From the IMG/VR virus record IMGVR_UViG_3300050821_004089, positions 1-54,573 of that record: 54,573 nt of DNA; one strand, 5' to 3'. The notes beneath the pieces were generated by a model. It saw only the letters and a program-made list of their open reading frames with translations, was not told where the DNA came from and did not search any database. This DNA comes from a virus. Both the position numbers and the translations under genes were made by a program. Each line of letters opens with the position of its first letter. Within the stretch, counting starts at the first letter, position 1. This document shows, piece after piece, positions 1-54,573 of this stretch.

Positions 1-42
1 GAAGGTGCGCAGAGGCTCTAGAGTCATGGTGTTATTTCCGTA

Positions 43-282
43 TTAGCCACGCTTCTTTGGGCTTTGGAGCACCACACGGTCACGCCGAACGTGGATTCCT
101 CTGTAGGTACAGACATAAAAATCACTGTCTTTAGCTGCCAAAATCGCCTCCGCATCCCGTTTTTGTAACTCAGCATGGTCACGGATCAAGGCAATCATTT
201 CGGCAACTGTTTTTCTCCCGTAGTCAGCGTACCCCGCTCCGAAACGGCCAGGAAGATTGATGCTAGTCATTCGTTGAGTCAT
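43..282 (-). CDS. Small protein of unknown function
   Basis: A 79-residue protein I do not recognise. I start it at ATG 282, which overlaps the stop of the upstream gene as ATGA, the coupling style seen across this window. A longer reading from 312 would begin inside the tRNA-like sequence. It opens MTQRMTSINLPGRFG, has a charged helical middle (about residues 22-50, EMIALIRDHAELQKRDAE) and a basic tail (SPKKRG). No membrane segment or cysteine pair is visible, so it is probably soluble. It is the last gene of a minus-strand run from 1152. Confidence 0.6.
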   Translation of the reverse strand: MTQRMTSINLPGRFGAGYADYGRKTVAEMIALIRDHAELQKRDAEAILAAKDSDFYVCTYRGIHVRRDRVVLQSPKKRG

Positions 283-764
283 GTTGGCCCCCGTCGCGGG
301 AATCGAACCCACTGTTCGGCCGACAAGAGAGCGACGGGAGGCGCGCTAGTCCCATCTGCCGATCTATTGTCAGTTGGCTTTGCTCCAGCACGGGGTTGAG
401 GTACGCATTTGTAGGGATGCGCGTATCCTTTCGCGAGCCGCCGGAACTTCTCGGCCGTCCAGCATCGGCAGGCGCTCTTTCCAAATTCTTTGCCATCAGG
501 CGAACGCCATCGGCGCGTGAAAAATACTCTGGTCGGAAAGTGTCCGGGCTTGTGGACCGAAACGACCGTCAAGATCATTTCGCCCTCACCATCCGCATGA
601 GATTCCGTGTCGCAATCATCCGGTGGAATGTAGACCTGTTCCATCCGAACGCCGGGGCGCCACGTCTTAATCTCGGCCGGGCCGTCCGCGTCGTAAATCG
701 TGACCGTATCCCGAATGAACGGGAACCGGGCGCGAAAGACCATACCGGCGGAAAGCTCGTTCAC
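279..764 (-). CDS. Hypothetical phage protein
   Basis: 161 residues, GTG start at 764 preceded by GGAG six bases upstream. The first ~115 residues look like a real globular protein with alternating strands (RARFPFIRDTVTIYDADG, FFTRRWRSPDGKEFG) and a KFRRLAKGYAHPYKC segment; no family recognised. The last ~40 residues are low-complexity and run through the tRNA-like element at 285-339, ending in VRFPRRGPT, a reading typical of a T-arm read as protein. The ATGA overlap with the next gene still supports the stop at 279. The C-terminal tail may be a recent extension. Confidence 0.65.
   Translation of the reverse strand: MNELSAGMVFRARFPFIRDTVTIYDADGPAEIKTWRPGVRMEQVYIPPDDCDTESHADGEGEMILTVVSVHKPGHFPTRVFFTRRWRSPDGKEFGKSACRCWTAEKFRRLAKGYAHPYKCVPQPRAGAKPTDNRSADGTSAPPVALLSAEQWVRFPRRGPT
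285..339 (-). ncRNA. tRNA-like 3' element (acceptor stem plus T arm, no D arm)
   Basis: On the minus strand a 7-bp acceptor stem (TCCCGTC, 333-339, with GACGGGG, 289-295; six Watson-Crick pairs and one T-G) encloses a perfect-looking T arm (296-312; loop TTCGATT, 5-bp stem). It is followed by discriminator G and an encoded CCA (285-287). Only 20 bases (313-332) lie between acceptor and T arm where a tRNA has about 40, so a D arm and a normal anticodon arm are missing. A 4-bp stem with a 7-base loop (CGGCCGA) can form there, but without U33. It could be a tRNA remnant, an attachment-site scar or a tRNA mimic. Confidence 0.4.
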
Positions 765-784
765 TTCTTGCTCCTTGGCGTTAA

Positions 785-976
785 CTACTGATTAGCGCCT
801 TGCTTCCGCTCGGGCCATATCAACTGCCCGTGCCGCTCGCTGCCTTCGCAGCAGGAAACGACGCCTTGTCCGCTACAATATGCACACGGCACGTCAAAGT
901 AACGGAGTTCGCCAGAGAGGCCATCGATGGTCTTGACCATTGTGCGGCGTGTGCCGTGACACTGCGGACAGAGCAT
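785..976 (-). CDS. Small double-CxxC zinc-ribbon protein
   Basis: 63 residues starting at ATG 976, which overlaps the stop of the gene before it (ATGA). It has an N-terminal CPQCHG and a central CAYCSGQG, i.e. the CxxCxG pattern of DnaJ-type zinc ribbons, plus SCC further on. Such proteins usually bind zinc as small structural or nucleic-acid-binding modules. A longer in-frame reading to 1225 covers the neighbouring gene and is rejected. Family known only at the level of the zinc pattern; cellular role unknown. Confidence 0.7.
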   Translation of the reverse strand: MLCPQCHGTRRTMVKTIDGLSGELRYFDVPCAYCSGQGVVSCCEGSERHGQLIWPERKQGANQ

Positions 977-1152
977 CAGGCGGCTTCCTTCTTGCTGATC
1001 TTGTGAATGGCGGCGGCGATCTTCTTCATGGTGCGCTCGGTCCAGGTTTTCCGCCATTCCTTCATGTAGGCGGCATGGCATTTCTTGCAGTAGTATTGGT
1101 TTCCGGCTCGATCGACCGGATCGCCACATTTGGCACAGGCACGCTTCGACAC
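976..1152 (-). CDS. Small zinc-finger protein (CxxC...CxxC)
   Basis: A zinc knuckle with CAKCGDPVDRAGNQYYCKKC followed by a basic, aromatic helix (AAYMKEWRKTW) and a lysine-rich tail (ISKKEAA). It resembles the small phage HNH-like or zinc-ribbon proteins but has no visible HNH histidine-asparagine core. I chose GTG 1152 (58 aa) because a purine-rich AGGGGG lies ten bases upstream. The longest reading starts at GTG 1206 (76 aa), has no ribosome site and would place its first codons inside the parS-like site at 1190-1205. Divergent from the gene at 1244. Confidence 0.7.
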   Translation of the reverse strand: MSKRACAKCGDPVDRAGNQYYCKKCHAAYMKEWRKTWTERTMKKIAAAIHKISKKEAA

Positions 1153-1189
1153 AGGATTTTTGCCCCCTGCACGATCGGGATTTTTTCGC

Positions 1190-1205
1190 TGTTCCACGTG
1201 AAACA
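1190..1205. promoter_or_regulatory. parS-like ParB-binding site
   Basis: The 16-base sequence TGTTCCACGTGAAACA matches the bacterial chromosomal parS consensus TGTTNCACGTGAAACA at all fixed positions. Fifteen fixed bases are expected by chance about once per 10^9 positions, so this is very unlikely to be random in a 54.6-kb window. It lies between two divergent small genes (minus start 1152, plus start 1244). No ParA or ParB gene is visible in the window, so any binding would be by host ParB. Function is inferred from the sequence match only. Confidence 0.75.
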
Positions 1206-1243
1206 CAGTTGCAAGCCGTTGTCAAGCGTGGTATTGAGGTTCA

Positions 1244-1477
1244 ATGAATGAATTCCTCGATTTTTCTCAATTGGGAATGGGCGCGATAGACGTGATGCGC
1301 CATCACCACGGAATCCCGAAATCGCAATTGTGCGCGCGGGCGAACGTGAACAAGACCACATATCTGCGTTACCTCGCCGGGCATCACAGCCGCATGAGCG
1401 AGCTAACCACCAATCGAATCAGGCGCGCGCTTGAGGCGATGATTGCTGAGCGCGATGCCCGCAAGGTGCTGGGGTAA
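1244..1477 (+). CDS. Small putative DNA-binding regulator
   Basis: 77 residues, ATG 1244 with GAGGT just upstream. The stretch from about residue 15 to 45 (MRHHHGIPKSQLCARANVNKTTYLRYL) reads as a helix-turn-helix: a first helix, a turn after LCARANV, and a recognition helix KTTYLRYLAG. A second helical segment follows (LTTNRIRRALEAMIAERD). This is the arrangement of XRE/Cro-like transcription factors, though short and divergent. It begins 38 bases after the parS-like site and precedes another zinc-finger gene and a clearer XRE gene. Likely an early regulator. Confidence 0.6.
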   Translation: MNEFLDFSQLGMGAIDVMRHHHGIPKSQLCARANVNKTTYLRYLAGHHSRMSELTTNRIRRALEAMIAERDARKVLG

Positions 1478-1481
1478 ACCC

Positions 1482-1682
1482 ATGTTCCCCAACCACGGCG
1501 GCTATCGTCCTTCCGGCTCCCTTGCCGACATAACGGCAAGAAGAAAGAATTCGATCAAGGCCCATTGCCAAATGTGCGGGTGCGGACTGGATAAGAAGAA
1601 GCGCTATTGTCTGCCGTGTTACGATATTCGTCTGGAAAGCCGCAAGCACTTAAAGAAAGATTTGGTTCATGAGAGAGTTTAG
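1482..1682 (+). CDS. Small zinc-finger protein
   Basis: 66 residues from ATG 1482, five bases after the previous stop; an upstream in-frame start at 1443 would overlap the preceding gene heavily. It carries CQMCGCGLDKKKRYCLPCYD, a CxxC...CxxC zinc knuckle like that in the protein at 976-1152, then a basic helix (RLESRKHLKKD). The C-terminus (LVHERV) is encoded by one copy of the 17-bp dispersed repeat (1661-1677), so this end may have been altered when the repeat arrived. Function unknown; probably zinc-stabilised nucleic-acid binding. Confidence 0.6.
   Translation: MFPNHGGYRPSGSLADITARRKNSIKAHCQMCGCGLDKKKRYCLPCYDIRLESRKHLKKDLVHERV
1661..1677 (-). repeat. 17-bp dispersed repeat, copy a
   Basis: Minus-strand copy of CTCTCTCATGAACCAAA. 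It forms an inverted pair with the plus-strand copy at 2085-2101, and together they flank the XRE gene at 1735-2067. Two further copies lie at 44686-44702 (one mismatch) and 51649-51665. This copy lies in the 3' end of the zinc-finger gene and has no start codon shortly downstream, unlike the other three. Confidence 0.7.
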
Positions 1683-1734
1683 CGGAGCGTAAGACCGATC
1701 ATTCAAACACTCACGGCTAACGTAGAAAGAAGAA

Positions 1735-2067
1735 ATGCCGCCGGACGACCAAAATCCACTGGGATCGTTTTTGCGCGATGCGCGCGAGCGATGCGGTATG
1801 AGTTTGAGCGAGGCGGCGGAATTGATCGGTTGTACGAAAAGCCATGTTTGGGATTTAGAGCGTGGCTACTCACGCAATCCAACCATTGTCACGCTTGCCG
1901 GGGCGGCATGTGCATACGATGTGGATTTGGGAGATTTAGCTACCGTTGCTGCGGCTAGTGCGCCTGGAACAAACTATAGAATGGCTGCCAAGAATGTCGT
2001 TGATCTGAGGAAAAGGTTGCGCGCGGCAAAAACAAATTTGGGTGGCTCGGTATCAGGTGATCGATGA
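1735..2067 (+). CDS. XRE-family transcriptional regulator
   Basis: 110 residues. Residues ~8-65 form a typical XRE/HTH_3 domain: LRDARERCGMSLSEAAELIG, turn, CTKSHVWDLERG recognition helix, then NPTIVTLAGAACAYDVDLGDLA. Such proteins bind palindromic operators as dimers and act as phage repressors or Cro proteins. The remaining ~40 residues are a short basic tail (VVDLRKRLRAAK). It is flanked by a 17-bp inverted repeat pair (1661-1677 and 2085-2101). A candidate target is the palindrome at 53541-53558, but no direct link is visible. Could be the lysogeny or early-gene switch. Confidence 0.85.
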   Translation: MPPDDQNPLGSFLRDARERCGMSLSEAAELIGCTKSHVWDLERGYSRNPTIVTLAGAACAYDVDLGDLATVAAASAPGTNYRMAAKNVVDLRKRLRAAKTNLGGSVSGDR

Positions 2068-2084
2068 CAGAACGGTTTACCCGC

Positions 2085-2101
2085 CTCTCTCATGAACCAA
2101 A
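2085..2101 (+). repeat. 17-bp dispersed repeat, copy b
   Basis: CTCTCTCATGAACCAAA, located between the XRE gene and the gene at 2114, whose ATG lies 12 bases after it. The embedded ATG would begin a six-codon peptide (MNQTNI) ending just before the next start, so it could be a leader peptide or a shared translation or transcription signal. Its match to the copy at 51649-51665 extends to 22 bases. Confidence 0.7.
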
Positions 2102-2113
2102 CAAATATCTAAA

Positions 2114-2404
2114 ATGTCCACCCTCTCGCAAATCGCCCGCCATGCCATCGCCAACGCCCAATCCTTTCTCAAGTTCGAAAAGGATCGCCCCGCCGTCTAT
2201 CGCGATTGCCTGTATGATCGCAAGGAATTAAGCTTAAGCGGATCGGCTGGAAGATTACACACCCGCACGTGGCTGCTGCTCAAGGCGACGGAAGAAGCCT
2301 CCGACGACGACGGCGATTTGACTTCGGCCGCAAGACTCTCGCTTGTGGGTTTGTGCGATTGGGTAGCGGAGGAATTGGCCCTGCAACAGGCGATGGCTGA
2401 ATGA
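2114..2404 (+). CDS. Hypothetical helical protein
   Basis: 96 residues, mostly helical and acidic at the C-terminus (EEASDDDGDLTSAARLSLVGLCDWVAEELALQQ). No family recognised and no membrane or zinc motif. Its stop overlaps the next start as ATGA at 2401-2404, placing it at the head of a translationally coupled run 2114-4515. The 17-bp repeat stands just upstream and may serve its expression. Confidence 0.6.
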   Translation: MSTLSQIARHAIANAQSFLKFEKDRPAVYRDCLYDRKELSLSGSAGRLHTRTWLLLKATEEASDDDGDLTSAARLSLVGLCDWVAEELALQQAMAE

Positions 2405-2652
2405 AGCCGGGCGAACTTAATCCGAATTCACGCGCGGTTCTCGCGATTCTCGCCGCGCATGAAAACGCCGCAGGGTTTAGCTTTATCAACGCGGCGCTGT
2501 TGTCAAAACTTGCCGATATTCCCCTCGTGGCCGTACGCCGGGCCGCGCGCGTGCTGTGCCGGCGCAATCTCGCGGAATATGGTTACGGCGGTTATGCCGC
2601 GATGGCGGCGGGCCGGAAATGGGTGAGGGCGAATGGAGAGGAAAAAGCGTGA
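2401..2652 (+). CDS. Small winged-helix-like protein
   Basis: 83 residues. The order of helices (NSRAVLAILAAHENAAG, INAALLSKLADIPLVAVRRA, ARVLCRRNLAEYGYGGYA) resembles a winged helix-turn-helix, with a recognition helix near residues 40-52 and a Gly/Tyr-rich wing after it. DNA binding is an inference from this pattern. Coupled at both ends: ATGA with the gene before and GTGA with the GIY-YIG gene after. Confidence 0.55.
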   Translation: MKPGELNPNSRAVLAILAAHENAAGFSFINAALLSKLADIPLVAVRRAARVLCRRNLAEYGYGGYAAMAAGRKWVRANGEEKA

Positions 2653-3026
2653 GGGCGGTGTACTTCATTCAGGATAGCGGGTGTGGATACGTCAAGATCG
2701 GCTGGGCAACCGATCCGTGGGAACGATTAGCTGATTTGCAATGTGGTACTCCGTATGAATTGCGGATTATTCGAATGGTGGAGGGTGGGCAGAAAGCGGA
2801 ACAATGGTTTCATCGGCGGTTTGCAAAACACAGAATTCGCGGCGAATGGTTTTCGTTCGATGAGGAAATGTTGACGCTCTCGGCGCCAGACGAAATTCCG
2901 CAAAAGCCCAAGCCGATAGTTCGATACCGCTCAGCAGGCGCGTGTTTGCGCGCCGCCAACGGGCTTGGTCTTTTATCGGAGAGAATGAAACGGGAATATA
3001 AACCTTTGCTGGACAGCAACGCATGA
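2649..3026 (+). CDS. GIY-YIG-like (MUG113/T5orf172) nuclease-family protein
   Basis: 125 residues starting at GTG 2649, which overlaps the previous stop as GTGA; a longer upstream reading from 2556 is a shadow. The opening VYFIQ...GYVKIGWATDPWERLADLQ followed by GQKAEQWFHRRFAKHRIRGEWF matches the MUG113/T5orf172 branch of the GIY-YIG superfamily: two strands (VYFI, VKIG), the conserved R of WERL, a histidine-containing helix (AEQWFHRRF) and a Glu in GEWF. Such domains are often nucleases or DNA-processing modules fused to phage proteins. Substrate unknown. It precedes a DNA methyltransferase. Confidence 0.75.
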   Translation: MRAVYFIQDSGCGYVKIGWATDPWERLADLQCGTPYELRIIRMVEGGQKAEQWFHRRFAKHRIRGEWFSFDEEMLTLSAPDEIPQKPKPIVRYRSAGACLRAANGLGLLSERMKREYKPLLDSNA

Positions 3027-4096
3027 CTGCACTCACCCAATACGAAGCCGTGCGCGCTGCTATTGTTCAAGCAAGCCAAGTCGAGGATATTCTGCCACTG
3101 CTTGATGAATTCGAGATTGCTAAACTGCGCGCCAAACAAATAAATGATCACGCGATTCTCGCTGAAGCAACGGAATTTGAAATGCGGGCCGAACGCCGGC
3201 TAGGCGAAATCATCAAGGCCGCAAAGGCGGCTGGGCTCTTTAAGCAAGGGCGTCAGCCAGAAGAAAAAAAGTCCGCCGATGAACTTTTTCCCCGCGGCAC
3301 TTTGGCCGATGCAGGGATTGACAAGAAACTTTCAGTTCGTTCGCAGGAATTAGCTCAACTCGAAGGGGCAGCTTTCGAGGAAAAAGTCAAAGGTGTGCGC
3401 GAGCGCATTACATCCAATGGGGCTAAAATTATTGATGCCGGACCAATCAACGGCGCGCGCTCGGTCATGGGATCGCGGCAGGAACCAGACGATTCCCTTG
3501 ATTACTTCCCGACGCCGCCATGGGCGACGCGGGCCTTGATGACGCACGTATTGCCGAAGGTTTTTAATTACCGGCTGACAACGGCGTGGGAACCAGCCTG
3601 CGGAGAGGGACATATTGCGGAAGTATTACGTGAATTTTTTGAAGGCGTAACGGCAACCGATATTTTCGATTATGGATATAACGACGACGTGGGCGATTTT
3701 CTGAAAGTCACGTCGAGTGAAGCCGATTGGATCATCACCAATCCACCGTTTGGCGAGCAGGCAATTCTATTTGTTCAACACGCCTTCAAACTGGCACGAG
3801 AAGGCGTTGCGATGTTCTTCCGCTCGCAATGGGCGGTCGAAGGTATCGAGCGCTACGAACAAATATTCCGCGATAATCCGCCAACACAATGCGCGTTCTT
3901 CGTCGAACGGGTGAACCTTTGCAAGGGCCGATGGGAACCGGATGGAACGACCGCCACGGCTTACTGCTGGCTGGTATGGATTCAAGGTGAAGAACCGCGC
4001 CCGCCTTTGTGGATACCGCACGGATGCCGAGAGGCGCTGACAAAGGCCGATGATCGCGAGCGTTTTACCGCCCATCCGGTGATCAAACGACAATGA
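3023..4096 (+). CDS. DNA adenine methyltransferase with N-terminal helical domain
   Basis: 357 residues, coupled by ATGA to the gene before and after. Residues ~150-330 carry a SAM-dependent methyltransferase: motif I-like WEPACGEGHIAEVL (about 191-204), then WIITNPPFGEQ (about 236-246), whose NPPF is the catalytic motif of N6-adenine enzymes. Residues ~1-130 are a separate helical unit (EMRAERRLGEIIKAA, LADAGIDKKLSVRSQELAQL) often found at the start of phage and plasmid proteins. It may protect phage DNA or regulate genes. No partner restriction enzyme is visible. Confidence 0.85.
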   Translation: MTALTQYEAVRAAIVQASQVEDILPLLDEFEIAKLRAKQINDHAILAEATEFEMRAERRLGEIIKAAKAAGLFKQGRQPEEKKSADELFPRGTLADAGIDKKLSVRSQELAQLEGAAFEEKVKGVRERITSNGAKIIDAGPINGARSVMGSRQEPDDSLDYFPTPPWATRALMTHVLPKVFNYRLTTAWEPACGEGHIAEVLREFFEGVTATDIFDYGYNDDVGDFLKVTSSEADWIITNPPFGEQAILFVQHAFKLAREGVAMFFRSQWAVEGIERYEQIFRDNPPTQCAFFVERVNLCKGRWEPDGTTATAYCWLVWIQGEEPRPPLWIPHGCREALTKADDRERFTAHPVIKRQ

Positions 4097-4515
4097 CCGG
4101 CCGCAGTCTCTTCACCGTCGCCGCAGCGCGCGAGTCTGACGCGATGAAATATCCCCGCGAATCGGTTGCTTACGTGGCAACCCCGTATTCAAAATATCCG
4201 CACGGCCAAGAGCGTGCGTTCGCCGAAGCTGCACGCATCACGGCCGAACTTCTTCACTGCGGACTGAAGGTCTATTCGCCGATCGCCCATTCGCACGCGC
4301 TCGCGATGTACAGCACTCTCGATCCGCTTGATTACAAAATCTGGCAACCGCTCGATGATGCCATGCTGTCGTTATGCGACGTGCTTATTGTGGTTCATAT
4401 GGAAGGCTGGAAGGAATCAGTCGGCGTCAAGCACGAAATCGAAACGTTCGAGAAGGCAGGCAAGAAGATATTCGATCTCGACCCGACAACGTTCGTGATG
4501 GTGCAGAGGTGCTAG
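4093..4515 (+). CDS. DUF1937-like / nucleoside 2-deoxyribosyltransferase-fold protein
   Basis: 140 residues from the ATGA-coupled start 4093; ATG 4144 (MKYPRESVAYVATPYS) is an alternative start. The segments AYVATPYSKYP, LKVYSPIAHSHALA, ALMLSLCDVLIVVHMEGWKESVGVKHE (read approximately) and GKKIFDL match the DUF1937 family of phage proteins with a nucleoside 2-deoxyribosyltransferase-like fold. There the Glu of the ES/VGV region is the usual nucleophile position. A role in base salvage or hypermodified nucleotides is plausible beside two DNA methyltransferases. It ends convergent with the minus gene at 4512. Confidence 0.75.
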   Translation: MTGRSLFTVAAARESDAMKYPRESVAYVATPYSKYPHGQERAFAEAARITAELLHCGLKVYSPIAHSHALAMYSTLDPLDYKIWQPLDDAMLSLCDVLIVVHMEGWKESVGVKHEIETFEKAGKKIFDLDPTTFVMVQRC

Positions 4516-4712
4516 AGATCGCCGAACAGGTATTGTCGCCACGTCTGCGGCTTTTGCGGGGTTGGTCGTTTGATCGGCGCGATCTCGATCATGCCTTCCT
4601 TGACCACGGCAACGACTGGAATGACGTTCTTGGGCGCGATGACGCGCACGACGGCGGTCGGAGGCAGGTTGACCTTGACGATCTTGATCTGTCGCTTGCG
4701 CGGTTTTTTCAC
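4512..4712 (-). CDS. Small basic hypothetical protein
   Basis: 66 residues, GTG start at 4712 with a strong AGGAGG five bases upstream. It begins with a basic stretch (KKPRKRQIKIVKV) followed by beta-rich valine/isoleucine segments (AVVRVIAPKNVIPVVAVVKEG) and a proline-rich end. No family recognised. With the membrane protein at 4741-5025 it forms a two-gene minus island inside an otherwise plus region, which suggests separate expression and possibly recent insertion. Confidence 0.6.
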   Translation of the reverse strand: MKKPRKRQIKIVKVNLPPTAVVRVIAPKNVIPVVAVVKEGMIEIAPIKRPTPQKPQTWRQYLFGDL

Positions 4713-4740
4713 GATGACCTCCTAGCAGCCGGTGCAGATA

Positions 4741-5025
4741 TCAGGCGGCGGCGGTGGATAGGGCGGCAAAGGTTCCACTTGGGATTCCCGCGGGGAATTG
4801 TCCGAGCCGAAAGGAACCATGACCTCCCGCCATCAACGTAAACGCGCCGATAAGGATAAGGATGAACACGACAACCCAAATGGTCATTTCCACGCGACTG
4901 TCGATCACTTCGGGCGCCCAAAGTTTGATGAGCTTCAAAAGCAGGTAAACGGCGATCAGGACCGCCAGAACGCCCAACGCAAACCACAAAATGCTGATTG
5001 CAAGACCGATTATGACGGCCTCCAT
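4741..5025 (-). CDS. Two-pass small membrane protein (holin-like candidate)
   Basis: 94 residues from ATG 5025. Two clear transmembrane segments: residues ~4-34 (IIGLAISILWFALGVLAVLI and following) and ~49-68 (TIWVVVFILILIGAFTLMAG). A short loop (KLWAPEVIDSRVE) lies between them, with a Gly/Ala-rich tail after. Two-pass proteins of this size include phage holins, but no endolysin gene is adjacent, so lysis is only one option; superinfection exclusion is another. Its stop lies 28 bases from the start of the next minus gene. Confidence 0.65.
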   Translation of the reverse strand: MEAVIIGLAISILWFALGVLAVLIAVYLLLKLIKLWAPEVIDSRVEMTIWVVVFILILIGAFTLMAGGHGSFRLGQFPAGIPSGTFAALSTAAA

Positions 5026-5122
5026 GGTCCCTGAATCCCAACGGGGATAACCTCCACTACGGTAATAAGTTCCCGATTCTCGCATTCTTGCAAAGCCGAA
5101 TCAGTCTAGTCTCCCCGCCCGC

Positions 5123-5326
5123 ATGGGCACCAATCCTCATTTCTCCTGCAAGATCACCGTCCGGTTCACCCGAGCCGAGCATGATCATATCGCCTGTCTG
5201 GCAAAGGCAATCGGCAAATCGAAGGCATCCTACCTGCGGGATTTGACTGCGGATGTTCTGCGTGAAAATGCCTTGGCGCATGGAGAAAGAGTGAGATTTA
5301 TTGTCAATAGGGAAAAGCGGATGTGA
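5123..5326 (+). CDS. Ribbon-helix-helix-like DNA-binding protein
   Basis: 67 residues. CKITVRFTRAEHDHIACLAKAIGKSKASYLRDLTADVL matches the ribbon-helix-helix pattern: a strand (ITVRF), helix A (AEHDHIACLAKAI) and helix B starting KSKASYLRDLT. It resembles the small regulators carried on plasmids and mobilisation loci. It is coupled by GTGA to the methyltransferase gene downstream and probably autoregulates that unit; the 97 bases upstream to the divergent minus gene would hold its promoter. Confidence 0.7.
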   Translation: MGTNPHFSCKITVRFTRAEHDHIACLAKAIGKSKASYLRDLTADVLRENALAHGERVRFIVNREKRM

Positions 5327-6042
5327 GCCGAATCGAAACCATCGGTAACGCCACACTCTATCTCGGCGATTGCCGGGAGATATTGCCGTCGCTGCCGAAG
5401 GTCGATGCCGTTGTGACGGACCCGCCGTACGGGATAGGTTATGTCAAGGGCGGCGGGGGTCGGGGGCCTGACGGGTCACATCGCAGGCCGTTGGCGTCGA
5501 CTTTGCGTGGCTATGATCCAGTTATTGCCGATGATCGACCGTTTGATCCGGCTCCGTGGTTAAAATTTCCGAATGTGCTGATGTGGGGAGCGGATCATTT
5601 CTATCCGCGTCTGCCCGATAGCGGACGATGGCTGGCTTGGAACAAACTCGGCGATATGGAGCCGTGGGATTCGTTTTCTGATGTGGAATTTGCCTGGCAC
5701 TCAAAGGAAGGTGCAGCCCGTATTTTCAGTATGAAATGGAAAGGCATCGCCTGCGACAAGCGCGGCGAGCAAAACGGCTTACGCGAGCATACCACACAAA
5801 AACCGCTTCGGCTGATGTTGTGGTGCCTCGAACAAGTTGGCGAGGCCCACACCATCCTCGACCCCTTTATGGGTTCCGGGACTACCGGCGTTGCCGCCAT
5901 CAAGATGGGCCGGAAGTTCATCGGCATTGAGATCGAGCCGAAGTATTTCGACATCGCCTGCCGGTGCATCGAGGAAGCCGCGCGCCAACCGGATATGTTC
6001 ATCGAACGCCCGAAGCCTTCCGTCCAGGAAGTGCTGCTGTGA
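5323..6042 (+). CDS. DNA methyltransferase (DPPY, N6-adenine or N4-cytosine)
   Basis: 239 residues, GTG start overlapping the previous stop (GTGA). Catalytic motif DPPYGIGY sits near residue 33, before the SAM-binding motif LDPFMGSGTTGVAA near residue 180. The order IV then I is that of the beta group of amino-methyltransferases. GRKFIGIEIEPKYFDIAC completes the SAM pocket. It modifies adenine-N6 or cytosine-N4 in a short recognition site not deducible here. The small RHH gene upstream and a replication-type gene downstream share its transcript. Solitary: no restriction enzyme seen. Confidence 0.9.
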   Translation: MSRIETIGNATLYLGDCREILPSLPKVDAVVTDPPYGIGYVKGGGGRGPDGSHRRPLASTLRGYDPVIADDRPFDPAPWLKFPNVLMWGADHFYPRLPDSGRWLAWNKLGDMEPWDSFSDVEFAWHSKEGAARIFSMKWKGIACDKRGEQNGLREHTTQKPLRLMLWCLEQVGEAHTILDPFMGSGTTGVAAIKMGRKFIGIEIEPKYFDIACRCIEEAARQPDMFIERPKPSVQEVLL

Positions 6043-6896
6043 CCGGCAAAACCCGCCCGCCGGCTTATTTCGCGGTCGCCCGCACGATCTTCGATCATCC
6101 GCTGTTCAACTATGGGCAGCCTCCCTATTCCCGCCGGGAAGCCTGGGAATGGCTGATCGCGCAGGCCGCCTGGAAACCCAAAGGCCATCGCCACGTCCTG
6201 GGGATAACCGAGGTACAGCGGGGACAACTCGCCACGACCGTACGTGAACTTGGGGCCATTTGGCGTTGGCCGCGATCGAACGTACATCGATTTCTTCGGC
6301 GGTTAGTCGAAGAGGGGATGGTGGAACTGACGCGAAAAAACAAAAACGGGACTACGAATAGCGCAATTAGACGATTGTCGCCGCGCTGGCGCACGATCAT
6401 AACCATTTGTAATTACGATAGATTCCAGGCAAAGCCGCGCGTGGAGCGGCGCAACGATGGGGACTATGAGCGGGACTACGATGAATTGGTTTTGCCCGGA
6501 ATTATTCACGAAGTCCCCGCCGAACAAGAACAACCAACCAAAACCAATGTAGATTCAGAAAGAGTCGGCCTTCAGGGCTTGCAGCCTGTGAATTTTGGGG
6601 ATAACTCTTCGACCACCCAGTGGAAAGACAAGCCCCCGCATGGGGCCAAGGATCGTAAAACCGGCAAATGGCAATGGTTCGATCACCCGTCATCGGAATG
6701 GACCCAAGCAGCGCGACTCTACACGGCAGACAAGGGCGCGCGGATATTCCCGAAGAAGTACAAGGGCGGACGGGGAAATTGGTTCAAGGTGAGGTCGGAC
6801 GCCGAGATCAAGCTGCTCTACCGCAAGATTTGCGAAAACGAGGGCATTCCAAGACTCAGTTCGCCTCCGGGGCCGCGTTTACTGAGCAGGAAATAG
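6039..6896 (+). CDS. Replication-initiator-like helix-turn-helix protein
   Basis: 285 residues from GTG 6039 (GTGA overlap). Residues ~15-110 form a winged helix: FDHPLF..., WLIAQAAWKP, then RGQLATTVRELGAIWRWPRSNVHRFLRRLVEEGMVEL, closely like the N-terminal domain of phage replication proteins (gpO/DnaD-type). The middle is acidic and disordered; the C-terminal part (residues ~190-275) is rich in Trp and Lys. The reading ends abruptly (GPRLLSRK) where coding character continues in another frame (6830-7048), suggesting a frameshift or an overlapping gene. It may load a host helicase at the phage origin. Confidence 0.7.
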   Translation: MTGKTRPPAYFAVARTIFDHPLFNYGQPPYSRREAWEWLIAQAAWKPKGHRHVLGITEVQRGQLATTVRELGAIWRWPRSNVHRFLRRLVEEGMVELTRKNKNGTTNSAIRRLSPRWRTIITICNYDRFQAKPRVERRNDGDYERDYDELVLPGIIHEVPAEQEQPTKTNVDSERVGLQGLQPVNFGDNSSTTQWKDKPPHGAKDRKTGKWQWFDHPSSEWTQAARLYTADKGARIFPKKYKGGRGNWFKVRSDAEIKLLYRKICENEGIPRLSSPPGPRLLSRK

Positions 6897-7048
6897 CCGA
6901 ACGAGAACGTTCCCAGCGCGCCGCACGCGATCATGACATCCTCGTCATCCGCATGTGCCGTCAGATGGGCATCCCGGTCAAACCGGCTTCTGCCCGCCTG
7001 CGGGCTCTTTGGTCCCGCATGATCGGGGAAGGCGACGATGCGGCTTGA
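6830..7048 (+). CDS. Overlapping small protein or frameshifted C-terminus of the preceding gene
   Basis: Frame -1 relative to the gene 6039-6896, open from 6668. The stretch TEQEIAERERSQRAARDHD then ILVIRMCRQMGIPVKPASAR has good coding character, but the only usable starts near it are a TTG at 6830 without a ribosome site. It may be the true C-terminus of the replication-type protein, separated by a one-base change near 6840-6890. No classic slippery heptamer is visible there. I list it as a separate reading so that the coding signal is not lost. Confidence 0.4.
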   Translation: MRKRGHSKTQFASGAAFTEQEIAERERSQRAARDHDILVIRMCRQMGIPVKPASARLRALWSRMIGEGDDAA

Positions 7049-7114
7049 CGAGAGTTGCAAAACGCGCATACCTGCAACCGGATACAACCGCAATTGATTC
7101 GCGGTGATTCGCCT

Positions 7115-7804
7115 ATGGATATTACGGCCGAAACCAGTGAATTGTCGGCAACTTTGCCGGTTCCCGTCGCATCACCGGGTTCGCTACCCTTGCGCGCTCG
7201 CAACCAGGAACTCTACTGCTGGCGAGCCGCCGCGCTGATCCCCAAAGCTCGCGCCTATTGCGAGGCGTTCGGCTACGACGAAACCGATCCGAAGCAGTAC
7301 CACGCGGCCCGCGGGAATGCCTCGCGCCTCGAACGGCGCAAGGATATTCAGGCCCGCATCGCGTGGCTCTCGCGTCAGCAGGAAGAAATCCTCGCGCAAA
7401 AGCGCGAACGGCTCGAAGCTTGGCAATGGGCCGTGCTCGAACACAACCCGGCCGATTTCTACGAGATCGCGGAACGGCCGTTGCTCGACGCCAAGGGTAC
7501 GCCCATTCTCGACAAGGCTGGCGAGTTCATCATGGTCAAATACCAGCGGGCAAAGTTCTTGCAGGATTTGCCGGCGGAAGCGCTCAAGGCGGTCGAAGGC
7601 TTGCAGATTACGGATTCCGGCAAGGTGATGGTGAAAACCTATTCCAAGATGCAGGCGCACGACGCGCTGCGAAAAATGCTGGGAATCGGTGCTGTGAATG
7701 GCGTCATGCGCGATGAAGTCGGCGACATGTCGACGGCGGAGATCGTCGCGGAACTGCAAACGCTGGGCGTCGATGTTCGATTGAGCGTAACGGTCAATCG
7801 GTGA
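7115..7804 (+). CDS. terS: Terminase small subunit
   Basis: 229 residues from ATG 7115; a TTG at 7055 gives a longer but less likely form. After a short N-terminus it has a helix-turn-helix region (ALIPKARAYCEAFGYDETDP...AARGNASRLERRKDIQARI), typical of Terminase_2-like small subunits that recognise phage packaging DNA. A central coiled region follows (SRQQEEILAQKRERLEAWQ). A YSKMQAHDALRKMLGI segment is common in this family. It overlaps the large subunit start as GTGA, the usual terminase pair. It would form a ring that directs the motor to genomic DNA. Confidence 0.85.
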   Translation: MDITAETSELSATLPVPVASPGSLPLRARNQELYCWRAAALIPKARAYCEAFGYDETDPKQYHAARGNASRLERRKDIQARIAWLSRQQEEILAQKRERLEAWQWAVLEHNPADFYEIAERPLLDAKGTPILDKAGEFIMVKYQRAKFLQDLPAEALKAVEGLQITDSGKVMVKTYSKMQAHDALRKMLGIGAVNGVMRDEVGDMSTAEIVAELQTLGVDVRLSVTVNR

Positions 7805-9603
7805 ATGTTTCCTTCTCCCGCGCGGAATTAAGAAAACAACGCCTGTTGCGCGAGTTGGAAAACCGCGTTCTGCGGGAACGCTACGAATCCGATCTCTTGG
7901 CATTCGTCGAAGCGGCATGGCCGTCGATCGATCCAACCGAATATCAGCCGAATTGGGCGATCGAGGCTCTGTGCGAACATTTGCAGGCGGTGACGGAAGG
8001 GGAGATCAGGCATCTTCTGATCAACTTTCCGCCACGCTGCGCAAAGACGACGGTGGCGTCTATCTGCTATCCGGCATGGGTGTGGGCGAGACAACAGAGT
8101 AGTTTACGATCCGGCGCGCAAATACGGTTTCTTTGCGGATCGTATAACCACGAACTGTCGCTCGCTAATTCGAACAAGACACGGCGGCTGATCCTCTCGC
8201 CGTGGTATCAATCGCTATGGGAAAAACGCTTTGTCTTCCGGCAGGATCAAAACACCAAGACGCAGTTTGACAATTCCCTCGGAGGGTCGCGGATTGCCAC
8301 TTCGGTGAGCGGTTCATTGCTCGGAATCGGCGGTGATATTATCATTATCGATGATCCGCACAACACGTCGGAAATCGAATCGGACGCGGATCGTGCCGCG
8401 GCGCTCAACTGGTGGAAGGAAATATCGACCACTCGTTTGAATAATCCGAAGGACACGCCGCTGATCGTCATCATGCAACGGCTGCATGAGGAAGATGTTT
8501 CGGGCGTCATCCTGTCGAATGAATGGTCATCGGAATGGTGCCACTTGATGATTCCGATGAGCTACAACTGGCAACGCCATTGCGTCACGTCCATCGGCTG
8601 GCAAGATCCGCGCGGATTGGACGATGAAGGCGAACCGTTGGTGACGATAGCGGAGGACGGCACACGCGAGCCTCGCGATGGGGAAGCGGCACGAGTGCTG
8701 GATGCGTGCGAGAACGAATTGATGTGGCCGGAACGGTTCGGCAAGACGGAAATAGATCGCATCACAGCTGACCTCGGACCATATATGGCGTCCGGTCGCT
8801 TGCAACAGATGCCCACCCCGATGGGTGGCGGCATCTTCAAACGCATGTGGTGGCAGGTATGGGATTCGCCCGACGGTAAGTTCCCGGCGCTTGAATACAT
8901 CATCGCTTCGCTTGACGGCGCATTTACTGAAAAGGAATCAAACAGTCCTTCGGCGCTGACCGTATGGGGAATCTTTGTCGAGCCATTGTTGCAACGACGC
9001 CGAATCATCCTGTTGCATGCCTGGCGCAAGTTTCTTGAATTCTCAGGTCCACGCATCGAACCGTTGGTAACGGTGACAAAAATCGATGGAGTCGAATGGG
9101 CGCCCGAAATTCCTTTGGTCGGTGACAGCGAGCGAGTGGCAAAATGGAAACGCGAAAACTTTCGTCGCCGCACGATGGATAAATGGGGCTTGGTCGAATG
9201 GGTGGCCTATACCTGCGACCGGTTTAAGGTTGACAAGCTGTTGATCGAAGCGAAGGCTACGGGCATGCCGGCGGCGGAAGAATTGACGCACCGTTACCCT
9301 GACCGCCAATGGTCGATTGAGTTGCAACCGGCGTGGGGCGACAAGTATTCGCGCGCGCTTGCGGTGCAGCCGACGTTTTCGCAGTTGATGGTGTACGCGC
9401 CGATTCGCGACTGGGCCGAGATGGTGATCGAAGAAATGGAGAATTTCCCCAAAGGGAAGTGGAAAGATTTAACGGACTCCACGTCTCAGGCACACAAGTA
9501 CCTGCGTGACACGGGCCTCGCCAATACCGACAAGGAAGCCGTCGCCGAAGAAATGCAACGGGTTATGCACAGGCCGAAACCGACGGCATTGTATCCGGTT
9601 TAG
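7801..9603 (+). CDS. terL: Terminase large subunit
   Basis: 600 residues, GTG 7801. The ATPase has a variant Walker A NFPPRCAKTTVAS (about residues 75-87) and Walker B DIIIIDDPHN (about 178-187). Motif III is probably in LIVIMQRLHEEDVSG. The C-terminal RNase H-type nuclease begins near residue 365 with ASLDGAFTEKESNSPSALTVWG, whose Asp is the expected metal ligand, and continues through LLIEAKATGMPAAEEL. It pumps DNA into proheads and cuts concatemers. FPPRCAKT fits the PPRxGKT type of podovirus and siphovirus terminases with Cys in place of His. Confidence 0.97.
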   Translation: MNVSFSRAELRKQRLLRELENRVLRERYESDLLAFVEAAWPSIDPTEYQPNWAIEALCEHLQAVTEGEIRHLLINFPPRCAKTTVASICYPAWVWARQQSSLRSGAQIRFLCGSYNHELSLANSNKTRRLILSPWYQSLWEKRFVFRQDQNTKTQFDNSLGGSRIATSVSGSLLGIGGDIIIIDDPHNTSEIESDADRAAALNWWKEISTTRLNNPKDTPLIVIMQRLHEEDVSGVILSNEWSSEWCHLMIPMSYNWQRHCVTSIGWQDPRGLDDEGEPLVTIAEDGTREPRDGEAARVLDACENELMWPERFGKTEIDRITADLGPYMASGRLQQMPTPMGGGIFKRMWWQVWDSPDGKFPALEYIIASLDGAFTEKESNSPSALTVWGIFVEPLLQRRRIILLHAWRKFLEFSGPRIEPLVTVTKIDGVEWAPEIPLVGDSERVAKWKRENFRRRTMDKWGLVEWVAYTCDRFKVDKLLIEAKATGMPAAEELTHRYPDRQWSIELQPAWGDKYSRALAVQPTFSQLMVYAPIRDWAEMVIEEMENFPKGKWKDLTDSTSQAHKYLRDTGLANTDKEAVAEEMQRVMHRPKPTALYPV

Positions 9604-9643
9604 GCTTGACCGAATCACCCCATCGGTCCCGTAATCCCACGTT

Positions 9644-9922
9644 ATGCCCATGAACGGAAGCCCACCCGATCTCACCTTGACCTTCCACCAGCGCCAATGC
9701 GTGGAAGTGCTCGAAGAAGCCTTGGCCGAAGCCAAGCAGGGCAAGGTCGATGGGGTGGCGATCGTGCTGTGCATGCCGGGCGGTTGGGCACCGTTGTTCG
9801 GCGGGACGCGGCCGGCCGACTTGAACCTCGGCCTTGACCAGTTGAAGCGCGATATTCTCGACAACGTGACCGCGGCGAAAGTCGCGCCGCAAGGCAAGGC
9901 CAACATCTTGAGGGTGAGATGA
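9644..9922 (+). CDS. Hypothetical protein
   Basis: 92 residues, no family recognised. Predicted helix LTFHQRQCVEVLEEALAEAKQG, a strand VDGVAIVLCMPGGW, then LNLGLDQLKRDILDNVTAAK. Its stop overlaps the next start (ATGA at 9919). Lies between terminase and portal with two other small genes; such positions often hold head-morphogenesis helpers, but nothing specific supports that here. Confidence 0.65.
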   Translation: MPMNGSPPDLTLTFHQRQCVEVLEEALAEAKQGKVDGVAIVLCMPGGWAPLFGGTRPADLNLGLDQLKRDILDNVTAAKVAPQGKANILRVR

Positions 9923-10164
9923 GCGATCTTGTTGCGAAGTTACGCGATGCTTTCCAGCGGAAGCGCTACGGCAATACGCCTGGCGACTATGATCCCGATT
10001 TCGATTTATTCGATGTGGCGGCTGATGAAATCGAACGCTTACGAGCCGAACACGATAACATGCTGGCTGTGGCCGGTAAGGTCTCTTTCGGTCCGTCCTA
10101 CGCCGACATCGCCAAAGACGCGCGGCACGATATGCCGGTAACGGATGCGCCGCGTGATGACTGA
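9919..10164 (+). CDS. Hypothetical acidic protein
   Basis: 81 residues, acidic and helical. SDLVAKLRDAFQRKRYG and FDVAADEIERLRAEHDNMLAVAG resemble the short helical proteins that phages encode with an E-x-x-R-L-R-x-E helix (a common motif of unknown role). No signal, membrane or metal motif. Coupled to both neighbours. Confidence 0.6.
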   Translation: MSDLVAKLRDAFQRKRYGNTPGDYDPDFDLFDVAADEIERLRAEHDNMLAVAGKVSFGPSYADIAKDARHDMPVTDAPRDD

Positions 10165-10477
10165 CTCCCAGGAAATCCGTGTTGTGACCGCAGCAAGTGA
10201 GCCGCATACGATCCGCACGACGTTTCCGGTTGGGATACACAAGCACCACATCTCCACTCCGTTGTGGCCGCACAAGCGAGCGGTCAAGTATGATCATACG
10301 GCGTTGTGGGTGACAATTTGGGCGATTATCGCGGTCGTTTTTATCGTGTTTGTCAATTACGCGACCTATCAGGCCCACATCGAATCGGTAGAGCGGTCTC
10401 GCACGATCATGAAGGAATGCGAACAAGGAATCCGCGACTGCTCGTGGATGAAGGCGCGGAAGCAATCCAATGGCTGA
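10157..10477 (+). CDS. Single-pass membrane protein
   Basis: 106 residues from ATG 10157 (ATG 10145 is four codons upstream in frame). One strong transmembrane helix at residues ~50-72 (ALWVTIWAIIAVVFIVFVNYA). About 48 residues precede it and a short charged C-terminal part follows with two cysteines (KECEQGIRDCSW). The KR residues before the helix (PHKRAVKYDH) favour N-in topology. It overlaps the portal gene by eight bases. Unknown role; could be lysis-related or an inner-membrane virion factor. Confidence 0.65.
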   Translation: MTDSQEIRVVTAASEPHTIRTTFPVGIHKHHISTPLWPHKRAVKYDHTALWVTIWAIIAVVFIVFVNYATYQAHIESVERSRTIMKECEQGIRDCSWMKARKQSNG

Positions 10478-12755
10478 AATCGCCATCACAATTGACGCCG
10501 ACGATCCGGTCACAATGGATCAGTCGTCGGGCGATACCGCGACGAGACAGAATGACGGCGGCGTAGTGGTCGCGCTCAATTCCGGGCGGGCGGTAAAGGC
10601 GAAGGAAAACGACGGAGACGATCCTTGGTTCAAGAATCTCGCCAAGGAAATGGATACTGGGAAGCTCGGCACGATTTGTGAAGAATTGATCGAGGCCATC
10701 GCGGCGGACAATGAGTCACGATCGGGGTATCTATCGAATGTCTCTCAAGGCTTGACCTTGCTTGGCCTGAAATTGGAAAAGCCGAAGTCCATTGCGTCTG
10801 ATTCCACGTCAGCCGTGGAGGGTATGTCGAGCGTAACCAATCCGCTCATGCTCGATGGGGTGCTACGCGGGTGGGCAAATACGGTCGGCGAACTTCTTCC
10901 CGCCGAGGGGCCGGCGAAGATCAAACAAGTGGCGGACGCCGATCAATCGTTGGACGATCTCGCCGAAGCGTTGCAACGCGACTTTAATCATTATCTGACC
11001 GACATCGACAAATCTTATTATCCCGACACGTCGTATATGTTGCTGTGGGGGCCGTACTTTCGCGGTTGCGGCATCAAGAAAGTATATCGCTGTCCGATGC
11101 GACGACGGCCGGTGTCGGAAAGCGTGTCGCCGGATAAGTTGATCGTCGATGATGCCAAGAAGGATTTTGCCGCCTGCGGACGCATCACTCACGAAATCGA
11201 AATGCGGCCCTTGGTTCTGCGCCGTATGCAATTGCTCGGCATCTACGTCGATTATGATCTCGCACAACCATCGCCGGAAACCGGCCGCACGGATCAAAAA
11301 ATAGCGACGATCCAGGGAACGTCCGCTATTCCGAAGCGGCAGGAAGATCAACCTTATACGATTTGGGAGAGCCAGTGCGAACTTGATCTCGATGACTACG
11401 CGCCGAAGCATTTTAAGGGTGAAGGAATTCCGCTGCCCTATCGCGTGACGATCGACAAGGATACGCGGCGGATTCTGGCGCTGCATCGCGACTGGAACGA
11501 GGACGATGCAGACTGTCGCAGGAAACGGCTCTACGTCAAATACCCTTATGTTCCCGGACCGGGTTTCTACGGCACGGGATTGATGCAAATTCTCGGCAAT
11601 TCGACAGCGGCGATGACGGCGGCGTGGCGCGAGGCGCTTGACGCCGGCATGTATGCGAGTTTCCCCGGCGGTCTTGGCGAGAAAAGCGCACTTAAACAAA
11701 ATACAAATATCATGCGGGCATCTCCCGGCGAATTTTATCCGGTCGATACCGGCGGCAAGGACATCCGCACGATGTTCATGCCAATGCCGTATCACGATGT
11801 CACGCCAGGACTCATGGGTCTTATCGACCGTATCACCCAACAAACAAAGAGTCTCGGTGGTGCCGCGGATATTCCGGCGGCCGAAGGCATCCAAAATGTG
11901 CCGGTCGGGACCATGCTGGCGCAGATCGAACAGGCAACCAAGGTCATGGCCGCCGCGCACAAGGGCATGCATCAGGCGCAGGCGGAAGAATTCGGGATGC
12001 TGATTGATCTGTTCAAGGAAAACCCGGAGGATTTCTGGCGTGGTAATGAAGTCGCGCCGAAGGGATTCTGGACGGATGAGAAGTTTCTACAAGCGCTCGA
12101 ACAGTCCCCGCCGCTGGTGCCGACTTCCGATCCGAACGTGCCTTCTCACATTCACCGGATCGCGAAGGCCATCGGCTTGGTGCAGCTTGCGTCCCATCCG
12201 GTGTTTGGGCCGCGGCTCGATCCCGACGAAATGCTTAAGCGTATTCTCGGCGCCATGCGGGAAGACCCGCGCGGGTTGATCGTCGCGCCGCCGCCGCAGT
12301 CGGCTGCTCCGGACCCACGGGTGATCGAGGCGCAAGCGAAGGCTGACAAGGCACGTTCCGACGCCGCTCTCGCCCAAGGCAAACTCGCACAACTGCCGCA
12401 GGAACAGGACTTGCAACGCGAGAAATTACAGACCGAACGCGATATTTCCACCACCGATCTTGCCCGCGAAATGGTCATCCACGGCAAGGATCAGGCGGAA
12501 CTCGCCCATAATCAGGAAATGGATAAGGCCCAGCACGGGCTTGACGTTCTCAAAACCGTGCATGACATTGGCGAATCAGGTAGGCAGGGCGGGCTCGATA
12601 CGGCGCAGTTTGCCCATGAACGGACCATGGATCATCTGGGCCATGGGCTGGAACGCCAGCAGGCCCAGCATGACCAGACAATCGATCGGAAAGGGCATGC
12701 GCTCGACGTGCATCAGGCGATGAATCCCCCGAAGCCGGCAAACGAGAAAAAATAA
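10470..12755 (+). CDS. Portal protein
   Basis: 761 residues. Position after terminase, size and content fit a podovirus portal. The N-terminal part has ELIEAIAADNESRSGYLSNVSQGL. The core has MLLWGPYFRGCGIKKVYRCP, followed by DKLIVDDAKKDFAACGRITHE and YPYVPGPGFYGTGLMQILGN, characteristic of portal clips. The last ~150 residues are a long charged coiled coil (ADKARSDAALAQGKLAQ..., HGLERQQAQHDQTIDRKGH) that could form the portal barrel extending into the head. It forms the dodecameric DNA channel at one capsid vertex and docks the terminase, then the tail adaptors. Confidence 0.92.
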   Translation: MAEIAITIDADDPVTMDQSSGDTATRQNDGGVVVALNSGRAVKAKENDGDDPWFKNLAKEMDTGKLGTICEELIEAIAADNESRSGYLSNVSQGLTLLGLKLEKPKSIASDSTSAVEGMSSVTNPLMLDGVLRGWANTVGELLPAEGPAKIKQVADADQSLDDLAEALQRDFNHYLTDIDKSYYPDTSYMLLWGPYFRGCGIKKVYRCPMRRRPVSESVSPDKLIVDDAKKDFAACGRITHEIEMRPLVLRRMQLLGIYVDYDLAQPSPETGRTDQKIATIQGTSAIPKRQEDQPYTIWESQCELDLDDYAPKHFKGEGIPLPYRVTIDKDTRRILALHRDWNEDDADCRRKRLYVKYPYVPGPGFYGTGLMQILGNSTAAMTAAWREALDAGMYASFPGGLGEKSALKQNTNIMRASPGEFYPVDTGGKDIRTMFMPMPYHDVTPGLMGLIDRITQQTKSLGGAADIPAAEGIQNVPVGTMLAQIEQATKVMAAAHKGMHQAQAEEFGMLIDLFKENPEDFWRGNEVAPKGFWTDEKFLQALEQSPPLVPTSDPNVPSHIHRIAKAIGLVQLASHPVFGPRLDPDEMLKRILGAMREDPRGLIVAPPPQSAAPDPRVIEAQAKADKARSDAALAQGKLAQLPQEQDLQREKLQTERDISTTDLAREMVIHGKDQAELAHNQEMDKAQHGLDVLKTVHDIGESGRQGGLDTAQFAHERTMDHLGHGLERQQAQHDQTIDRKGHALDVHQAMNPPKPANEKK

Positions 12756-12756
12756 C

Positions 12757-13200
12757 GTGACTCTCGACGAAGCCAGAGCCGATTTGGAAGCCATGTTTCT
12801 GTCCGGGCCGTCGACGAAGTGTTATAAGGCAATGACCGGCGAACATTATGTTGAGGTCGTCAGCGGCGGGGTAAAAGAGGAAGGCGAACGCTATCCGATT
12901 TTGTGTGCCACGCCGGAATTAGCTGTCTCCTATTGGTTCACCGCCGCAGTTGAGTACGCCATGAACGTATCGATGGATTACTACTTGACGCAGAATGATC
13001 CTATATTTGACCATGACCGATACAAGCGACACGGCTTTACGTTGTATTGGAGAATTGTGCCGGAACTCGACGAAGTTACGCTAGTGTTGGCTGACTGTCC
13101 TGTTCGCGAGAAAGTGTGGATGCAACGTAAGTTCTGGTATGTGTATTCTAGGTTTTTGGTGAGCAAGAAGCCGCAGACACAGCAAGCGATGAGCGCCTAA
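12757..13200 (+). CDS. Hypothetical protein
   Basis: 147 residues with GTG start one base after the portal stop; ATG 12793 is a shorter alternative with GGAAG upstream. Residues ~45-70 (YPILCATPELAVSYWFTAAVEYAMN) are hydrophobic-helical. The rest is mixed, with aromatic strands (GFTLYWRIVPELDEVTLVLADC and WYVYSRFLVSKK). No family recognised. Located between portal and the His/Lys-rich proteins. Confidence 0.6.
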   Translation: MTLDEARADLEAMFLSGPSTKCYKAMTGEHYVEVVSGGVKEEGERYPILCATPELAVSYWFTAAVEYAMNVSMDYYLTQNDPIFDHDRYKRHGFTLYWRIVPELDEVTLVLADCPVREKVWMQRKFWYVYSRFLVSKKPQTQQAMSA

Positions 13201-13219
13201 CCCGCACAAGGGAGGTGAA

Positions 13220-13840
13220 ATGGCCCACCCTCACAATGAACACCGCGCCCACCACGTCGAGCATCGGCGTGTTGCCCACATCACCAAGGGATACGGTGGC
13301 CATTCCATCGGTAGTCCGCACCGCGCCGACCATACCGACGAACCCGAGGATCGTGCCCTGGTCAAGGCGATGGTCAAACCCGGCGCGCTCAAGCACAAGC
13401 CGCATGGCGGCAAGGTTAAACACCGGCTCGATAAGCCGCATCGGGCCAAGGGCGGTAGGGTCAAACACGCGAAAACCAACGTCAACGTGATCGTCGGACA
13501 TGGGGGGCCGAGTGGTCCGCCTCCAATGCCCGTACCGGTGCCGGCGGCTGGTCCCGTAGCCGCCGTGCCGCGGCCACCGATGGCAGGGCCGATGCTGGGG
13601 ATGGCGCCGGCGCTTCCTCCGGGTGGGCCGATGCTGCCGCCTCCGGGTGCTCCGCCGATGGGGCCAAGGAAGGCAGGCGGGCGGACATATAAGAGCGGCG
13701 GGCGGGTGGGCGCGATGCCCGGCTATGCTTCGACCAAGAAACACGCCACGGCGGTCCAACACACGGACGGGAAGAAGGACGGCAAGGACATCGGGCGCGG
13801 TCGCCAGATAACCTATAAGCGTGGAGGGATTGTCACATGA
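13220..13840 (+). CDS. Basic His/Lys/Pro-rich structural-type protein with GGxV motifs
   Basis: 206 residues, ATG preceded by GGGAGGTGAA. N-terminal third is His-rich. Residues ~55-85 hold HGGKVKHRLDKPHRAKGGRV; residues ~95-150 are Pro/Gly/Met-rich. The end has TYKSGGRVGAM and a terminal KRGGIVT. The same GGxV plus R-L-D-K/R unit returns in the proteins at 25720 and 26092, so this looks like a shared virion motif rather than random composition. Strongly basic and probably disordered; DNA or capsid-interior binding is an inference. Coupled by ATGA to the next His-rich gene. Confidence 0.7.
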   Translation: MAHPHNEHRAHHVEHRRVAHITKGYGGHSIGSPHRADHTDEPEDRALVKAMVKPGALKHKPHGGKVKHRLDKPHRAKGGRVKHAKTNVNVIVGHGGPSGPPPMPVPVPAAGPVAAVPRPPMAGPMLGMAPALPPGGPMLPPPGAPPMGPRKAGGRTYKSGGRVGAMPGYASTKKHATAVQHTDGKKDGKDIGRGRQITYKRGGIVT

Positions 13841-14091
13841 CCGCCCACAAAGCCCCGACCGTGCATCACGCTACCCACGGCAACATCGAACATCCGACCG
13901 GCCACCACGGCACGCATCACTTCGCGCATCACGAGGTCGGTTCCTACCATGCCCACGGAGGGCCGATCGAATGCCCGAAAGACGGCATAGGGCCTGATCT
14001 TCCCGGTGGGGCCGGCGGCGGCGAAGGGCGTCTGGCCAAGGCCAAGCTCGCTGCAAAACACTACGCCAAGCCGGAAGGAAAGCATGGGTGA
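13837..14091 (+). CDS. Histidine-rich small protein
   Basis: 84 residues with 15 histidines, 13 of them in the first 40 residues as HH pairs (VHHATHG, TGHHGTHHFAHH). A central HGGPIECPKDGIG and a basic end (LAKAKLAAKHYAKPEGKHG) follow. The clustered histidines suggest divalent-metal binding or pH-dependent assembly. No known family. It lies between the Lys/His-rich protein and a zinc-finger protein, and its start overlaps the former gene's stop (ATGA). Confidence 0.65.
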   Translation: MTAHKAPTVHHATHGNIEHPTGHHGTHHFAHHEVGSYHAHGGPIECPKDGIGPDLPGGAGGGEGRLAKAKLAAKHYAKPEGKHG

Positions 14092-14275
14092 GTGGCCGAC
14101 CTGTAAGGGTTGTGGCACTTCGCTCACTGCATTCAAACCGCACTTTCGATCCCTTCCCCCGGTCGGGGAAACCGCAGTCGGGCCGGCATGGTGCGAGGAC
14201 TGTATTGTGTCGGACAAATCCGACCTCGACAAAAGCCTTGTGGATTACGTGAAGAACCTGCGTCAAAACGTGTGA
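14084..14275 (+). CDS. Small zinc-finger protein
   Basis: 63 residues from ATG 14084, overlapping the previous stop by eight bases. A zinc site is evident: CKGCGTSL near the N-terminus and WCEDC around residue 42, followed by a helical tail DKSLVDYVKNLRQ. Small treble-clef or knuckle proteins like this are frequent in phages and usually of unknown function. Confidence 0.65.
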   Translation: MGEWPTCKGCGTSLTAFKPHFRSLPPVGETAVGPAWCEDCIVSDKSDLDKSLVDYVKNLRQNV

Positions 14276-14279
14276 CTTC

Positions 14280-14531
14280 ATGGCACAGCGCGCAGAACGC
14301 GGGCAATACCCCCTCCCCGAATCACCCGTAAGCGTCTATTACGATGGTGATCCGCGCCTCAATCGGATGCTCATTGGCGCGCTCAATACGGAAATCGCGG
14401 AACGTTCGGGCCATGTGGCAAGCGGAAGCGCGAGCGATCACGCCGACTATAAGGAACGCTGCGGGTACATCGCGGGTCTAAAACGCGCGGTGGAAATCGC
14501 GCAGGAAACGGAAAAGAAATTGAGGGACTGA
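14280..14531 (+). CDS. Hypothetical protein
   Basis: 83 residues. YYDGDPRLNRMLIGALNTEIAE followed by DYKERCGYIAGLKRAVEIAQETEKK gives two helices. The KERCGYIAGLKRA pattern is common in small phage proteins found between scaffold and portal genes. Function unknown. The next small membrane gene begins directly at its stop. Confidence 0.65.
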   Translation: MAQRAERGQYPLPESPVSVYYDGDPRLNRMLIGALNTEIAERSGHVASGSASDHADYKERCGYIAGLKRAVEIAQETEKKLRD

Positions 14532-14642
14532 ATGCTAATGACGCTCGGCCTTCTTATTGGATTTGTGTCGGGCGTTATTGCGACTTCGACCGTGGTAGCC
14601 ATGATCATGATCAGTCTTGAGCCGAAGAAAAGGATTAACTGA
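14532..14642 (+). CDS. Small single-pass membrane peptide
   Basis: 36 residues, starting one base after the previous stop; its stop overlaps the GroES-like start as TGATG. Sequence MLMTLGLLIGFVSGVIATS then TVVAMIMISLEPKKRIN gives one transmembrane helix followed by a basic tail that would remain in the cytoplasm. Its tight coupling on both sides argues that it is real despite its size. Role unknown. Confidence 0.6.
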   Translation: MLMTLGLLIGFVSGVIATSTVVAMIMISLEPKKRIN

Positions 14643-15100
14643 TGCGCGTTGCGTTGCGAGAAATTGCAGCAAAACAGTCACGGACATTTAATGACCCGAA
14701 AGACAAAGTTCTTGTTGGCCCCAAACAGGCTTTGCTCGAAGCACTTGGCGATGTGTCATGGTACGAGCCATTTCATAATCTTGTTTTGATTGCTACTTAC
14801 GTTCCGCCCGAAACCAGCGCTGGTGGAATTATCATACCGGATAGGTCGCTGGCAGAGGCGCGATTTCAGGGCGTAGCTGGCTTGGTTCTACGTCGCGGTC
14901 CTGCCGCCTTTCGAGACGAAGGGCATGTTAAGTTTTATGGTGTTATGGTTGAAGAAGGCGATTGGATCGTCTATAAGCCGTCTGATGCCATGGAACAATT
15001 TGTTCGCAAGCAAGGTAGTGGAAGCGACGGCGTGTCGGTACGTCTGATCCAGGATATTCACATCAAGGGCCGCGTGCCCGACCCGGCGTTGATTTATTGA
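14642..15100 (+). CDS. GroES-like co-chaperonin
   Basis: 152 residues. The pattern follows the Cpn10 fold: VLIATYVPPETSAGGIIIPDRS resembles the GroES roof and mobile-loop side. RFQGVAGLVLRRGPAAF, VEEGDWIVYKPSDAMEQF and VRLIQDIHIKGRV match the conserved beta-barrel strands, as in GroES VKVGDIVIFND. GroES proteins cap GroEL and assist folding; some phages (T4 gp31 type) encode their own to fold capsid protein. Its place upstream of scaffold and capsid fits that. More AT-rich than its neighbours, as is the next gene. Confidence 0.75.
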   Translation: MRVALREIAAKQSRTFNDPKDKVLVGPKQALLEALGDVSWYEPFHNLVLIATYVPPETSAGGIIIPDRSLAEARFQGVAGLVLRRGPAAFRDEGHVKFYGVMVEEGDWIVYKPSDAMEQFVRKQGSGSDGVSVRLIQDIHIKGRVPDPALIY

Positions 15101-15107
15101 GGCATAT

Positions 15108-15545
15108 ATGAACATTGATCCGCAGGATTTTGGCGAACTCAAGCGGCTGCTTGATGGATTGCCTAATCAAGTAGATGGCTTGGCTGGCCCGGTATGTGAG
15201 ACAGGCGACAATTATATCGAGTTTTCCGAAAGGCAATTGACCCGACCGGATGATGAAAAAATAATTGAACGGAATGTTGTTAGGCGTTTTTGGCGAGGTC
15301 TATCTGTCTATCTCAACGAACGTAAGGGCCGTATTTATTGGCGCATGCGGCTTGAAACTGACGTTGAGGAATGGGCGGAAGTCATTAAATTCGACGACGA
15401 AGGTCCGGATCGTGATTTCTTGACGGATCGGCGCTGTTTTTTGGATAAGAATTGGCGAGTGGTCCAGGCTTATTGTCGGGTCTATCGTGCTCCATTGGCG
15501 GTTTCCCAACCACACCCGCTAGCCACTCCAGCAAGGGCTGCGTAA
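15108..15545 (+). CDS. Hypothetical protein
   Basis: 145 residues, acidic, with LKRLLDGLPNQVDGLAGPV, an aromatic basic stretch (VVRRFWRGLSVYLNERKGRIYWRMR) and an end (FLDKNWRVVQAYCRVYRAP). No family recognised. It follows the co-chaperonin by seven bases and shares its lower GC content. It may be transcribed with, and act beside, the co-chaperonin, but no motif shows how. Confidence 0.6.
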   Translation: MNIDPQDFGELKRLLDGLPNQVDGLAGPVCETGDNYIEFSERQLTRPDDEKIIERNVVRRFWRGLSVYLNERKGRIYWRMRLETDVEEWAEVIKFDDEGPDRDFLTDRRCFLDKNWRVVQAYCRVYRAPLAVSQPHPLATPARAA

Positions 15546-15549
15546 TACC

Positions 15550-16626
15550 ATGGCCGATGACGACACGGTAATCACGCTCGAACCGGAAGGTTCAACGCAA
15601 GACGCGACCGGTGGCAAGCCAAACGGCGCCGGTAAGGATGATGCCCTTGCCGACCTGCAAAGCCAATTCGAGGAAATCCAACGCGGCAAGCAGACGAGCG
15701 ATGCCGATGCCGCCACCGCGCGACAGCGTGAGGCGCAGGCACGGCAGGACGCCGAACGTGCCCGGCAGGATGCACAAGCCGCCCGTTCCGAAGCGGCCGA
15801 CACGCATCTCTCTGCCATCGAAACCTCGCTAACCGCGCAACAGGCCGCCCGCGATGCCGCTAAGAAATCCTATCGGACGGCGATGGAAGCGGGTAACTGG
15901 GACGATGCTTCCGAAGCGCAGGAACGGTTGACCACGGCCGTTGCTAATATTGCGCGATTGTCGGATGCCAAGGAACAAATAACCGCACGGCGCGAAACGG
16001 TTCAACGCACGGAGGCGGGCGATGATGCGCCTCGGGGTCGGCAAACTGATCCGGTCGAAGCGTTCCTCGCTACGCGAACACCAACGACGCAGACGTGGCT
16101 ACGCGCGCATTCGCCTCAGGCTCAAGCTGTGGGCCGCTATCTGGCGGGAGTGGCTTCGGCGGAAGAAAGTAAGATCGCGCGCAAGTTGATCGCCGCCGAT
16201 AATGACGCAGCCGCGGAAGGAATCGCGGTCGACACGCCAGAATATTTTGCCCATCTGGAAAAATTCACGGGTATTGCCAAAGCGGCGGCCGAGACGCAAC
16301 CCAATAAACAAAACGGCGGCGAACGGACAACCCAGGTTCGTTCTCACACACGGAGGCAGTCGGTGCCGGCAGTGCCCGTCAACGGCGGCGGTTCTCCCGC
16401 ATCGGGTGGATCGTCGGAACAAATTCAGGTTCGCTTGACCAAAGGCCAGGCGGAATCAGCCGAGGACGGCACCCACGTCTGGCTCAAGTCCGATCTGGCT
16501 GCTGGGCGGATCAAGGATGCTTCGATGGTCGGTAAACCCATTGGGGTTCGCGAGATGGCCCGGCGAGTGTACGAGATGGGCAAGGAACGGCCCGGCATCT
16601 TCGAGAACGGGAACGTGGATCAGTAG
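15550..16626 (+). CDS. Candidate scaffolding protein
   Basis: 358 residues, ATG 15550. Acidic N-terminus, then a long Ala/Gln/Arg coiled coil (residues ~35-135; ARQREAQARQDAERARQDAQ). A helical middle includes QTWLRAHSPQAQAVGRYLAG, followed by a Gly/Ser linker, then a compact C-terminus ending GIFENGNVDQ. Highly helical charged proteins in front of the capsid gene are usually scaffolds that template the prohead and are then lost. The C-terminal domain would bind capsid. Assigned by composition and position, not by family. Confidence 0.7.
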   Translation: MADDDTVITLEPEGSTQDATGGKPNGAGKDDALADLQSQFEEIQRGKQTSDADAATARQREAQARQDAERARQDAQAARSEAADTHLSAIETSLTAQQAARDAAKKSYRTAMEAGNWDDASEAQERLTTAVANIARLSDAKEQITARRETVQRTEAGDDAPRGRQTDPVEAFLATRTPTTQTWLRAHSPQAQAVGRYLAGVASAEESKIARKLIAADNDAAAEGIAVDTPEYFAHLEKFTGIAKAAAETQPNKQNGGERTTQVRSHTRRQSVPAVPVNGGGSPASGGSSEQIQVRLTKGQAESAEDGTHVWLKSDLAAGRIKDASMVGKPIGVREMARRVYEMGKERPGIFENGNVDQ

Positions 16627-16630
16627 TTTT

Positions 16631-17116
16631 ATGCCGTTGATCACTTCACGACGCGGATTTCTCGGCGGCTTACTTTCTGCCATTGCCGCGCCTGCGGTGG
16701 TGCGCGCCGATTTACTCATGCCGGTGCGCAGTATTGAGCGGTTCATTCTTGCGCCGTTTAATTTTGACAGTTTCGATTCTTTCATCCCGGCGGGCCAAGC
16801 GTATCAATGGGTTGCCAAGACAGTCCTGGGTGAACCTATGCCGGATTACCGAACGATGCAGGAAAACGGATGGCGTCCCGTGCCTGCTGATCGCTACAAC
16901 AAAGCTTTCGCTATTGCGGATAATGAAATCGAATACGGTGGATGTGTCCTGATGGAACGGCCTCAACGTCTCGTTCGTGCCGCATTAGACAATCAAACAG
17001 ACGCTGCGAATCGGCTAGTGTCAGATTGGGCCGAACAACAGCGGCGTTCAGGGTTTAAAGTCTCGATACGCAAGACGGGACATCCCGATATCTTCAAAAC
17101 GATGGATTGGAGTTGA
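16631..17116 (+). CDS. Twin-arginine-signal protein, paralog of the next gene
   Basis: 161 residues from ATG 16631. It starts with a textbook Tat signal: SRRGFLGG, hydrophobic LLSAIAAPAVV and a cleavage-like VRA before DLL. The body shares a block with the protein at 17119: YQWVAK...M..NGWRPVPADR...EYGGCVLMERPQ. That makes the two genes paralogs, one with an export signal and one without. The Tat system would export a folded protein to the periplasm, which is surprising in the head-gene cluster. The signal could be a targeting relic or a peripheral membrane anchor. Confidence 0.7.
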   Translation: MPLITSRRGFLGGLLSAIAAPAVVRADLLMPVRSIERFILAPFNFDSFDSFIPAGQAYQWVAKTVLGEPMPDYRTMQENGWRPVPADRYNKAFAIADNEIEYGGCVLMERPQRLVRAALDNQTDAANRLVSDWAEQQRRSGFKVSIRKTGHPDIFKTMDWS

Positions 17117-17118
17117 CC

Positions 17119-17802
17119 ATGGCCCCGCGCCCTGACCCACAGCCTTCCGCTCCGCGTATTCCGCCCGTGCAAGGGCAGATGCCGATCGATGACGATACCA
17201 CGGTGCAGCGCACCGGAGGCCGTGACGCGCGCCCCTCGCCGCGTTCCGATGCCGTCACCCACGAACCGCGCACCAATGCCCGCGGGGGGGTGGTGGTTAA
17301 AGGGCGCAACGGCGAAGTCCTCTCGCGCGGCAAGGCCGGCACGACCGATCCTTACGAAATCCCGGAGGACATCATTCCCAAGGGCTGGCGGTACCAGTGG
17401 AACACGGTTTCCGTCATTGGTAATGCCGAAGTCGCGCGCCGACATAATCTGACGATGTACGCCCAAGGCTGGCGGCCGGTGCCGGCGAATCGTCATCCCG
17501 GCATGTTCATGCCGCTCAATTACGAAGGCCCGATCGAGATCGAAGGCATGCGGCTCGAAGAACGACCGGAAGAACTCTGCGCAGAAGCTGAATACGAAGA
17601 CAAGGTTCGCGCTCTGACGCAAATGAAGGACCGCGACGAAGCCCTGATGGGTCGCAAGGCCAATCTGCAAGGATCAATGCACCAGGACTTGAAGCTTAAT
17701 CCCCGCGCCAACTACAAAGGACGCAAGACGCAACTATCGATCGATGAAACCTACGAGATCGCCCCGCCTAACTATCAGCCGGCGGACGATTCGCAGCCGT
17801 AA
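17119..17802 (+). CDS. Hypothetical virion-region protein, paralog without signal
   Basis: 227 residues from ATG 17119. The N-terminal ~85 residues are Pro/Arg/Thr-rich and disordered (PRPDPQPSAPRIPPVQGQMP). From about residue 88 a domain shared with the preceding protein begins: GWRYQWNTVSVIGN...YAQGWRPVPANRHPG...GMRLEERPEELC. A long charged helix follows (KVRALTQMKDRDEALMGRK). The shared block suggests duplication of one ancestral gene. It may bind capsid or DNA; nothing specific shows this. Confidence 0.65.
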   Translation: MAPRPDPQPSAPRIPPVQGQMPIDDDTTVQRTGGRDARPSPRSDAVTHEPRTNARGGVVVKGRNGEVLSRGKAGTTDPYEIPEDIIPKGWRYQWNTVSVIGNAEVARRHNLTMYAQGWRPVPANRHPGMFMPLNYEGPIEIEGMRLEERPEELCAEAEYEDKVRALTQMKDRDEALMGRKANLQGSMHQDLKLNPRANYKGRKTQLSIDETYEIAPPNYQPADDSQP

Positions 17803-17811
17803 CGAGTTAGC

Positions 17812-17893
17812 CCCGATCTTCCGCCTTTCCTCTGCTCCCCGTGGCCGGCGGGCAGAGAAACCACGCTCCCGATGAAGTGCGGGGAAGATCGGG
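17812..17893 (+). ncRNA. Putative structured RNA element
   Basis: In the 174-base gap before the methyltransferase gene, CCCGATCTTCC (17812-17822) pairs perfectly with GGAAGATCGGG (17883-17893). The enclosed 60 bases can form at least two smaller hairpins: TCTGC/GCAGA (17831-17835 with 17852-17856) and a CAC/GTG stem (about 17862-17879). A closing stem with internal branches is typical of structured leaders or small RNAs. No T-run follows the closing stem, so it is not a simple terminator. No gene of more than 20 codons is in the gap. Confidence 0.4.
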
Positions 17894-17976
17894 ATGCCAA
17901 AGGGAGAACTGGCCCGGAGGCATGGTGTGTCTAACCGCCAATCGGGAGAAGCCGGCCGCTTTATCTGATTCCTCAC

Positions 17977-18540
17977 ATGATAAACTTCCTCGAATATAAG
18001 ATCGCCCGCATCAACGAATTGATCAAGGAACCGCGTTGTCGCGATGCCTGTCCCGATGATCAGACGAATCGGGTTGAGGGATTGATTCATTTGATTTCCG
18101 ATTGCTCGGCGCAAAACGTATTGGAGATAGGCTCGCATCGGGGGATTTCCACCGAGACGTTTCTGTTGCTATGCCGTTCCGTAATTGCCGTCGATCCCTT
18201 GCAGGAGACGACGCATCTTTCAGCATCCGAATTCGTCATGCGCTGCGGTGGATATCCGAATTTGCAGTTACTCAAAGGGTGGAGTCCCGATATTCTCAAG
18301 GACATTCCGCCCGAGAAATTCGATCTGGTCTATCTCGATGCCGAGCATGACCTCGAAGCAGTCCGGCGTGACATCGTAGCGGGTTATCCTTTGGTCAAAC
18401 CGGGAGGTTATCTCGCCGGTCACGACCATTCAGAATATACGCAAGTGCCAAAAGCTGTGGATGAATTCATTGCGCAATACGGCGGGGAAGTTAAACTTTA
18501 TCGCGATTCGTCATGGGCGGTGAGAAAGGCTGACAAGTGA
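17977..18540 (+). CDS. SAM-dependent methyltransferase (Methyltransf_24-like)
   Basis: 187 residues. Motif I NVLEIGSHRGISTETFLL (about residues 47-64), a second acidic end VIAVDPLQE, and FDLVYLDAEHDLEAVRRDI with the invariant Asp of class I methyltransferases. VKPGGYLAGHDHSEY closes the core, characteristic of small-molecule O-methyltransferases in Methyltransf_24. Substrate probably a sugar or similar hydroxyl. It opens a four-enzyme cassette (to 21417) with a TylF-like methyltransferase and two glycosyltransferase-like proteins, coupled to the next by GTGA. Confidence 0.85.
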   Translation: MINFLEYKIARINELIKEPRCRDACPDDQTNRVEGLIHLISDCSAQNVLEIGSHRGISTETFLLLCRSVIAVDPLQETTHLSASEFVMRCGGYPNLQLLKGWSPDILKDIPPEKFDLVYLDAEHDLEAVRRDIVAGYPLVKPGGYLAGHDHSEYTQVPKAVDEFIAQYGGEVKLYRDSSWAVRKADK

Positions 18541-19244
18541 ACGAAGCTGCGACAAGCATCGTCTCATCCGATCCTTACGAGGGTTTCGCCGATTTCGATC
18601 CCATGCCGTTAATGCGGGCGGTGCAATACGTCGTCACCGCCGGGGTCGACGGTCACTTCGCCGAATTTGGTTCCTATCAGGGCCGCTCGGCGGAAGTTCT
18701 TGCGCGCGAACTCGCCCGTTGTTCCGTTCTCTACGATATCAACGAAAAGGCGAACACGTCGAGCGAGCGGCGTCTTTTTCTGTTTGAGGGGTTTGAAGGA
18801 TTCCCACAAGCGACCAATCCGGTTGATCTGGCAAGCCCGCACATCGCCCGTGGCATCTGGCCTCCGGGCGGGGCCAGGGGCGGCTCGCCCGAACAATTGA
18901 AAGAGCGTTGCGCCCGGCATCTGAGCGAAGATCGCATCGAAATATTTCCCGGCTGGTTCAAGGACACGGTGAAAACAATCCCGGAAGATGCCCGTTTTGC
19001 TCTGTTGCACGTGGATTGCGATCTATATCAGTCGACCATTGATGCGCTGGTGCCGATATTCGCACGCGGAATGATCACGGATGGTGCCACCATCCTGTTC
19101 GACGATTGGTACTGCAACAGCGGCTCGCCGGATTTCGGCCAGCAGCGGGCGTGGCGGGAGATTACCACGGCGTTCTATCGTTATCGTTACACCGACTATG
19201 GGGGTTATGGCGTTGTCGGTCGGCGGTTCATTGTGCATTGGTGA
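18537..19244 (+). CDS. TylF/MycF-like O-methyltransferase
   Basis: 235 residues, GTG start overlapping the previous stop. HFAEFGSYQGRSAEVLA is the SAM motif. RRLFLFEGFEGFPQ, FALLHVDCDLYQSTIDAL and TILFDDWYCN match the TylF/MycF macrocin O-methyltransferase family, in which Asp residues in HVDCDLY and the DDW bind metal and sugar hydroxyl. These enzymes methylate deoxysugars on glycans or antibiotics. Together with neighbouring glycosyltransferase-like genes this suggests capped glycans on the virion or on the host surface; the acceptor is not deducible. Confidence 0.85.
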   Translation: MNEAATSIVSSDPYEGFADFDPMPLMRAVQYVVTAGVDGHFAEFGSYQGRSAEVLARELARCSVLYDINEKANTSSERRLFLFEGFEGFPQATNPVDLASPHIARGIWPPGGARGGSPEQLKERCARHLSEDRIEIFPGWFKDTVKTIPEDARFALLHVDCDLYQSTIDALVPIFARGMITDGATILFDDWYCNSGSPDFGQQRAWREITTAFYRYRYTDYGGYGVVGRRFIVHW

Positions 19245-19247
19245 AAC

Positions 19248-19430
19248 ATGATTCTCAAACGACGCAGCGACGATGCGCGGAAGGCTTATTTCGAGGGCCT
19301 AAAATGGGGCCTCGAATTTGCCGCTAGAACGCTGGAACAAGCAAACGATGAAACGTCGCGCATGTGTCTCATTCAGGCGTTACGAGACATGAAAGACTCT
19401 CCGTTGGCGCAGGATTGCACAATATCATGA
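19248..19430 (+). CDS. Small helical protein
   Basis: 60 residues, three bases after the methyltransferase stop and overlapping the next start by four bases (ATGA). Two helices (RSDDARKAYFEGLKWGLEFAAR, read without break only approximately; TSRMCLIQALRDMKD). No family recognised. Lies inside the glycan-type cassette and may be a helper of it, but could also be unrelated. Confidence 0.55.
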   Translation: MILKRRSDDARKAYFEGLKWGLEFAARTLEQANDETSRMCLIQALRDMKDSPLAQDCTIS

Positions 19431-20365
19431 AACTCGTCATCAACCTCATCACCCGCAATCGTCCCGAAATACTAGCCCGGACGATCGAGACGACGCTGTC
19501 GAATATCACCTTGCCCGATACGGTCCTGATGGTGTCTGTCGACAATGATGATGAAGCCACCAAACAAAAGCTGCGCTGGTATAATGCGCCGCAAGTCAAG
19601 ATCGACATTCGTCCGCGCGAGGATACGACCGGAGCAAAATACAATCGCGCTTTGGAAGACAAGGATGCGGGAATCATTGTCAACCTATCTGACTACAACG
19701 CATTTACAGTCAAAGGGTTCGACGAAAAGATCGTCGAGGCGGCATCATTGTTTCCCGATGGTTACGGCCTCGTGGTCAATCATCTGCGCAATGCTTCTTT
19801 CCCCGATACGTTCGCGATGACGCGCAAACTCGCCGACAAGCTCGGCTATTACGCCCCGCCTTTGTTTACCTATTGGTTCTGGGACCATTGGGTATTCGAG
19901 TTGTGCCAGCGGATCGACCGGGTGTTCGTGGCCGATACGCGCGTCGAATACGATAAGCAGGGAAAGCCGCCGACGATGGGCTTGCGCGAACTAGGTTGGT
20001 GGACGACGTTCTTCGACTGCGCTTATCTGCATCGGCGCATGGTGGCGGATGCCATTGTCGATTCGGAGGAATTTGAGGAAGCGTCATGGCGCAAGAAACA
20101 AATCAAGGCGATGGCGCCGCATATCGAATATCGCTCGAAATGGATCAACGACAGCGTGCGCCAGCAGGCGCGTGATCTCGAATGGCAGGCGAGCCAAGGC
20201 GGTATCATCAAGCAAGATGACCGCTACATGCGCGCCAAAGGCCAAGCCACGGCGTTGGTGCCGGGGTTAATCGCCGGAATGCCGCCGGAAGAACAGCAGG
20301 CATGGGCGGCGCGATTGCTCCCGCCCGCGAACGTGGTGAATATACAGAGGGTGGGGGTGAGATAA
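19427..20365 (+). CDS. Glycosyltransferase-like protein (GT-A type)
   Basis: 312 residues from ATG 19427 (ATGA overlap); a longer frame from 19364 lies in the previous gene. The start LVINLITRNRPEILARTIET with TVLMVSVDNDDEATK and DKDAGIIVNLSDYNAF follows GT-A glycosyltransferases: beta-alpha-beta nucleotide-sugar fold, with DNDD in the place of the DxD metal site. WFWDHWVFELC is a typical acceptor-side segment. The C-terminal ~70 residues are helical and may mediate attachment. Assigned from the pattern; sugar and acceptor unknown. Confidence 0.6.
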   Translation: MKLVINLITRNRPEILARTIETTLSNITLPDTVLMVSVDNDDEATKQKLRWYNAPQVKIDIRPREDTTGAKYNRALEDKDAGIIVNLSDYNAFTVKGFDEKIVEAASLFPDGYGLVVNHLRNASFPDTFAMTRKLADKLGYYAPPLFTYWFWDHWVFELCQRIDRVFVADTRVEYDKQGKPPTMGLRELGWWTTFFDCAYLHRRMVADAIVDSEEFEEASWRKKQIKAMAPHIEYRSKWINDSVRQQARDLEWQASQGGIIKQDDRYMRAKGQATALVPGLIAGMPPEEQQAWAARLLPPANVVNIQRVGVR

Positions 20366-20578
20366 ATGTGCTGGCCCCATGACGTGGATATTTTAACACA
20401 ACGATGCCGGCGATGTGGGCGACCTGAGATTGTCTGTCTTCGCGAGGACGATGACCCATTAAAACGGGGAATTTGTTGGCTTCGCGCACAGGCAAATGCT
20501 GAAACCGATCCGAAACGCCGCGCTGTATTTATCGAGTCCCACAACGCTATCTTCTCTATGCACGAAGGTCGCTCTTAA
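20366..20578 (+). CDS. Small cysteine-containing protein
   Basis: 70 residues, beginning directly at the previous stop and overlapping the next start as TAATG. CWPHDVDILTQRCRRCGRPEIVC contains the spaced cysteines of a zinc knuckle (C...CxxC...C). The rest is a short helix with many charged residues (RAQANAETDPKRRAVF). Location inside the modification cassette; role unknown. Confidence 0.6.
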   Translation: MCWPHDVDILTQRCRRCGRPEIVCLREDDDPLKRGICWLRAQANAETDPKRRAVFIESHNAIFSMHEGRS

Positions 20579-21417
20579 TGTCCCACCGTGTCTATATGTT
20601 TGTTCCCGGCTACGGCCAGCACGTCACCGCGACGACTTTTCTCACATCGCACGCGGTCGGGCAATGCCTTGCCGCCAAAAGCATCGGCTTCGGAGTGTCG
20701 ACGCTTTCGTTTCCCGATATTGCCGAACTGCGCAACATGGCGCTCACCATCTGGTTCGACCGATTGACCGACATTTCGCATCTGCTGTTCGTCGATTCCG
20801 ACATGGGCTTCCCGCCCGAACTCGTGCTCGACATGCTGCTGTTCGATGAACCTCTGGTGGGTTCGATCTACCCGCAACGGCAGTTGCCGACCTCGTGGGC
20901 AGGATCGGGCACGGGGGATACGCTTGCGGAACGCCGCGGCGATTTCATGCGGGTCGAAGGTGTCGGCATGGGGTGTTGTCTCATTCGCCGCGATTGCGTG
21001 CTGCCGATGCTCACACGGTTCCCCGAACTGATCGACACGCGCCTCGATCTTCACCCCGCCAAAGGCATCATGCAGTCGGCAGGGGCCACCCGCATGCTGC
21101 GGTTATTCGACAAGATGGATATCCCCGAACGCGGAATCGTCTCGGAGGATTTATCCTTCTGCATTCGCCACAACATCTGCGGCGGCCAGACCTGGGCGGC
21201 GATCGGCCACAAGATTTCTCACGTCGGCCCCTACGACTACGGCCATCGTTATCTCGACATGACGGCGTACACGATTCAACAAGTGCCGCGTCTGATGCCG
21301 GCAAGCGAAGAAACACAGCCGAAGGCGCCGGCAGAGCTGGTTGAACCGCCGAAGCCGGATGTGGGGATCGTGGAACAAGTCACGGCCGACATTCAAAAGC
21401 TGGAAGCGGCGGAATGA
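20578..21417 (+). CDS. Glycosyltransferase-like protein with DxD motif
   Basis: 279 residues. FPDIAELRNMALTIWFDRLTD, then SHLLFVDSDMGFPPELVLDML, LVGSIYPQR and VEGVGMGCCLIRRD, then SEDLSFCIRH and GHKISHVGPYDYG. This is the GT-A arrangement seen in phage and bacterial glycosyltransferases: VDSDM is the DxD metal-binding site, SED the acceptor-side acidic motif and the later histidines complete the metal site. The C-terminal 40 residues are a Pro/Glu-rich tail. It closes the four-enzyme cassette and probably adds a sugar to virion or host-surface glycans. Confidence 0.7.
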   Translation: MSHRVYMFVPGYGQHVTATTFLTSHAVGQCLAAKSIGFGVSTLSFPDIAELRNMALTIWFDRLTDISHLLFVDSDMGFPPELVLDMLLFDEPLVGSIYPQRQLPTSWAGSGTGDTLAERRGDFMRVEGVGMGCCLIRRDCVLPMLTRFPELIDTRLDLHPAKGIMQSAGATRMLRLFDKMDIPERGIVSEDLSFCIRHNICGGQTWAAIGHKISHVGPYDYGHRYLDMTAYTIQQVPRLMPASEETQPKAPAELVEPPKPDVGIVEQVTADIQKLEAAE

Positions 21418-21614
21418 TCGCGATGGACGATATGCTTTGGCGGGCCGCCCAACTGTGGTGGGACGCTAAAGGCCGCAAGGCTGCCGCTGGCAAATCCTTA
21501 ACCAATCTCAAACATGTGGATAATCCTACGATCGGGTGCGATACCCCCGAAGAATGTGCTCTTGCACTCGCTGTGGCCGCGCGGCTTCGGCTTTTCTGGT
21601 TGGATTCCCCTTGA
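21414..21614 (+). CDS. Small hypothetical protein
   Basis: 66 residues, ATGA-coupled to the glycosyltransferase-like gene. DDMLWRAAQLWWDAKGRKAAA and CDTPEECALALAVAARLRLFWL give a short aromatic-helical protein, no family recognised. Its stop codon overlaps the first copy of the 18-bp repeat (21610-21627), which precedes a structured leader. Confidence 0.55.
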   Translation: MIAMDDMLWRAAQLWWDAKGRKAAAGKSLTNLKHVDNPTIGCDTPEECALALAVAARLRLFWLDSP

Positions 21615-21627
21615 CACGAATCACTTG
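21610..21627 (+). repeat. 18-bp repeat with TTGACA, copy 1
   Basis: CTTGACACGAATCACTTG. Identical copy at 22099-22116; related shorter forms at 9605-9618 (CTTGACCGAATCAC) and 45144-45160 (TTGAGCGCGAATCACTT). In all four cases it overlaps or immediately follows the stop of a gene and precedes a structural gene or leader. TTGACA could be a -35 box, but the -10 region is weak here. Confidence 0.5.
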
Positions 21628-21640
21628 CGCACATTCCCTT

Positions 21641-21722
21641 TGACGAAATGGGGTAGTGGGTCAATCATAGCGATTGACCCGCCACAATTGAAACTGACCC
21701 AGTACCCGAAATGGAGTCTTTC
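21641..21722 (+). promoter_or_regulatory. Leader with two mutually exclusive hairpins
   Basis: Upstream of the gene at 21723. GGGTCAATC (21658-21666) pairs perfectly with GATTGACCC (21672-21680). Alternatively GGGTAGTGGGTCA (21651-21663) pairs with TGACCCAGTACCC (21695-21707) with one mismatch. Both folds use 21658-21663, so they exclude each other. This resembles an attenuator or a translation switch; it ends next to the ribosome site TGGAG. No T-run is present, so translation rather than termination is the more likely target. Confidence 0.4.
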
Positions 21723-22103
21723 ATGAGCGATCCCAAAAGCGGAACCATCGTGTTCGTGTATCCTGACGGCAACGACGACCCGGAAAAATGCTATCCCGCC
21801 ATCGTCATGGGATCGCATGAAGGCGAGAAGGCGGTTGCCGAGAAGCCGGCTGTTGCCAAAACCAAAACGGCCGAAGCGACCGCTGCCACTCCCGCGACCC
21901 CGGCAACCCCATCCACCGTCGACCTCATCGTGCTTGGCGCATGGCATGGATCGCCGGTAGTCGAACGGCTGGGCGTTCCTTTGCTCGACAAATGGGACGC
22001 CGAAACCGTCCGTCCGTTCGCGCTTGCCGCTCCATACGAAAAACCGGAACCCAAAGCCGACGAACCGGCCGAGGTCGAGCCCGAACTTGCGGAAACCGCT
22101 TGA
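21723..22103 (+). CDS. Hypothetical Ala/Pro-rich protein before the capsid genes
   Basis: 126 residues from ATG 21723 with TGGAG seven bases upstream; ATG 21711 is an alternative. N-terminal domain (GTIVFVYPDGNDDPEKCYPAI) and C-terminal domain (TVDLIVLGAWHGSPVVERLG) are joined by a low-complexity linker rich in Ala, Lys, Thr and Pro (residues ~45-65). The last ~20 residues are Glu/Pro-rich. Possibly a capsid-associated protein; family not recognised. Its stop overlaps copy 2 of the 18-bp repeat. Confidence 0.6.
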   Translation: MSDPKSGTIVFVYPDGNDDPEKCYPAIVMGSHEGEKAVAEKPAVAKTKTAEATAATPATPATPSTVDLIVLGAWHGSPVVERLGVPLLDKWDAETVRPFALAAPYEKPEPKADEPAEVEPELAETA

Positions 22104-22116
22104 CACGAATCACTTG
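22099..22116 (+). repeat. 18-bp repeat with TTGACA, copy 2 (possible late promoter)
   Basis: CTTGACACGAATCACTTG again. Here TTGACA (22100-22105) is followed after 18 bases by CCTAAT (22124-22129), a four-of-six match to the -10 consensus, so it may be a promoter for the head operon starting at 22306. The site also contains GAATC, the GANTC target of alphaproteobacterial CcrM methylase. Confidence 0.45.
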
Positions 22117-22136
22117 AACCTAGCCTAATCCCTCTC

Positions 22137-22274
22137 ACGTTCCCCGATTCGCGCCGAATCGGGTCGAGCTTCGCCAGATAAAGCGCCGCGCTGTGCGCTT
22201 ATTTGATCTGGCACTTCCCGCGCCGCACGCCGCAGGCGCCCATATCCCGGCATCATATTCGCCGCGCCGGCGAA
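22137..22274 (+). promoter_or_regulatory. Structured 5' leader of the capsid operon
   Basis: The 202-base non-coding gap before 22306 holds successive hairpins. CCCGATTCG/CGAATCGGG (22143-22151, 22155-22163) is a perfect 9-bp stem. CCAGAT plus AAGCGC pairs with GCGCTT plus ATCTGG (22174-22186 with 22195-22211). A GCGCC/GGCGC stem lies near 22219-22240. TTCGCCG/CGGCGAA (22258-22264, 22268-22274) is perfect. None has a T-run, so they are more likely an mRNA-stabilising or regulatory leader than terminators. The capsid genes downstream would be highly expressed. Confidence 0.5.
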
Positions 22275-22305
22275 GAATTGAGCCACAGCCCGGAGATATT
22301 CCGGC

Positions 22306-22917
22306 ATGGCCAATACGCAAGCTGCATTCGGCTTCAAGCACACGTCTTACGTTCCAGGCGGTGCGCCCGATTTCCAGTTGTCGCACTACGTGATTTCGTC
22401 GGCTCTCGCGACGAACATCTGTTTTGGCGACGCGGTGATCTACACCAATTCGACCTCCCCCTTCATCATCCCCGCAACCCCGACCCTCGCGACCGCTGCC
22501 GCTGCGGCGATCGTCGGCATCTTCCAGGGGTGCATGATGATCCCATCTGCGGGCGGCGCGCCTACATGGTCGCCGTTCTATCCCGCCTCGGGGGTGGCGC
22601 AGAACGCCACGGCCTACGTCATCGACGCGCCGGGCGCGCAGTTCCTTGTCGCCGCGGCAAATACCGCGATCACCTCGGCCAACATCGGACAAGTCGCGAA
22701 CTTCTCGACCGGAGTCGGTGCGACGACCGGCGGCGCCTTCTCGGCCATGACGATCGATCAGTCGACCGTCACCTCCGGTGCCGGCGCAACCACCCTGCCG
22801 TTCCGCATCATCGATCTCTACCAGGGCATCGGCAACGGCTCCGATCCAACCACCGCCTTCAACTGGGTCATCGTCGGCTTCAACAATCAGTTGAAGCGGT
22901 CGAACTTCGGCATGTAA
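22306..22917 (+). CDS. Putative head decoration protein
   Basis: 203 residues with GGAG ten bases before ATG. Composition is Ala/Thr/Gly/Ser-rich beta-type throughout (AAAAAIVGIFQGCMMIPSAG; STGVGATTGGAFSAMTID), without charged clusters, typical of capsid cement or decoration proteins. It lies immediately upstream of the major capsid gene, 16 bases away, the usual place for such a gene. Family not identified; spike protein or minor capsid are alternatives. Confidence 0.65.
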   Translation: MANTQAAFGFKHTSYVPGGAPDFQLSHYVISSALATNICFGDAVIYTNSTSPFIIPATPTLATAAAAAIVGIFQGCMMIPSAGGAPTWSPFYPASGVAQNATAYVIDAPGAQFLVAAANTAITSANIGQVANFSTGVGATTGGAFSAMTIDQSTVTSGAGATTLPFRIIDLYQGIGNGSDPTTAFNWVIVGFNNQLKRSNFGM

Positions 22918-22933
22918 CGAGCGGAGATAATCC

Positions 22934-23848
22934 ATGCCCATCGCATTAGCCAATATCCGCTCCGAACTGCTGCCCGGACTGTTCGATGTCCGCGGCAGCT
23001 ACGACATGATTCCGAGACAGTGGGATCGCGTATTTACCACCCACCACTCCAAGTTGGCGGTCGAACGTTCGACCCAGATGGCCTTCGTCGGCCTCCCGCA
23101 ACTGAAGGATGAAGGCGCGGCTACCGCCTTCGACAACAACGCGGGCGAACGCTTCACCTGGGCCTTTGTGCATGTCGAAGTCGCACTCGGCTACGCCATT
23201 ACCCGCAAAGCGATTGACGACAACGTTTACAAGGCGCAGTTCAATCCGACCAACCTGAAACTTCAGGAAGCCTTCGCCCAGTTCAAGGAAATCCAGGGCG
23301 CGAATATCCTCAACCTCGCCACTACGCAGAATACGCAGATCATCGGCGATGGCGTGGCGCTCGCCTCGACCGCGCATCCCTACGACGGCGGAACGTGGGC
23401 GAACACGTCTTCGACGCCGAAGTCGCTCAACGAATCGACGTTGCTTGCCGACATGACGAACGTGCGCACGCAGTTCGTCAACGAACGCGGCATTCGCATT
23501 CTCTCGCGCGGTCGGCGTCTGGTGGTGCCGCCAAATCTCGAAGGCATCGCCATTCGTCTGACGAAGACGGAGCTTCGTCCCGGTACGGCCGACAACGATG
23601 TCAACGCCATTCTCACTCTCTCGGGCGGCCTGCCGGAAGGCTTCATCGTGCTCGACTTCCTCACGTCGAACTTCGCGTGGGGGCTGACAACGAATATTGA
23701 TGGATTAATACATATGATGAGAATTCCATACGAAAGCGATTTATGGGTCGACAATGTGACCGACAACCTCCTTGTCAAAGCCTATGAACGTTACAGTTTT
23801 GGGTACAACGATCCCCGCGCCCTGTGGTGGGAAACGCCGACATCGTAA
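22934..23848 (+). CDS. Major capsid protein (HK97 fold, Mu gpT-like)
   Basis: 304 residues, ATG with GGAG seven bases upstream. The order of features fits the Mu gpT-like branch: N-terminal arm (ELLPGLFDVRGSY), E-loop region (LPQLKDEGAATAFDNNAGERFTWAF), VALGYAITRKAIDDN, long helix LKLQEAFAQFKEIQGANIL, then TAHPYDGGTW, RGRRLVVPPNLEGIAIRL and a beta-rich C-terminus WGLTTNIDGLIHMMRI...SFGYNDPRALWW. This protein builds the icosahedral shell. No N-terminal delta domain is visible, consistent with a separate scaffold (15550). Confidence 0.9.
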   Translation: MPIALANIRSELLPGLFDVRGSYDMIPRQWDRVFTTHHSKLAVERSTQMAFVGLPQLKDEGAATAFDNNAGERFTWAFVHVEVALGYAITRKAIDDNVYKAQFNPTNLKLQEAFAQFKEIQGANILNLATTQNTQIIGDGVALASTAHPYDGGTWANTSSTPKSLNESTLLADMTNVRTQFVNERGIRILSRGRRLVVPPNLEGIAIRLTKTELRPGTADNDVNAILTLSGGLPEGFIVLDFLTSNFAWGLTTNIDGLIHMMRIPYESDLWVDNVTDNLLVKAYERYSFGYNDPRALWWETPTS

Positions 23849-23882
23849 GGACTTAGCAGGGAAATCGACGGAGCTTCCAAAA

Positions 23883-24422
23883 GTGTATCGTTCGTACAAC
23901 GCTATCGACAATCTGCGAATTTGTACCGCTGCGCAGAACGCTGCGCGCCGCGACACCAGCCGGCGTACAATCGCGCCGTCGCGCGGGGTCTTCCCCCACG
24001 GGACTGGCTACGTCGCGCGTATCCACTTCGCGGGCAAGCGGCACTATCTCGGGTATTTCTCTCATGCAGCCGATGCTCAGGCTGCTTATGAGAAGGCCGC
24101 CAAGGAAATCCACGGTGACTTTGCCCACGCGCCGGAAGTAGTACCCGCGCGTCCCAACTACTTGGCGCAGGAGTATGAAGCCAAGTGCGAGTGCTGTGGC
24201 GCAGAGGGGACGCGCGGCCCTGGCGATATTCGCCGCGACAGGACGCGCCTTGGCAAGCCGCGTGGCATCTTGTGCATCTGGTGCTACGGCCTAATGGTGC
24301 ACGTGGATGCGGACAAAAAGAGACTGCAACACGTCTTCCGCGGTGCATTGAGATACATCGACCGTCTGACCGTCTTCGATGAAGACGACCCGAGATATCA
24401 GGAGGCCGTTGGCCATGGTTGA
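23883..24422 (+). CDS. Shortened AP2/HNH homing endonuclease-like protein
   Basis: 179 residues from GTG 23883, chosen because GGAG stands nine bases before it; longer readings would start inside the capsid gene. It begins within the conserved end of an HNH nuclease (NAIDNLRICTAAQNAAR), lacking the first histidines. An AP2 DNA-binding domain follows (GVFPHGTGYVARIHFAGKRHYLGYFSHAADAQAAYEKAAKEIHG). Then comes a CECCGAEG...GILCIWCYGLM pair of CxxC, like the zinc site of endonuclease VII but without its DHxH catalytic core. Probably a decayed mobile endonuclease next to the capsid gene. Confidence 0.65.
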   Translation: MYRSYNAIDNLRICTAAQNAARRDTSRRTIAPSRGVFPHGTGYVARIHFAGKRHYLGYFSHAADAQAAYEKAAKEIHGDFAHAPEVVPARPNYLAQEYEAKCECCGAEGTRGPGDIRRDRTRLGKPRGILCIWCYGLMVHVDADKKRLQHVFRGALRYIDRLTVFDEDDPRYQEAVGHG

Positions 24423-25707
24423 AACCCTTCACCGCGGCCCGCTCGGCAACATGGGGTCGTTGGAGTTGCAGGCCGGAACGGCGGCCACCATCGAACCGAT
24501 GGACGGCCCGTCTGTGTCCTATCAGGGATGGGCGCTTGCCGATCCTGCCGGACTTCCGTTTGCCAAGGATGGGGCATTACCGGGTCGCGTGCCTGGCTAT
24601 CTGCACACGACATTCTGGACCGTCGACAACAAACCGCAGGCGACCGCCACGAACGTCGTTGCTGCGGTGCAGGCGTCGCTTCTCACCGCCAACGCTTCGA
24701 TGGCGCTCGCGACAGTGGGCGTGGCGGGGGCGAACGCGGGCAATCCGTCGATCGCGGTCGCGGTGCCGATCATTCCGCTGGGCACCACCACCGTCACCAA
24801 CGTCATCGCGCTCGACTTCGGGTTTACCACCGGAACCACCACGGCGAATTCATCGACGGTCAACTGCGCCGACAACACGCAGTTGTCTCTCGGCCAGTGG
24901 ATCATCATCGGCAACGTCGGCAATTCGGCCAACACCGCCTCGTTGATTACGCAAGTCCAGTCGATCGCGACAGCAAATACGACCGGCGTCACGGTCGGGC
25001 CGGGCGTGCCGCTTGCAACCTTGGGCAATGCGCCTATCGGTCAGGCGAATCTGTTCGGTTCGGGTTTGCTGCCACCCGCAACACAGTTTGGGCCAGGCGC
25101 GCCTGCTGCGACCGCACACGCGAAAGTTCTTCAGGCCGGTCTGCTGCGTCTGCATAATCCGCGCGAGAACGTCACGCGCAATATTTCCGTCTCGCTCACG
25201 ACCGGAGGCACGGCGACGGCGATCGGTTTTCTCGTCACCGGATACGATTGGCGCGGCTCGTTGATGACGGAATTGATCACGTCGCCTGCTACTACTTCGG
25301 CGACGGTGACATTCGGCAAGAAGGCGTTCAAATATCTTCAGGTCGTTCAGCAGACGATCCCGACCACGGGCAATACTTATTCGGTTGGTATCGGCGACAC
25401 GTTTGGGATGCCGATTCGGTCCGACGATTGGTCACAGACAGAGGTCTACTGGAACAACGCGGCCATGACGAACGCCAACGGCTATTCGTCGGCGGTGACG
25501 ACTTCGCCCGCCACCAATACGACCGGTGACGTGCGCGGCACCGTGCAGGTTTCGACCGCAGGCGCGCTGGCAACCTCTCTTGCCGCTCCGCTGTCGACCG
25601 GGACGGCGAAGCTCGGCATCATTCAGGACTTGGCGGTCTGGAATCTGGTTGCCGCGACACCAAACAACACTGCGCCTTTCTTTGGCGTTGCCAACTCCAC
25701 GACCTGA
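24415..25707 (+). CDS. Large beta-rich structural protein
   Basis: 430 residues from ATG 24415, with GGAGG nine bases upstream and an overlap with the previous stop. The whole protein is Thr/Ala/Gly/Val/Asn-rich and beta-type (GTTTVTNVIALDFGFTTGTT; SSAVTTSPATNTTGDVRG), with repeating TANSSTVN-type turns and few charges. It follows the capsid gene and precedes basic small proteins, so it is probably a head fibre, decoration or tail-knob protein. Sequence family not recognised. Confidence 0.65.
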   Translation: MVETLHRGPLGNMGSLELQAGTAATIEPMDGPSVSYQGWALADPAGLPFAKDGALPGRVPGYLHTTFWTVDNKPQATATNVVAAVQASLLTANASMALATVGVAGANAGNPSIAVAVPIIPLGTTTVTNVIALDFGFTTGTTTANSSTVNCADNTQLSLGQWIIIGNVGNSANTASLITQVQSIATANTTGVTVGPGVPLATLGNAPIGQANLFGSGLLPPATQFGPGAPAATAHAKVLQAGLLRLHNPRENVTRNISVSLTTGGTATAIGFLVTGYDWRGSLMTELITSPATTSATVTFGKKAFKYLQVVQQTIPTTGNTYSVGIGDTFGMPIRSDDWSQTEVYWNNAAMTNANGYSSAVTTSPATNTTGDVRGTVQVSTAGALATSLAAPLSTGTAKLGIIQDLAVWNLVAATPNNTAPFFGVANSTT

Positions 25708-25719
25708 TAAGGAGGTCCC

Positions 25720-26088
25720 ATGGCCAAGCATCACAAGAAACACCACGGCAAGCACAAGGCGCGTGGCGGCGGTGCGGAGCACGGCGGGGAAGGCCACGAG
25801 AAGCACATGGTGGCCTCGGGCAACCCGAACGTGATCAAGGAAGCCGAAGAACACAAGAAGGGCGGCAAGGTCGGCAAGCACAAGAAACATCATCGCGCCA
25901 AAGGCGGTCCGGTGACGAAGACTGTGGGCCTCATGACCGGCGGCGCGGTGCGCCCGCGGCTCGACCGGCCGGGACGCAAGTCAGGTGGGCGTGTCGGTTC
26001 CGATACGTCGCCATTGACTTCGGCGCATCACGCGCGTTCGGGTTCGTCCGAGAAGCCGCGCGAGCAGGAAGGTGGCATGTCGAGCTAG
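25720..26088 (+). CDS. Lys/His-rich basic protein with GGxV motifs
   Basis: 122 residues, AAGGAGG eight bases before ATG. N-terminus KHHKKHHGKHKARGG. Further GGxV units: KKGGKVGKHKKHH, AKGGPVTKTVGL, MTGGAVRPRLDRPGRKSGGRV. The last is nearly the same unit as in the protein at 13220 (HRLDKPHRAKGGRV). Very basic, probably disordered, and likely to bind DNA or negatively charged capsid inside the virion. Composition-rich proteins of this type follow capsid genes in some podoviruses. Function unknown. Confidence 0.7.
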   Translation: MAKHHKKHHGKHKARGGGAEHGGEGHEKHMVASGNPNVIKEAEEHKKGGKVGKHKKHHRAKGGPVTKTVGLMTGGAVRPRLDRPGRKSGGRVGSDTSPLTSAHHARSGSSEKPREQEGGMSS

Positions 26089-26091
26089 GCG

Positions 26092-26334
26092 ATGGCGAAG
26101 CTGACGGCGAAAAAACGAAACGCGCTGTCGACCTCGACATTTGCGGGGCCTGATCGGAGCTACCCGATTCCTGATAAGAGTCACGCGCGCAACGCACTCT
26201 CTCGTGTGAGTCAATTCGGAACGGCGGCGCTGAAAGCCAAGGTGCGGGCCAAAGTGCATAAGAAATTTCCCGAGATCGGCAAGATCGACGGCGGCTCGGT
26301 TCGTCACAGAATGGACAAGGCGCCGCGCCACTGA
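26092..26334 (+). CDS. DUF6582-like small basic protein
   Basis: 80 residues. KLTAKKRNALSTSTFAGPDR followed by SYPIPDKSHARNALSRVSQFG and VRAKVHKKFPEIGK matches the DUF6582 family of small phage proteins. The C-terminus carries DGGSVRHRMDKAPRH, a GGxV unit shared with its neighbours. The family's function is unknown; it is typically encoded near structural genes. Located three bases after the Lys/His-rich gene. Confidence 0.75.
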   Translation: MAKLTAKKRNALSTSTFAGPDRSYPIPDKSHARNALSRVSQFGTAALKAKVRAKVHKKFPEIGKIDGGSVRHRMDKAPRH

Positions 26335-26350
26335 AAGATAAGGGCCGCGC

Positions 26351-26977
26351 ATGGCGCCTCCGCAAGTCGTCACTTATGGCCTTCTCGCCGCGTCGAACAC
26401 TTTGGTGGTCAACGCGGTCGGGACGATTGCTCCCGGCAATTTCACTTTGGCGACGACGACGCTCGATGCGCAGCGGCGCATTACGTTCACGGTCGCTGGC
26501 AACGAATCGAGCAACACCTTCACCATCGTCGGGCTCAACGCCAACAACGCGACGATCACGGAGAATATCACCGGGCCGAATACCGGGACGGTAAATTCGG
26601 TGCTCGATTACAAGGGTCTGGTTCGTATTTCAACGCTGGCGACGACCGCCGGGACAATTTCGATCGGCACGAACGGGGTGGGGGCCTCGCTGTGGCAGAT
26701 CGTCAATTCCAACGCCGCGCCGGTCAATATCGCCTACGGCATTGCGATTCAGACAGGTTCGGCCAATTGGTCGATCCAGTATACTTATGACGATCCAAAC
26801 AATTTACCTTCGGCGGTCACGACCGCGCAGGCGTTTAATCATCCGACCCTCGTTTCAACCACATCGAATCTCGACGGCGCGTCGAACGATCCGATCTTCG
26901 CGTGGCGCCTGTTGATCAATTCGGGAACCGGGACGGTGCGCGCAACCGCGATCGAAGCAGGACTCGGGAGCCCGTGA
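26351..26977 (+). CDS. Beta-rich structural protein
   Basis: 208 residues. A repeated Asn/Thr/Gly-rich strand pattern (NTLVVNAVGTIAPGNFTLAT; TFTIVGLNANNATITENITG; ISTLATTAGTISIGTNGVG), then an aromatic section (ANWSIQYTYDDPNNLPS) and a compact C-terminus (FAWRLLINSGTGTVRATAIEAG). Likely a fibre or head-decoration protein. No family recognised. The next gene starts one base after its stop. Confidence 0.6.
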   Translation: MAPPQVVTYGLLAASNTLVVNAVGTIAPGNFTLATTTLDAQRRITFTVAGNESSNTFTIVGLNANNATITENITGPNTGTVNSVLDYKGLVRISTLATTAGTISIGTNGVGASLWQIVNSNAAPVNIAYGIAIQTGSANWSIQYTYDDPNNLPSAVTTAQAFNHPTLVSTTSNLDGASNDPIFAWRLLINSGTGTVRATAIEAGLGSP

Positions 26978-26978
26978 C

Positions 26979-27659
26979 GTGGCTGACGCAACCGGCACAA
27001 ATACCACACCCCCGCTTGGGTCCGGTTCTGCTGCGGGAGGTGATTTATCCGGGATTTTTCCCAATCCGACGGTTACCAAGATCAACGGTACGACGACGCT
27101 TGGCACCTCATTCCTGCCGGCCTTCGGCGGCGATCTGTCAAGCGCCGCGGGAACAACCAATATAACCGTTGCGTCGATTGGTGGGATCGCGCCTGGGCCT
27201 GCGGCAACCGCCACCATAGGGCAGATTCGCGGCATTGCCTCGAACACCGCAGCGGTGCCGGGTAATATTGGTGAATATATATCAAGTTCGCTTGCCTCTG
27301 GGTCAGCTTTTGCGCTTGCCAACAATACGGCAACCAGCGTTATTTCAATCCCACTCGCAGCCGGAGATTATGACGTATGGGGAACTGTTTTTGTTACTAT
27401 TCCAACCTTGACCGTGGTCAAAGAAATTCAAACGGGGGTAAACTCGACATCGAACGCGCTACCTGCTGCTATAACCGGCCAACTTAATCAGATTTCATTG
27501 GGTGCGGGATTAACAGGTGGAAGTGATATGGGCTGCCCATCTGGCATTGGTCAAATGCTATTCGCAGCAGCGGGCACGGCGTTTCTTGTGACTAATGTGC
27601 AATTTACCACGTCGACTGCGAGCGTTTATGGCGTTATTCAGGCGCGGCGGCGCCGGTAG
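26979..27659 (+). CDS. Short tail-fibre-like protein with GGDLxGxxPNPTV motif
   Basis: 226 residues, GTG start. The N-terminus has PPLGSGSAAGGDLSGIFPNP then TVTKING, a motif common in tail-fibre and adhesin-type phage proteins (GGDLSGTYPNPTV) and also present in the fibre at 46068. The rest is Ala/Thr/Ser-rich beta (ASGSAFALANNTATSVISIP, DYDVWGTVFVTIP). Ends with QARRRR. Possibly a head or neck fibre, because it lies in the capsid-proximal region and not in the tail-fibre cluster. Confidence 0.6.
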   Translation: MADATGTNTTPPLGSGSAAGGDLSGIFPNPTVTKINGTTTLGTSFLPAFGGDLSSAAGTTNITVASIGGIAPGPAATATIGQIRGIASNTAAVPGNIGEYISSSLASGSAFALANNTATSVISIPLAAGDYDVWGTVFVTIPTLTVVKEIQTGVNSTSNALPAAITGQLNQISLGAGLTGGSDMGCPSGIGQMLFAAAGTAFLVTNVQFTTSTASVYGVIQARRRR

Positions 27660-27671
27660 AAAACAAATAAA

Positions 27672-28394
27672 ATGGCGAGTTCAGGGACGTTTACATTCTC
27701 GCCTTCAAATGGCGAGATTGTGCTTGCCGCTTACGAGCGCGTTGACGTTCGCTCGCCTGCAATTCGTGCTGAGCATATGTCGTCGGCGCGACGCGAAACA
27801 AACCTGATGTTTTCCGAATGGAGTAACCGCGGCGTCACGCTCTGGACGCTGGCGCGGACGCAGACCACTCTGACGCAGGGAACTGCGACTTATTCGGTCA
27901 ACGCCAACACCATCATGATTCTTGATTCATCGATCGTGCTCAACTTCGGGCAGGCGAATGAATCGCGACGATATATCACGCCAATTTCGTATTCGGAATA
28001 TATAACGTATGCAAACCAACAGACGCCAGGGCCGCCGACCGTGTATTTTTTCGACCGTCAAATAGCGCCGAATATTACATTTTGGCCCGTTCCTGATGGT
28101 AATGGTCCTTACACATGGGATTTCTATTCGTACATCCAGATTCAAGACGCCAATTTTGCGGGTGGTGAAACCCCGAACGTGCCGTGGCGCTGGAACGACG
28201 CCATCGTGGCTGGGCTCGCCGGCCGATTGGCGAAGATTTATCCCCCGCAGGGCGCCCCGATGGTGGATCGCATCACCTTCGAAAAACAGCGGGGAGAGGA
28301 CGCCGAAAAGGCTTTCTCGATAGCCTCGACTCAGGATACCCAGAACGTGCCGATGAAATTTTCGCCGAATGTGCTCGCGTATTATCCGAGGTAG
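27672..28394 (+). CDS. Head-to-tail adaptor (P22 gp4-like)
   Basis: 240 residues. The opening GEIVLAAYERVDVRSPAIRAEHMSSARRETNLMFSEWSNRGVTLWTL matches the helical N-terminal domain of podovirus adaptor proteins (P22 gp4 type). It is followed by a beta domain (YSVNANTIMILDSSIVL, ANITFWPVPDG read approximately) and a helical end (VDRITFEKQRGEDAEKAF). Such proteins stack under the portal and stabilise packaged DNA. A second adaptor-type protein is at 30414. Confidence 0.8.
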   Translation: MASSGTFTFSPSNGEIVLAAYERVDVRSPAIRAEHMSSARRETNLMFSEWSNRGVTLWTLARTQTTLTQGTATYSVNANTIMILDSSIVLNFGQANESRRYITPISYSEYITYANQQTPGPPTVYFFDRQIAPNITFWPVPDGNGPYTWDFYSYIQIQDANFAGGETPNVPWRWNDAIVAGLAGRLAKIYPPQGAPMVDRITFEKQRGEDAEKAFSIASTQDTQNVPMKFSPNVLAYYPR

Positions 28395-28400
28395 GGCAGA

Positions 28401-28739
28401 ATGTCCTGGCGCCCACATCCGAAGCATACCGTCACCGACCCCGATTCCCCTCGCGCATGGGCAACTTGTGACCGCACGGGATTTGTTGGGAATATTGATG
28501 ATTTGCAATGGCAGTATGAATGGGCGGGGACGAATCTTGTTAACAAACGCCAGCTTGTGCTAACCGACTATTTGGATGAACCGCAACGCCAACTCGGCAC
28601 GCTCATTCTGCCGGCCGATCCGCCATCAATCATGAACGCGCGGCCGGAAATCTATTCGATCGATGAAGAAGGATCGTCGCTAACGACCGAATCTGGTTCA
28701 CTCCTGGTCGCTGAGAACGGTAGGATATTGACGCCATGA
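28401..28739 (+). CDS. Small tail-associated protein
   Basis: 112 residues. An AWATCDRTGFVGNIDDLQWQ segment followed by NKRQLVLTDYLDEPQRQLGT and LPADPPSIMNARPEIY is characteristic of a small protein found between adaptor and fibre genes in several phages. The two Cys/Gly turn and repeated YDE/NARPE elements suggest a compact fold. Role in tail assembly inferred from position; no experiment-based function known to me. Confidence 0.65.
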   Translation: MSWRPHPKHTVTDPDSPRAWATCDRTGFVGNIDDLQWQYEWAGTNLVNKRQLVLTDYLDEPQRQLGTLILPADPPSIMNARPEIYSIDEEGSSLTTESGSLLVAENGRILTP

Positions 28740-30196
28740 CTGGTGCCGTAACACCATTCAATCAGTATGTAGCCGGAGTGCCTGCCGCTGTTACTCCGCT
28801 CAATCTGACGGATACTTTTTATGTTTTGCAAAATGGTGTTTCAGCAGGTGTTCCGGCTTCTGCGGTTGGTTCTATAATCAGTAGGACTGTGAATGCTGCC
28901 ACGGTTCCTGGACCAGTGGCCCTTAACTTGGTTACGCTTGTGGATTTAGGCACAAACGCCACGGGTAGCGTACTCGATGCGTTTGGTTGGTTGACCGGCC
29001 AAGTGTACGGAACGCGCTTTACCTACACCGCTCAGGGAAACAGTTTGCATAACGGACTCACTGTTTCTGCAGTCGCGGGAGGGGACGTTGCCTCGATCGC
29101 GGCCATGTCGTCGGCCGTCTACGCCAACAGGACATTAGGAGGTCTGGGGACCGGCAGCGGCGCTTTGTACGGGTTTCTCTCGTTTATCAACGTCGGCGCA
29201 TCGGGGACGGTGCCGTGGGTCATCGCCAACGAGGCGGAAGCTCTCGGCGCCACGGGCGCGACCATCACCCGCCGCGTCGCCTACAGCGCCAACACTCAGG
29301 GGACGGTGCAGGGCTCGCTTGTCGACGCCGCATTCGTCGTCAACGCTCAGACCGACCTCTACGGAAGTCCGGCAGGGTTCAAAGATTTGATGCTCGTCAG
29401 CAGTAATTTCTACGGCGCAGGACAGGTGCCGCTCGACACCGCCGGAAACTTCTTTCGTTCCGATGCGGCGATCACCGTCGCAAACTTTGCAAACCTTGCA
29501 AACGTCACGGTCACCGGCAATATCCTTAATTTTCCGAATGTGGTTCTTACTGGTGCAGGTCGACTGGGCCTGCTCAACACATCGCCAAAGACCAATATCG
29601 ATGTTAATGCGAACACATCATCCTCACCTTCTCTAGCGTCTTCAACATCGCTCCAGCGCTGGCAGGCCGCAGACGGTATCAGTAGCGGATGGGAGAGCGT
29701 CACCTATACCAACGGCAACGCCGTGGGAAATATCTTATCTGGCGCTCTTGCGGAAGGAACGTCGGCCACCCCGACTGCAACACTTACCAATCGCGCGTTG
29801 TGGAATATGCGCGCCTATGGGTACAATGGCGGCTTCCAGCCTGCCGCATCTATTGTGATTGAGAGTGCGGAGAATTGGTCGTCTGGGCATCAGGGCACGT
29901 TTATTGCATTTAATACGACGCCCACCGGCTCAATTACTGTGGCTCAAGCCATGCTAATTTTCGCCAGCGGTGGCCTCGGCGTGGGTGCGGCGCCCGCTGA
30001 TCCCGGGGCCGGCGGAATTTTTGCGACCGATATTTACAGTAGCGATGCAAGTTTTCTGATCCGCACAAAGACCACGCTCAACAACGGCGCTTCAAGCAAT
30101 ACAGGGACATTGACCAACGCGCCGGCATCTGGCAATCCCACAAAATGGATTTCTATCGACGATAACGGAACAACGCGGAAAATTCCCGCATGGTGA
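28736..30196 (+). CDS. Tail-fibre or baseplate-type beta protein
   Basis: 486 residues, ATGA-coupled to the previous gene. Beta-type Ala/Gly/Thr/Ser composition with phage-fibre-like turns (DTFYVLQNGVSAGVPASAV; TRFTYTAQGNSLHNGLTVS). The C-terminal part shows GLGVGAAPADPGAGGIFATD and ends SGNPTKWISIDDNGTTRKIPAW, the type of C-terminal end common in phage tail-fibre proteins. Trimeric fibre assembly is probable. It precedes a coiled-coil gene and the second adaptor gene. Confidence 0.7.
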   Translation: MTGAVTPFNQYVAGVPAAVTPLNLTDTFYVLQNGVSAGVPASAVGSIISRTVNAATVPGPVALNLVTLVDLGTNATGSVLDAFGWLTGQVYGTRFTYTAQGNSLHNGLTVSAVAGGDVASIAAMSSAVYANRTLGGLGTGSGALYGFLSFINVGASGTVPWVIANEAEALGATGATITRRVAYSANTQGTVQGSLVDAAFVVNAQTDLYGSPAGFKDLMLVSSNFYGAGQVPLDTAGNFFRSDAAITVANFANLANVTVTGNILNFPNVVLTGAGRLGLLNTSPKTNIDVNANTSSSPSLASSTSLQRWQAADGISSGWESVTYTNGNAVGNILSGALAEGTSATPTATLTNRALWNMRAYGYNGGFQPAASIVIESAENWSSGHQGTFIAFNTTPTGSITVAQAMLIFASGGLGVGAAPADPGAGGIFATDIYSSDASFLIRTKTTLNNGASSNTGTLTNAPASGNPTKWISIDDNGTTRKIPAW

Positions 30197-30417
30197 AAGT
30201 GTCGAACATGCAGTCATCACCCCCCTCCATTCCTGCTTCTGCGCCTCTCAGGCCGAGCGCCGAACAAGTCACGATTCAACTGTTGGAAGCGGAAGTAGCC
30301 AACTATCGACGCCAACTCGGTGCCTTTGTGGTAAGGATCAATGAATTGACTGATGAACTGGCTGGCGTCACCAAAGAACGTGATGAATGTAACAACAAGG
30401 CCAAGCCGGAACCATGA
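30190..30417 (+). CDS. Small coiled-coil protein
   Basis: 75 residues, ATG 30190 overlapping the preceding gene by seven bases. After a Ser/Pro-rich start it has a heptad coiled coil (VTIQLLEAEVANYRRQLG...INELTDELAGVTKERDE) and a charged C-terminus. A short trimerisation or linking protein between tail fibre and adaptor, or a fibre accessory, is plausible. No family recognised. Coupled to the adaptor gene (ATGA at 30414). Confidence 0.55.
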   Translation: MVKVSNMQSSPPSIPASAPLRPSAEQVTIQLLEAEVANYRRQLGAFVVRINELTDELAGVTKERDECNNKAKPEP

Positions 30418-31121
30418 GCCTCACTTACACCACCTACGTCAATACGTTGGCGCAAATGTTGGTCGTTCCCTCGGGCGACCCGCGGTTTGTTGCCGTATTG
30501 CCTTCGATCATCGATGACGCCGAACAGCGTATCTATCGCGAACTGGATTTATTGGCAGAGCGCGTTTCCGATGTCGGAAACGCGACGCCGAATAGCCGCG
30601 GTTTCACACTGCCGACGCTTTTTGGAAAGTTTGTGGTTGTAGAAGAAGTTTTGGTCGGTACGCCGGCCGGCACAGCAAATAATACTACTCCACTGACAGC
30701 GGTCAGCAGTGAGTGTTTGCATGCGTTGTTCACCGACTACACTCCAGCAGCCTCAGGTGTGCCGCGATATTGGTCGCCATTCAACAGTACGATCATTCAG
30801 ATTGTTCCTGCCCCGGACCAAGCCTATTTTATCACCGTAATAGGCACACAACGACCGGCACCATTGTCCGCCAGCAATACGACTACCGTTCTGTCGACTA
30901 TGCTGCCGGATTTGTTCATGGCAGCATCATTGGTTTTCGGCGCTGGATATCAGAAAAACTTCGGGGCGATGAGCGACGATCCAAGGGCCGCTCAGAGTTG
31001 GGAAGCGCATTATCAATCGCTCAAACAATCCGCCCAAGTCGAGGAAATGCGGAAGAAATTGACATCGCAAGGATGGTCGAGCAAAGAGCCTGCGCCGCTG
31101 GCAACGCCGCCGCGAAACTGA
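30414..31121 (+). CDS. Second head-to-tail adaptor-like protein (podovirus gp11/gp4-type)
   Basis: 235 residues. YTTYVNTLAQMLVVPSGDPRF, then AVLPSIIDDAEQRIYRELD, ERVSDVGNATPNSRGFTLPT, SSECLHALFTDYTPAASGVPRYW and YFITVIGTQRPAPLSASNTT match a widespread phage adaptor/connector family whose helical N-terminus binds the portal-proximal ring and whose beta part binds the tail. With the gp4-like protein at 27672 this implies two stacked rings. It is the gene just upstream of the collar fibre and tail hub. Confidence 0.75.
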   Translation: MSLTYTTYVNTLAQMLVVPSGDPRFVAVLPSIIDDAEQRIYRELDLLAERVSDVGNATPNSRGFTLPTLFGKFVVVEEVLVGTPAGTANNTTPLTAVSSECLHALFTDYTPAASGVPRYWSPFNSTIIQIVPAPDQAYFITVIGTQRPAPLSASNTTTVLSTMLPDLFMAASLVFGAGYQKNFGAMSDDPRAAQSWEAHYQSLKQSAQVEEMRKKLTSQGWSSKEPAPLATPPRN

Positions 31122-31136
31122 TAATAGGAGAAAGCA

Positions 31137-32144
31137 TTGGCGGACCCCCTGACTTCAAACGTTGGATTGGCGGTTCCCACGCGCGGGTCCGATAGCGGCA
31201 CTTGGGATGTGCCGGTGAACGGCAATATGAATGCCACCGACGGTATGTTTGGCGGGGTATTTGCCCAATCGCTGACCAACGCCAATGTCACGCTTTCAGT
31301 GCCGGCAGGGTTTACCGCCACACCATCGGCGGGACCAACGCAATCGCAAAATGCGATAATCAGATTTACCGGAAGTCTGAGCGGGAATTGTGTCATCACG
31401 TTTCCGCGGCCCGGCATCTACGTGGCGGAAAACCGCTGCACCGTCGGTTCTTTCTATGTGCAATTGACGAACGGCGGCGGCGGGGAAGTAATCGGCATTC
31501 CCGATGGGGAAGCGGTTGATGTCTATTCCGATGGCACCAACATGCGGTTTCGCAATCTTGGGGGGCGCGTTGGGACGATTGAACATTTTTCCGGCATATC
31601 CGCCGTGCCGCCGTGGATTGGCGCCTGCACGGTGCCGCCCTATTTGCTCTGCGATGGTTCTATCTACAACGTTTCGACCTATCCGTTTTTGGGAGCGAAG
31701 TTCGGTGCGACCTTCGGCGGCAACGGGAGTTCAACCTTCGGAGTGCCGGATTTGCGCGGACGCTATCCGTTGGCACTCGATGCCTCAGGTTTGCGGGTCA
31801 CGAACGCGATCAGTAATGTCAATGCTGCGGTCCTGGGTGCCGCGGGAGGCGATCAATCGCAGACGAGCCACAGTCACAGTTTTTCCGGCAGCACCACCCC
31901 GGCGCTCAATTCGGCCGGCATCGTGCAGTGGACCGGACCTGGGGGAAATTTTCTCGGCGGCAATACCGTCGTGCCGGCGTCGAGTGCGTTCGTGGCGCCG
32001 ATGGGTTCCGGCGGTACGTTCGCGCAGATTCAGCCGACTGTGAGCGTGAGCATCAGCGGTACTACCGGCGCTACAGGTAACGGCAATTCGCAGAATATGC
32101 CGCCAGTTCAGGTTACCGGCATATGGCTGGTGCGGGCGGCGTAG
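31137..32144 (+). CDS. Tail fibre with phage tail-collar domain
   Basis: 335 residues. TTG start at 31137 with AGGAG six bases upstream. C-terminal half is the tail-collar domain: YLLCDGSIYNVSTYPFLGAKF, GVPDLRGRYPLALDASG, GDQSQTSHSHSFSG and a final MPPVQVTGIWLVR. The N-terminus (NVGLAVPTRGSDSGTWDVPVN) is typical of fibres that attach to the tail base. Collar domains mediate fibre trimerisation or host binding. Close relatives occur in many myo- and podoviruses. Confidence 0.88.
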   Translation: MADPLTSNVGLAVPTRGSDSGTWDVPVNGNMNATDGMFGGVFAQSLTNANVTLSVPAGFTATPSAGPTQSQNAIIRFTGSLSGNCVITFPRPGIYVAENRCTVGSFYVQLTNGGGGEVIGIPDGEAVDVYSDGTNMRFRNLGGRVGTIEHFSGISAVPPWIGACTVPPYLLCDGSIYNVSTYPFLGAKFGATFGGNGSSTFGVPDLRGRYPLALDASGLRVTNAISNVNAAVLGAAGGDQSQTSHSHSFSGSTTPALNSAGIVQWTGPGGNFLGGNTVVPASSAFVAPMGSGGTFAQIQPTVSVSISGTTGATGNGNSQNMPPVQVTGIWLVRAA

Positions 32145-32148
32145 AGCC

Positions 32149-34212
32149 ATGCCGTTTGGGTCTGTCAAGCTAATTCCGGGGGTTAACACGGAAAGGACTC
32201 CTACGCTTCTGGAAGCGTCTTTTGCTGCCTCGCAGGCAATTCGCTTCAAAGATTCGCTGGTGCAAAAGCAGGGAGGGTTTCAGAAGTTCTACGCGAATCC
32301 GGTGTCTGGCACGCCGCGCGATATGCACGCCTGGCAAGATTTGAATCAGGTGAATCACCTTGCCGTCGGCGCCACAACGCAGTTGGCGATCATCACCTCG
32401 GGGACGCTTAACGTCGTCACCCCGCAAACCCTGACGACGAATTTTACCGCCACGGGGAATTTTTCCTTCACCGCCAATTCGACGACGGTCGGTATTACCG
32501 ATGCCAACGTGACCAATGTCACGATCCTCGACGCGATTTATTTGAATACGCCGGTTTATGGCGCTGGCGTGGTGCTCTCCGGGCTTTATCCCATCACCGC
32601 GATTACCGGGGTGAACGCCTATCAGATACAATGTGCGCTCGCTGCGGCGACGACAACCACGACAGCGCACACGCCCATCTTCACATCTTCGGCAAATTCG
32701 GCAACGGTTTCCGTCGAGATTGATGCACACGGCGTTGCGGCCGGTTCGACCGTGGTGTTTCCGATTACGACTTCGCTCAATGGATTGAGCGTTCAAGGAA
32801 GTTATGCGGCAAATACCATCACCGATGCCAACGATTTCACCATCACGGCAAACGTGCAGGCGACGGCGGTCGGCACCACGGCGATGAATGCAGGACGGGC
32901 GCAACTTGTCTACTACCTCAATTTAGGCCCGCCGGCCGGGGGGTCCGGGTTTGGCTTGGGCGGTTTTGGTTCGGGTGGGTTCGGCACCGGCGCGACGCCG
33001 GCATCGCAGAGTGGAACGCCCATCACCACGACCGATTATACCTCGGACAACTGGGGCGAAATTCTTCTCGCTTGTCCGATCAACGGCGGGCTTTATCAGT
33101 TCGATCCGACCGCCGGGTTTACCAATGCGGCGTTGGTACGCACCGCGCCGATTTTCAACGGCGGCATGTTTGTTTCGATGGCACAGCAGATCGTGGTGCT
33201 GTGGGGTTCGACGGTCACCGAAGCGATCGGCGTCGCACAAGACCCGCTGTTTATCAAATGGTGTACCATCGGGGATTTTCTTTCCAGCAGCGCATGGGTG
33301 CCATTGACCATAAATCAAGCGGGCGGCTATCGCATTCCGACCGGCTCGAAGATCGTCGCCGGGATGGCGGCGCCGAATCAAAATCTCATCTGGACCGACC
33401 TGGACTGCTGGGCGATGACCTACCAGGGTCCGCCGTTTGTCTACGGGTTCAACAAGATCGGCGCGGGGGCGGGCGCGGTTTCGACACATGCGGCGCAGCA
33501 GTTGCGCGGTTTGGTGTTCTGGTGGGGGCCGAACAATTTCTACGTCTATTCCGGCGGGGCCGTTTCCGTGCTGCCGTGCCCGGTGTGGGATTCGGTGTTT
33601 CAGAATTTGAATACGGCGTTTACCAAGAATGTACGGGCGATGCCCAATACGCCGTTCAATGAAGTGGGCTGGCTGTTTCCATCAACCGCGTCGTCTTCGG
33701 GCGAATGCGATTCGCACATCAAGTTCAACATCACCGAACCGGGCGCGCCATGGGACATCAACATCGGCAATTCGCAATTGGCAAGAAGCGCATGGATCGA
33801 CCAGACGATTCTCGGCTTCCCGATCGGGGCATCCTCGCAAGGGTTCATCTATCAGCATGAAACCACCAACGACGCCGATGGTTCGCCGCTCAACTGGTCG
33901 TGGACCACGGGTTATTTCGAGATCGGGGAAGGGGAGGACTTCTTCTTCGTCGACCAGATCATCCCGGATTTCAAGCTCGGAACCTATGCGGCAAGCCAAG
34001 GGGCGCAAATCCAGTTGACCTTCAACGTGGTCAATTACCCGACCGATACCCCCTTGACCTATGGGCCGTACCTGTTCAATTCTTCGGTGGAATTCCTCTC
34101 GGTGGGCTTTCGCGGCCGGCAAATGTCGATTACCGCTTCGGGAAGCGATCTCGGATCGTTCAATCGGCTGGGGCGGGTGCGGTATCGCTATCGGCCGGAT
34201 GGGAGGGCGTGA
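32149..34212 (+). CDS. Large tail hub/nozzle protein (P22 gp10 / tail-tube B-like)
   Basis: 687 residues. Opens PFGSVKLIPGVNTERTPTLL...FKDSLVQKQGGF, the pattern of podovirus tail-nozzle proteins. The body is beta-rich, with a hub motif WGEILLACPINGGLYQFDP, then VSMAQQIVVLWGSTVTEAIG, IWTDLDCWAMTYQGPP and SAWIDQTILGFPIG. C-terminal part (VDQIIPDFKLGTY..., FRGRQMSITASGSDL) ends RYRYRPDGRA. P22 gp10 and T7 gp12 have this beta-propeller-like hub, which continues the adaptor rings and forms the tail channel. Its size and place after the adaptors fit. Confidence 0.8.
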   Translation: MPFGSVKLIPGVNTERTPTLLEASFAASQAIRFKDSLVQKQGGFQKFYANPVSGTPRDMHAWQDLNQVNHLAVGATTQLAIITSGTLNVVTPQTLTTNFTATGNFSFTANSTTVGITDANVTNVTILDAIYLNTPVYGAGVVLSGLYPITAITGVNAYQIQCALAAATTTTTAHTPIFTSSANSATVSVEIDAHGVAAGSTVVFPITTSLNGLSVQGSYAANTITDANDFTITANVQATAVGTTAMNAGRAQLVYYLNLGPPAGGSGFGLGGFGSGGFGTGATPASQSGTPITTTDYTSDNWGEILLACPINGGLYQFDPTAGFTNAALVRTAPIFNGGMFVSMAQQIVVLWGSTVTEAIGVAQDPLFIKWCTIGDFLSSSAWVPLTINQAGGYRIPTGSKIVAGMAAPNQNLIWTDLDCWAMTYQGPPFVYGFNKIGAGAGAVSTHAAQQLRGLVFWWGPNNFYVYSGGAVSVLPCPVWDSVFQNLNTAFTKNVRAMPNTPFNEVGWLFPSTASSSGECDSHIKFNITEPGAPWDINIGNSQLARSAWIDQTILGFPIGASSQGFIYQHETTNDADGSPLNWSWTTGYFEIGEGEDFFFVDQIIPDFKLGTYAASQGAQIQLTFNVVNYPTDTPLTYGPYLFNSSVEFLSVGFRGRQMSITASGSDLGSFNRLGRVRYRYRPDGRA

Positions 34213-34397
34213 TGCCAAACGAAAAATCGCCCGATCTTTGCGACTGTTGCTTTTATCCCCAGCCGGGGCCGCATCATTTGACTTGTGCCTATCGAATACC
34301 GGATCACCCGGTGCTCAAACTTCCGATGTGGTCGGGAAAGTATTACAACGCGAGCGCCGATCCTGATGACGTGACCAACGAAAACGGGGATGGGTAA
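34212..34397 (+). CDS. Small Cys-rich protein
   Basis: 61 residues from ATG 34212 (TGATG overlap). A CDCCFYPQPGPHHLTC region and an acidic C-terminal NASADPDDVTNENGDG. The spaced cysteines with His could bind zinc. No family recognised. Its stop overlaps the start of a small membrane peptide (TAATG). With the next two genes it forms a set of small proteins between the hub and ejection genes, where lysis genes sometimes lie. Confidence 0.55.
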   Translation: MPNEKSPDLCDCCFYPQPGPHHLTCAYRIPDHPVLKLPMWSGKYYNASADPDDVTNENGDG

Positions 34398-34504
34398 TGC
34401 GACCGCCACTGCCGGATGGGTTTCTATGGCTGCTCTTGGGCGGATGCGTCGCCTCCGCTCTCATAACCGCAGCGATTCTCTATTTGTCAGGTCGCAATGG
34501 CTAA
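34397..34504 (+). CDS. Small single-pass membrane peptide
   Basis: 35 residues, coupled to both neighbours (TAATG before; next ATG overlaps its end at 34497). MRPPLPDGFLWLLLGG then CVASALITAAILYLSGRNG gives a single transmembrane helix with a short periplasmic N-terminus and GRNG tail. Such peptides include small spanin- or pinholin-like lysis factors, but no endolysin neighbours it. Function not established. Confidence 0.55.
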   Translation: MRPPLPDGFLWLLLGGCVASALITAAILYLSGRNG

Positions 34505-34814
34505 TTCCGCCCTCGAAATCATCAATGATCACATCGGCGGCGGTCAGGCAAAGCTCGTAGCGTACCGCAAGGCGTATTCAGGTTCAGGGGTTTACGTCAC
34601 GAAGTTTTCCAAACAAGATGAGAGACTGTTGGAAAGCCTGATGGCAGCGCGCGATCTGCTCGACGCGGCGCAGTTCGGAATCAACGATGACGGTTTTCGC
34701 TTGGCGTTGCAGAATTGGGCAGCGCTCGAATGGGGTGGATTTTATAATCGGGCGACGTTGAAAAAAACAGCGGTGTTGCAGAAGCCTGAAAAGAGGGAGT
34801 TGGTACGTGGGTAA
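34497..34814 (+). CDS. Hypothetical protein
   Basis: 105 residues. ALEIINDHIGGGQAKLVAYRK, a middle ERLLESLMAARDLLDAAQFG, and a C-terminal part ALEWGGFYNRATLKK. Helical-beta mix, no family recognised. It overlaps the membrane peptide and the next gene, so it is part of the tightly coupled run from 32149 to 36263. No signal or zinc motif. Confidence 0.6.
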   Translation: MANSALEIINDHIGGGQAKLVAYRKAYSGSGVYVTKFSKQDERLLESLMAARDLLDAAQFGINDDGFRLALQNWAALEWGGFYNRATLKKTAVLQKPEKRELVRG

Positions 34815-35187
34815 GCCGTGGCCGAAGGACAGTCCGCGTCGTTTGGCACAGGCCGAACGCATGCGCGCCAACAACGCGGATGAGAATTTTACCGCTCGCC
34901 GTATCGCTGGCGTGTCCGCCAGCGAAAAACACAAGGATCACTTGCGTCGGCTCATCGCGAAGAACCGTGCCACACCGGAACAGGTCCGGCAAGCAGCAAG
35001 GCGCCCCGACGTGAAGGCAAAAAAACGTGCCGCCTCGATCAAAATGCAGGATAAGCGCCGGGGTGCTCCTATCCCCGAAGGCTACGAATCGGAGTACAAG
35101 AAGCTGCGCAAGGTTTGGGGTATGCCCGAAGCCTTGCGGATGATCCGGTTGCAGCGCGGCAAGGACTTGCGGGCGCTATGCCATTAA
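34807..35187 (+). CDS. Basic hypothetical protein
   Basis: 126 residues, GTG start overlapping the previous gene. Very basic and helical: RRLAQAERMRANNADENFTARRIAGVS, HKDHLRRLIAKNRATPEQVRQAARR, VKAKKRAASIKMQDKRRGA. YKKLRKVWGMPEALRMIRLQ at the end is a common helical module of small phage proteins. Probably DNA- or RNA-binding. It overlaps the next gene by ten bases. Confidence 0.55.
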   Translation: MGKPWPKDSPRRLAQAERMRANNADENFTARRIAGVSASEKHKDHLRRLIAKNRATPEQVRQAARRPDVKAKKRAASIKMQDKRRGAPIPEGYESEYKKLRKVWGMPEALRMIRLQRGKDLRALCH

Positions 35188-36263
35188 ACAAGTCAAAATC
35201 GGACGCGGCCTTCAAGGAGAACGTCCGCACCCTCATGGGAGAAGTGGGCAAGAGCAAGCATGTCAAATCGCGGGAACAGGCCCTAGCGATCGCCTACGCG
35301 ACGCAACGGCGAGGCAAGAAAAAGGGTGGTCCGGTTCACTTCCAGTACGGCGGCTTTGCCAATCCGGCCGCTGCGCCAGTCAGTGGGCCGGAAACCGGCG
35401 GACTTGGAATGGCGGCGCCTCCGTCGCCCATGCCAACGGCCGTGGCCGCGTTTTCCCCGCCTCCCGTCACGGCGCCTGCCCCTACAGCCTATAGCCAGCC
35501 AGCGGCCATGCCTGCGCCGCCGATGGCCCCGCAAACCGGTGCCGGTTTGGGCGGCTTGGGAAGGCTTATGCCGGGCATCGGCGGGGGTGGTCAGTGGGGC
35601 GGGAATCCGGGCGGATTGTTCGCGGGCGCCGGAATGGGTTATCCTGGTTCAATGGCTGGACCGCAGTCAACGAAACACGGCGGCGTGGCGAGGGGGTACG
35701 CGTTGGGCGGACCGCCGATGCCGTGGTTTTCAAAGAATGAGGCGCGCGGGCTTTCTCACACTGGCCCGATTCCGTCGATTGTGCCAGGGCGCACGGATAG
35801 ACACAACGTAAACGTTCGTTCCGGTTCTTATATACTTCCGGCCGACACCATTAGTCACTTAGGCCAAAATAATAGTTCCGCAGGTTATGCGGTCGTCGGA
35901 AAGATGTTCGGGCGCGGACCGTTCGCAGCATCTGCGCCGAAAATGGGGCATCGCATGGGACTTCCCAAGCCGCCGAAGTTACAAGGCGTGATGACTTCGG
36001 AAGGTGGAGCAAGGGGACGCGACCTCGGAACACCCGTACCGATTGTTGCGGCCGGTGGTGAGGACGCGCTATCGCCAGAAGAAGTGGCCATGGTCGGGGC
36101 GGGCGAAGGCGATATAGAAAAGGGCCGTCGGATTATCGCATCAAGCGGCGTCCATCCGATCGACGTGGAGAATGGCCATAAGATTCTCGATATGTTTGCT
36201 ATGAAGATACGCAAGAAACACATCTCCACCCTCAAAGGGCTTCCACCGCCGGCAAAGTCATGA
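35178..36263 (+). CDS. Virion-region protein with DUF6496-like start and GGxV motifs
   Basis: 361 residues from ATG 35178. The N-terminal KSKHVKSREQALAIAYATQRRGKKKGG matches a start module seen in DUF6496-like phage proteins (read in short pieces). GGPVHFQYGG and KHGGVARGYALGG follow. Then comes a Pro/Gly/Ala-rich section (~residues 70-160) and a conserved C-terminal region: VRSGSYILPADTISHLG, SAGYAVVGKMFG and VPIVAAGGEDALSPEEVAMVG, with GHKILDMFAMKIRKKHI. These blocks are common in a family of large phage proteins probably exported with the genome. Likely an ejection-type component. Confidence 0.65.
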   Translation: MPLNKSKSDAAFKENVRTLMGEVGKSKHVKSREQALAIAYATQRRGKKKGGPVHFQYGGFANPAAAPVSGPETGGLGMAAPPSPMPTAVAAFSPPPVTAPAPTAYSQPAAMPAPPMAPQTGAGLGGLGRLMPGIGGGGQWGGNPGGLFAGAGMGYPGSMAGPQSTKHGGVARGYALGGPPMPWFSKNEARGLSHTGPIPSIVPGRTDRHNVNVRSGSYILPADTISHLGQNNSSAGYAVVGKMFGRGPFAASAPKMGHRMGLPKPPKLQGVMTSEGGARGRDLGTPVPIVAAGGEDALSPEEVAMVGAGEGDIEKGRRIIASSGVHPIDVENGHKILDMFAMKIRKKHISTLKGLPPPAKS

Positions 36264-36838
36264 GTTATCTGGTTATCGACACGGAGACTACCGGTCTCAC
36301 CTTTGATCATCTGCGCGCCGACGCGCCGGAACAGCCGCGCATGGCATCATGCGCGCTGTTGTTTGTCAACGATTCTTTGGAGTTGGAACATGAGTGGAAT
36401 GGACTGATTAAGCCGGATGGCTGGACGATGCCGGCTGAAGTCGAACGGATCAATGGCCTGTCGACGGAAAAGCTGCTGGCCTCAGGTGGCGCGGTATTCT
36501 ATTCACTGGCTATCTATGGAGCGGCGGTTGATACGGGCCGCGTCGTCGTCGCCCATAATATTCATTTCGATACGAAAATCATTCGCGGCGAACTCCGTCG
36601 CAGTGGACTTTCGGATCGGTATAATCAAACCCGCACCATCTGTACAATGATCCATGGGCGACGTGTCTGCGGACGCGGTTCGCTGGCGTTCGTTCACGAA
36701 ACACTTTGCGGCGCCAAACTTCAGGACGCGCATTCGGCCCGCGCCGACGCTCATGCATGTTTGCGCGTATTGCGTGAACTCTCACGGCGTGCAGGAAACC
36801 CGTCAATGTTGGTGAATCTGCCGAGGGTTGCCGCATGA
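36260..36838 (+). CDS. DnaQ-like 3'-5' exonuclease (DEDDh)
   Basis: 192 residues, ATGA-coupled. Exo I motif VIDTETTGLTF (residues ~5-15), Exo II NIHFDTKIIRGEL region (~95-107), Exo III ADAHACLRVL (~160-170) with the preceding HSAR supplying the histidine of DEDDh. GLSTEKL and HNIHFD are typical of the DNA pol III epsilon-type family. It would remove nucleotides from 3' ends or degrade RNA/DNA. Its place between structural proteins and an acetyltransferase is unusual for a replication gene; it may travel in the virion or act late. Confidence 0.9.
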   Translation: MSYLVIDTETTGLTFDHLRADAPEQPRMASCALLFVNDSLELEHEWNGLIKPDGWTMPAEVERINGLSTEKLLASGGAVFYSLAIYGAAVDTGRVVVAHNIHFDTKIIRGELRRSGLSDRYNQTRTICTMIHGRRVCGRGSLAFVHETLCGAKLQDAHSARADAHACLRVLRELSRRAGNPSMLVNLPRVAA

Positions 36839-37410
36839 CGCCGCGCATTGCCACCCGCGCCGACGAACCGGAGATCATGCGGCTGTTGCACATGATGCAC
36901 GAAGAATGCGGGATGCTGTCGCTGGACGAGGATTGCGCGCGGCGGACCTTTGCGCGGGCGTTTGATCGGCAGGGCGGCATCATCGGCGCAATCGACGACC
37001 GGAAACAGCCGGGCCGTATCGAGGCGATGATATTTCTTCTGTTTGCAAAATTCTGGTACACCAACGACGATCATCTGGAAGAATTGTTCAACTATGTGCG
37101 CCCCGATTGCCGCGACACTGATCATGCGAAGACTCTGATCACCTTCGCCAAGAACTGCGCCGAGAAAATTGGCATTCCTTTGATGATCGGCGTGCTGACA
37201 AATAAACGAATGGCGGCCAAGGTGAGACTCTATCGGCGAGTATTGGGAAACCCGCGCGGGACTTTCTTCGTGCACAATGCCCCCTCGCGCTGGGCGACCG
37301 ACGATTATTCCAACGAGGACTTCTGGCGGGCGACATTTGCCCATCGCAAAGACAAGACCGCGGCGTTGCCCGTTACGATGTCAACGGCATCCATGGTGGG
37401 GATGATCTAG
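36835..37410 (+). CDS. GNAT-family acetyltransferase-like protein
   Basis: 191 residues, ATGA-coupled to the exonuclease gene. RIATRADEPEIMRLLHMMHEECG and GIIGAIDDRKQPGRIEAMIFLLF, then DCRDTDHAKTLITFAKNCAEKIG and LYRRVLGNPRGTFFVHNA follow the GNAT fold order; a weak acetyl-CoA Q/RxxGxG-type loop remains (VLGNPRG). It would transfer an acetyl group to a small molecule or host protein. Its substrate is not deducible. Position between exonuclease and ejection proteins suggests it acts early after entry. Confidence 0.75.
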   Translation: MTPRIATRADEPEIMRLLHMMHEECGMLSLDEDCARRTFARAFDRQGGIIGAIDDRKQPGRIEAMIFLLFAKFWYTNDDHLEELFNYVRPDCRDTDHAKTLITFAKNCAEKIGIPLMIGVLTNKRMAAKVRLYRRVLGNPRGTFFVHNAPSRWATDDYSNEDFWRATFAHRKDKTAALPVTMSTASMVGMI

Positions 37411-37413
37411 CAA

Positions 37414-40400
37414 ATGTCGAAGGGAACAAATACAACTACGACCAACACCGCTCCGAACGCTGCGGCGATGGGGGCCTATCAGAACTTGCTCGGCATTTCG
37501 CAGGGGGTCGCGAACGCCAATCCGTTTCAAACATATTCAGGCGAGTTTACAGCCCCGGTCAATCAACAACAATACGGCGGAATTTCCAACATCAATAATT
37601 ACGCAGAATCGGCGCAACCGGCCATCGGTGTGGCCGAACGCCTCGCGCTCATGGGTGCGGCTCCGATCACTTCGGGGGACATTCAGGGTTATTATAATCC
37701 GTGGCAGCAACAAGTTGTTCAAGCGACGGAAAATCAATTTCAGAATACCAACGCCCAGCAGCAGCAACAAGTGCTGGGCAACGCGGCATTGCAAGGCGCG
37801 CTCGGTGGCGACCGCGTGGGCGTGGCGCAAGCCAATCTCGCTGGCCAACAGCAAATGGCGCAAGACCCGGTAATTGCCCAACTCGAATCACAGGGGTTCA
37901 ATCAGGCGGCGCAGCTTGCACTCGCGGCAAAGCAGCAGGAAGCACAAGGCGCCTATTCGCTCGGGAATCTGGGCGTGGCAGGCCAGCAGGCCGGATTGAC
38001 CGGCGCAGGCGCGCAAGTTCAAGCCGGAACACTCGAACAGCAGACCCAACAGCAGCTTGACGCCGCCCTGTATAACCAATTCCTCATGCAACAAGCCTTC
38101 CCCTACCAGCAGACCCAATGGCTTGCGGGTATAGATACCGGGGTCGGCTCGCAGATGGGGGGAACCTCGCAGACCACGGTGCCGCCGCCGAGCTTGCTGG
38201 CGCAGTTGGGCGGGTTAGGGCTTGCCGGCGTCGGCGTCATCGGCGGCACGGGCGGATTTGGCAAAAGTGGATGGCTTACAGGTGCCCGCCATGGCGGGGC
38301 TATCGAGGCGCACCAGCACGACGATGGTGTCTGGCGCGTTCCGGGCTTTGCCGATGGCGGGGTGCCGGTGATGATCGGCCAGCCGCTCTACGGCGGTATT
38401 TCGGGGTTTGTTCCGCAGACGCAGATCACCCGCGGCCGGGGAGCACCTCCCCCTCCGGGCACAGCCCCATCCAGCGCCACGCAGATGGTGCAGGATGCAC
38501 AGAAGATCGCATCGGCATTCAAGGGCACGGGGGGCTTGGGAAAATCGACTGTGGGCGCTCCCATGGGGCTCGCACCCGCTGCGGACGGGCCGGTACAGTC
38601 TCCCGGATTGAGCCCCGCCACTACGCCTTTGGGGGATGAAGGAATCTATGCCCGTGGGGGGATCGTTGACCGTCTGCCGACCCATAACCGCATCGATCTG
38701 ACCCGTCGCGCAGGCTTTGGCTTGGGTTCCGTGATGCCGATGCACCGGCAGGAAGGCGGCGATGTGGTCGAGATTCCCGCCGAAGATTTGCCGGCGCAGA
38801 CTCCCCCGGAAGCCTTGGCCGCATGGCGGCAGGGGCGCGATCTGGCGATTGCCAATGGGGAAGGGGGTGTTGGGGTTCCACCATCGGCACTGCCCTTTGC
38901 TTCGACCGAGTCTGCCCCCGTGGCGGGGATTTCGGGGACTCCCGTTGCGGACCGCATGGCCGCGACCTACGGGCAACGGCAGCCTGTGACCGTACAGCGC
39001 GGGACTGGCGAAAGCGTGCCGTGGTCGTCATCTCAATCGAATATCTGGCCGTCGTTGATGGCGGCGGGCTTCGGCATGATGTCTTCGCGTAGTCCGTTCC
39101 CCGGCGTTGCGATCGGGGAAGGGGGATTGCAAGGGCTTGGAACATATACACAGTTGGGCAAGGAACAGCGCGCGGAGGCGATGACCCAACAGAAAATAAA
39201 TCAGGCGGCGGATAATCTCGCGCTGCATGCGGAACAGGTGCAGAAGAACATTGCACATCAGACAAAGCAAGAGAATTTGGAACAAGAGAAGTTCACATTC
39301 ACTAAACAAAAGACGGATACGCCGTTCGGTTGGACGCGCGGCGACAACGGACAACTCATTCCAACTCCCGGTGGCCCGCATGATCCAGCAACCATTCGCG
39401 CGGAGTCGGAAGCTAAGGGCGAAAACTGGAAACAGACATTCGATCCCACGACCGGGCAAATCCTGTGGTTCAACACGAAGACTATGGAGACGCGCGACCA
39501 GAAGGGTAATCCGGTGACGCCGCCCAGTGGCCCATCACCTTCTGCTCCGGTTCCGCCTGCGCCGGGAACACCCACTTCGCAAGAGCCGGCATTGCCTTCC
39601 TCGCCAACTCAGGTGGGCAATGCGCCAGCGGGACCGATCAAAGTTGCCTCTACCGATCCCAATCTCGTGGGAATCGTGCGTGCCAATGCGGCACAGGCGG
39701 CGCAACCGTTCAATTACGGACACGATGCGCCGTATGTCGAAAAAGGCATGGAGGTTCCAGAACCGCAAGCGATCGGCGGCAAGTCCACTGCGGCGATCAA
39801 ACAGGCCGGTGAATATTTCTTGCAAACCGGAAAACTGCCGGCTGGATTTTCCATTCCCAAGGGCAATAATCCCGTTGCGGTCACTCAAGCTTTGGCAGGC
39901 AATTCCGCAATCAACTACGCAAGTGCGCTTGCCAGTTCGCGCGGGATTACGCCCGAGCAGGCGTCCGAGACGTGGCGTTCGGCACCGGGCATGCTGCGGT
40001 TCATCATGGGACCGGATGGGCGCGCTACAGTCTCGCTCGGCGTCGCGCAACGGCACCTTGATACTTTGATGGAATATGCGCGCGAATGGGACAAGGCAAC
40101 AATCTCTGGCCATTCGCAGACGTTGCGTTCGTTGCAAGAACGGATCATGCGGGAATTCGGTTCCGATGCGTCAAGCGGATTGCGTGCGTCAGCGCAGATC
40201 ATGGGGCCGGAAATCGTCAAGGCCATCGGCATCGCCGGTGGAGGTTCCGACAGAGATCGTTCTGAGGCGACTGCCTTGTGGACAGCAGCAAACAGTCTGC
40301 CGCAGATGGAAGCTGCGGCAAAGGCCACGCAACGCCTGATGACCGGCCAGTTGCAGGGCAAGGAAAACATGGCCCTCTCGGTTGGCGTGACGCCGGAACG

Positions 40401-40578
40401 GTTCAAGACTCTCATCGGGCCTCATGAATATGAGCGGTTGAAGCAGATGGAAGGCGGGGGCGATGGTGGCACGACCGCGCCTGCGCAAACCACCACTCCG
40501 CAAGTCCCACCCGGTAGCCGCAAACAAAACGGCTGGTGGTATACACCTGACGGCAAACCGATTGGGCCGGCGCAATAG
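37414..40578 (+). CDS. Very large virion/ejection-type protein
   Basis: 1054 residues. The first ~250 residues are Gln/Ala/Gly-rich helical (YYNPWQQQVVQATENQFQNT, then NAALQGALGGDRVGVAQANL), a pattern of podovirus proteins associated with genome ejection. GGxV units recur: ARHGGAIEAH, FADGGVPVM, YARGGIVDRLPTHNRIDLTRRAG, QEGGDVVEI. Middle is helical and charged (~600-640, LEQEKFTFTKQ). Residues ~780-1000 (VALGVAQ-like blocks AQRHLDTLMEYAREWDKATISG) look compact. C-terminus is Gly/Pro/Thr-rich, ending WYTPDGKPIGPAQ. No enzymatic motif recognised. Confidence 0.6.
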   Translation: MSKGTNTTTTNTAPNAAAMGAYQNLLGISQGVANANPFQTYSGEFTAPVNQQQYGGISNINNYAESAQPAIGVAERLALMGAAPITSGDIQGYYNPWQQQVVQATENQFQNTNAQQQQQVLGNAALQGALGGDRVGVAQANLAGQQQMAQDPVIAQLESQGFNQAAQLALAAKQQEAQGAYSLGNLGVAGQQAGLTGAGAQVQAGTLEQQTQQQLDAALYNQFLMQQAFPYQQTQWLAGIDTGVGSQMGGTSQTTVPPPSLLAQLGGLGLAGVGVIGGTGGFGKSGWLTGARHGGAIEAHQHDDGVWRVPGFADGGVPVMIGQPLYGGISGFVPQTQITRGRGAPPPPGTAPSSATQMVQDAQKIASAFKGTGGLGKSTVGAPMGLAPAADGPVQSPGLSPATTPLGDEGIYARGGIVDRLPTHNRIDLTRRAGFGLGSVMPMHRQEGGDVVEIPAEDLPAQTPPEALAAWRQGRDLAIANGEGGVGVPPSALPFASTESAPVAGISGTPVADRMAATYGQRQPVTVQRGTGESVPWSSSQSNIWPSLMAAGFGMMSSRSPFPGVAIGEGGLQGLGTYTQLGKEQRAEAMTQQKINQAADNLALHAEQVQKNIAHQTKQENLEQEKFTFTKQKTDTPFGWTRGDNGQLIPTPGGPHDPATIRAESEAKGENWKQTFDPTTGQILWFNTKTMETRDQKGNPVTPPSGPSPSAPVPPAPGTPTSQEPALPSSPTQVGNAPAGPIKVASTDPNLVGIVRANAAQAAQPFNYGHDAPYVEKGMEVPEPQAIGGKSTAAIKQAGEYFLQTGKLPAGFSIPKGNNPVAVTQALAGNSAINYASALASSRGITPEQASETWRSAPGMLRFIMGPDGRATVSLGVAQRHLDTLMEYAREWDKATISGHSQTLRSLQERIMREFGSDASSGLRASAQIMGPEIVKAIGIAGGGSDRDRSEATALWTAANSLPQMEAAAKATQRLMTGQLQGKENMALSVGVTPERFKTLIGPHEYERLKQMEGGGDGGTTAPAQTTTPQVPPGSRKQNGWWYTPDGKPIGPAQ

Positions 40579-40580
40579 TC

Positions 40581-43454
40581 ATGGCCGATCCGCCTCCTTT
40601 CGATCCGAATCAACCGTTCGAGACAAGTTCGGCCGGGCCACCACCGTTTGACCCATCAAAACCATTTGAAACACATGCGCCGCGCCAAGGCTACGTCGCC
40701 AACACCGCCGAAGCCGGGCGTTCTGCGCTGGAAACCATGAACCGCACGCTCAATCCGTTCTCACAGTCTTTTCGACAGGGACGTGAACGGCAAATCAAGG
40801 AAGGCCAGACGTTAGGCGAAACGTTGGGCGGCGATACATGGCGCGGCATTGGCGCTGGTGCTGAATTGCTGGCGTCTCCGATCACGGGTGCTTACAAGAC
40901 CGCGGCGCCCTATCTTGCCGATCTTGAGGCTAAAGCCATTCAGGCGATTGGCGAACCGATCGCACGGACTCTGAGTCCCAATCCCGTGTTGCCGACGACC
41001 GAACAGATTTCGCGGGATATCGAGCCGCAAGTGGAAACCGCGTTGGGGCTGGTAGCACCGCGTGCGGGCATGCCAACGGCGGGAAGTGTTTTTCGTCCCT
41101 CGGTTCCGGCACCGCCGGCACCACCGCCGCGTCCGCCGACTTCCACCGGGCCGTTCGGCGTGACATTGAGCGAAGGCCAGGCGACGGGCGATCTTTCGAC
41201 GATCCAGCGCGAGCAGGCGGCATTGCGCGGTACGTCGGGGAAGCCGGCGCAAACGGCGGCACAGGAATTTTACGATCAGCAGCAGGCGCAGTTGGTCGCG
41301 GCACAGGGAGACATCGCAAAGTCTCTCGACGTGCTTGGCAATCAAATTATCGCGGCTGGGCCGGCAGAGGCGGGTGATGTCGTTTCCACTGGGATAGGAC
41401 AGGCAGCGACGACCGCGAAGGCTGGCGTCAAACAGGCTTATGACGTAGCCCGCGGAATGCCCGGCGAGATTCATGCCGGTGTGTTTGAAAATATGGCATC
41501 GGGAATCAAGGGTGACTTGTCCCTGCGGTCGGAGCCGGTGATCGTCGATGACCGGCTGACACCGTACGCTTCGCGCATGATCGACGACATCAACAATCGC
41601 GTTTCTCAATTGCGCATCCAGAATAAGGCCGATCCGTTTGGCCAACCCAATCCTGAAAACATCGTCGGGGTCAACCTCGCGGGCGTGGACCAGATGCGCA
41701 AGCGTCTTTCGTCGATGCGACGGGATGCCTATGCGACCGGTAATGCCGCGGACGGACGCGCTGCACAGGCAATCATTGATGCCTTCGACGAAAGAATAGA
41801 CGGCGCGATCAACGGCGGAAAATTTACCGGCGATCCGCGAGCCGTCCAAGCGTGGAACGATGCGCGTGCGGCCTATGCGGATTATCGGCAGACGTTCACG
41901 GCGGGAAAGAATGATCCGGTCGGGCGTGTGGTGGAACGCATCACCGGAAAAGGAAACAATCCCGCGGCAATTGGTAATGACGTGGCGGATTTTCTTTATG
42001 GGTCGTCGGGGGTGAATCCATCGACGCTCAATGTGAACGTTGCCAAACGGGCCAAATCGATTCTCGGTGAACAATCGCCTGAATGGGTAGGCGCTCGCCA
42101 AGGTTTGTTTTCTCGGCTCACGGAAACACCTCCCGGCGTGACCGACTGGGGGCCGGGCAAGGTCGCCAACCGCATCAACCAATTTCTGAGTGGCGACGGC
42201 AAGGAAATGGCGAAGGTTGTTTTTTCCCAACAAGAGCGCGCGATGCTGCAACGTTACGCCGATCTCATGCGGCAATTGGAAGTGCCGAAGTCGGGCGCCA
42301 ATTGGTCGAACACCGCAACGTTCATGCAGAAAGTCGGCAACAAGATCACCAGCAATACTGCGGCGGTGATCGGCGGTTTCATGGGGCACACCCTCGGTTT
42401 GCCCTACGTCGGGGAGCTTGCGGGAATGGCGGCCGGTAAGGGCGCAGCCAAAGTCATCGGCAAGATCGGCGAGGCGAAGGAAGCCAAAGCCGTTTCCGGC
42501 CTGATGCCCACAGTCGCTAATCAGGTCAAGCAGTGGCAGGCGGCGGTGCGCCGGGCGCAGAGCAATGCCACGCCGTCAACCAGGGCGGCCGTCGCCCTCG
42601 CCAGCACCAAGCTCGCGGGTTCGCTCAAGCAGATGGGTATAACGGCCGTCGAGGCCGGCGCACCAGCAGGTGCCCAGAATCAGCAGAATAAGGTTAATGG
42701 GCCACCACCCCAACAGCATGACGGCGGTGGCGTAAAGCAGGAAGAAAGAGCGCACGGGGGCTCCGTGAGGGGACACTCCATCCTACGCCAGCATGGTGGA
42801 AGGGTCAATGCCGCGAATATCGAACGGGAACCTACCGAAAAGCAAAAGGTCGCGGGTAATTATTCAAAAGAGCACTTGTCGTTGTTCGGTTTGGACATCA
42901 CGATTGAAAACGCGAAGGGCCATGAACGGCGAGGGGTGGATAAGGGCGGCAAGGCGTGGGCGGTGAAAATGCCCGCGCACTACGGCTACGTGAAGGGCAC
43001 GGAGGGTGCCGACCGGGATCACGTCGATGTTTATTTGGGGCCGCATCGAAACGCACCAATGGTTTATGTTGTTGATCAAAGGAATGCCGAAACTGGCGCG
43101 TTCGACGAGCACAAGGCGATGCTCTGTTTTGGATCGGAAGAACAAGCAAAACAAACATATTTGAAAGGATTTTCTGACGGCAAAGGTCGTCAACGGCTAG
43201 GTGCCATGACCAGCATGACGATTGAACAATTCAAGCACTGGCTTGAACACCACGACACGACAAAGCCGCTCAAGGAACGTCCGCCGAAACTCCCTCACGC
43301 GGCCGTGGGTTACGTCGAGGTCTCCCCACACAAGGACAAACGCTGCGGTGTATGTTCCATGTATGTGCAACCGGATAAAGGTGGGCCATGTACCCTTGTT
43401 CGCAACCCTATCGTAAGTGGAGGATATTGCCTTCGATTTAATAAGAAAAGGTGA
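40581..43454 (+). CDS. Giant virion protein with C-terminal pyrophosphatase-like (InPase) domain
   Basis: 957 residues. N-terminus has two tandem PPFDPNQPFET/PPFDPSKPFET units and a Pro-rich linker. The centre (~170-600) is a long helical ejection-type region. Residues ~600-650 are Gly/Ala-rich and hydrophobic (AAVIGGFMGHTLGLPYVGEL). GGxV units HGGSVRG and HGGRV follow. Residues ~750-886 match the InPase domain of polyvalent phage proteins: GNYSKEHLSLFGLDITIENAKG, HYGYVKGTEGADRDHVDVYLG, VYVVDQRNAETG, FKHWL. A Cys motif CGVCSMYV...YCLRF closes the protein. Probably ejected with DNA into the host. Confidence 0.75.
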   Translation: MADPPPFDPNQPFETSSAGPPPFDPSKPFETHAPRQGYVANTAEAGRSALETMNRTLNPFSQSFRQGRERQIKEGQTLGETLGGDTWRGIGAGAELLASPITGAYKTAAPYLADLEAKAIQAIGEPIARTLSPNPVLPTTEQISRDIEPQVETALGLVAPRAGMPTAGSVFRPSVPAPPAPPPRPPTSTGPFGVTLSEGQATGDLSTIQREQAALRGTSGKPAQTAAQEFYDQQQAQLVAAQGDIAKSLDVLGNQIIAAGPAEAGDVVSTGIGQAATTAKAGVKQAYDVARGMPGEIHAGVFENMASGIKGDLSLRSEPVIVDDRLTPYASRMIDDINNRVSQLRIQNKADPFGQPNPENIVGVNLAGVDQMRKRLSSMRRDAYATGNAADGRAAQAIIDAFDERIDGAINGGKFTGDPRAVQAWNDARAAYADYRQTFTAGKNDPVGRVVERITGKGNNPAAIGNDVADFLYGSSGVNPSTLNVNVAKRAKSILGEQSPEWVGARQGLFSRLTETPPGVTDWGPGKVANRINQFLSGDGKEMAKVVFSQQERAMLQRYADLMRQLEVPKSGANWSNTATFMQKVGNKITSNTAAVIGGFMGHTLGLPYVGELAGMAAGKGAAKVIGKIGEAKEAKAVSGLMPTVANQVKQWQAAVRRAQSNATPSTRAAVALASTKLAGSLKQMGITAVEAGAPAGAQNQQNKVNGPPPQQHDGGGVKQEERAHGGSVRGHSILRQHGGRVNAANIEREPTEKQKVAGNYSKEHLSLFGLDITIENAKGHERRGVDKGGKAWAVKMPAHYGYVKGTEGADRDHVDVYLGPHRNAPMVYVVDQRNAETGAFDEHKAMLCFGSEEQAKQTYLKGFSDGKGRQRLGAMTSMTIEQFKHWLEHHDTTKPLKERPPKLPHAAVGYVEVSPHKDKRCGVCSMYVQPDKGGPCTLVRNPIVSGGYCLRFNKKR

Positions 43455-43500
43455 CTAAAGTGGATTCACAAGCTCTCGGTTACGTGCTATACAAGGCACC

Positions 43501-44142
43501 ATGAACTATAGAAAGATATACGCATCGTTGGTTATGGGCGCGTACGGCAGGCCCCGAACGGTTAATGGGGTCTTTGAGACGCATCATATTGTGCCAAAAT
43601 GTTTGGGTGGTTCGGATGACGATGCTAATTTGGTCAATTTAACGCCGGAAGAACATTATGTTGCACATCAACTTCTGGTTAAGATGCATCCAGGGAATGG
43701 AAAGCTGTTGTGGGCGGCTATTGCAATGACGGGTACGGGGCATGGAAGGGGTAACGGACGCCACGGAAATAAACTTTATGGATGGTTGCGGCGTAAATTT
43801 ATAGAAAACCAGATGGGGCGGCCGTATTCGGAGGAAACGCGACGGAAAATAGGAATCAAGAGCAAAGAAAGAAATAGAGGTAAAAACCATCCTTTGTTTG
43901 GCACACATCATTCTGCCGAAACACGCCGTAAAATAAGCTTGGGAAATATAGGCAAGATGAAAGGAATACCGAAAGGTCCGTTTTCCGAGGAACACAAAAG
44001 GAAAATAAGTGAGGGGAGACAGAAATTCTTTGCGGCAGGGGGCGAGGTAAATTTTAAGGGCTGCAAACATACGCCAGAAACTAGGGCCAAAATGAGCGCT
44101 TATTGGGCGTCTAAACGAGAGGCTAAACCCCATGCCTCCTAA
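43501..44142 (+). CDS. HNH homing endonuclease with NUMOD3 repeats
   Basis: 213 residues. HNH core THHIVPKCLGGSDDDANLVNLTPEEHYVAHQLLVK with the His-Asn-His spacing. Then several NUMOD3 DNA-binding units (YSEETRRKIGIKSKERN, HSAETRRKISLGN, FSEEHKRKISEGR, HTPETRAKMSAYW). Such enzymes cut and spread into the gene they target. This copy is an independent gene between the ejection and fibre genes, more AT-rich than its neighbours, which suggests recent arrival. It overlaps the next gene by 11 bases. Confidence 0.92.
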   Translation: MNYRKIYASLVMGAYGRPRTVNGVFETHHIVPKCLGGSDDDANLVNLTPEEHYVAHQLLVKMHPGNGKLLWAAIAMTGTGHGRGNGRHGNKLYGWLRRKFIENQMGRPYSEETRRKIGIKSKERNRGKNHPLFGTHHSAETRRKISLGNIGKMKGIPKGPFSEEHKRKISEGRQKFFAAGGEVNFKGCKHTPETRAKMSAYWASKREAKPHAS

Positions 44143-44383
44143 CATCGCGCCTCCCCGCGGCGATCTTGACCGCGCCCCGGTTTCCGACCCGGAACAAGGC
44201 TGGCCATCGATCATCGAAATTGTCGCCTATTGGTCGAAGGACGGCACCCGCAAGGGCCGGCGCCGCTCTATTGAGATTGACGCCGATCAATTCTTTGGCC
44301 GGGGAAAATTCGGTGCGCCCATGTCCGGGGAACAACTGATTGCCGCCGTTGAAAGGCTAAGAAAGCAAGGGCCGGGAAAATGA
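44132..44383 (+). CDS. Small hypothetical protein
   Basis: 83 residues, ATG 44132 overlapping the endonuclease gene. DPEQGWPSIIEIVAYWSKDGTRKG and RRRSIEIDADQFFGRGKFG then EQLIAAVERLRKQG. A short alpha-beta protein; no family recognised. ATGA-coupled to the next gene (44380). Confidence 0.55.
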   Translation: MPPNIAPPRGDLDRAPVSDPEQGWPSIIEIVAYWSKDGTRKGRRRSIEIDADQFFGRGKFGAPMSGEQLIAAVERLRKQGPGK

Positions 44384-44667
44384 AGATTTTTACCAGCGCG
44401 TCCGGTTATACGTTTGCATTCGGTGTTGCTAACGGCCAAACAAACATTCGCGCGATCTCATGGAACGATCCCGCGACGGAAAGTTTCATGGCCAAGACTG
44501 ACAATGAGGCAGGTTGGCTTATCGCGCCTTGTCCGATAGGGGCTGACCCGGCCGTAGTAGAGCGTGCCGATGGAGTTATTTGCGTCGGCGAGACAATCGA
44601 ACTTTATCATTGCGGGAAGCCTTTCGTTTGGGGTCTACGGCTTGCCGTGCCCGCAGGTGACTGGTGA
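44380..44667 (+). CDS. Small hypothetical protein
   Basis: 95 residues. Beta-rich: FTSASGYTFAFGVANGQTN, WLIAPCPIGADPAVVERADG, CVGETIELYHCGKPFVWGLR. Two cysteines and a His could bind metal. No family recognised. The 17-bp repeat copy c stands between this gene and the fibre gene at 44713. Confidence 0.55.
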   Translation: MKIFTSASGYTFAFGVANGQTNIRAISWNDPATESFMAKTDNEAGWLIAPCPIGADPAVVERADGVICVGETIELYHCGKPFVWGLRLAVPAGDW

Positions 44668-44685
44668 ACGAACAAACAAGCAAGC

Positions 44686-44702
44686 CTCCCTCATGAACCA
44701 AA
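44686..44702 (+). repeat. 17-bp dispersed repeat, copy c
   Basis: CTCCCTCATGAACCAAA, one mismatch to the others. It lies between the gene ending 44667 and the fibre gene whose ATG is ten bases after it, the same arrangement as copy b. Its ATG opens a four-codon peptide (MNQT) that ends just before the fibre start. Confidence 0.65.
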
Positions 44703-44712
44703 CCTGACTCCC

Positions 44713-45147
44713 ATGTCCTTCCTCGACTCACAGACCGCCGCCAATCCTCTTTCCGGGGTTTCTTCCCTTGCCGATGCGGTCACCCAGCTTCAAGCCATTG
44801 CCCGCAATCTCGGCCAAGCCAACAACATCGCCTACCGCTCGAATGCGCTCGCCATCGGCACCACGCTTGCTTTCAATGCGCTCGGCACGGCAACCAGCCA
44901 AGTGCTTGCCCCCGATACCTCGCAGAATCCAAGGACCGGAATCCTTTTCCATAATCCGATGAGCGCAACGGCGGTCATTGTCTCGCCGTCCTCGATCGCG
45001 GCCACCTTCGGATCACCAGGCGGGGGCTACGTGATCCTTCCGCAAGATTATCTCCCCTTGGCGGGTTCCGTTGCCGCCTTTGCCTGGGTCGCTGCCGCAC
45101 AGGCGGGGACAACCTGTTCATTGACGGTTGCGACTTCGCCCTATTGA
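44713..45147 (+). CDS. Tail-fibre-associated beta protein
   Basis: 144 residues. LADAVTQLQAIARNLGQANN (helical), then beta regions ATSQVLAPDTSQNPRTGILF, AVIVSPSSIAATFGSPGGGY and ALAVAAAQAGTTCSL-like end (SLTVATSPY). A short protein at the start of the fibre cluster, likely an adaptor or distal fibre part. No family recognised. Its stop overlaps the third related copy of the CGAATCACTT repeat (45144-45160). Confidence 0.6.
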   Translation: MSFLDSQTAANPLSGVSSLADAVTQLQAIARNLGQANNIAYRSNALAIGTTLAFNALGTATSQVLAPDTSQNPRTGILFHNPMSATAVIVSPSSIAATFGSPGGGYVILPQDYLPLAGSVAAFAWVAAAQAGTTCSLTVATSPY

Positions 45148-45174
45148 GCGCGAATCACTTTAGAATTGTGCCGC

Positions 45175-46068
45175 ATGGTCGGACGCCTCAATCCCAATTG
45201 GATCGTTCCTACTGCTCCCCGCGGCACTTCGGATAACCGGGCGGCCTCGACGGCGTTCGTGACGGGAGGCGGTTCGGGTGGAAGAATCGTACTCCCGTCG
45301 TCACTCTATCCCGGAAACGTCTTTTATGTCGCTACCAATGGGGTCGATGTCGCGACCGGGGGCACTGCGGCGGCACCGTGGCTCACGTTTGCCTACGCCA
45401 TGAGTCAATTAACAAGCGTGTTCGACTTCGGCGGGCAGACCGTCACCTTGCAGGCGGTGGCGGGGCACGCGGCGTTTACTCAAACGCTGAATGTGACCGG
45501 ATGGACGGGTGGAGGAAGCTTTGTTTATGATGGCGGCGGCGGTTCGATAACGGCGGCAAACTCAATATATATTTCAGGAACCATTCCGGGGCAGTTTATG
45601 CCTCAGAATGTTACATTAGTTTCCACAAACGGTATCTGTCTTTATATGAATGGAATTGGTGTAGTAACGATTGGCACTGGTGTCACGTTCGGGGCCTGCA
45701 CCAATGTCCATATATTTTGTGGTGTCGGTGCGCAAGTTAATGGTCCGCAGGGGGATCACTACACCATAAGCGGGGACGCTTCGTTCACCCACGTCGATGT
45801 GAACTCAGGAACCGTGTTCCTCGGCAATTGCGGAATAGTTTTTGTTGGCACACGCACTTTTAATGTGTTTGTTCAGGCAGTGTTCTCCGGGCTAATTGTA
45901 TTTGGAAATAATACGTTTAAGGATTCGGTATCTGGTGGAACGCCCACGGTGCATGCGTCTAAATTTGCCGCTTCTTTGAACGGCGTTATTTACACTGGCG
46001 GTGCCGGTGTGAACTATCTGCCTGGGAACTCGCCTGGAAGCACATCATCCGGAGGGCAATATCTCTAA
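45175..46068 (+). CDS. Beta-helix-like tail spike/fibre protein
   Basis: 297 residues from ATG 45175; no strong ribosome site. N-terminus MVGRLNPNWIVPTAPRGTSDNRAASTAFV is the anchor type common to tail spikes and fibres (read in pieces). Then YPGNVFYVATNGVDVATGG, and beta repeats GSFVYDGGGGSITAANSIY, GICLYMNGIGVVTIGTGVTFG, ASFTHVDVNSGTVFLGNCG, consistent with a right-handed beta helix that binds or cleaves surface polysaccharide. No catalytic acidic pair visible. Its stop overlaps the next start (TAATG). Confidence 0.75.
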   Translation: MVGRLNPNWIVPTAPRGTSDNRAASTAFVTGGGSGGRIVLPSSLYPGNVFYVATNGVDVATGGTAAAPWLTFAYAMSQLTSVFDFGGQTVTLQAVAGHAAFTQTLNVTGWTGGGSFVYDGGGGSITAANSIYISGTIPGQFMPQNVTLVSTNGICLYMNGIGVVTIGTGVTFGACTNVHIFCGVGAQVNGPQGDHYTISGDASFTHVDVNSGTVFLGNCGIVFVGTRTFNVFVQAVFSGLIVFGNNTFKDSVSGGTPTVHASKFAASLNGVIYTGGAGVNYLPGNSPGSTSSGGQYL

Positions 46069-47954
46069 TGCCTGTCAGTACAAACTTTGCAACATCATAC
46101 ACTACCGTCAACGATAGTTCTCCGGGTACGCAGGTTTGGAATGTCGCCACTGGCGCCTTTGTTGTTGTCAGCGACGCCGGCTTTCTAGCGTGGCTATCGA
46201 CGCAGGCACCTAACCCTGCCTCGACTACGCCAAACATTGTGTCCGCTGCCAGCAACGGAGGTGGTGGGACACGTTTCACGCTGTCCCCAGGTGAGAACCC
46301 TTCGCCGTTCCAATTCACCACTGGTGCGGTTTATAACATCAGTGGGACCGGCGGTCTTTACGACGGCAATCAAGCCATTACACGAATAGACGCAACCCAT
46401 GTGGATATTGCGGTTGCTTTTGCCAGCACTTCGACTGGCTTCTTTTTTGGCGCAACTATTATTGATACCATAGCTAACCTTCTTAGCGTGATTGATGCTT
46501 ACAACCAAAGCATCGTTCCGCCGTCCTACCTCGCCGTCACTTCTGGCGTTAACTACCAGATGGCGAACACGCCGCCGCTAGTGTTTGACTTCACACCAAC
46601 CGCAGGAGGATTGACGCTTACATTGCCACAGATGAATGTGCCCGGCAGTCTTGCGAAAGGTCGATTATTGTTGATACACAATGCGGGAACGTTTCCCGTT
46701 ACGGTCAACGATTTTTCGGGGGCGAACGTCTATCCGGGCACGAGTTTCCTTCCTGGCGCGTTTGCAGAATTTTATCTAAGTGACAATTCGACGAAACAAG
46801 GAGGGTTCTCTCGGTTCCCCGTCTTGGCGCGGTCCACTATCGGTATCGGGGATACGAATGCCACGTTGAGTGCGCGTCAGTCCACGCTGGCGATTTACCA
46901 CACTACGGCGGCGGGGCTTAGCACCCCCCGGACGTGGACTTTGCCAGTGTCCGCGCAGATGTTTTCGTCGCTGGCGTTAATAACCGACGAGGCCGGCGCG
47001 GTTACTGCGACAAATACACTGTCTATTGCTCCACAGGGCGGGGAACTAATCAACGGAGTTGCCACTTCTGTCGTTCTCAAACGTGCTTTCGATTTCGTCT
47101 TATTGGAAGCCACTGCTGACGGACTCGGTTGGACCATCGTCGGGGGCAAGGGCGCGCTGGCCTCGACCGATCTCTCCGACCTGCCGATCCCGGTGGCGAG
47201 CGGGGGAACGGGCAATACAACAGGTCAGCCGAGTGGGTCGGCGGGCGGCGATCTTGGCGGCACCTATCCAAATCCCACCGTGGTTCAAGTCGAGAACGAC
47301 ACGGTTATGGTCGGTGATCTTCTCGCAACGAATACCGCAGCGCCTTCCTCGCCAGCCGCCGGCAAGACGCGCATCTACGTCGATTCCACGTCGAAAAATA
47401 TCGCGGCTAAGAACGATGCCGGCACGGTCAATCACGCAGTGCAGACAGTCGCGGCGACGGCGAGTCAATGGATACGCGCGATTGCCGATGATGGTTCATC
47501 CACGAAAAGCCAGCCAGCCTTTTCTGATATTTCTGGCACGGCTGCATCCGGTCAGTTGAGCGGCGCCTATACGGGCATAACAGGTCTTGGTACGCTCACG
47601 TCGCTTGCGCTCTCTGGGGCCGAAACATTGAGCCAGGCGGTCGGCTCAGCGCAGATTGACAATACCGGACAGAGTACGTCGGCGGTGCTTAATGCCAACA
47701 ATCTCGTTATAGCTGGAAGCGGCGGATATGTGTTTATAGTCCAAGATGTCGGGGGAGGCCAGATCGGAATTTACGTCGGGGATAGCGCCACTACTACATC
47801 TTTAGTGGGAGGGACCGCCGGGTGGACGGCCTCCACTAGAACCCCTTCAGGTGGGTTGTCATCGGTCGCTTGGGATACGTCGGCGAATTTCCGCATCTAT
47901 AACAACGTCGGGGCAACGATTAACGTTCGGGTCTATGCGATTAAGATGCGGTGA
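46068..47954 (+). CDS. Large tail fibre with GGDLxGxYPNPTV motif
   Basis: 628 residues. Long Ser/Thr/Gly/Ala beta body. Near residue 390 PSGSAGGDLGGTYPNPTVVQ, the motif shared with the protein at 26979; then SSPAAGKTRIYVDSTSKNIAAKN, a typical fibre repeat turn, and a globular C-terminal end (GGYVFIVQDVGGGQIGIYVG; FRIYNNVGATINVRVYAIKMR). Likely the host-range fibre; last rightward late gene before the minus early block. Confidence 0.75.
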   Translation: MPVSTNFATSYTTVNDSSPGTQVWNVATGAFVVVSDAGFLAWLSTQAPNPASTTPNIVSAASNGGGGTRFTLSPGENPSPFQFTTGAVYNISGTGGLYDGNQAITRIDATHVDIAVAFASTSTGFFFGATIIDTIANLLSVIDAYNQSIVPPSYLAVTSGVNYQMANTPPLVFDFTPTAGGLTLTLPQMNVPGSLAKGRLLLIHNAGTFPVTVNDFSGANVYPGTSFLPGAFAEFYLSDNSTKQGGFSRFPVLARSTIGIGDTNATLSARQSTLAIYHTTAAGLSTPRTWTLPVSAQMFSSLALITDEAGAVTATNTLSIAPQGGELINGVATSVVLKRAFDFVLLEATADGLGWTIVGGKGALASTDLSDLPIPVASGGTGNTTGQPSGSAGGDLGGTYPNPTVVQVENDTVMVGDLLATNTAAPSSPAAGKTRIYVDSTSKNIAAKNDAGTVNHAVQTVAATASQWIRAIADDGSSTKSQPAFSDISGTAASGQLSGAYTGITGLGTLTSLALSGAETLSQAVGSAQIDNTGQSTSAVLNANNLVIAGSGGYVFIVQDVGGGQIGIYVGDSATTTSLVGGTAGWTASTRTPSGGLSSVAWDTSANFRIYNNVGATINVRVYAIKMR

Positions 47955-47979
47955 TCGTCGGCAGGACAATTTTAGAAAA

Positions 47980-48213
47980 ATGGAAAAACCGGCCTCGATC
48001 TTCCTCACCCATCCCTGTCGCCAGCGCGGCTGCGCCGATTGGGATTGGGAGAACGACCGGCCGTGCGGGTGGTGTTTATGGAAGGAACCGCGCGGAATCT
48101 CCCTAGAAAATGAAGACCGCCACCACAAAACACCCAGCGATCAACACGCCAAGAACGCCCAAGAGCCGGATGAAGTGAAAGAAGTCTCTTGGGTTCATCA
48201 GGAATCTCCCTGA
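47980..48213 (+). CDS. Small Cys/Trp-rich protein
   Basis: 77 residues. ATG 47980. HPCRQRGCADWDWENDRPCGWCLWKEP has Cys spaced like a zinc knuckle and three Trp; the first ~50 residues look genuine. The end (HAKNAQEPDEVKEVSWVHQ) overlaps a minus-strand gene, so the stop may be less reliable. Weak ribosome site. Function unknown. Confidence 0.45.
   Translation: MEKPASIFLTHPCRQRGCADWDWENDRPCGWCLWKEPRGISLENEDRHHKTPSDQHAKNAQEPDEVKEVSWVHQESP
48103..48198 (-). CDS. Small single-pass membrane peptide
   Basis: 31 residues on the minus strand, MNPRDFFHFIRLLGVLG then VLIAGCFVVAVFIF, one transmembrane helix. GGAG stands before its ATG and ATGA couples it to the gene upstream (48198-48893). It is the last gene of the early minus block, facing the fibre gene. 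Too short for a family call; it may be an exclusion or membrane-associated factor. Confidence 0.6.
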   Translation of the reverse strand: MNPRDFFHFIRLLGVLGVLIAGCFVVAVFIF

Positions 48214-48893
48214 GTTTCTTCGGCTGGCGCGTCGATCAACGTGCGGAGTTTCTTCAAGATCGTCGCATTGGGGGCGATCTTTTCGAGATTGGTGATCGAT
48301 TGTGCGAGCGCCTGCGCGGCCAACTGGTCGTCATTGAGCAGCGCTCCCCCATGGGTGAGATTATCGCGGGCGACAAGAACTGCGACCATCGTATTGCGCA
48401 CGCCATGCAGAAGATTCGTCTGCCGTTCCATCATGCGCTTTGAGGCGGTAGCCATGTCGGCTTCGGAATTCTCGCAATGCTCGACGAGAATCTTCGCCTG
48501 ATCGGCGGCAAGCTGAACCGCTCTTGCTCCTTCCTCACACATGCGTTGAAATTCATCGGCAAGGGAATTAAATGCAGTGACCGCCTTGTCGCGGGTATCG
48601 CGCAAGTCCTTGGCATGGTCCTTCATCTGGTGTTCGATCAAGGAGGCCGCCCGCTTTGCGGTGATCGGCGGATCGGTAAGGTCTACTGCCACCGGGCCGG
48701 CATCGTCGGTCGTAACGATGGCGGATTGTCGGCCTTGGGCAGACAGGCGCGCGGTTTCTGCCACTGCTTCCTCCATCGTATTAGGGCCTTCGGCGAGGAA
48801 TTGCGGAATGCGGGGAAGATCGGGCATGGCGACGGCGGGGCCGTTGCTGATCTTGCGGTGACGCTTGCCGAAGGGAATGTCTGCGAGGCTCAT
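48198..48893 (-). CDS. Helical early protein with coiled-coil
   Basis: 231 residues from ATG 48893; longer readings upstream cross the HNH gene. Predicted helical with SADEFQRMCEEGARAVQL-like segments (LADEFQRMCEEGARAV), DLRDTRDKAVTAFN and ASKRMMERQTNLLHGV; the C-terminal part ITNLEKIAPNATILKKLRTLI. No family recognised. Coupled by ATGA on both sides, inside the block with HNH and Rad52-like genes; it may be a DNA-associated cofactor. Confidence 0.6.
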   Translation of the reverse strand: MSLADIPFGKRHRKISNGPAVAMPDLPRIPQFLAEGPNTMEEAVAETARLSAQGRQSAIVTTDDAGPVAVDLTDPPITAKRAASLIEHQMKDHAKDLRDTRDKAVTAFNSLADEFQRMCEEGARAVQLAADQAKILVEHCENSEADMATASKRMMERQTNLLHGVRNTMVAVLVARDNLTHGGALLNDDQLAAQALAQSITNLEKIAPNATILKKLRTLIDAPAEETQGDS

Positions 48894-49288
48894 AGCGGTT
48901 CTCCTGTTTTGCGGTTGATGACTTCGCCCCGCAAGGTCTTCTTGCGGTAATCCTCCCGCCCTCCCGGTAATGGGGAGCGTGATAAAGTCGCCCCGATATC
49001 GCGTCTGCGCTGGCGTTTGGACTTGGCGACCCAAGGCGTGTCGACCTTGTGATTGTGCTCGATGTTGCATTTTGGATGGGCCAGTCCGTCAGCCGGTGCG
49101 CCAGTGATAGCGTGCGGCGCCGGCATGTGCGATTCGTGCCAGCGGATGCCGCGGATGATGGGGAGTCCGCAAATATTACAGAGTGGGTTCGATGTCGTCA
49201 GTCCTGCCGCGATCTGCTCCGCGAGCACGCGGTCGTAAAGTTCCTCACGTGCGGAGGCCGAAAGGCGGCGGCGTTTGAAGAATCTCAT
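48890..49288 (-). CDS. HNH-endonuclease-like protein
   Basis: 132 residues. CNICGLPIIRGIRWHESHM then APADGLAHPKCNIEHNHK: CxxC zinc site, His of WHESH, AHPKCN and HNHK fit an HNH fold with the last His in NHK. Such phage proteins nick DNA or process recombination or packaging ends. Opening helix SAREELYDRVLAEQ and a basic linker (KRQRRRD) support DNA binding. Coupled to genes on both sides. Confidence 0.8.
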   Translation of the reverse strand: MRFFKRRRLSASAREELYDRVLAEQIAAGLTTSNPLCNICGLPIIRGIRWHESHMPAPHAITGAPADGLAHPKCNIEHNHKVDTPWVAKSKRQRRRDIGATLSRSPLPGGREDYRKKTLRGEVINRKTGEPL

Positions 49289-49506
49289 TTGAATTCCTTG
49301 GCCAGTTCCTTGGCTTGGGCATAGAGAATATCGAACTGCGCTTCTGAAATAACGACGTGGTAGGAAATGCCGGTCGCGGAGTTGGTCGCGTCAACGTTGA
49401 AAGTGACGGCGAGATCATCGCCATCCCGTTTCATTCCGACGCTGCGCGGCCAGCCGAGAGCAAGGTTGGTCATGCGCCCGCTCGGGTTTTGACGTTTAAT
49501 CTGCAT
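49285..49506 (-). CDS. Small hypothetical protein
   Basis: 73 residues. Beta-rich (DDLAVTFNVDATNSATGISY), ending in a helix (AQFDILYAQAKELAKEFK). The start has AAGGACC just upstream. Coupled by ATGA to the HNH gene. No family recognised. Confidence 0.6.
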   Translation of the reverse strand: MQIKRQNPSGRMTNLALGWPRSVGMKRDGDDLAVTFNVDATNSATGISYHVVISEAQFDILYAQAKELAKEFK

Positions 49507-49528
49507 GAGAGTGGTCCTTTTCGATTGA

Positions 49529-49577
49529 AAGAAAGAGCGCGGGCGACGAACTGGGGGAACAGTGTTTCGCCGCCCGC
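49529..49577 (-). terminator. Candidate rho-independent terminator
   Basis: Downstream of the Rad52-like gene, minus strand: GCGGGCG (RNA 5' side at 49571-49577) pairs with CGCCCGC (49539-49545), continued after one mismatch by CGAA/TTCG, with an inner ACTG/CAGT stem. It is followed by GCTCTTTCTTTC (to about 49529). A strong GC stem then a T-rich tract is the classical form. It would separate the recombination genes from the downstream HNH group. Confidence 0.5.
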
Positions 49578-49608
49578 GGCGCGGGATGTCCTTTCCTACA
49601 TGCCCGCG

Positions 49609-50283
49609 TTACGCAGCAACCCGTTCAGCCATGATGAGCGCGCGCATGGAAGCGCCGAAGTCCGCGCGCACGCGTTCCTTGTTCGGGGTATCAAGCGCGG
49701 CAATGCGCTTTTGTACGTCTTCGCTCTCGCCCCAGTCTTTGAGCGCGCCCGCAGTCTTTTGTGTGCGCAATTCGTTGATGAGGATCGAGGCTGCGCGTTC
49801 CTGTGCGCCAGCAAGGCCATTCGCGGCTGGTTTGCCGTTGCTCGCGAGTAGCCGCTTGAGCCGCTCAGCTTCCGCCGGCAGGATGACCGCAGTCTTACCT
49901 TTCATTTCGATATCGACCCACGTCGAAGGAACGTCGTACAAGTAGCGCCCGACTCCCCAGCGCACGGCGGCGCGTTTGAAGGCGTCCGACAGTGCCCCTT
50001 TTTCCGCCTCGTAGTCGGTATCGCCCGCGCCGTCCGCCTTGAAAATCCATTCGTCGCCGACCTTGATGCCGATGCGGCACACGGTCTTGCCATTGGCGTG
50101 CGGATAATCGTTGCACCAGCCGCCGGGGCCGCAGGCTTCGTCGAGCCGATCGGCAACGTCACGCGCGTCGATGTAGCACATGGCAAGGCCACGATCTTTC
50201 TTCTCGGTCGTCGCACCAATGCGCCATGACACTTTGTCAGGTGCGAACGGGGCCTTGAGTTTGGCAAATAGATCGGTACTCAT
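49609..50283 (-). CDS. Rad52/Rad22-family recombination mediator
   Basis: 224 residues from ATG 50283, with GGAG six bases upstream. VSWRIGATTEKKDRGLAMCYIDARDVADRLDEACGPGGW, then GDEWIFKADGAGDTDYEAEKGALSDAFKRAAVRWGVGRYLYD match the Rad52/Rad22 family: the KGALSDAFKRAAVRWGIGRYLY-type block is its hallmark (read in pieces). These single-strand annealing proteins bind ssDNA and pair homologous ends, important for phage replication and repair. C-terminal ~60 residues are helical, ALKDWGESEDVQKRIAAL. It is TGATG-coupled to the gene before it. Confidence 0.9.
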   Translation of the reverse strand: MSTDLFAKLKAPFAPDKVSWRIGATTEKKDRGLAMCYIDARDVADRLDEACGPGGWCNDYPHANGKTVCRIGIKVGDEWIFKADGAGDTDYEAEKGALSDAFKRAAVRWGVGRYLYDVPSTWVDIEMKGKTAVILPAEAERLKRLLASNGKPAANGLAGAQERAASILINELRTQKTAGALKDWGESEDVQKRIAALDTPNKERVRADFGASMRALIMAERVAA

Positions 50284-51065
50284 CACAGACTCCTTTGGGT
50301 TGACGATGATATTCCGGCGGGTAGTTCTTTCTTGAGTTTGCGGTAGGCGCGGGCGTCGGACAGGATCGCGTCGACCAATTTCTCCGACAGGCCGACCTTG
50401 GCGAGGGCCTTGAGGGCGGCAATCGGATCATCGACCGTTAGGGTTTCCTTGGCCCGCAATGCCATGCTGCGGCCTCCGAGTGCACTGCCGAATCGAACCG
50501 GGACTGCGCGTTCGGCAATCGCAGCGGCGCGCGCTGCAACCTTGTAATCGGCAAAACTCGCGTCCGCTTGCTCGATCGCTTGGCCGATATCGATTCCGCA
50601 TTCGCCCACGTCCGCCGCCGCAATAGCATCTTGTTCGCGGGCTTCGGCTTCCCGTGCCAGGCGTTCGGCTTCTGCTGCTTCGGCGGCCAATCGCGCGGCC
50701 TCGGCAGCGCGCGCGGCTTCCTGCGCTCGCGCGAAGGCGTTGAGGCGGTCGCGCAGAACCGCAAGTAACCGATCGAGAGATTCCCGCGCCGGCCGGTAGG
50801 CGTCGTTGATCGCCTTGACCTGCGCATTGAGTGGATCGACCTTGCCGCGCCGTTCGCCGTCGAGTTCCTCAAGCGTGACCTTGACGCTTTCGAGCCAGCG
50901 TGCGGCGTCTTTCGCTTCCTTAGCGTTGGTGACGGCGGGCGTTTCTTTGAGGAAGTTATTGAGTTCGCGATACGTATCGCGCGCGAGCGTGATTTGATCG
51001 GGATGGTTGTCCACGCGCGTGACCATTCGGTCGCCAGCGGGAATATCGATGCCGAGATCGTTCAT
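50283..51065 (-). CDS. Coiled-coil early protein, partner of the Rad52-like gene
   Basis: 260 residues from ATG 51065. TRVDNHPDQITLARDTYRELNN then KDAARWLESVKVTLEELDGERRGKVDP; a long Ala-rich coiled coil (RAQEAARAAEAARLAAEAAE) and a basic C-terminus (ALAKVGLSEKLVDAILSDARAY). Resembles phage proteins located with recombination genes, of unknown function. TGATG coupling to the Rad52-like gene suggests a joint role in recombination. Confidence 0.65.
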   Translation of the reverse strand: MNDLGIDIPAGDRMVTRVDNHPDQITLARDTYRELNNFLKETPAVTNAKEAKDAARWLESVKVTLEELDGERRGKVDPLNAQVKAINDAYRPARESLDRLLAVLRDRLNAFARAQEAARAAEAARLAAEAAEAERLAREAEAREQDAIAAADVGECGIDIGQAIEQADASFADYKVAARAAAIAERAVPVRFGSALGGRSMALRAKETLTVDDPIAALKALAKVGLSEKLVDAILSDARAYRKLKKELPAGISSSTQRSL

Positions 51066-51070
51066 CGCAC

Positions 51071-51301
51071 CTACTCCGCGGCCTGAAGGAACTGAAATCC
51101 TGGCTGTTCGCACAACAGCCGATGGCGCTGGCCGGCGATGCGATCGGCCAATTCGCGCAAGGTATCCTCCGCGCGCCGAAGGTTGAAATCGGACATCGAT
51201 TGATCAGCCATGAAGGCGCGATCGGCGATGGCGAGATCAACTTGATGTACCGCGTCCGCCACCGCGCGGGTGAAGTAAGAAAGCAACAACGCCTTACTCA
51301 T
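51071..51301 (-). CDS. Small helical early protein
   Basis: 76 residues. LSYFTRAVADAVHQVDLAIADRAFMADQ, and FNLRRAEDTLRELADRIAGQRHRL. Helical, no family recognised. The 15-bp direct repeat TTCGACTTGGCAAAG lies 20 bases upstream of its start, followed by a GGGGAGA ribosome site, as before the gene at 52469-52897. Confidence 0.6.
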   Translation of the reverse strand: MSKALLLSYFTRAVADAVHQVDLAIADRAFMADQSMSDFNLRRAEDTLRELADRIAGQRHRLLCEQPGFQFLQAAE

Positions 51302-51360
51302 GGTTCAGTCTCCCCTTTGCCTTTGCCAAGTCGAAGCCCTTTGCCCAGGGCTGGTTTCAG

Positions 51361-51546
51361 TCACGTCATGTCAGCATCAAGTCGCACGAACTGAAAGTTC
51401 CAGGTGGTTCCCGTGAACATCGGCTGGTCGTTTACAAATTCGACGACGGCGCGGATACCCTTGAAGGTACGGATGTGGGTGTCTTCCTCGCGCACCGCCT
51501 CGATCTCGCCGGTCGGTAGCCGCAGTAGAATGATGTACGTGCCCAT
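51361..51546 (-). CDS. Small hypothetical protein
   Basis: 61 residues. YIILLRLPTGEIEAVREED, IRTFKGIRAVVEFVNDQPMF, TWNFQFVRLDA. An alpha-beta protein of unknown family. One base separates it from the membrane peptide gene (51548). A small hairpin (51335-51352) follows its stop. Confidence 0.6.
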   Translation of the reverse strand: MGTYIILLRLPTGEIEAVREEDTHIRTFKGIRAVVEFVNDQPMFTGTTWNFQFVRLDADMT

Positions 51547-51547
51547 T

Positions 51548-51658
51548 CTACATCCCCCTCACGATGATCGGCACCCATACCGCGAAGGTGGCGGCGGCGA
51601 GCGCGAGGGCGACGTAAGCGGAAAGAGGGATGGCCATGGCGGCACCGATTTGGTTCAT
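51548..51658 (-). CDS. Small membrane peptide beginning in the 17-bp repeat
   Basis: 36 residues if read from ATG 51658 inside repeat copy d (MNQIGAAMAIPLSAY), or 29 residues from ATG 51637 (MAIPLSAYVALAL then AAATFAVWVPIIV). One transmembrane helix and a short RGM end. The strong membrane helix and directly adjacent gene suggest it is real. The MNQ start shared with other repeat copies is unusual. Confidence 0.55.
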   Translation of the reverse strand: MNQIGAAMAIPLSAYVALALAAATFAVWVPIIVRGM

Positions 51659-51665
51659 GAGAGAG
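51649..51665 (-). repeat. 17-bp dispersed repeat, copy d
   Basis: Minus-strand copy, CTCTCTCATGAACCAAA, identical for 22 bases to the copy at 2085-2101. Its ATG (51658) starts the membrane peptide reading in frame. Together with copy c (44686-44702, plus) it forms a second inverted pair. Confidence 0.7.
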
Positions 51666-51690
51666 GCGGGCGTGTGGGCTCTTTCACCGG

Positions 51691-51900
51691 TCACCTGAGA
51701 CGGTAGATGTCCATCAGGCCGTTAAGTCCGACGAAGGTTCCAGCCATTGCGGCGCGTGCCTGTTTGATACTGCTGAACTTCAGCGCATCTTTCGGCTTGT
51801 CAACATAGCCGAGGCCGGAATACCATCCGCGCCAGCTAACTTGGAACTGCCACGCGCGCGGATGCTTGGGATTGAGACGAAGTGCGTATTGACGAGCCAT
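51691..51900 (-). CDS. Small basic early protein
   Basis: 69 residues with AAGGAGA ahead of ATG. QYALRLNPKHPRAWQFQVSWRGWYSGLGYVDK is an aromatic-basic strand region and KFSSIKQARAAMAGTFVG a helix. No family recognised. It may bind nucleic acid. The downstream direction leads to the membrane peptide gene. Confidence 0.6.
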   Translation of the reverse strand: MARQYALRLNPKHPRAWQFQVSWRGWYSGLGYVDKPKDALKFSSIKQARAAMAGTFVGLNGLMDIYRLR

Positions 51901-51925
51901 TGTCTATTTCTCCTTGCTTTCTTTT

Positions 51926-51947
51926 CATGCCTATCCGGTTTACACCC
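51926..51947. repeat. 22-bp inverted repeat, left copy
   Basis: Together with 52401-52422 forms an inverted pair with one mismatch in 22 bases around the sequence AAACCGGATAGGCATG. The two copies flank the lipoprotein gene 51967-52353 and lie outside its coding region. Confidence 0.75.
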
Positions 51948-51966
51948 ATAGCCCTACATCTTGTAG

Positions 51967-52353
51967 TCAGCGCACGTCGATACTCGGGACGATCGTGGCC
52001 GGGTTGAAGGTCACTCGGTAATGGAAAGTGCTCACCTTCGCTTGGTCGAGTTGTTCGGAAAAGAAAGTGACGTTGTCGGACACGCCGAGGAAGTGCTTCT
52101 TGTAGTCGGTTGGGCCGGTCTTGCAGGTGATCGTGATCTCCTTTGGTACCGACTCGCCTTTGCCGATAGAACAGAGGCCCTCGATTTCCAGCATGTATTT
52201 GTCGGTGATGCCGTTGTAGAACACGATGCGGCGATTGATGCCGAAGTTGTCCGCGGCCTGCGACAGGTTATACGAGGCCACATCGGCCTCTCTTGAGCAG
52301 GCAGCAAGGCCGATAGTTGAGGCAACAGCCGCAAGTGCGAGAAGGCGTTTCAT
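51967..52353 (-). CDS. Phage beta-sandwich lipoprotein
   Basis: 128 residues from ATG 52353, preceded by GGAG seven bases upstream; an in-frame ATG 52359 is too close to that site. Signal peptide KRLLALAAVASTIGLAAC with a lipobox LAAC, the Cys becoming lipidated. Mature part: EADVASYNLSQAADNFGINR, VFYNGITDKYMLEIEGLCSI, TCKTGPTDYKKHFLGVSDN, FHYRVTFNPATIVP, matching a phage beta-sandwich lipoprotein family. Phage lipoproteins often block superinfection. It is flanked by 22-bp inverted repeats. Confidence 0.85.
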   Translation of the reverse strand: MKRLLALAAVASTIGLAACSREADVASYNLSQAADNFGINRRIVFYNGITDKYMLEIEGLCSIGKGESVPKEITITCKTGPTDYKKHFLGVSDNVTFFSEQLDQAKVSTFHYRVTFNPATIVPSIDVR

Positions 52354-52400
52354 TGTCATTCTCCTTTGTCCATCAACATCTAGTAGGTCTCACGTCCTTT

Positions 52401-52422
52401 GGGTGAAAACCGGATAGGCATG
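52401..52422. repeat. 22-bp inverted repeat, right copy
   Basis: Inverted partner of 51926-51947 (one mismatch). It lies upstream of the lipoprotein start. A CTTGCTTTCTT stretch sits beside both copies. The pair could be binding sites, ends of a small mobile cassette or a recombination target. Confidence 0.75.
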
Positions 52423-52468
52423 CTTGCTTTCTTGCTTCCGGGTTACCGGCAACACCAAACAAAACTAA

Positions 52469-52897
52469 CTACGGCACCCAAGCCGCAGTTCTGATCTCGG
52501 TGCCTTCCTCGACGGAATCGCCCGCTTTGGCGATTTCGAAGAAAGCATTGCCCTCAAGAGCGTTCGAAAGCGTATCGGTGAAGGCGTCCAAGTCCACCCC
52601 GATTACGCCTGACGAAAGCTCGCGCCCAAGTGTCGCGACATGAGCGTCTACGATCTTGGCGAAGGCAGCGAGATAGGCGTCAACCGCCTTGATGTCTTCG
52701 ACTTCGGGGATTGTCGGCATGATCGGTATCGAAGGCGCCAGCAGCGAAAGTTCGGCCACCATCTGCGAGTGTGCCCGTTGCAGGGGAGAAAGACTTATCC
52801 CCACCTTTTTATACTGTGGATTTTCGATCACGCGCAGCAAAACCGCTTGCGCCGAATCACTCGCGCGGATATCGACTGTTCTTGCTCGGGTCGTCAT
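52469..52897 (-). CDS. Hypothetical early protein
   Basis: 142 residues, GGGGAGA before the ATG. SAQAVLLRVIENPQYKKVG, SPLQRAHSQMVAELSLLAPS, AVDAYLAAFAKIVDAHVATLG and DAFTDTLSNALEGNAFFEIAK. All-helical, no known family. The 15-bp direct repeat stands 36 bases upstream of its start, also found before 51301. Confidence 0.65.
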   Translation of the reverse strand: MTTRARTVDIRASDSAQAVLLRVIENPQYKKVGISLSPLQRAHSQMVAELSLLAPSIPIMPTIPEVEDIKAVDAYLAAFAKIVDAHVATLGRELSSGVIGVDLDAFTDTLSNALEGNAFFEIAKAGDSVEEGTEIRTAAWVP

Positions 52898-52962
52898 AGT
52901 GGTCTCCCCAGATTGCGGTTACGACTCGGGCTCTTTGCCAAGTCGAAAATCCTCCCTCAAGT

Positions 52963-52997
52963 CCCGCCGCTGCTCCTTGCCCCGGAGTGGCGGCGGG
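52963..52997 (-). terminator. Strong GC hairpin after the gene at 53005
   Basis: CCCGCCGC (52963-52970) pairs with GCGGCGGG (52990-52997), with an inner CTCC/GGAG stem (52973-52976 with 52984-52987). It follows the stop of the minus gene 53005-53253 by seven bases. There is no clear T-run after it, so it may attenuate or stabilise a transcript rather than terminate fully. Confidence 0.4.
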
Positions 52998-53004
52998 CGA
53001 ACTT

Positions 53005-53253
53005 TCAGGTTAGTTCGAATGTTCGTAGCGTGGGATAAAGCGCCTCGCCGTGCCACCGGTCACGCCGATATTCAAGTTCGATGATCCAGTGTGAATGGCC
53101 TTCGTTCTCGAACATCGAAGGAAAAAGACCCAACTTGCTGACTTCGGCGCGCATTTCGTCTATCGTGCCAAACACGATCGGGTAGCTATCCTGGATCGTT
53201 TCTCCGTCATCGTCGTAGCGCTCTTGCACTACTTGATACCGCTTCTCGCCCAT
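53005..53253 (-). CDS. Small hypothetical protein
   Basis: 82 residues. YQVVQERYDDDGETIQDSYP, EMRAEVSKLGLFPSMFENEGH, HWIIELEYRRDRW. Compact alpha-beta, no family recognised. Followed by the hairpin 52963-52997. Second gene of the early minus transcript. Confidence 0.65.
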   Translation of the reverse strand: MGEKRYQVVQERYDDDGETIQDSYPIVFGTIDEMRAEVSKLGLFPSMFENEGHSHWIIELEYRRDRWHGEALYPTLRTFELT

Positions 53254-53283
53254 GTCTCTCTCCCCTTGGTTGGAAACGGCGCA

Positions 53284-53466
53284 TTAGCGTGCCGCTCTCT
53301 CCTGCATCTTGTCTGCCTTGGCCGCGCATCGGGTGCAGATGCGATCCCAGGCAGCGCGGTCGGCATGGGCGATCACGATATGCGCGCGGCGTGATTTGCA
53401 AAACGGCTGACCACCGGCCTTAAAGGCCAAATGCGCGATGCCCTGATTGTTGACGTTGCTGGTCAT
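53284..53466 (-). CDS. Small Cys/His-containing early protein
   Basis: 60 residues, GGGGA seven bases before ATG. KSRRAHIVIAHADRAAWDRICTRC: a CTRC site at the end and an earlier Cys and His (PFCKSRR, IVIAHAD) suggest a small metal-binding or DNA-binding protein. First gene behind the strong minus promoter at 53494-53521, so it may be the first expressed early gene and a regulator of it. Confidence 0.65.
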   Translation of the reverse strand: MTSNVNNQGIAHLAFKAGGQPFCKSRRAHIVIAHADRAAWDRICTRCAAKADKMQERAAR

Positions 53467-53493
53467 GTCCGTTCCCCGTTGTTCGATATTGGG

Positions 53494-53521
53494 ATAATAC
53501 AGGCTGCTTTAGGAAAGTCAA
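53494..53521 (-). promoter_or_regulatory. Sigma70-type early promoter (minus)
   Basis: On the minus strand TTGACT (53516-53521) and TATTAT (53494-53499) are separated by 16 bases. -35 and -10 both match the consensus in five of six positions, so this is the best promoter I see in the window. It fires toward the early block beginning at 53466. The 18-bp palindrome at 53541-53558 lies 19 bases upstream of the -35. Confidence 0.75.
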
Positions 53522-53540
53522 TCTAGCCGCAGCCCCTTAC

Positions 53541-53558
53541 GTTCACGTTTTCGTGAAC
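53541..53558. promoter_or_regulatory. Palindromic operator
   Basis: GTTCACGTTTTCGTGAAC, perfect 7-bp arms around a 4-base TTTT centre, typical of lambdoid-type repressor or Cro operators. It stands between the minus promoter and the plus gene at 53639, so one repressor could control both directions. Candidates are the XRE protein (1735) or the helix-turn-helix protein (53639). Confidence 0.7.
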
Positions 53559-53638
53559 AGCCTTAATGCCCGTAAAATCGGGCAAAACCCCCTCTTGCGT
53601 ATTGACAATCTGTTTAATTCGTGCCTTTCCTGCGGACT

Positions 53639-53845
53639 ATGGCGAGTTACATCCACGTCGACCAAGCCGCGAAAGCGCGCGCACTGAAGCTTATTCGGGC
53701 CGGGGAAATCCTTCCGGTCGAAGCGGCCAAGCTGGTAGGTGTTTCCCTTTCCGCTGTTGGAATCTGGACGAAAGGCTTTAACCGCCAAGCCGCGCGCTGG
53801 CGTAGGGTGCAAGAAGCGTGGAAAGAGGCGAAGGCAGCGGAATGA
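53639..53845 (+). CDS. Small helix-turn-helix regulator
   Basis: 68 residues. AKARALKLIRAGEILPVEAAKLVGVSLSAVGIWTKGFNRQ contains a helix-turn-helix: helix ILPVEAAKLVG, turn, recognition helix SLSAVGIWTKGF. Its basic Arg/Gln-rich tail (FNRQAARWRRVQEAWKEAK) adds DNA contacts. Start at ATG 53639; GTG 53621 is a longer alternative. It is the first plus gene after the divergent control region and may bind the operator there. Confidence 0.65.
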   Translation: MASYIHVDQAAKARALKLIRAGEILPVEAAKLVGVSLSAVGIWTKGFNRQAARWRRVQEAWKEAKAAE

Positions 53846-54291
53846 CCGAACCCCGCAAAAGACTGACGCCGCGTCAGGTCGCGGTCCTCAAGATGATCGC
53901 CAAACGTGGTGGACAACGCGCGATCTCTCTTCCGTCCGGACTGCGCCGCGTGGCAAACTCTCTGTGGCGGCGTGACTTAATTGAAGTGTGGTATCAGCAA
54001 GTGCGAGGAATGGAGCCGGCGTTGCGAGGGCCGTTCTATTCGCTGACGATATCAGGCAGGGCTCTCGCCGACGTTTTTCTTGAGCATGAATCGCTGCGCC
54101 TCGGGCGGTCTCAGGGGCTGGAGAAGCAAAGTGATAAACCATCCAAACAGAAGCCAGAAGAATGGCGAGCGCCCGGTCCTGGTGACCACGGCGCATCGCG
54201 GGGTATTCTTCGGCTACGCGCAGAAAACCGACGGCGCCACGATCAAACTGCGGGCGGCGCGCAACTGCATTTATTGGCCGACGGACAATAA
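53842..54291 (+). CDS. Winged-helix-like protein with uncertain C-terminus
   Basis: 149 residues, ATGA-coupled to the regulator gene. The first ~95 residues are plausible: LTPRQVAVLKMIAKRGGQRAIS, GLRRVANSLWRRDLIEVWY, FYSLTISGRALADVFLEHE, a winged helix with DNA-binding features (MarR-like order). The last ~55 residues (EWRAPGPGDHGASRGILRLRA) are in a frame shadowing the DUF6948-like gene and look non-genuine. The true protein may end near 54131. Confidence 0.55.
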   Translation: MTEPRKRLTPRQVAVLKMIAKRGGQRAISLPSGLRRVANSLWRRDLIEVWYQQVRGMEPALRGPFYSLTISGRALADVFLEHESLRLGRSQGLEKQSDKPSKQKPEEWRAPGPGDHGASRGILRLRAENRRRHDQTAGGAQLHLLADGQ

Positions 54292-54439
54292 GGGTTTTCT
54301 CGGACTTGCTTCTCTTGGTCCGGTGAAGGGTTCACGCATCGGCCCGGCGGCCGATATCGAATTGCGCGATATTACGTGCGTCGCGGAATGCACCGACGAC
54401 GCCGTCAAGGCATGGGAGAATGCGCCGTGGAGCCGGTAA
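54131..54439 (+). CDS. DUF6948-like protein
   Basis: 102 residues from GTG 54131 with GGAG seven bases upstream. VLVTTAHRGVFFGYAQKTD, then IKLRAARNCIYWPTDNKGFL, LASLGPVKGSRIGPAADIEL and DITCVAECTDDAVKAWENA match the DUF6948 family of small phage/prophage proteins. Fold predicted alpha-beta, function unknown. It is coupled at its 3' end to the next gene (GTG 54427). Confidence 0.8.
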   Translation: MINHPNRSQKNGERPVLVTTAHRGVFFGYAQKTDGATIKLRAARNCIYWPTDNKGFLGLASLGPVKGSRIGPAADIELRDITCVAECTDDAVKAWENAPWSR

Positions 54440-54573
54440 TCCTTCAGGGTGCCAAGCCTGACTGGATTGGCTCCGGCGACGGCTCCGGCGACGGCTACGG
54501 CTACGGCTACGGCTACGGCTACGGCTACGGCTACGGCTCCGGCTACGGCTACGGCGACGGCTACGGCTCCGGC
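54427..54573 (+). CDS. Gly-Tyr repeat protein, truncated by the window end
   Basis: At least 49 residues, GTG 54427 overlapping the previous stop. N-terminus MEPVILQGAKPDWIG, then repeats of G-S, G-D and mostly G-Y dipeptides running to the end of the window. Low-complexity Gly-Tyr tracts make sticky, phase-separating or silk-like segments; here they are encoded by a hexanucleotide tandem repeat. Length and function beyond the window unknown. Confidence 0.6.
   Translation, partial: MEPVILQGAKPDWIGSGDGSGDGYGYGYGYGYGYGYGSGYGYGDGYGSG
54469..54573 (+). repeat. GGC(TAC/TCC/GAC) hexanucleotide tandem repeat
   Basis: 17.5 units of six bases, GGC followed by TAC, TCC or GAC. Units in order: GS GD GS GD, seven GY, GS, GY GY GD GY GS, then GGC cut by the window end. 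Long repeats of this kind often break assemblies, so the window may end here for that reason. It codes for the Gly-Tyr region described for 54427-54573. Confidence 0.85.

What the first reader, a model, noticed from the sequence alone, without database searches (positions are those of the whole stretch)
42829..43454. Pyrophosphatase-like domain and Cys motif at the end of a giant ejection-type protein
The C-terminal quarter of the 957-residue protein matches the InPase domain known from polyvalent phage and conjugative-element proteins, followed by a CxxC...C...YC motif. In polyvalent proteins such domains enter the recipient with DNA. A podovirus ejection protein that carries an enzymatic domain could act in the first seconds of infection, for example on nucleotides or on ADP-ribose-type signals.
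Basis: partly seen in the sequence, partly recalled or inferred. Interest (0 to 1): 0.7.

Follow-up and report, generated by a model that had tools for sequence, protein, structure and literature searches.

The report
Phage ejection protein with iron-sulfur tail
A phage protein that is probably injected into the host ends in a pyrophosphatase-type enzyme domain followed by a small domain that looks like the electron-carrying iron-sulfur protein HiPIP; the same small domain turns up on many different capsid proteins of uncultured phages and seems not to have been described in viruses.

Summary
The protein at 40581-43454 (957 aa) ends in a Pfam InPase domain (residues 753-889, E 3e-50). Its fold is that of family I pyrophosphatases, and the acidic active-site residues are conserved in 173 relatives. 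InPase itself is a known polyvalent-protein domain.

[quoted passage not shown] A profile built from phage copies finds HiPIPs in the PDB (PioC, E 7e-17) and nothing else below E 0.2. AlphaFold gives pLDDT 91, and every credible Foldseek match is a HiPIP. The four cluster cysteines and three HiPIP aromatic positions are present.

The module recurs in roughly 190 phage contigs: free 57-90 aa proteins, or fused to portals, prohead proteases, MuF, NUDIX and InPase proteins, usually one per genome, with no export signal in the free forms. Two of 50,697 catalogued phages were clearly hit. InPase-HiPIP pairs occur on an ejection protein, a portal and a polyvalent protein.

Ejection is supported by gene order and an N-terminal repeat, not shown. 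Cluster binding and function are inferred: a structural or docking role is my best guess, redox sensing the main rival.

The parts
40581..43454 (+). gp957: predicted ejection-type (internal virion) protein carrying C-terminal InPase and HiPIP-like domains
   Evidence: intact ORF; 71% identical over its full length to a 964-residue protein of another phage, L003, in the same gene order
40599..40670 (+). N-terminal tandem FDPNQPFE / FDPSKPFE motif (residues 7-14 and 23-30)
   Evidence: the same tandem motif opens large proteins at the corresponding place of L015, L016 and L017; possible head-incorporation signal (inference)
42837..43247 (+). InPase domain (residues 753-889); predicted active-site residues E776, Y801, D811, D813, D816, D842, K845
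   Evidence: PF18823 E 3e-50; Foldseek top hits all inorganic pyrophosphatases; residue conservation in 173 domains
43287..43451 (+). mini-HiPIP-like domain (residues 903-957); C922, C925, C937, C950; Y911, Y928, Y949, F953
   Evidence: phmmer to PDB 3h31 E 9e-8 and PioC 6e-5; phage profiles hit PioC E 2e-13 and 7e-17; AlphaFold pLDDT 91; Foldseek and VIA-align match HiPIPs
37414..40578 (+). upstream gene, 1054 aa, DNA-ejection-protein relative (context)
   Evidence: phrog_4287 'DNA ejection protein' E 1.5e-6 over residues 1-283; 68% identical to the corresponding gene in L003

Best explanation
gp957 is the last protein of a podovirus-type ejection cassette. It is predicted to be built into the capsid and to enter the cell with the DNA. 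Its C-terminus carries two domains. The first is a family I pyrophosphatase-type domain with an intact set of metal-binding acidic residues, expected to hydrolyse PPi or a phosphoanhydride bond of a nucleotide early in infection. The second is a 55-residue HiPIP-type domain predicted to hold one [4Fe-4S] cluster on Cys922, 925, 937 and 950. The HiPIP module most likely works as a cluster-stabilised structural or docking knob in the capsid interior or on the injected protein, rather than as an electron carrier. Shown by computation: domain identities, folds, residue conservation, recurrence of the module in phages. Inferred: virion location, injection, catalysis, cluster occupancy, and the docking role.
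For: InPase. HiPIP: the phage profile finds HiPIPs and nothing else below E 0.2; pLDDT 91; Z 6-7.4 to HiPIPs; next tier 3.3-3.5, the benzylsuccinate synthase complex. Residues outside the search pattern are conserved: Tyr/Phe911 59 of 59, aromatic 953 59 of 59, Trp or Tyr949 40 of 59. Ejection context. Head-protein habit of the module: Pfam/PHROG hits of 76 fused proteins are led by prohead protease, NUDIX, portal, XkdF and MuF; InPase-HiPIP cassettes on an ejection protein, a portal (L176) and a polyvalent protein (L102). One module per genome in 33 of 39 records, no hydrophobic leader in 38 free copies, whereas the two cellular relatives examined carry twin-arginine leaders. HiPIP-fold accessory subunits that act structurally or as conformational regulators are known in glycyl radical enzymes (PMC12358834).
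Against: No experiment. The AlphaFold model of the joined C-terminus left the HiPIP part under pLDDT 50 with two sequences; it became confident only with 59 phage modules. The docking role has no direct evidence; a module present once per genome on changing carriers would also fit a stand-alone function. Fe-S and Zn cannot be told apart from sequence with certainty. InPase-bearing relatives cluster on the domain tree, so the InPase-HiPIP link may be a single old event.
Confidence: 0.55

Rival explanations
1. The HiPIP-like module is redox active: its cluster senses oxidants or nitric oxide, or passes electrons, and so switches the attached head or ejected protein (here the InPase) or acts on the host after injection.
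For: All residues that shield the HiPIP cluster are kept, including aromatic residues around the fourth Cys that PMC7462912 links to high potential; free copies exist, which suggests a function of its own.
Against: No redox partner gene was recognised in the window; phage copies lack the export leaders of cellular HiPIPs, and a high-potential cluster would normally stay reduced in cytoplasm (general knowledge).
Confidence: 0.25
2. The four cysteines bind zinc and the domain is a zinc-ribbon-like fold that only resembles HiPIP.
For: Weak zf-CXXC and TET1 matches; Cys4 sites commonly bind zinc.
Against: Profile and fold searches return HiPIPs, not zinc ribbons; PioC, the closest solved relative (35% identity), holds [4Fe-4S] (PMC7462912).
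Confidence: 0.12
3. gp957 is a non-ejected structural or late-expressed protein and the InPase acts inside the producing cell, for example removing PPi during replication or packaging.
For: Virion presence is not shown; Iyer et al. (PMC5512222) also propose PPi clearance to help early replication or transcription.
Against: Gene order beside an ejection-protein relative and the shared N-terminal repeat in three other apparent ejection cassettes.
Confidence: 0.15
4. The InPase domain has lost activity and is only a binding domain.
For: In the Pa193 portal the residues that include this domain are unresolved (PMC11042391), and no activity has been reported for the family in the papers read.
Against: D811, D816, E776 and Y801 are kept in 172-173 of 173 domains, D813 as D or E in 170.
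Confidence: 0.15

Closest known systems
InPase domain of phage polyvalent proteins (Pfam PF18823; Iyer et al. 2017, PMC5512222)
   Same: same Pfam family over full length, same acidic motif, fused to a head-associated protein
   Different: here on a predicted podovirus ejection protein and followed by a HiPIP-like domain; the paper does not contain the terms iron-sulfur or HiPIP
Portal protein gp19 of Pseudomonas phage Pa193 (PDB 9b41), with a C-terminal InPase domain
   Same: InPase domain, E 1e-25 by phmmer, on a head protein
   Different: portal, not ejection protein; no HiPIP module matched; residues 529-765 unresolved (PMC11042391)
PioC of Rhodopseudomonas palustris and other HiPIPs (PF01355)
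   Same: Cys spacing around the last two cysteines (x12), conserved Tyr, aromatic residues at the fourth Cys, fold (VIA Z 6.4, 2.1 A over 51 residues)
   Different: cellular HiPIPs are exported by Tat and carry electrons in the periplasm; phage copies have no leader and sit on head proteins or alone
HiPIP-fold accessory subunits of glycyl radical enzymes (BSS, MASS, HPAD; PMC12358834)
   Same: small HiPIP-fold [4Fe-4S] units with structural or regulatory rather than electron-carrier roles
   Different: bound to glycyl radical enzymes; much weaker fold match (Z 3.3-3.5)
Iron-sulfur tail-tip protein gpL of phage lambda (cited in PMC13243795)
   Same: an iron-sulfur cluster in a phage structural protein
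   Different: tail tip, not a head or ejection protein; not compared by sequence or fold here

Membership tests
InPase, PF18823 | Pfam match above the curated cut-off over the full profile | tested here: met
   170 bits against 26.8, profile 1-135 of 135
InPase, PF18823 | family I pyrophosphatase (OB-type) fold | tested here: met
   Foldseek E 4e-4 to M. tuberculosis PPase; the 50 listed hits are all inorganic pyrophosphatases; TM-scores are modest because the low-confidence tail was included
InPase, PF18823 | conserved acidic metal-binding residues | tested here: met
   D811 172/173, D816 173/173, D813 D or E 170/173, E776 172/173; the DEHK motif was partly used to fetch relatives, so its conservation is biased
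InPase, PF18823 | lack of the beta hairpin present in cellular family I enzymes | tested here: inconclusive
   the profile alignment to M. tuberculosis PPase shows a shorter segment but the hairpin was not examined in three dimensions
InPase, PF18823 | hydrolysis of PPi or nucleotide | not testable with these tools
   needs purified protein
Polyvalent protein | several effector-type domains in one polypeptide delivered with DNA | tested here: inconclusive
   one enzyme domain plus HiPIP-like domain found; delivery not testable; related InPase-HiPIP proteins L101 and L102 also match ART-PolyVal
HiPIP, PF01355 | four cluster cysteines in CX2C-Xn-C-Xn-C order | tested here: met
   C922, C925, C937, C950
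HiPIP, PF01355 | conserved Tyr before the first Cys and aromatic residues at Cys4-1 and Cys4+3 | tested here: met
   Y911, Y949, F953 in the window; in 59 phage copies 911 and 953 are aromatic in all, 949 Trp or Tyr in 40
HiPIP, PF01355 | HiPIP fold | tested here: met
   Foldseek ranks 1-17 are all HiPIPs (TMq 0.57-0.81), best E 1.2e-3; VIA Z up to 7.4; the model has no cluster and was made from phage sequences only
HiPIP, PF01355 | Pfam score above the curated cut-off of 22 bits | tested here: not met
   15.2 bits; but PioC, a HiPIP of solved structure, also fails with 14.7 bits, so the cut-off does not define the fold
HiPIP, PF01355 | bound [4Fe-4S] cluster with positive potential | not testable with these tools
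   needs spectroscopy and voltammetry
HiPIP, PF01355 | Tat export to the periplasm | tested here: not met
   the domain is C-terminal in gp957, and none of 38 free phage copies has a hydrophobic leader; so it is filed as HiPIP-like, not as a classical HiPIP

The most novel reading that the evidence does not exclude
Phages widely carry a head-borne mini-HiPIP [4Fe-4S] module, free or grafted on whichever head protein is at hand, that is injected with the DNA and acts in the new host as a redox or oxidant/NO-responsive factor, here coupled to a pyrophosphatase.
Probability: 0.2. Interest if true: 0.92.

Novelty: new variant of a known kind. Interest (0 to 1): 0.72.

Why it matters
HiPIPs are known as electron carriers of photosynthetic and iron-oxidising bacteria, and nothing in the searched literature puts them in viruses. 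Finding the same 50-residue fold on portals, prohead proteases, MuF proteins, NUDIX and InPase proteins of many uncultured phages would make a new class of iron-sulfur head proteins directly testable. It bears on whether virions carry iron and redox chemistry into cells, and it gives a function-bearing name to small phage genes that are now labelled hypothetical. The InPase part adds one more carrier, an ejection protein, to a known class.

Tried and rejected
(1) Plain tblastn with the window's HiPIP stretch against 50,697 phage records gave only chance matches (E 6 or more); a consensus and an XkdF-type query then found Synechococcus phage S-SRM01 and Actinomycetia phage DSL-LC01, E 1e-7 and 3e-8. 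(2) PF01355 searched in five phage records found nothing: the Pfam model is too narrow. (3) PHROGs holds no matching family for the isolated domain. (4) The first genome-contig scan found nothing because of poor peptide choice; the second gave 80 InPase loci, none with the module beside it. (5) The idea that the module is a basic DNA-binding patch: rejected as general, the mean net charge of 142 modules is +0.4, although the window copy is +7. (6) The idea of a common packaging tag on several cargoes of one phage: weakened, since 33 of 39 records hold a single copy. (7) Independent repeated fusion of InPase and HiPIP: not shown; on the InPase tree the seven carriers cluster, three changes on the best tree, one origin not excluded (the tree is a quick one with few columns). 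(8) The first AlphaFold model of the joined C-terminus was uninformative for the HiPIP part. (9) The NUDIX/ADP-ribose reading for gp957: no support; NUDIX occurs with the module in other phages only.

Full report
What was checked. The ORF at 40581-43454 (+) encodes 957 residues without interruption. Residues 753-889 match Pfam InPase over its whole length, E 3.1e-50. The InPase stretch resembles annotated polyvalent, portal and minor head proteins of many phages, and the best sequence match in the PDB is the portal gp19 of phage Pa193, whose C-terminal 529-765 were not resolved (PMC11042391).

InPase. An AlphaFold model of residues 750-957, made with ten relatives from fetched loci, is confident for most of the InPase part, and the 50 listed Foldseek hits in the PDB are all inorganic pyrophosphatases. 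A profile of 11 domains aligns its D-x-D-x-x-D stretch with the DGDPxD motif of cellular family I enzymes. In 173 domains E776, R783, Y801, D811 and D816 are kept in at least 172, and D813 is D or E in 170. The DEHK and IEN..R stretches were partly used to fetch these loci, so only the D811/D813/D816 conservation is free of that bias. Iyer et al. 2017 (PMC5512222) describe this domain in phage polyvalent proteins, predict that it is packaged and injected, and propose hydrolysis of nucleotides made in response to infection, or clearance of PPi.

The Cys motif. The last 55 residues alone match HiPIPs in the PDB: 3h31 E 8.7e-8, PioC 6.3e-5. A profile of seven phage copies finds PioC at 2e-13 and 3h31 at 1e-9, and its five best hits are all HiPIPs. 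A profile of 59 copies finds PioC at 6.6e-17 and further HiPIPs, with nothing else below E 0.2. AlphaFold with those 59 sequences gives pLDDT 91 and pTM 0.73; Foldseek's 17 best matches are all HiPIPs, and VIA-align gives Z 7.4 to 3h31 and 6.4 to PioC at 2.1 A over 51 residues. The Pfam HiPIP score (15.2 bits) is under the cut-off of 22, but PioC itself scores only 14.7, which explains why such domains go unannotated. By the residue list of PMC10654088 (Iro Cys24/27/36/49, Tyr14/Phe30/Tyr48) and the Cys4 aromatics of PMC7462912, the window has C922, C925, C937, C950, Y911, Y928, Y949 and F953.

How widespread. Of 241 matches 216 had an in-frame length, against one third expected (binomial p 2e-74), and 192 are open in frame. 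A profile made only from the seven copies not chosen by the pattern scores 151 of the 192 below E 1e-3. Positions outside the pattern are conserved: Tyr/Phe911 in 59 of 59, aromatic 953 in 59 of 59, Trp or Tyr949 in 40. Of 136 non-redundant copies found by the pattern, 38 lie in ORFs under 100 aa, 22 in 100-149 aa and 76 in longer ones. The 76 longer ORFs match prohead protease S78 (13), NUDIX (8), portal families (8), XkdF (4), MuF (4), Mu-like protease (3), and 2'-5' ligase-type phosphoesterases, InPase and others in small numbers, and PHROGs of head and packaging. Genes beside the free copies include terminases, portals and major head proteins, but also primases. Whole records mostly hold one copy (33 of the 39 with a match; six hold two). 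In 50,697 catalogued phages only S-SRM01 (two entries) and DSL-LC01 (a head-region gene annotated capsid maturation protease) were clearly hit. The consensus also finds plasmid genes annotated as high-potential iron-sulfur protein, E 4e-8. In Alphaproteobacteria 5 of 240 genomes hold a relative; the two copies read, both of one genome, carry a twin-arginine leader, whereas none of 38 free phage copies has a hydrophobic leader.

InPase with HiPIP. The pair lies in one protein in the window phage, in L003 (71% identical full-length relative), in L102 (a protein of 2208 residues or more with an ART-PolyVal match) and in L176 (portal-InPase-HiPIP). In L101 the HiPIP is on the other side of InPase, and in L161 and L124 it is in the next gene. 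These seven InPases cluster on a quick tree, so one old association with later rearrangement is not excluded. No HiPIP lies beside InPase in the 80 bacterial loci.

Ejection context. The upstream gene matches phrog_4287 (DNA ejection protein, E 1.5e-6), and both genes are kept in order in L003. The N-terminal tandem FDPNQPFE motif of gp957 also opens large proteins in L015, L016 and L017, each behind two genes of similar layout. In L101 the protein in this position (838 aa, opening FDDLVP..YDDLIP) and the InPase-HiPIP protein are separate neighbours, so the window form looks like a fusion of the two (inference).

Mechanism. Shown by computation: the domains, their folds, conserved residues, recurrence and carriers. 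Inferred: packaging and injection, hydrolase activity, cluster occupancy, function of the HiPIP module. I favour a cluster-stabilised structural or docking module, because the carriers vary while most share the head, because free copies have no export leader, and because HiPIP-fold accessory subunits of glycyl radical enzymes act structurally or as regulators (PMC12358834). A redox or oxidant/NO-responsive role is the main rival. Literature searches for HiPIP with phage found no report of a phage-encoded HiPIP; the library is open-access only.

Noticed in passing
window 43501-44142: HNH/NUMOD3 endonuclease gene directly behind gp957; no match in the corresponding loci L003 and L101, so it looks like a homing-endonuclease insertion.
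   Followed up: partly
L101:1708-6894: Third ejection-type protein and InPase-HiPIP protein are separate adjacent genes, fused in the window phage and L003: a likely gene fusion.
   Followed up: partly
L161:6467-7201 and L124:2429-3181: A 244-251 aa HiPIP-bearing protein next to InPase also has a LDVKPGLIRHERLE...AH stretch that recalls a metallopeptidase; related wording in L004 and L101.
   Followed up: no
viral records behind L223, L264, L331, L354, L360, L216: Two HiPIP-like modules in one short protein or in neighbouring genes.
   Followed up: no
L176:3614-6193: Portal protein with C-terminal InPase and HiPIP-like domains in one chain.
   Followed up: partly
window 36260-36838: Gene matching phrog_192, DNA polymerase exonuclease subunit (E 3e-29), sits among the virion genes.
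   Followed up: no
window 19364-20365: Glycosyltransferase-like gene, phrog_14945, E 9e-11.
   Followed up: no
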